In this document: piece after piece, positions 1 through 15,137 of the stretch | Position numbering within the stretch: position 1 is the stretch's first letter | How the letters are laid out: each line of letters opens with the position of its first letter | Assembly: GCA_016788685.1 (NCBI GenBank) | Contig: JAEUSS010000555.1 | Span: 1 to 15,137, forward strand | DNA length: 15,137 nt | Source: Prolixibacteraceae bacterium | Lineage (GTDB): Bacteria; Bacteroidota; Bacteroidia; Bacteroidales; Prolixibacteraceae | Reading direction: 5' to 3' | Program-made: the position numbers and the translations under genes | The notes under the pieces: model-generated | What the model was told of the DNA's origin: nothing | What the model saw: only the letters and a program-made list of their open reading frames with translations | Database searches by the model: none

Positions 1-1625
1 GTATTTAGAGCTAGCTGATAAGCAGGCATTGCTCCTGTAGCATTTGAAGGAACAACTTCGCCAGCATCATTCACATAGATCCGGTTACCATTTGCATCAT
101 TTTTTACGATAGCTGAGGACCAAGTATCACGGGCTGTAAAACGCGTTCCCGGGCGTTTGGTAATATACTCTTGGTTAGCATGGGTATAGTCAAAATTAAT
201 TTTCCATTCTTTTGTCGGAGTATAAACGAAGCCACCGTTCAAGCTAGTATAATTAGTTTCCTGAAATGCCGTATTTGCAGCAGCCATTTCAAAAGCCGGG
301 CTCCTGAGTTCATCGCCATCCTCGGTAGTGAAGGGATAAGTAGGCCCCCAACGATAAATATACAACCATGGATCAGCTGTGGTTGAACTTGTTGCATAAG
401 CGTATCTTTTCTGACGCTTAGAATACATCGTCCCCGCAGTAACCTTAAATTTCTCCGTAATTTCAGTTCCCAGGCGAACAGATGCATTATAACGTTGGAA
501 ATCGTCTTTTTTAGCTGGTTTTATTAGTCCTGTCTGATCTAGATATCCAAGACTAACATTATAATCGGTTTTACCGCTCCTCCCGTTTAACGATAAATTA
601 TGGGTCTGAGTAGGGGTCCATTCCTTCACCATATAGTCATATGGATCATATGTTCTTAATCCTATTTTCCGGTTATTTGCATCTACATACCAGTCACGCC
701 CGTACAACATCGGATCATTGGGTCTAACTACACTGCCATATTTTTCCTGCCAAACTTTAGCCTTTTCGAAACCTTCGCGGGTAATCTGCCAGAATGCTCC
801 CGCTACAGTACCACCAACCCTTTCAAAAGCACTAACGGAGTATTCCAATGCATCCAATCCTCCCATTTCCATCTTCTTGGAAATATTCTGGTATGAAAGG
901 TTTGCAGAATATGAAACATTTACACTTTCTTTTTTTGCTCCTTTTTTTGTAGTAATCAAAATAACCCCAAAAGCAGCTTTTGCACCATAGATAGTAGCAG
1001 AGGCAGCATCTTTCAAAACTGATATCGACTCAATATCATCTGGGTTTATCATCTGAATAGAAGGGATCTCAACGTTATCCATCAGAATCAATGGAGACGC
1101 ACCTCCACGCATCGAGGCAAACTGACCACGAATCTTCATGATCGGATCAGATCCAATTTCACCACTTGGGATAACAACGCTTAATCCAGGAGTTATCCCC
1201 TGAAGACCTCGACCAACGTCAGCAATAGGTCTGGCTTCCAAAACCTTGGTATCAACAGAAGCAACTGCTCCTGTGAGGTTAGCCTTCTTTTGCTGGCCGT
1301 AGCCTACAATTACGACTTCATCAATTTCTTCGCTTGAAGCCTCGAGAATTACGTTTACCGTTGAAGAATTTCCTACTTTCACTTCCTGCGTTTTCATCCC
1401 AATATAACTGACCAACAAACTTGCACCTTCATTTACCGAAAGTTCAAATTTCCCGTCGATATTGGTTATGATACCATTCTTTGTTCCTTTTTCAAGAACA
1501 GAAACACCCGGGAGTGATTCATTGGTCGCCTTGTCTCGGACTACGCCGGATACCGACCGCTTCTGTGCCATCGTCAGTTGGACGAGCAAACACAAAATGA
1601 AGATTAATGCTACCGTTTTTTTCAT
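1..1625 (-). CDS. SusC/RagA-family TonB-dependent outer membrane receptor (partial, N-terminal half)
   Basis: Outer membrane receptor that, with a SusD-like lipoprotein, imports glycans or peptides using TonB energy. I translated this frame by hand; it stays open from the ATG at 1625 to the left edge, giving 541 residues of a family usually about 1000 long, so the C-terminal barrel and any susD are outside. Residues 1-20 form a signal peptide ending LTMA, 24-98 a CarboxypepD_reg-like domain (VSGVVRDKATNESLPGVSV), then the family hallmark DEVVIVGYG at 102-110, and a TonB plug with NPDDIESISVLKDA (194-207) and GVILITTKKG (220-229). There is no STN domain, so an anti-sigma signalling type is unlikely. 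The gene lies 333 bases downstream of a NamZ gene and probably has its own promoter. Its substrate is unknown; import of peptidoglycan fragments is suggested only by position. Confidence 0.95.
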   Translation of the reverse strand, partial: MKKTVALIFILCLLVQLTMAQKRSVSGVVRDKATNESLPGVSVLEKGTKNGIITNIDGKFELSVNEGASLLVSYIGMKTQEVKVGNSSTVNVILEASSEEIDEVVIVGYGQQKKANLTGAVASVDTKVLEARPIADVGRGLQGITPGLSVVIPSGEIGSDPIMKIRGQFASMRGGASPLILMDNVEIPSIQMINPDDIESISVLKDAASATIYGAKAAFGVILITTKKGAKKESVNVSYSANLSYQNISKKMEMGGLDALEYSVSAFERVGGTVAGAFWQITREGFEKAKVWQEKYGSVVRPNDPMLYGRDWYVDANNRKIGLRTYDPYDYMVKEWTPTQTHNLSLNGRSGKTDYNVSLGYLDQTGLIKPAKKDDFQRYNASVRLGTEITEKFKVTAGTMYSKRQKRYAYATSSTTADPWLYIYRWGPTYPFTTEDGDELRSPAFEMAAANTAFQETNYTSLNGGFVYTPTKEWKINFDYTHANQEYITKRPGTRFTARDTWSSAIVKNDANGNRIYVNDAGEVVPSNATGAMPAYQLALN

Positions 1626-1762
1626 AACAAACAGGTTAAAATTACATTTTGAAATAGATTAATGATCGAATAGATTCAATGTTAAAATCGCAATAATTAG
1701 TTGTCATACAAAAAGAGAGATCGTGTTTCAGAGTGATCGGATCATCGGCACATAACAAACAG
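1623..1762. repeat. 12-base direct repeat, one copy covering the susC start codon
   Basis: The plus-strand dodecamer CATAACAAACAG is found at 1623-1634 and 1751-1762. On the minus strand it reads CTGTTTGTTATG, so one copy ends exactly in the receptor's ATG and the other ends in an ATG at 1753 that opens only three codons before TGA. The repetition is certain; its meaning is not. It could be a duplicated ribosome-entry region or chance. Confidence 0.4.
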
Positions 1763-1958
1763 AGATCAAATGATTAGCACGAAATAGTGGGACTAAAGTA
1801 AAAATTAATTTTAAAATAACATGTGTTTTTGTAACATGTAATACCAGTTTATTTTTTTTGTTTTTTTAGCCTTTTTTAACATTTGAATATCAAGGTGTTA
1901 CAAAATCAAAAAATGGTATTATTTTTTATAACATGTTCTGAGGCGTACCTCCGCTGGT
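1626..1958 (-). other. AT-rich intergenic region upstream of the susC-like gene
   Basis: This 333-base gap holds no ORF that I can support. It is very AT-rich, with long A and T runs around 1850-1880. It probably contains the end of the salvage operon transcript and the promoter plus leader of the receptor gene. I searched the minus strand for the Bacteroidota promoter pattern (TTTG, then about 19 bases, then TAnnTTTG) and found no convincing match, and there is no strong hairpin with a T tract. It does contain three copies of an octamer and a repeated dodecamer, listed separately. A regulatory role is inferred from position only. Confidence 0.5.
1817..1936. repeat. Triplicated octamer TAACATGT
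   Basis: The octamer TAACATGT occurs at 1817-1824, 1832-1839 and 1929-1936, all in the same orientation. The first two are 15 bases apart start to start, with CACATGTTA-like palindromic cores. The 10-base arm TTTTGTAACA (1827-1836) overlaps the second copy and has a perfect reverse complement, TGTTACAAAA, at 1896-1905. This could be an operator for the susC-like gene, but the region is AT-rich and chance repeats are expected, so this is a tentative call. Confidence 0.35.
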
Positions 1959-3209
1959 TTATGGGTATAATAAATACTTCTTGCGCAGTATCTTAAAATC
2001 AGAAAGTCCGGGCTCCCATGATTCCCGAATTTCTTTCTCCGTTTTTCCGGCTATAATCTGCTCTTTCAGCAAAGTAACTCCTGCCAGCTTATCGAAGTTA
2101 CCCATTTGTTTACTTTGCCTGAAATCAAAAAACTTCTCCTTAAACGGATAGGCATTATACATATCAATCAGCCACTTAATATTTATTCTCCCGGTCTCAC
2201 GAAATTCGTTGATATCGTATTCCCGAAGATCGAGACCATAACAGGCTTTATCCTGGTGAAGCGGCGTCTCGGCCATTCCTTTAAGACTAACCGGAGTAAA
2301 CGAAAATTCATACTTTCCTTTCAGATCGGGATTACCCAAAACAGTAAACGGGAAATAAGTTCCGCGCCCCTGACTGACAATCGTACCTTCAAACAAACAC
2401 AAAGAAGGATATAATAAGATGGATTGAGGTGTATTCAGATTGGGTGACGGAGCAATTGGTAATACATATTCCATGTTATGAGCATAATTAGCTACCGGAA
2501 TAATAGTTATCCGACATCTTACCTTGTTGGTCAGCCAGCCTTCTCCGTTGTACATTTGAGCCAATTCGCCAACAGTCATCCCGTGTGTGACCGGTATCGG
2601 AAACATGCCAATCCCCGATTTCAGTTTCATGTCCAGAATCGGACCGTCGACTGTAAACCCGTTCGGGTTCGGACGGTCCAGGATCAGCAGCTCTTTATTG
2701 TTGTCCGAGCATGACTCCATCACCTTGGCCAGTAAGTTAATATAGGTATAAAACCTTGCGCCTACATCCTGAATATCGAAAATCACCAGGTCAACATTGG
2801 CCAGATCTTCTTTCGACGGTTTGCTTTTTTTGCCGTAAAGTGAAATTTCAGGAATTCCGGTTTTCACATCAATACTATCGGAAACTACAGCACCAGCACT
2901 GGCTGTCCCGCGAAAGCCATGTTCAGGACCAAAAATCTTTACAATATTTACTCCAAGTGACTTCAAGCTGTCAACCAGGGAGGTCTTTCCGATGACAGAA
3001 GTTTGATTAGCCACGATAGCAACTCGTTTATCTTTAAGCAATGGCAGATATTTATCCGTTTGCTCAGCTCCGGTTTTAATACCACGCTGAACCGGCAACG
3101 AATGTTCTGTGCCCGCCTGTTTTCTCGTTGTACTCCCGCAAGAAATAAGGACTCCGAAAATCATAATCAGAACCCAGGTTAAACTAACTACTCTCATATC
3201 TAAACGCAT
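1959..3209 (-). CDS. namZ: NamZ-like exo-beta-N-acetylmuramidase, lipoprotein (DUF1343/GH171)
   Basis: Predicted to remove MurNAc from the non-reducing end of peptidoglycan fragments, as shown for NamZ of Bacillus subtilis and for NamZ1/NamZ2 of Tannerella forsythia. Family hallmarks are FGPEHGFRG (GPEHG at 94-98; the Glu is the likely catalytic residue), FDIQDVGARFYTYI (144-157) and LDRPNPNG (177-184). The open frame reaches a TTG at 3227, but I prefer the ATG at 3209, which has AGGA at 3219-3216 six bases upstream; this gives 416 residues. The N-terminus is a hydrophobic signal ending GVLISC|G, a lipobox with Cys24, so the protein is a lipoprotein, probably facing the periplasm or exported. 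It is the last gene of the putative operon, 46 bases after the other namZ. The two differ clearly in sequence, so they are old paralogues rather than a recent duplication. Confidence 0.9.
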   Translation of the reverse strand: MRLDMRVVSLTWVLIMIFGVLISCGSTTRKQAGTEHSLPVQRGIKTGAEQTDKYLPLLKDKRVAIVANQTSVIGKTSLVDSLKSLGVNIVKIFGPEHGFRGTASAGAVVSDSIDVKTGIPEISLYGKKSKPSKEDLANVDLVIFDIQDVGARFYTYINLLAKVMESCSDNNKELLILDRPNPNGFTVDGPILDMKLKSGIGMFPIPVTHGMTVGELAQMYNGEGWLTNKVRCRITIIPVANYAHNMEYVLPIAPSPNLNTPQSILLYPSLCLFEGTIVSQGRGTYFPFTVLGNPDLKGKYEFSFTPVSLKGMAETPLHQDKACYGLDLREYDINEFRETGRINIKWLIDMYNAYPFKEKFFDFRQSKQMGNFDKLAGVTLLKEQIIAGKTEKEIRESWEPGLSDFKILRKKYLLYP

Positions 3210-3215
3210 TAACAT

Positions 3216-3219
3216 TCCT
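3216..3219 (-). promoter_or_regulatory. Ribosome binding site deciding the lipoprotein NamZ start
   Basis: AGGA reads on the minus strand at 3219-3216, six bases before the ATG at 3209. The alternatives are a TTG at 3227 that lacks such a motif, an ATG at 3215 only one base from it, and an ATG at 3197 with no motif at useful distance. Shine-Dalgarno motifs are often weak in Bacteroidota, so this is supporting evidence, not proof. Confidence 0.45.
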
Positions 3220-3255
3220 AATATCAAACATTTTACACACTAAAGGCAGATGCTG

Positions 3256-4491
3256 CTATTTATACAACCAATATTTCTTCGACAGCTTCTGAAACGCAGT
3301 TTCATCTTTTCGCCAATACGGCAGCATGTCGTCCACCTTCATATTTTTTGCCATCAGCAAACGGATTTGGTCCGAGCCGCAAACTTTGTCAAACATATCG
3401 AAGCGTTTTTCGGTTTCCGGACCAAAACATTTTTTATCCGGATACAAAGCAGCCATTTCCTGCATCACGTAAAACTGAATCTCGGTCAGTCTCGCTTTTT
3501 TATAATCCGTCAGATAAAACTGAACTCCGGAGTAATTTTTACCCTGCCCAACCGCATAAAAAGGTTTCAGGAAAATCGGGCGGAACAACACTCCGGGTAA
3601 ATGCAGATCGTTCAGGCGTTTGGTCAGCAAACTGGCATCAATCGAGTCTTTGGCAAAAACCTGAAACGGAAGGGTGTAGCCCACTCCTATCGACATAAAA
3701 CTGAATTCGCCCAGAATGCCCGAAGCGGCATAATAGTATGCCGACATAGCATGGGGTACATGAGGTGATGTCAACACCCACGGCAATCCGGTCTGATCAA
3801 AAGTCATGTTGCGCTTCCAGCCTTTCATCGGAACAACAGTGAGTTTACACTGTTTTCCCAACATATTTTCGTTGTTCAGGAGCTTCGCCAGTTCGCCGCA
3901 GGTCAGACCGTATAAATACGGAATTTTGAACTGGCTGACAAACGAAATAAATTTATCTTCAGCCAGGTTTCCTTCAACTTTTAATCCGCCGACCGGGTTC
4001 GGGCGGTCGAGTACCACAAATTCAAGGTTGTTTTCGGCAGCCGCTTCCATAGCCAGCCCCATCGTGCTGATGTAGGTATACGACCGGCAGCCAATATCCT
4101 GAATGTCATAAACGAGCACATCCACATCCTTCAGCATTTCGGCATTGGCTTTCCGGGTTTTGCCGTACAGCGAGTATACCGGAACGCCTGTCTGCTTGTC
4201 GACGGTGGTTTCTACTTTGTCGCCAGCATGCACGTCTCCGCGGACACCATGTTCCGGACCATACAAAGCCACCAGCTTTACTCCGGGAGCTTCATTCAGG
4301 ATGTCAACTGTTGATTTCAGCTGGGAATCGACTCCGGTCGGATTGGTAATCAATCCCACCCGTTTCCCCTGAAGAATCCTGAAGTTATTGTCCCGCAGAA
4401 CCTCAATTCCCGTTTTTACTTTCGGGACAGCTACTGCGGCAGTTATGATAAAAGAAAATGCCGTAATAAATAGAACTAGTTTGGTTTTCAT
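3256..4491 (-). CDS. namZ: NamZ-like exo-beta-N-acetylmuramidase, secreted (DUF1343/GH171)
   Basis: A second predicted exo-muramidase of 411 residues, the usual length of the family. Visible motifs are YGPEHGVRG (GPEHG at 78-82), YDIQDIGCRSYTYI (128-141) and LDRPNP (161-166). The N-terminus is a classical signal peptide (about residues 1-21, ending TAAVA) without a lipobox cysteine, so it should be soluble in the periplasm, unlike its lipoprotein neighbour. The ATG at 4491 lies two bases after the stop of the nagZ fusion gene, which makes translational coupling likely. In the known pathway NamZ acts after NagZ and the amidase have exposed a peptide-free MurNAc, and the gene order here fits that sequence. 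Two NamZ enzymes may differ in preference for chain length or for residual stem peptides, as reported for T. forsythia. Confidence 0.92.
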   Translation of the reverse strand: MKTKLVLFITAFSFIITAAVAVPKVKTGIEVLRDNNFRILQGKRVGLITNPTGVDSQLKSTVDILNEAPGVKLVALYGPEHGVRGDVHAGDKVETTVDKQTGVPVYSLYGKTRKANAEMLKDVDVLVYDIQDIGCRSYTYISTMGLAMEAAAENNLEFVVLDRPNPVGGLKVEGNLAEDKFISFVSQFKIPYLYGLTCGELAKLLNNENMLGKQCKLTVVPMKGWKRNMTFDQTGLPWVLTSPHVPHAMSAYYYAASGILGEFSFMSIGVGYTLPFQVFAKDSIDASLLTKRLNDLHLPGVLFRPIFLKPFYAVGQGKNYSGVQFYLTDYKKARLTEIQFYVMQEMAALYPDKKCFGPETEKRFDMFDKVCGSDQIRLLMAKNMKVDDMLPYWRKDETAFQKLSKKYWLYK

Positions 4492-4493
4492 GT

Positions 4494-7400
4494 TTATTGA
4501 TTTTTCATGTTTCTGTAAATGACCGACAGAATTTCGGTCCTGACATTCAAATCGCTGATCAGGTTATTGTTCCGCGTCGGGTAAACCCGGTTCGACAGAA
4601 AAATATACATCAGCTGGCTCTTGGGATCCATCCAGACAAAAGTGCCCGTATACCCGAAATGCCCGAAACTTTCAGGACTAACTTCCGGGCAGGGATAGGC
4701 ATCTGCCGGTTTAATTGATCCGATGTTGAGTGAAGGTTTATCGAAAATCAGTCCGCGACGGTTATTGTTCTGCGGAAACTGGGCGCGGGTAAACTCTTTC
4801 ATCGTTGCTTCGCTCACATATTGTTTCCCGCCGTAAGTCCCCATTTGCAAATACATTTGCATCAGTTTACCCAAATCGTTGGCCGAAGCAAACAATCCGG
4901 CATTTCCTGAGATTCCGCCCAGAACCGCTGCCGATTCATCGTGAACCGTTCCCTGCAATTGCTGAAAACGGTAATATTCGTCATTTTCGGTTGGTACAAT
5001 GCGGTCGCGCGAAAACTTTTTCAAAGGCAGGAATGTCAATTCCGAAGCACCTAACGGACGGTAAAAATTTTGCTCGGTAAACTCCTGAAAATCTGTTCCG
5101 GATACCTTTTTGACAATCTGCGGCGTTATAACCAAAGGCAGATCGCTGTAAACGTATTTCCCACGGGTTTTTAGCGGCGTCTTTCTGATTTCCTGATTGA
5201 CTGTTTTTACAAAACGGTTGTCGAGATACATATCCGGAGCCACACAAAGCGAATGCTTTTTATCAGCCTGAGCCGTATACCACCTGGGTGACAACTTCCC
5301 GTCTTTCAGTGTCTTTTTCCAGAGACCGATAAACGGCACCAAGCCCGACTGATGGGCATATAACTCACGAACAGTTACATCGGCTTTATCCGAGCGGTGA
5401 AACAACCGGTTTTTCCAATCGGGGAAATACCTGGAAACAGGTTTATCCAGATCAATTTTCCCTTCGTCGTACAATTTCAGAATCCCGGGCAAACCTCCGC
5501 TGATTTTGGTCACCGAAGCCAGATCGTACAAATCGTCCAGTCTGGCGGGTACCTTCTTCTCGAAAGTATGGTATCCGTAGGCCTTCCTGAAAATGATCTT
5601 CCCGTCTTTGGCTACAAGCACATTGCAGCCCGGAAATGCTTTTTTATCAAGGGCATTGTTTACAACCGAATCAATATCGCGGTTCAGCGCCTGCGATACA
5701 ATTCCAACCTCCTCCGGAATTGTATATTTTAAACGGACCGGTTTTTCAATGGTAATCCCGTCGCCGGTTTTGTACCGGGTTCCAATGTCTACAGGTAGTT
5801 TTCCTTGTGCCCCAATGCCGCCAAACAATTGCTGCGCAGCCAACGACTGAACCAAAGTATCGTTCTGATAGGCAATCACTAAACCACCGGGTCTTCCGGA
5901 AGCCTTTAACTCGCCCAACGCGTACGGACTCGAAAAATAAACCAGGATTGATTTTTTGGTGTTCGTCAAATAATCAGCAAGTTGTTCAAGCTCCGAAGTC
6001 GCGCCATACGGTCGTTTGGCGGGTTCTTTCTGCAAAATCCCGACCTGCATCGATTTTCGCGTTTTACTTTCGTACAGCGAGTGAATCCCGGCAATCACCA
6101 GGTTGTAAGATGCCAGTTTGGTTTTTAAATCGGCCAGATCATTTTCAGTAAAATGCTCCGGAAGATTATAAAAATCAACTTTTGTATAATTGGCAAGCAT
6201 TTTCTGGAAAGGGGTTACCAAATTCTCGCCCACCGAAAGTGCCGCAATTTTCAGGGTATCCAGTCCACCGATCGGAATCAGGTTATGCTGATTTTCAAGT
6301 AATGTGAGCGAAGCCTCAATCATTTTAATCTTCAGCAGTTCGGCCTGCGGCGAATTAAGTCCGCCAAGCAGGTTATCCGAATTCAACACCTGCTTTTTAT
6401 TCAGTCCTGCCCAGAATTTGGCGGCCAGCACCCGGCGGCATTTCAGGTTAATTTCGTCCCAACTCAATACTTTTTCCTGAAGAGCATTTTGTATCGCTTT
6501 GATTGTAACCACCGCATCGGTCGGAAATTCAATCACATCATTTCCGGCCTTCAGAGCCTGAACATCAATTTCTCCGGGCTTTCCATAACTTTTGGCTCCG
6601 GCCATATTCATGGCGTCAGTAATCACTAATCCCTTATAATTCCACTCTTTCCGGAGAATATCTTCTGTAATCTTTCCTGAAAGGCTGGCCGGAATTCCTT
6701 TTTCGGCATCCAGTTGCGGAACATTCAGATGCGCAGTCATGATTCCGCCCACGCCGGCTTCCGAGAGCATTTTGAAAGGAACAAACTCAACCGAGTCGAG
6801 CCGCTCCCGTCCGTAAGGCAATTGAGGAAGGGTAAGATGCGAATCAAATTGCGTATCGCCATGTCCGGGATAATGTTTGGCTATGGCAATAATTCCGTTT
6901 TCCTGAAGCCCTTCCATATAGGCCAGACTATTGGCAGCAACCTGATGCGGTACTTGTCCGAACGAACGCATGCCGATAATCGGGTTTTCAGGATTGGTAT
7001 TGATGTCACAACTTGGGCCCAAAGAAACATGAATACCAAGCCGTTTCATCTGCTTCGCCATTTCGGCAGCCGACTGTCGGATCAGATCCGGACGTTGCGA
7101 TGCGCCCATCATCATGTTGTAAGGGAAAGCCATCACACCGGGCAGACGCATGGCAATTCCCCATTCTGCATCGGCGGCAACCAGAAGCGGAGTTCGGGCA
7201 AGCGACTGGCAGTAATTTGTAAAACGAATCACGCTGTCGGGCTCGGCCTGAAAATAAATAATCCCGCCAACACCATAGTTTTTCACCAAATCAGCAACTT
7301 TATCCTGTCCGGCTTTGTCCCGACTCACATCCACCCAAATCAACTGGGCTATGCGCTGCTCCGGTGTCAACGAATTAAAAACCGAATCAACCCATTGATT

Positions 7401-7526
7401 TTGCATCAACTTGTCCAGATTTATCTGTGCCTTTGCCTCAGCAAAAAACAGATTCAAAATCAATCCGGCTGCAACAGCGCGAATCAGACTCAGGCTGAAA
7501 CTCCGTCTTAAAATTCCATTTTTCAT
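4494..7526 (-). CDS. nagZ: Bifunctional NagZ (GH3 beta-N-acetylglucosaminidase) fused to AmiE-like serine hydrolase
   Basis: Exported 1010-residue fusion. Residues 1-33 are a signal peptide ending AKA|Q. Residues about 45-380 are a GH3 domain of NagZ type: KHYPGHGDTQFDSH at 217-230 supplies the Asp228-His230 acid/base pair typical of NagZ, and VITDAMNM at 301-308 supplies the nucleophile Asp304. Residues about 400-600 resemble the GH3 C-terminal sandwich domain. Residues about 605-1005 are a beta-lactamase/class C PBP fold with SVTK (Ser671, Lys674), YSD (793-795) and GHFGYTG (955-961) as the three active-site motifs. In B. subtilis, separate neighbouring genes encode NagZ and AmiE, a beta-lactamase-like MurNAc-L-alanine amidase; the fusion would join both steps in one periplasmic protein. 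The GH3 activity is firm; amidase rather than peptidase or esterase activity of the second half is inference. It is followed by namZ after two bases. Confidence 0.93.
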   Translation of the reverse strand: MKNGILRRSFSLSLIRAVAAGLILNLFFAEAKAQINLDKLMQNQWVDSVFNSLTPEQRIAQLIWVDVSRDKAGQDKVADLVKNYGVGGIIYFQAEPDSVIRFTNYCQSLARTPLLVAADAEWGIAMRLPGVMAFPYNMMMGASQRPDLIRQSAAEMAKQMKRLGIHVSLGPSCDINTNPENPIIGMRSFGQVPHQVAANSLAYMEGLQENGIIAIAKHYPGHGDTQFDSHLTLPQLPYGRERLDSVEFVPFKMLSEAGVGGIMTAHLNVPQLDAEKGIPASLSGKITEDILRKEWNYKGLVITDAMNMAGAKSYGKPGEIDVQALKAGNDVIEFPTDAVVTIKAIQNALQEKVLSWDEINLKCRRVLAAKFWAGLNKKQVLNSDNLLGGLNSPQAELLKIKMIEASLTLLENQHNLIPIGGLDTLKIAALSVGENLVTPFQKMLANYTKVDFYNLPEHFTENDLADLKTKLASYNLVIAGIHSLYESKTRKSMQVGILQKEPAKRPYGATSELEQLADYLTNTKKSILVYFSSPYALGELKASGRPGGLVIAYQNDTLVQSLAAQQLFGGIGAQGKLPVDIGTRYKTGDGITIEKPVRLKYTIPEEVGIVSQALNRDIDSVVNNALDKKAFPGCNVLVAKDGKIIFRKAYGYHTFEKKVPARLDDLYDLASVTKISGGLPGILKLYDEGKIDLDKPVSRYFPDWKNRLFHRSDKADVTVRELYAHQSGLVPFIGLWKKTLKDGKLSPRWYTAQADKKHSLCVAPDMYLDNRFVKTVNQEIRKTPLKTRGKYVYSDLPLVITPQIVKKVSGTDFQEFTEQNFYRPLGASELTFLPLKKFSRDRIVPTENDEYYRFQQLQGTVHDESAAVLGGISGNAGLFASANDLGKLMQMYLQMGTYGGKQYVSEATMKEFTRAQFPQNNNRRGLIFDKPSLNIGSIKPADAYPCPEVSPESFGHFGYTGTFVWMDPKSQLMYIFLSNRVYPTRNNNLISDLNVRTEILSVIYRNMKNQ

Positions 7527-7621
7527 TCGTTTGCAGTTTGTTTTTTAGTTGTCAGATCAGAACTCCCGGATAATCATCTTTTGGGTAAAAAAGAACTTCG
7601 TTCCGGCATTTCCTATCGTTT

Positions 7622-8617
7622 TTAAAAAGTCTTCAGCCCGGCGCTCATCTGGGCTGTCAGCTCCTCGAAAGTATCCTGACTGAGACTCACTTGTGCCAGA
7701 ATATCAATTATATCATCACTGGTAATCTTTTCAAAATCCTCTTGTCTGGGGAGGATGAAAACTCCGCCAAAATCAACCGATCCGGGGCTAATCAGGATTT
7801 GCTCATCGCCGGCTGCAAAGAACTGGCTTGGCCGGTGCGCTTTTCTGGGGAAAAGATGAGTTGTCCACTTCCCTTCAGCATAAGAGCACAGCACATTCAT
7901 CATCGGCTCCATCTTTTCGGGCTGCATCGCCTGAAAATGCGAATAATAAATCCCGATAACTTTCAGCATTTCGTCCATCGAACTGGTTTCAACCGAAATC
8001 ATTTTCCGGAGGTAATCATCGAAAGCCCAAACCTGAGTGTCTTTTCCTGAAAAAAGCAGCCTTCCTGAATGTTCTTTCAACCCTTCAAACTCTTCGCCAA
8101 TGGGCATAAACCCATTTTCTCCCGCCTGAAAGTGCAGGTGGTCGGGAGCCGAAGCGCCACATTCAGGCCCATTGTAAAATACGGTAAAACCTTCCATAGC
8201 CTTGGCCAGTTCGGGCAAATACCGGAAATTGGGAATAAAACGCTGATCGACGTGACTGTTGCACGAAATGGTAAAATGATACCTGAAAATGGGGAACGGG
8301 TTAACCAAAATCAGAAACTGATCGCCAAAAGCAATAGCATCTTGTTCCGGAGGACGATTTTCGCTGCACAAAAAACATTGGCGGGCTGCAATCGATTTTT
8401 TATCCACACTGGCTGCCGACGAACGCATCCGTTCCGGATTAAACTGAGCCCGGACTTCAAATCCGTCAAACTGAAAACTCTTCTCCTCGACCTTCTCCAA
8501 TCCCTTAAAGTTGGCTGCTGCCAGGGGCCAGTTCTGCTTTTGCGACTCCGTAAAACCACGAAGAATCTGAGCCGCTGTTTTATCTGTATTTGCTATGATA
8601 TCAAGCAATTGTTCCAT
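7622..8617 (-). CDS. DUF4922 protein, HIT/GalT-superfamily nucleotidyl-transfer-type enzyme
   Basis: A cytoplasmic protein without signal peptide, 331 residues from the ATG at 8617 (a GTG at 8677 would add 20). The key motif is HLHFQ at 160-164, preceded by NGPECGASAPD. This HxHxQ pattern is used by ATP adenylyltransferase (Apa2), galactose-1-phosphate uridylyltransferase and GDP-hexose phosphorylases such as plant VTC2, where a histidine carries the nucleotidyl group. NPFPIFRYHFTI (106-117) and a C-terminal FILPR (287-291) also match that superfamily loosely. A CFLC pair at 81-84 might bind zinc. No function is established that I know of; it probably makes or phosphorolyses a nucleotide sugar or dinucleotide. 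I chose the ATG because the preceding 77 bases hold a 9-bp inverted repeat and the 20 extra residues do not look like family sequence. It lies directly after the glycosyltransferase gene, which suggests joint work. Confidence 0.85.
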   Translation of the reverse strand: MEQLLDIIANTDKTAAQILRGFTESQKQNWPLAAANFKGLEKVEEKSFQFDGFEVRAQFNPERMRSSAASVDKKSIAARQCFLCSENRPPEQDAIAFGDQFLILVNPFPIFRYHFTISCNSHVDQRFIPNFRYLPELAKAMEGFTVFYNGPECGASAPDHLHFQAGENGFMPIGEEFEGLKEHSGRLLFSGKDTQVWAFDDYLRKMISVETSSMDEMLKVIGIYYSHFQAMQPEKMEPMMNVLCSYAEGKWTTHLFPRKAHRPSQFFAAGDEQILISPGSVDFGGVFILPRQEDFEKITSDDIIDILAQVSLSQDTFEELTAQMSAGLKTF

Positions 8618-8635
8618 AAAATCTTTTTTCAAAGA

Positions 8636-8675
8636 GGATGCCTCCAACGTGCGGAACACAAATTTTGAGGCATCC
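8636..8675 (-). repeat. 9-bp inverted repeat (hairpin) between the glycosyltransferase and DUF4922 genes
   Basis: On the minus strand GGATGCCTC (8675-8667) is followed after 22 bases by its perfect complement GAGGCATCC (8644-8636); one more G-C pair follows a mismatch. It starts 20 bases after the glycosyltransferase stop and ends 18 bases before the preferred ATG at 8617. No T run follows, so it is not a standard terminator. It could be an RNA processing or stability element, or a translational control element. If the GTG at 8677 were the real start, the repeat would lie inside coding sequence. Confidence 0.6.
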
Positions 8676-8695
8676 ACTTTACATTTTTTATCTTC

Positions 8696-10144
8696 CTATT
8701 TCTTCCGCGCTTTTAATTCGATGGTGCGAATGCGGTCTTTGTACAAATTATGAGCATTCATCACTTCGATGCTGAGCGAAGCGTCTGAATTTTCGTCCCA
8801 GCGGCGGCACAGGTAAATCGGGTTGTAAATGCGCCCAATCTGGTAATGGCGCGAAATGGCCAAACCCAGCGCATAATCTTCTCCGTAATTCACGTTCGGA
8901 ACCGGAATCCGGCGCAAAACCGGTGTATAGAACGCACGCGGTGCCCCCAACCCGTTGATGCGAAGTGCGTTGTTGCGTCCGTTCTCTGGTGTCCATTCTT
9001 TGTGGTCGATAATTCCCGGAGGAATTTCTTCAAGCGCAAAATTTACCATTTGGTATGTACCGACAACCATCGCGCAGTTCTGCTGGTAAAACGCATCAAC
9101 AACCTGCTGAACAGTGGTTTCATCAAAATACATATCGTCGCTGTCGAGCTGAATGGCAAATTTCCCGCATTTCGGATGGTTAGCCGCCAAATTCCAGCAA
9201 CCGCCAATACCTAAATCGGTGCGGTCAGGAATAATGTGAACCAGCCGATCGTCAGCCGCAGCATATTTCTGAATCAACTCGGTCGTTCCGTCAGTTGAAA
9301 AATTATCAGCAATAATCAGGTTAAATTTAAAACCGGCTTTCTGCGACAACACCGATTTGATGGCATCTTCAATGGTTTTCACGCGGTTTTTCACCGGGAT
9401 AATGACCGAAGCTTCCACTTCAAACACCTGTTCGTCAAACTGAACGGGTTTGAAGACAGGCTCCAGGAAAGCGCCGACATTTTTCAGGTGTTGGGTACAG
9501 GCTTTTTCCATTTCAATTTGTACCGCACGGTTTTTCGGATCGACATAATCGAATATTTTCTCTCCCGATTTACGCAGATCTGATTCCTGTTCGGTATACA
9601 AATTCTCCGGAATCCGGAATAAATCGGCATACTGCGAAACGCCCAAACGGAGTGAATACAATCCGGCAAAATCGAAATCCTCGGAAACCTGTTCAGCCGC
9701 CTTTTTCATGATTTCGGTGCGGAAAAACAACACAGATCCGAAATTAAAATCGTCTCGCAAGCTACCTTCCTGGTAATCGATAACCGGATGATTTTCAACT
9801 TTCCCGTTTTTAACGGCCAGATAATTCGAATAAACCATGCCACTTTGCGTATCGTCAGCTACCTGAGCAAAGCGTTCCAGCGCCAGCTGCCCCAGCTGAA
9901 GCGAACTCTGCCGGGTATAAATCAGCGTATAGCGGGTATTGGCCAAGCCTGCAATCCGTTTAACAGTTTTACCGCTGGTCAGCGGTTCCGACACCAGCAC
10001 TTCCACCCCTTCGATGAAGCAAGTCTGCTCGGCGTTCCTTACTACTATGATTTTTGAAACAAGTTCTGACTTCTGCAACTCCTGAACTGTTTTCAGGGTT
10101 TCTTCCTGCGTTCCGCAGGGAATAAAACAGGTAATTTTTTTCAT
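8696..10144 (-). CDS. Family 2 glycosyltransferase with two GT-A-like halves
   Basis: A cytoplasmic transferase of 482 residues, with no signal peptide or membrane segments. The C-terminal half (about 245-470) is a clear GT2 domain: ASVIIPVKNRVKTIEDAIKS near 245-264, NFSTDGTT at 281-288, metal and nucleotide-binding DSDD at 334-337, and NYGEDY at 419-424, where the acidic pair is the probable catalytic base. The N-terminal half (1 to about 235) starts MKKITCFIPCG and also resembles a GT-A fold, but has IYTRQSSL where an Asp motif would be expected, so it is probably inactive or a binding domain. Donor and acceptor are unknown. The frame opens at a TTG at 10150; the ATG at 10144 is preferred because it starts the MKKITCF strand. 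It lies 103 bases after the amidase gene and just before the DUF4922 gene. Confidence 0.88.
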   Translation of the reverse strand: MKKITCFIPCGTQEETLKTVQELQKSELVSKIIVVRNAEQTCFIEGVEVLVSEPLTSGKTVKRIAGLANTRYTLIYTRQSSLQLGQLALERFAQVADDTQSGMVYSNYLAVKNGKVENHPVIDYQEGSLRDDFNFGSVLFFRTEIMKKAAEQVSEDFDFAGLYSLRLGVSQYADLFRIPENLYTEQESDLRKSGEKIFDYVDPKNRAVQIEMEKACTQHLKNVGAFLEPVFKPVQFDEQVFEVEASVIIPVKNRVKTIEDAIKSVLSQKAGFKFNLIIADNFSTDGTTELIQKYAAADDRLVHIIPDRTDLGIGGCWNLAANHPKCGKFAIQLDSDDMYFDETTVQQVVDAFYQQNCAMVVGTYQMVNFALEEIPPGIIDHKEWTPENGRNNALRINGLGAPRAFYTPVLRRIPVPNVNYGEDYALGLAISRHYQIGRIYNPIYLCRRWDENSDASLSIEVMNAHNLYKDRIRTIELKARKK

Positions 10145-10247
10145 GCCCAATTGATTATCATTATTAAAAATCTTTTACTTGTGACGAATCTGTCTGAAAT
10201 CTTCGGCCTCTTTAATTCGGCCACACAAGCTCTTGCTGCCTTTTATA

Positions 10248-13200
10248 TTATTTCATCTCCCAGAATTTCAAAATCTGCCCCATCAGCTCAGCGCGCTGTT
10301 TTTCGGTGGTAATCGTTTCAAACGGGAAGCCGAGGACAACAGACTTATACTTTCCTTCATAACAAACTCCGGCGGTTTTGTTATCGCCTTTGTACCTGAA
10401 GAGCACCCGGGCATCTTTCCCTTTGGGTTCAATCGCATCGGGCGACTCGACCTTGTAAATCGCCGGATTGTAATCCTGAACAAATCTGAACTCGCTGGAA
10501 AACTGTTCTTTCACAGCGTTTACCGGATAAACACAGCCACTTTTGCTGGCATGGTTGGTCATAAACCGGTAATGCAGTACCTCTCCGGCAAAGTTGCGGG
10601 CCAGTGTATCTCCGCAAAGTTCCAGGTCTGTTCCGACATAAGCTCCGGAAATAAAAATACGGGCCTGATCTCCCGAGGAATATCCGGAGATAGCCTGCCG
10701 CATTCCGGGAGTAAAAAGACTAAAATCAGTCTTCTTAAATCCATACAGCCTCCTGGTCGTTTTTTCTTCTCCGAAAATGATGTCAAGCGCAGAAAAAGCG
10801 TTTTTATCCCAGTTGTTTTGTTCAAATACTTCATCGCTCACCGAAACAAATCCCAGTCCGTTGCTCCGGAAAGCCTGACCATGAACCAGCGGATAGTCGA
10901 ATGAATTTCCCTGCATAATGCGTGTTTCCTGATCGGCATAACAAGAGCCGAAACCCGAGGCATCGTCGTCGAGCCAGGGCGATTTACGGTTAAAATCGTA
11001 CTGTTCGCCGATGTAGCCCAAATCAGTATGATAAGCAACGCCCTCATCTTCACTCATCCGGAAACCGGCTTCTTTGCCGTTATCAAAGGCTGCCGGACCA
11101 CAAATACGGTCGAAGGCATTCACGATCAAAACCGGCTTTTTATCATCGGTTGGCAGGCAACAGGCCAGAATTTCAGAAGGGAAACTTTCGCCGCCTTCGT
11201 TTACTGCCGTCACCTTAAAACTATAAATAACACCCGGCTTTAAATCACGAAGCACCAGAGAAGGTTCATTCACCTCGCGCCCGTTATCGAATCCGCCATT
11301 TTCAATACGGGTATAAACCCGATAAGACTTGGCAACTGCCGTGGGTTCCAGCTGATCGGACACCGGTTTCCAGTCCAGACGGATATTTTTTCCCTCCATA
11401 CCGATTTGAAAATGACTGACCGGAAGTGGCTGAACCACATATTCCTGATTATTCTGGAAAGCCAGAAACTTCAGAATCCCTTTATAATAAGCCCTGCTCA
11501 CATCGAATTTAAACCGCGGATCGTAGGCTTGGTACATATCGGCAAAATTCTGGTGCGAAAGCAATTCAGAAAGCAGTGTCGGCACTTTAGGGCGGACAGC
11601 TTCCGCATATTGTTTGTTCCACATTCCGCGGCGTGTCCATTCGGGTTCGTACAGCTTCTGCAAATCGTCAACCACCTGAGTCTGCACCAAATCGCACAAA
11701 TCCCGGCTGGCCCAACGCGACTGTCCGTTCGGGAATTCCGGTTTTCCGTAAGTTGTGTCGTAAATCATCAGACTGCCGATAATCGCGCTGTCTTTTGTTG
11801 TTCCTGCATCGGTATGAAAAGCCAATGCCATGTCAACCGGAATACCCAATCCCGGGGCATTCGGATTTGCCGATGGTCCGTTTGGCGCTCCCATCAGGTA
11901 GTTCACCCACTCGCCCCGGCTTTGGTAATCATCTTTATAATCGTTTTTTCCCCTTTCGCGTTTGGCATACAAAGCTGCATCCTGTCCGCGGTTCGAATAG
12001 TCACTTTTCTCTTTGTTCAATACATAAACCAGTGAATCGGGCATTCCGGTATACTGCAGGAAATAGCGGGCACCTTCCTGGTAACGCGGGCGCTGACTGG
12101 CAAAAGGGAGCCACACCGACGAATCCAGCGAAAAACCTTTTTCATCGCGCAGTTTCTTCAGCTTGTCCATATCCTGAAACTTGCCGCGCACCACATTGCC
12201 CATTCCGCCGCCAAAACGAACGGCATCGGCCGAAACCCATTTCCCGTTTTCTCCGGAAAGATTCGTCAGTTCAACCTTTCCGCCGGTCATCCCTTTTTCG
12301 AACCTGAAGGTTCCCAGATAAATCCAGGTTCCGCCGCCAATAGTCTGATTCACCAGAAATTCGGTTTTCCCTCCTGAGTGATAAACGGAATAATGAGCAT
12401 CAGTTACCCGATCAACGCCCTGCGCATACGATACGTATACCGCATATTCACCCGATTCAGGAATTTCAGGAATATAATTAATTGCAGCGTCAGCTGTCCG
12501 CTTAGCCGGCATTTGCCGGGTTTTCCCCATCCCAAAAGGATTTTCGCCTTCCAGCAAAAACGGCACTTTTAAGCCAAATCCTTTCTCACGTCCTTCCTCA
12601 ATATCCGCTCCGGTTTCCTGGTAATAGGCTCCGCGAGCAGAACCATCGGCGTCGATGATGATTTCGTGAGTCTGAGTATCGCGTTCACGCGGAAGGAAAA
12701 CACTCGCTCCGCCATTTTCGAGCATCGGAGTGATGTAGGGAACCACAAAACTCATGGTCCACAAGTCTTCAACCGTCAGGAAAACCCTTGCGCGCTGCCA
12801 CTCCCAGCGGTCGAGTGTATTCTCGTAGTACCAGCCGTGACTGTGCCAAAGTGCCACATTCCTGTTGCTCAGCCCTTTGGTCGGATTCTCATTTTTCGAC
12901 TTGTTGCGAACAACCGGGACGACCGTCTTGCCCGGGCGACTCAAGCGGGCTGAATCAACCGGAACATTGTTTCCACGGTAATAATTCGGAATCAGTCCGG
13001 ATATTTCTTTGCCCATACTCTCAATGGTCACCGAATAATTTCGGAATTTTCGCCCAAGTAAATCCTGGTACCAATTGTAATATTGTGTAGTATTTTCGGG
13101 CCGGAAGGGAATGTACGAAAAAGTCTCCTTCATCTTCAGATTTACACTTTTGACCTGACTGTCAACTATAACCGTATCAACCCGAAAACGGTAAGCTGTT

Positions 13201-13355
13201 CCGGAAGAAGCCTTTTCAGCCCATTCAACCGAAGCCCGATCGGCTTTTTTCAGCAGACGTTTGGACTGAGCAAAGCCCGGCTGAGAAATTACAGCCAGAA
13301 GTACGATTCCAATCAAAAACTTCGTCAAACTTCTATTTTCCACTATTTTAAACAT
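10248..13355 (-). CDS. Secreted Amidase_3-like N-acetylmuramoyl-L-alanine amidase with golvesin/xanthan-lyase-like insert and FN3 domain
   Basis: A 1035-residue exported protein of the kind often labelled 'xanthan lyase' in Bacteroidota. Residues 1-29 are a signal peptide ending PGFA|Q. An Amidase_3-like zinc fold appears in two pieces: VALWHSHGWYYE (167-178) with LPRERD (221-226), and later LAFHTDAG (511-518) and LLSELLSHQNFADM (594-607), followed by AYYKGILKFLAF. Candidate ligands are a His at 171 or 173, a nearby Glu and His514; Glu597 matches the catalytic Glu of the family. Between the pieces lies a golvesin C-terminal-like domain (about 265-385, ending SADAVRFGGG). An FN3 domain spans about 643-733. 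The last 300 residues start PVLIVNAFDR and I cannot name that domain. In this operon it most plausibly cleaves stem peptides from peptidoglycan; lyase action on xanthan is not supported by any motif I see. Confidence 0.82.
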   Translation of the reverse strand: MFKIVENRSLTKFLIGIVLLAVISQPGFAQSKRLLKKADRASVEWAEKASSGTAYRFRVDTVIVDSQVKSVNLKMKETFSYIPFRPENTTQYYNWYQDLLGRKFRNYSVTIESMGKEISGLIPNYYRGNNVPVDSARLSRPGKTVVPVVRNKSKNENPTKGLSNRNVALWHSHGWYYENTLDRWEWQRARVFLTVEDLWTMSFVVPYITPMLENGGASVFLPRERDTQTHEIIIDADGSARGAYYQETGADIEEGREKGFGLKVPFLLEGENPFGMGKTRQMPAKRTADAAINYIPEIPESGEYAVYVSYAQGVDRVTDAHYSVYHSGGKTEFLVNQTIGGGTWIYLGTFRFEKGMTGGKVELTNLSGENGKWVSADAVRFGGGMGNVVRGKFQDMDKLKKLRDEKGFSLDSSVWLPFASQRPRYQEGARYFLQYTGMPDSLVYVLNKEKSDYSNRGQDAALYAKRERGKNDYKDDYQSRGEWVNYLMGAPNGPSANPNAPGLGIPVDMALAFHTDAGTTKDSAIIGSLMIYDTTYGKPEFPNGQSRWASRDLCDLVQTQVVDDLQKLYEPEWTRRGMWNKQYAEAVRPKVPTLLSELLSHQNFADMYQAYDPRFKFDVSRAYYKGILKFLAFQNNQEYVVQPLPVSHFQIGMEGKNIRLDWKPVSDQLEPTAVAKSYRVYTRIENGGFDNGREVNEPSLVLRDLKPGVIYSFKVTAVNEGGESFPSEILACCLPTDDKKPVLIVNAFDRICGPAAFDNGKEAGFRMSEDEGVAYHTDLGYIGEQYDFNRKSPWLDDDASGFGSCYADQETRIMQGNSFDYPLVHGQAFRSNGLGFVSVSDEVFEQNNWDKNAFSALDIIFGEEKTTRRLYGFKKTDFSLFTPGMRQAISGYSSGDQARIFISGAYVGTDLELCGDTLARNFAGEVLHYRFMTNHASKSGCVYPVNAVKEQFSSEFRFVQDYNPAIYKVESPDAIEPKGKDARVLFRYKGDNKTAGVCYEGKYKSVVLGFPFETITTEKQRAELMGQILKFWEMK

Positions 13356-13456
13356 ATAGAATTCCGTTAATCACTTTTTAAACCGAACTGAGAAAACCGG
13401 CTGAAGAACAGCACAATTGTCTTCCCGCCGTACATTAACCATACGGGCCAGATGCC

Positions 13457-14566
13457 CTATACTTTTATAAAAATCTTCTTTTTATAGAGTACGTAACCAA
13501 TGAGCCAAAAAACTAGCACATGTGAAATGGCATAGAGCAGCGAGCCATTCAGCTGACCAGCCAAAGGCACAAAAACATCGCGGTAGAGTTTAGCCGATCC
13601 GCTGATTACTTTTCCGTCCGGATCGGTGAAATGAACCAGCCGTCCGAAAACCTTGGACCAAAGTCCGGATAATGCGAAGATGAACAGCGGATTCATGCCA
13701 AAAACCACAAAAAAAGAAGTCCATTTCGAATAGTTTTTCAGGTCGATAACCCAGATCAGCAAAGCCAAAACCAAACAAGCCCATCCGGCGGTGTAAAGTA
13801 CGTATGAACTGCTCCAGATCGGTTTGTTAATCGGGAATACCAATCCCCAGATCAGACCTGAAACGATGGCTGCAACTCCGAAAAGAATCAGTGTTTTAGG
13901 CACTTGACTTTTCTCGGTGTCTTTAACTACCGATCCGATCAGATAACCAATTATGACGGTCACAATGGCCGGAATGGTACTCAGCAATCCTTCCGGATCG
14001 AAAGGAATTCCGTAAACCTTGTACAGGTGGTCAACTCCGAGAATTGCAGAGTCGACAGCCATAGTCGCATTTCCCTGAAGCGAAAAAGGATCGGAACCGC
14101 CCAAAACGTACATCAGCCCCCAATAAAACAACAATATGACAGCACCAATGTAGGGCAGATACTTGCGCGGCGAAGCCAGCACAATGACAGCTCCAATACC
14201 GTAAGCCAGAGCAATTCGCTGCAGCACTCCCAGAATACGCAGCTTCGAATAATCGGTGGTCCACTGCGGAAACGAATTCAGGAATAACCCGATGGCAAAA
14301 ATCAGCAGTGTTCGTTTGCCGATTTTCAGGAGTGATTCCTTATTTAGCGAATTGCCGTATTTTGAAAACGAAAAAAACATGGAAACGCCGACCACAAAAA
14401 GAAAGAAAGGAAATACCAGGTCGGTTGGTGTGCATCCGTGCCATTGGGCATGTTTCAGCGGTGCGTAGATGTGCGACCAGCTTCCGGGCGTATTTACCAG
14501 AATCATCAGGGCGACGGTCATGCCGCGCAGCACATCAAGCGCCAGGTAACGTTGCGTTGTTTTCAT
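13457..14566 (-). CDS. DUF5009/NagX-like membrane protein, heparan-alpha-glucosaminide N-acetyltransferase (HGSNAT) family
   Basis: An inner membrane protein of 369 residues with about ten hydrophobic segments. It begins LALDVLRGMTVALMILVNTP (8-27), then LKHAQWHGCTPTDLVFPFFL (37-56). This matches the start of human lysosomal HGSNAT, whose active-site histidine sits in the equivalent H-A-x-W segment; His39 is the counterpart here. HGSNAT moves an acetyl group from cytosolic acetyl-CoA to a glucosamine on the other side of the membrane. Bacterial members are called NagX and sit in N-acetylglucosamine utilisation clusters. A role in acetylating or transporting amino sugars released from peptidoglycan is therefore a good guess; the precise reaction in bacteria is uncertain. 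The start ATG lies three bases after the symporter stop, so the two are probably translated together. Confidence 0.88.
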   Translation of the reverse strand: MKTTQRYLALDVLRGMTVALMILVNTPGSWSHIYAPLKHAQWHGCTPTDLVFPFFLFVVGVSMFFSFSKYGNSLNKESLLKIGKRTLLIFAIGLFLNSFPQWTTDYSKLRILGVLQRIALAYGIGAVIVLASPRKYLPYIGAVILLFYWGLMYVLGGSDPFSLQGNATMAVDSAILGVDHLYKVYGIPFDPEGLLSTIPAIVTVIIGYLIGSVVKDTEKSQVPKTLILFGVAAIVSGLIWGLVFPINKPIWSSSYVLYTAGWACLVLALLIWVIDLKNYSKWTSFFVVFGMNPLFIFALSGLWSKVFGRLVHFTDPDGKVISGSAKLYRDVFVPLAGQLNGSLLYAISHVLVFWLIGYVLYKKKIFIKV

Positions 14567-14569
14567 GCG

Positions 14570-15137
14570 TTATTGTTGCTTTTTGGTTAGTAACATCAGA
14601 CCGGTAAACATGATCAAGCCGTTCAGGAGCAAAAGCTCGAAGCCAAATTTGTACCCCCCGAACCAAGCCTCCGAGTTAAGGTTGATGATGTAGGTCAGCA
14701 CAGGAGAAAGCAGCCCGAGAACAGGTACCCAACGGTCTTTCACCTGCCGCTTGGTTAAAATTCCGAATGCAAACAGCCCGAGCAACGGACCATACGTATA
14801 GCCTGCCATCGTGAAAACAGCTGTCACTACACTGTCGTTATTGATAACACGGAAAAGTACAATGACCAGAAACATGATAACCGAAAAAGCGATGTGCACT
14901 TTCATCCGGGTTGATTTAGTATCGGGATCTTTGGTGTCCATGTTCAGGAAATCGATACAGAACGAGGTGGTTAAGGCTGTTAAAGCCGAATCAGCACTGG
15001 AATAGGCTGCAGAAATAATACCCAGCAGAAATAAAACTCCGGCAATCAGCCCGAAATGGTTCAGGGCCAGAACGGCAAACAAGTCATCCGATTTTGCCGG
15101 TATTTCAATGCCTTTTTGCTGAGCAAAGATGTAAAGC
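14570..15137 (-). CDS. Sodium:solute symporter (SSS family), C-terminal part
   Basis: The frame is open from the right edge to the TAA at 14570, giving 189 residues of a protein usually near 500; the start and the first transmembrane helices lie outside. The segment IISAAYSSADSALTALTTSF is the conserved TM8 region of the family, whose serines and neighbouring residues form the Na2 sodium site. Four or five further membrane segments follow (for example GPLLGLFAFGIL), ending MLLTKKQQ. Context suggests uptake of GlcNAc, MurNAc or another amino sugar or peptide product of peptidoglycan breakdown; the MurNAc transporter MurT of Tannerella forsythia serves the same need, but I cannot say whether it is orthologous. 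It is the first visible gene of the putative operon. Confidence 0.92.
   Translation of the reverse strand, partial: LYIFAQQKGIEIPAKSDDLFAVLALNHFGLIAGVLFLLGIISAAYSSADSALTALTTSFCIDFLNMDTKDPDTKSTRMKVHIAFSVIMFLVIVLFRVINNDSVVTAVFTMAGYTYGPLLGLFAFGILTKRQVKDRWVPVLGLLSPVLTYIINLNSEAWFGGYKFGFELLLLNGLIMFTGLMLLTKKQQ

Follow-up and report, generated by a model that had tools for sequence, protein, structure and literature searches.

Why do a GT2 glycosyltransferase and a DUF4922 protein stand side by side within a run of peptidoglycan salvage genes? The question is raised by the window, by which we mean the whole analysed stretch of 15,137 nucleotides from a Prolixibacteraceae bacterium (contig JAEUSS010000555.1, assembly GCA_016788685.1). 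Read from 15137 to 1959, the genes all lie on the minus strand in the following order:

14570..15137, minus strand, sodium/solute (SSS) symporter, C-terminal part (TIGR00813 below cut-off)
13457..14566, minus strand, NagX/HGSNAT-type membrane protein (PF07786; NF046061 below cut-off)
10248..13355, minus strand, golvesin C-terminal and fn3 domain protein with a signal-like N-terminus (PF25275, PF00041; hydropathy)
8696..10144, minus strand, GT2 glycosyltransferase (reading frame 8696-10150, ATG at 10144; PF00535, 79.5 bits, cut-off 23.3)
7622..8617, minus strand, DUF4922 protein (reading frame 7622-8677; PF16269, 198.9 bits, cut-off 23.6; predicted Apa2-like fold, HLHFQ motif)
4494..7526, minus strand, NagZ-type GH3 and beta-lactamase-like protein with a signal-like N-terminus (PF00933, PF00144; hydropathy)
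3256..4491, minus strand, NamZ exo-muramidase homologue (PF07075, PF20732)
1959..3206, minus strand, second NamZ homologue (PF07075, PF20732)

Both members of the pair are strong members of their families, and the first-pass annotation was right to single them out as adjacent and unusual in this salvage setting. It had also taken every other gene between 1959 and 15137 to encode an exported or membrane protein for degrading or importing peptidoglycan. The N-terminal 12-residue hydropathy peaks, which lie between 2.02 and 3.06 in the six neighbours, agree with the localisation. The role in degradation is not borne out for the protein at 10248-13355; it looks to us like an N-acetylmuramoyl-L-alanine amidase, an identity named by none of the profile libraries searched, and a peptidoglycan-degrading role is therefore not established for it. 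The corresponding peaks are 0.70 in DUF4922 and 0.92 in GT2. Among relatives, a strong N-terminal peak was found in 1 of 33 DUF4922 and 1 of 28 GT2 proteins, in all 20 NamZ proteins and in 10 of 11 golvesin/fn3 proteins, and a transmembrane-like segment in none of the 33 DUF4922 and none of the 28 GT2 relatives. Because export signals are missing, the pair is probably cytoplasmic, as had been proposed. Scans of the window for promoters (20 against 17.5 in shuffled sequence) and terminators (16 against 16.5) gave background-like counts, PHROGs gave no match for the two proteins tried, and no relative was found in the viral_contigs scan.

For the DUF4922 gene, alignment with relatives favours a start at ATG 8617 over GTG 8677. 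In the resulting 331-residue form HLHFQ covers residues 160-164, and HxHFQ is kept in all 33 aligned proteins, i.e. the window protein, 23 of the 34 other called DUF4922 reading frames and 9 sequences from a list of 120 homologues; fused or over-long reading frames were excluded from this alignment and from those of GT2 and SpoIID. The single sequence gave nothing against PDB sequences. Alignment-based comparison gave yeast Apa2, an Ap4A phosphorylase, as the nearest solved fold among the matches listed, sharing a near full-length fold and HxHxQ with DUF4922 at 15-17% identity and in another genomic setting. Of the enzymes to which a likeness had been suggested, Apa2 and not GalT is thus the nearest; ADP-glucose phosphorylase was not nearest either, and no VTC2-type structure was among the matches listed, though a kinship with that family may still exist. 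Fold and motif both place DUF4922 in the HIT/GalT/Apa2 nucleotidyl-histidine superfamily, and from these it is predicted with good confidence to be a nucleotidyl-histidine enzyme, in line with the original reading of HLHFQ. Its substrate is somewhat more probably a nucleotide sugar than anything else. Among 14 control genomes PF16269 matched in Bacteroides ihuae and in two from other phyla, those of Synechococcus elongatus and Lactococcus lactis. A search of the open-access literature found no paper on bacterial DUF4922; the name turns up in plant ascorbate work, where some GGP proteins are described as carrying the DUF4922 superfamily.

In the GT2 protein the GT-A-like domain at the N-terminus (about residues 1-230) is degenerate; the GT-A domain at the C-terminus (about 243-482) is of catalytic type, with DSDD at 334-337 and GEDY at 421-424. 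Both motifs are present in 28 of 28 aligned proteins (taken from 35 GT2 reading frames), and the DxD and ED motifs place the protein in the GT2 family. With donor-site motifs intact, it is probably an active transferase, as first annotated.

Co-occurrence was evaluated on 129 genomes from the order, sampled at a completeness limit of 90%. One fixed E threshold was used for each family (GT2 1e-40, SpoIID 1e-30, AmpG 1e-30, MurQ 1e-40), and the AmpG count covers the subfamily reached at E 1e-30, to the exclusion of AmpG-like proteins that are more distant. DUF4922 was found in 34 genomes, and the identical 34 have the GT2 protein at E 1e-40 or better. The SpoIID homologue found beside DUF4922 occurs in 35 (the same 34 and G281), and the AmpG homologue in 37 (the same 34 with G281, G274 and G321, of which G274 and G321 have it only as a 35-37% identical paralogue). 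In a sample of 197 genomes of the class, DUF4922 was found in 7, all of the window's own order, and NamZ in 189.

The counts were corrected for phylogeny using a tree built with FastTree from 19 S10-region proteins, which covers 127 of the 129 genomes (G000 and G307 were omitted, having no L2 match) and leaves 37 of its 124 inner branches open. Among independent pairs, GT2 agreed with DUF4922 in 12 of 12 (p 0.0005). For SpoIID 11 pairs were for, none against and one without difference (p 0.001), and for AmpG 9-10 were for and none against, while 2-3 showed no difference (p about 0.004). A single clade of 30 genomes holds 24 of the 33 genomes on the tree that carry the trio of GT2, DUF4922 and SpoIID.

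GT2 and DUF4922 lie within 500 bp of each other in 27 of the 34 genomes and within 2.5 kb in 29, and are unlinked in 5. Within 10 kb of DUF4922 we found SpoIID in 23, AmpG in 25, NamZ in 14 and MurQ in 9 of the 34. DUF4922 was inspected at 38 places, one being the window and the other 37 fetched stretches, and the ORF caller returned it in 35 of them. GT2-DUF4922 fusions in one reading frame occur in 7 of these 35 and DUF4922-SpoIID fusions in 6, and these may be undercounts because the greedy caller hid genes (DUF4922 was uncalled in loci L042, L045 and L064). All three domains share one reading frame in L058, L070 and L071, the first of which is cut by a contig end; Pfam confirmed the fusions in L054, L060 and L070.

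A wider set of 80 named loci comprises the best 80 of at least 560 relatives, many of them cut by contig ends. GT2 was found in 71, SpoIID in 56, AmpG in 52, golvesin/fn3 in 37, a MurK-like kinase in 37, NamZ in 35, MurQ in 27 and a MurT-like protein in 20, and the Bacteroides fragilis S82 locus (L266) holds the complete set; a full cluster is also present in B. clarus. Four of the 9 loci in which GT2 was unseen are shorter than 8 kb. In L208 and L209, which are among the nearest relatives of the window DUF4922 (75-76% identity), DUF4922 adjoins the golvesin/fn3 gene and GT2 is absent between them. In about 21 kb, L269 (Parabacteroides) and L277 have DUF4922 without the other searched families, and the pair stands alone in L220, L231, L239 and L284 (about 21 kb each) and in three shorter loci. 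AmpG occurs without SpoIID in 8 named loci, and in four of these (L226, L253, L278, L282) a NagZ-type GH3 gene comes right after DUF4922 or with one gene in between; KHFPGHG is present in the three complete genes, and no signal peptide is visible. The families recurring in at least 5 of 41 loci are the trio, AmpG, the MurK-like kinase, NamZ, golvesin/fn3, MurQ and NagX. A clustered FAD/4Fe-4S protein reads to us as D-lactate-dehydrogenase-like.

AmpG, SpoIID, GT2 and DUF4922 thus co-occur beyond phylogeny in the order and cluster, and the three soluble proteins are fused in some genomes. Non-random placement of the pair relative to salvage genes is supported by co-occurrence, independent pairs, linkage and the named loci alike. 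With the fold and motif of DUF4922 and the donor-site motifs of GT2, this lends the original interpretation partial support. As for the namZ genes, whose co-occurrence had been proposed as a check, proximity is seen in the counts above, while presence as such is uninformative because 124 of the 129 genomes have NamZ. The new element is the four-part set itself, in which the pair is joined by AmpG and by a SpoIID that lacks an export signal, and the parts of which are gained and lost together on the tree; GT2 and DUF4922 are very probably members of a four-gene module. These two constant partners do not appear in the first-pass annotation, and in the window genome they lie adjacent to each other on another contig (C244), apart from the window.

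Enzymes of the SpoIID type act as lytic transglycosylases, and their products end in 1,6-anhydro sugars. The partner protein shares their catalytic-type glutamate and zinc-ligand pattern, with SEM containing E119 and with H176, C182, H186 and C187 in 20 of 20 aligned proteins (taken from 28 SpoIID reading frames). It differs from them in having no visible signal peptide or anchor, as a strong N-terminal hydrophobic stretch or transmembrane-like segment was found in 0 of the 20, and in forming, in some genomes, a fusion with DUF4922 or with GT2-DUF4922. For comparison, the residues of C. difficile SpoIID are E101, H134, C140, H145 and C146 (PMC6635528, PMC6221140, where its activity and residues are treated). 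From fold and motifs we infer that the partner is a functional enzyme of the lytic-transglycosylase type, exposed to the cytosol.

Recycling by AmpG is usually described together with NagZ, AmpD and AnmK. The order has an AmpG-type permease likewise, and the window has a NagZ-type GH3; in contrast to the E. coli-type system, however, the AmpG subfamily of this order accompanies the pair (34 of 37 genomes) and not AnmK (5 of 37). AnmK was found in 86 of the 129 genomes, 5 of the 34 with the pair (one of them, G230, having it only as pieces) against 81 of the 95 others (Fisher p 2e-13). In the 30-genome clade AnmK occurs in none, 24 genomes having the trio and 6 lacking it; outside the clade, 4 of 9 trio genomes have it, compared with 80 of the 88 others (p 0.002). 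After correction for the tree about 3 pairs were opposite and none concordant, and 9 showed no difference (p 0.25). Strict mutual exclusion was rejected, as 5 of 34 trio genomes retain AnmK and the corrected test is non-significant. MurQ was found in 18 of the 34 pair genomes against 9 of the 95 others; 16 of the 34, the window genome included, had no match at E 1e-40.

An operon matching these loci is already in print for Tannerella forsythia, where Tanf_08345-08385 form one transcript in the order xanthan lyase-gtf-gtf-lytB-ampG-ybbC-murT-murK-murQ (PMC5388701). The gene order is that of relatives' loci such as L069 and L061. Judged by this order, the second gtf would be DUF4922, ybbC would be NamZ, NagX-type relatives would occupy the position of MurT, and the counterpart of the protein at 10248-13355 is the one named xanthan lyase. 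The window run differs in lacking SpoIID and AmpG and in having GH3 and two NamZ genes after DUF4922. For gtf and lytB, the available text on the operon states no enzymatic function. MurK is covered in PMC10465942. According to the available text of PMC7670621, T. forsythia has no predicted AnmK ortholog, and how it deals with anhMurNAc 'remains to be explored'; growth on anhMurNAc is restricted in the ampG mutant, at a level similar to wild type, which disfavours free anhMurNAc as a good substrate there. For GT2, DUF4922 and SpoIID, no assigned reaction in these bacteria was found in the open-access literature.

The explanation we prefer, tentatively and at slightly under even odds, is that the pair forms the nucleotide-using arm of a peptidoglycan-recycling module of AmpG, cytosolic SpoIID, GT2 and DUF4922. 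AmpG would import an anhydro-muropeptide or disaccharide, and SpoIID, or in some other loci the NagZ-type GH3, would act on the glycosidic or the 1,6-anhydro bond of this import. The view that NagZ enzymes of family GH3 are phosphorylases has been put forward and is contested (PMC6572805). Going by fold and motifs, DUF4922 would form a nucleotidyl-histidine and catalyse nucleotide exchange, with a nucleotide sugar on one side and either phosphate or a sugar phosphate on the other, and GT2 would glycosylate an acceptor, using a nucleotide donor as the source of the sugar. Together they would couple the bond step to the nucleotide-sugar pool, so that the sugar re-enters metabolism and AnmK is not required. 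The pair may thus be an alternative way to reuse imported wall sugar. That the closest fold is that of a dinucleotide phosphorylase, not of a sugar-nucleotide enzyme, was counted against the module reading, as were the 16 pair genomes with no MurQ match, the separate contig of AmpG and SpoIID in the window genome, the loci in which DUF4922 lacks GT2 or the pair lacks its partners, and the PF16269 matches outside the phylum. The part of it that makes the route independent of AnmK is doubtful. Replacement of AnmK is a lead and not a result, since most of the association comes from one clade, the tree-corrected p is 0.25, the window's own genome (451.7 bits, NCBIfam cut-off 436) and B. ihuae keep AnmK, and anhMurNAc growth of T. 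forsythia is restricted.

Alternatively, the pair could use salvaged sugars to build a glycan, either a protein O-glycan or a polysaccharide of the surface, and so couple wall salvage to glycosylation, which is rather unlikely. GT2 is similar to chondroitin polymerase KfoC and heparosan synthase 2, but has only one DxD-type site left. Its N-terminal equivalent is mostly YTK-like, with any D at positions 75-82 in 4 of 28 proteins, and because this domain has lost its DxD a two-site copolymerase of the KfoC type is unlikely and was rejected. The T. forsythia operon is termed glycosylation-related (PMC5388701), and L249 has an extra long reading frame between SpoIID and GT2 that resembles a glycosyltransferase by eye only; however, the recurring families of the 41 loci include none for the export or priming of polysaccharides.

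A comparably small chance is given to DUF4922 being a phosphorylase of the Ap4A or APS type, with the task of removing dinucleotides or tuning nucleotide pools and with co-regulation as its sole tie to salvage. Against this reading stand the fusions of DUF4922 to GT2 and SpoIID and its tree-corrected co-occurrence with both. Neither Apa2 Pfam family (PF19327, PF09830) matches the window protein at 1e-3; four scanned relatives scored 16.9, 21.3, 22.7 and 25.9 bits with PF19327 (cut-off 23.1), and one of them 17.9 bits with PF09830 (cut-off 23.5).

It is also improbable that GT2, DUF4922 and cytosolic SpoIID open imported 1,6-anhydro-MurNAc independently of AnmK, the SpoIID site serving as ring-opening transglycosylase or hydrolase and GT2 and DUF4922 supplying or recovering a nucleotide-activated sugar. 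Less probable again is that the trio makes or destroys a cytosolic anhydro-muropeptide signal and does not recycle bulk sugar. A SpoIID without export signal, with active-site residues kept and of a type that leaves 1,6-anhydro ends, would suit such a role, but none of the recurring families is regulator-like and the cluster holds catabolic-type genes (the MurK-like kinase, MurQ and the D-lactate-dehydrogenase-like protein). Chance placement or shared ancestry as the only cause is extremely improbable and was rejected on tree-corrected co-occurrence and linkage: the concentration of trio genomes in one clade, the 5 unlinked pairs and the relatives whose DUF4922 has no nearby GT2 are outweighed by 12 agreeing independent pairs, by natural fusions and by unlinked copies that still share the same genomes.

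In the order, and in B. fragilis S82, AmpG travels with three soluble proteins rather than with the NagZ/AmpD/AnmK set. Defining the reaction of the trio would give bacterial DUF4922 a function, and would address the question on anhMurNAc in T. forsythia that has been left in print (PMC7670621).

A NagZ-type GH3 was found after DUF4922, with GT2 and AmpG alongside, in four of the named DUF4922 loci, listed here with the taxon named in the record title.

L226, Ignavibacteriales: NagZ-type GH3 after DUF4922
L253, Bacteroidetes: NagZ-type GH3 after DUF4922
L278, Balneolales: NagZ-type GH3 after DUF4922
L282, Bacteroidetes: NagZ-type GH3 after DUF4922

In all four the GH3 occupies the place expected for SpoIID and carries no obvious signal peptide. 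In locus L249 a 377-residue open reading frame (L249:7207-8337) lies between SpoIID and GT2; judged by eye, it looks like a GT4-type glycosyltransferase. The AmpG homologues (L204:9-1886 and others) fall into two size classes of about 436 and about 625 residues, and in the longer class about 190 residues separate the two matched halves.

In two near relatives (L208 and L209, 75-76% identity) DUF4922 adjoins the golvesin/fn3 gene with no GT2 in between. A single sampled genome, G031, holds two GT2 copies (L063:11979-13448 and L062:8183-10660), one being a DUF4922 fusion and the other lacking DUF4922 and standing alongside SpoIID, AmpG and NamZ. In L220, L231, L239 and L284, which each span about 21 kb, none of the searched salvage genes lies close to the GT2-DUF4922 pair.

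The golvesin/fn3 protein of the window (10248-13355, reverse strand) resembles on visual inspection an Amidase_3-type amidase; this putative amidase part had zero matches in the libraries searched. Full Bacteroides clusters include an FAD-linked, 4Fe-4S protein (L069:14343-17207), which we read as D-lactate-dehydrogenase-like, a reading that would fit the lactate released by MurQ.
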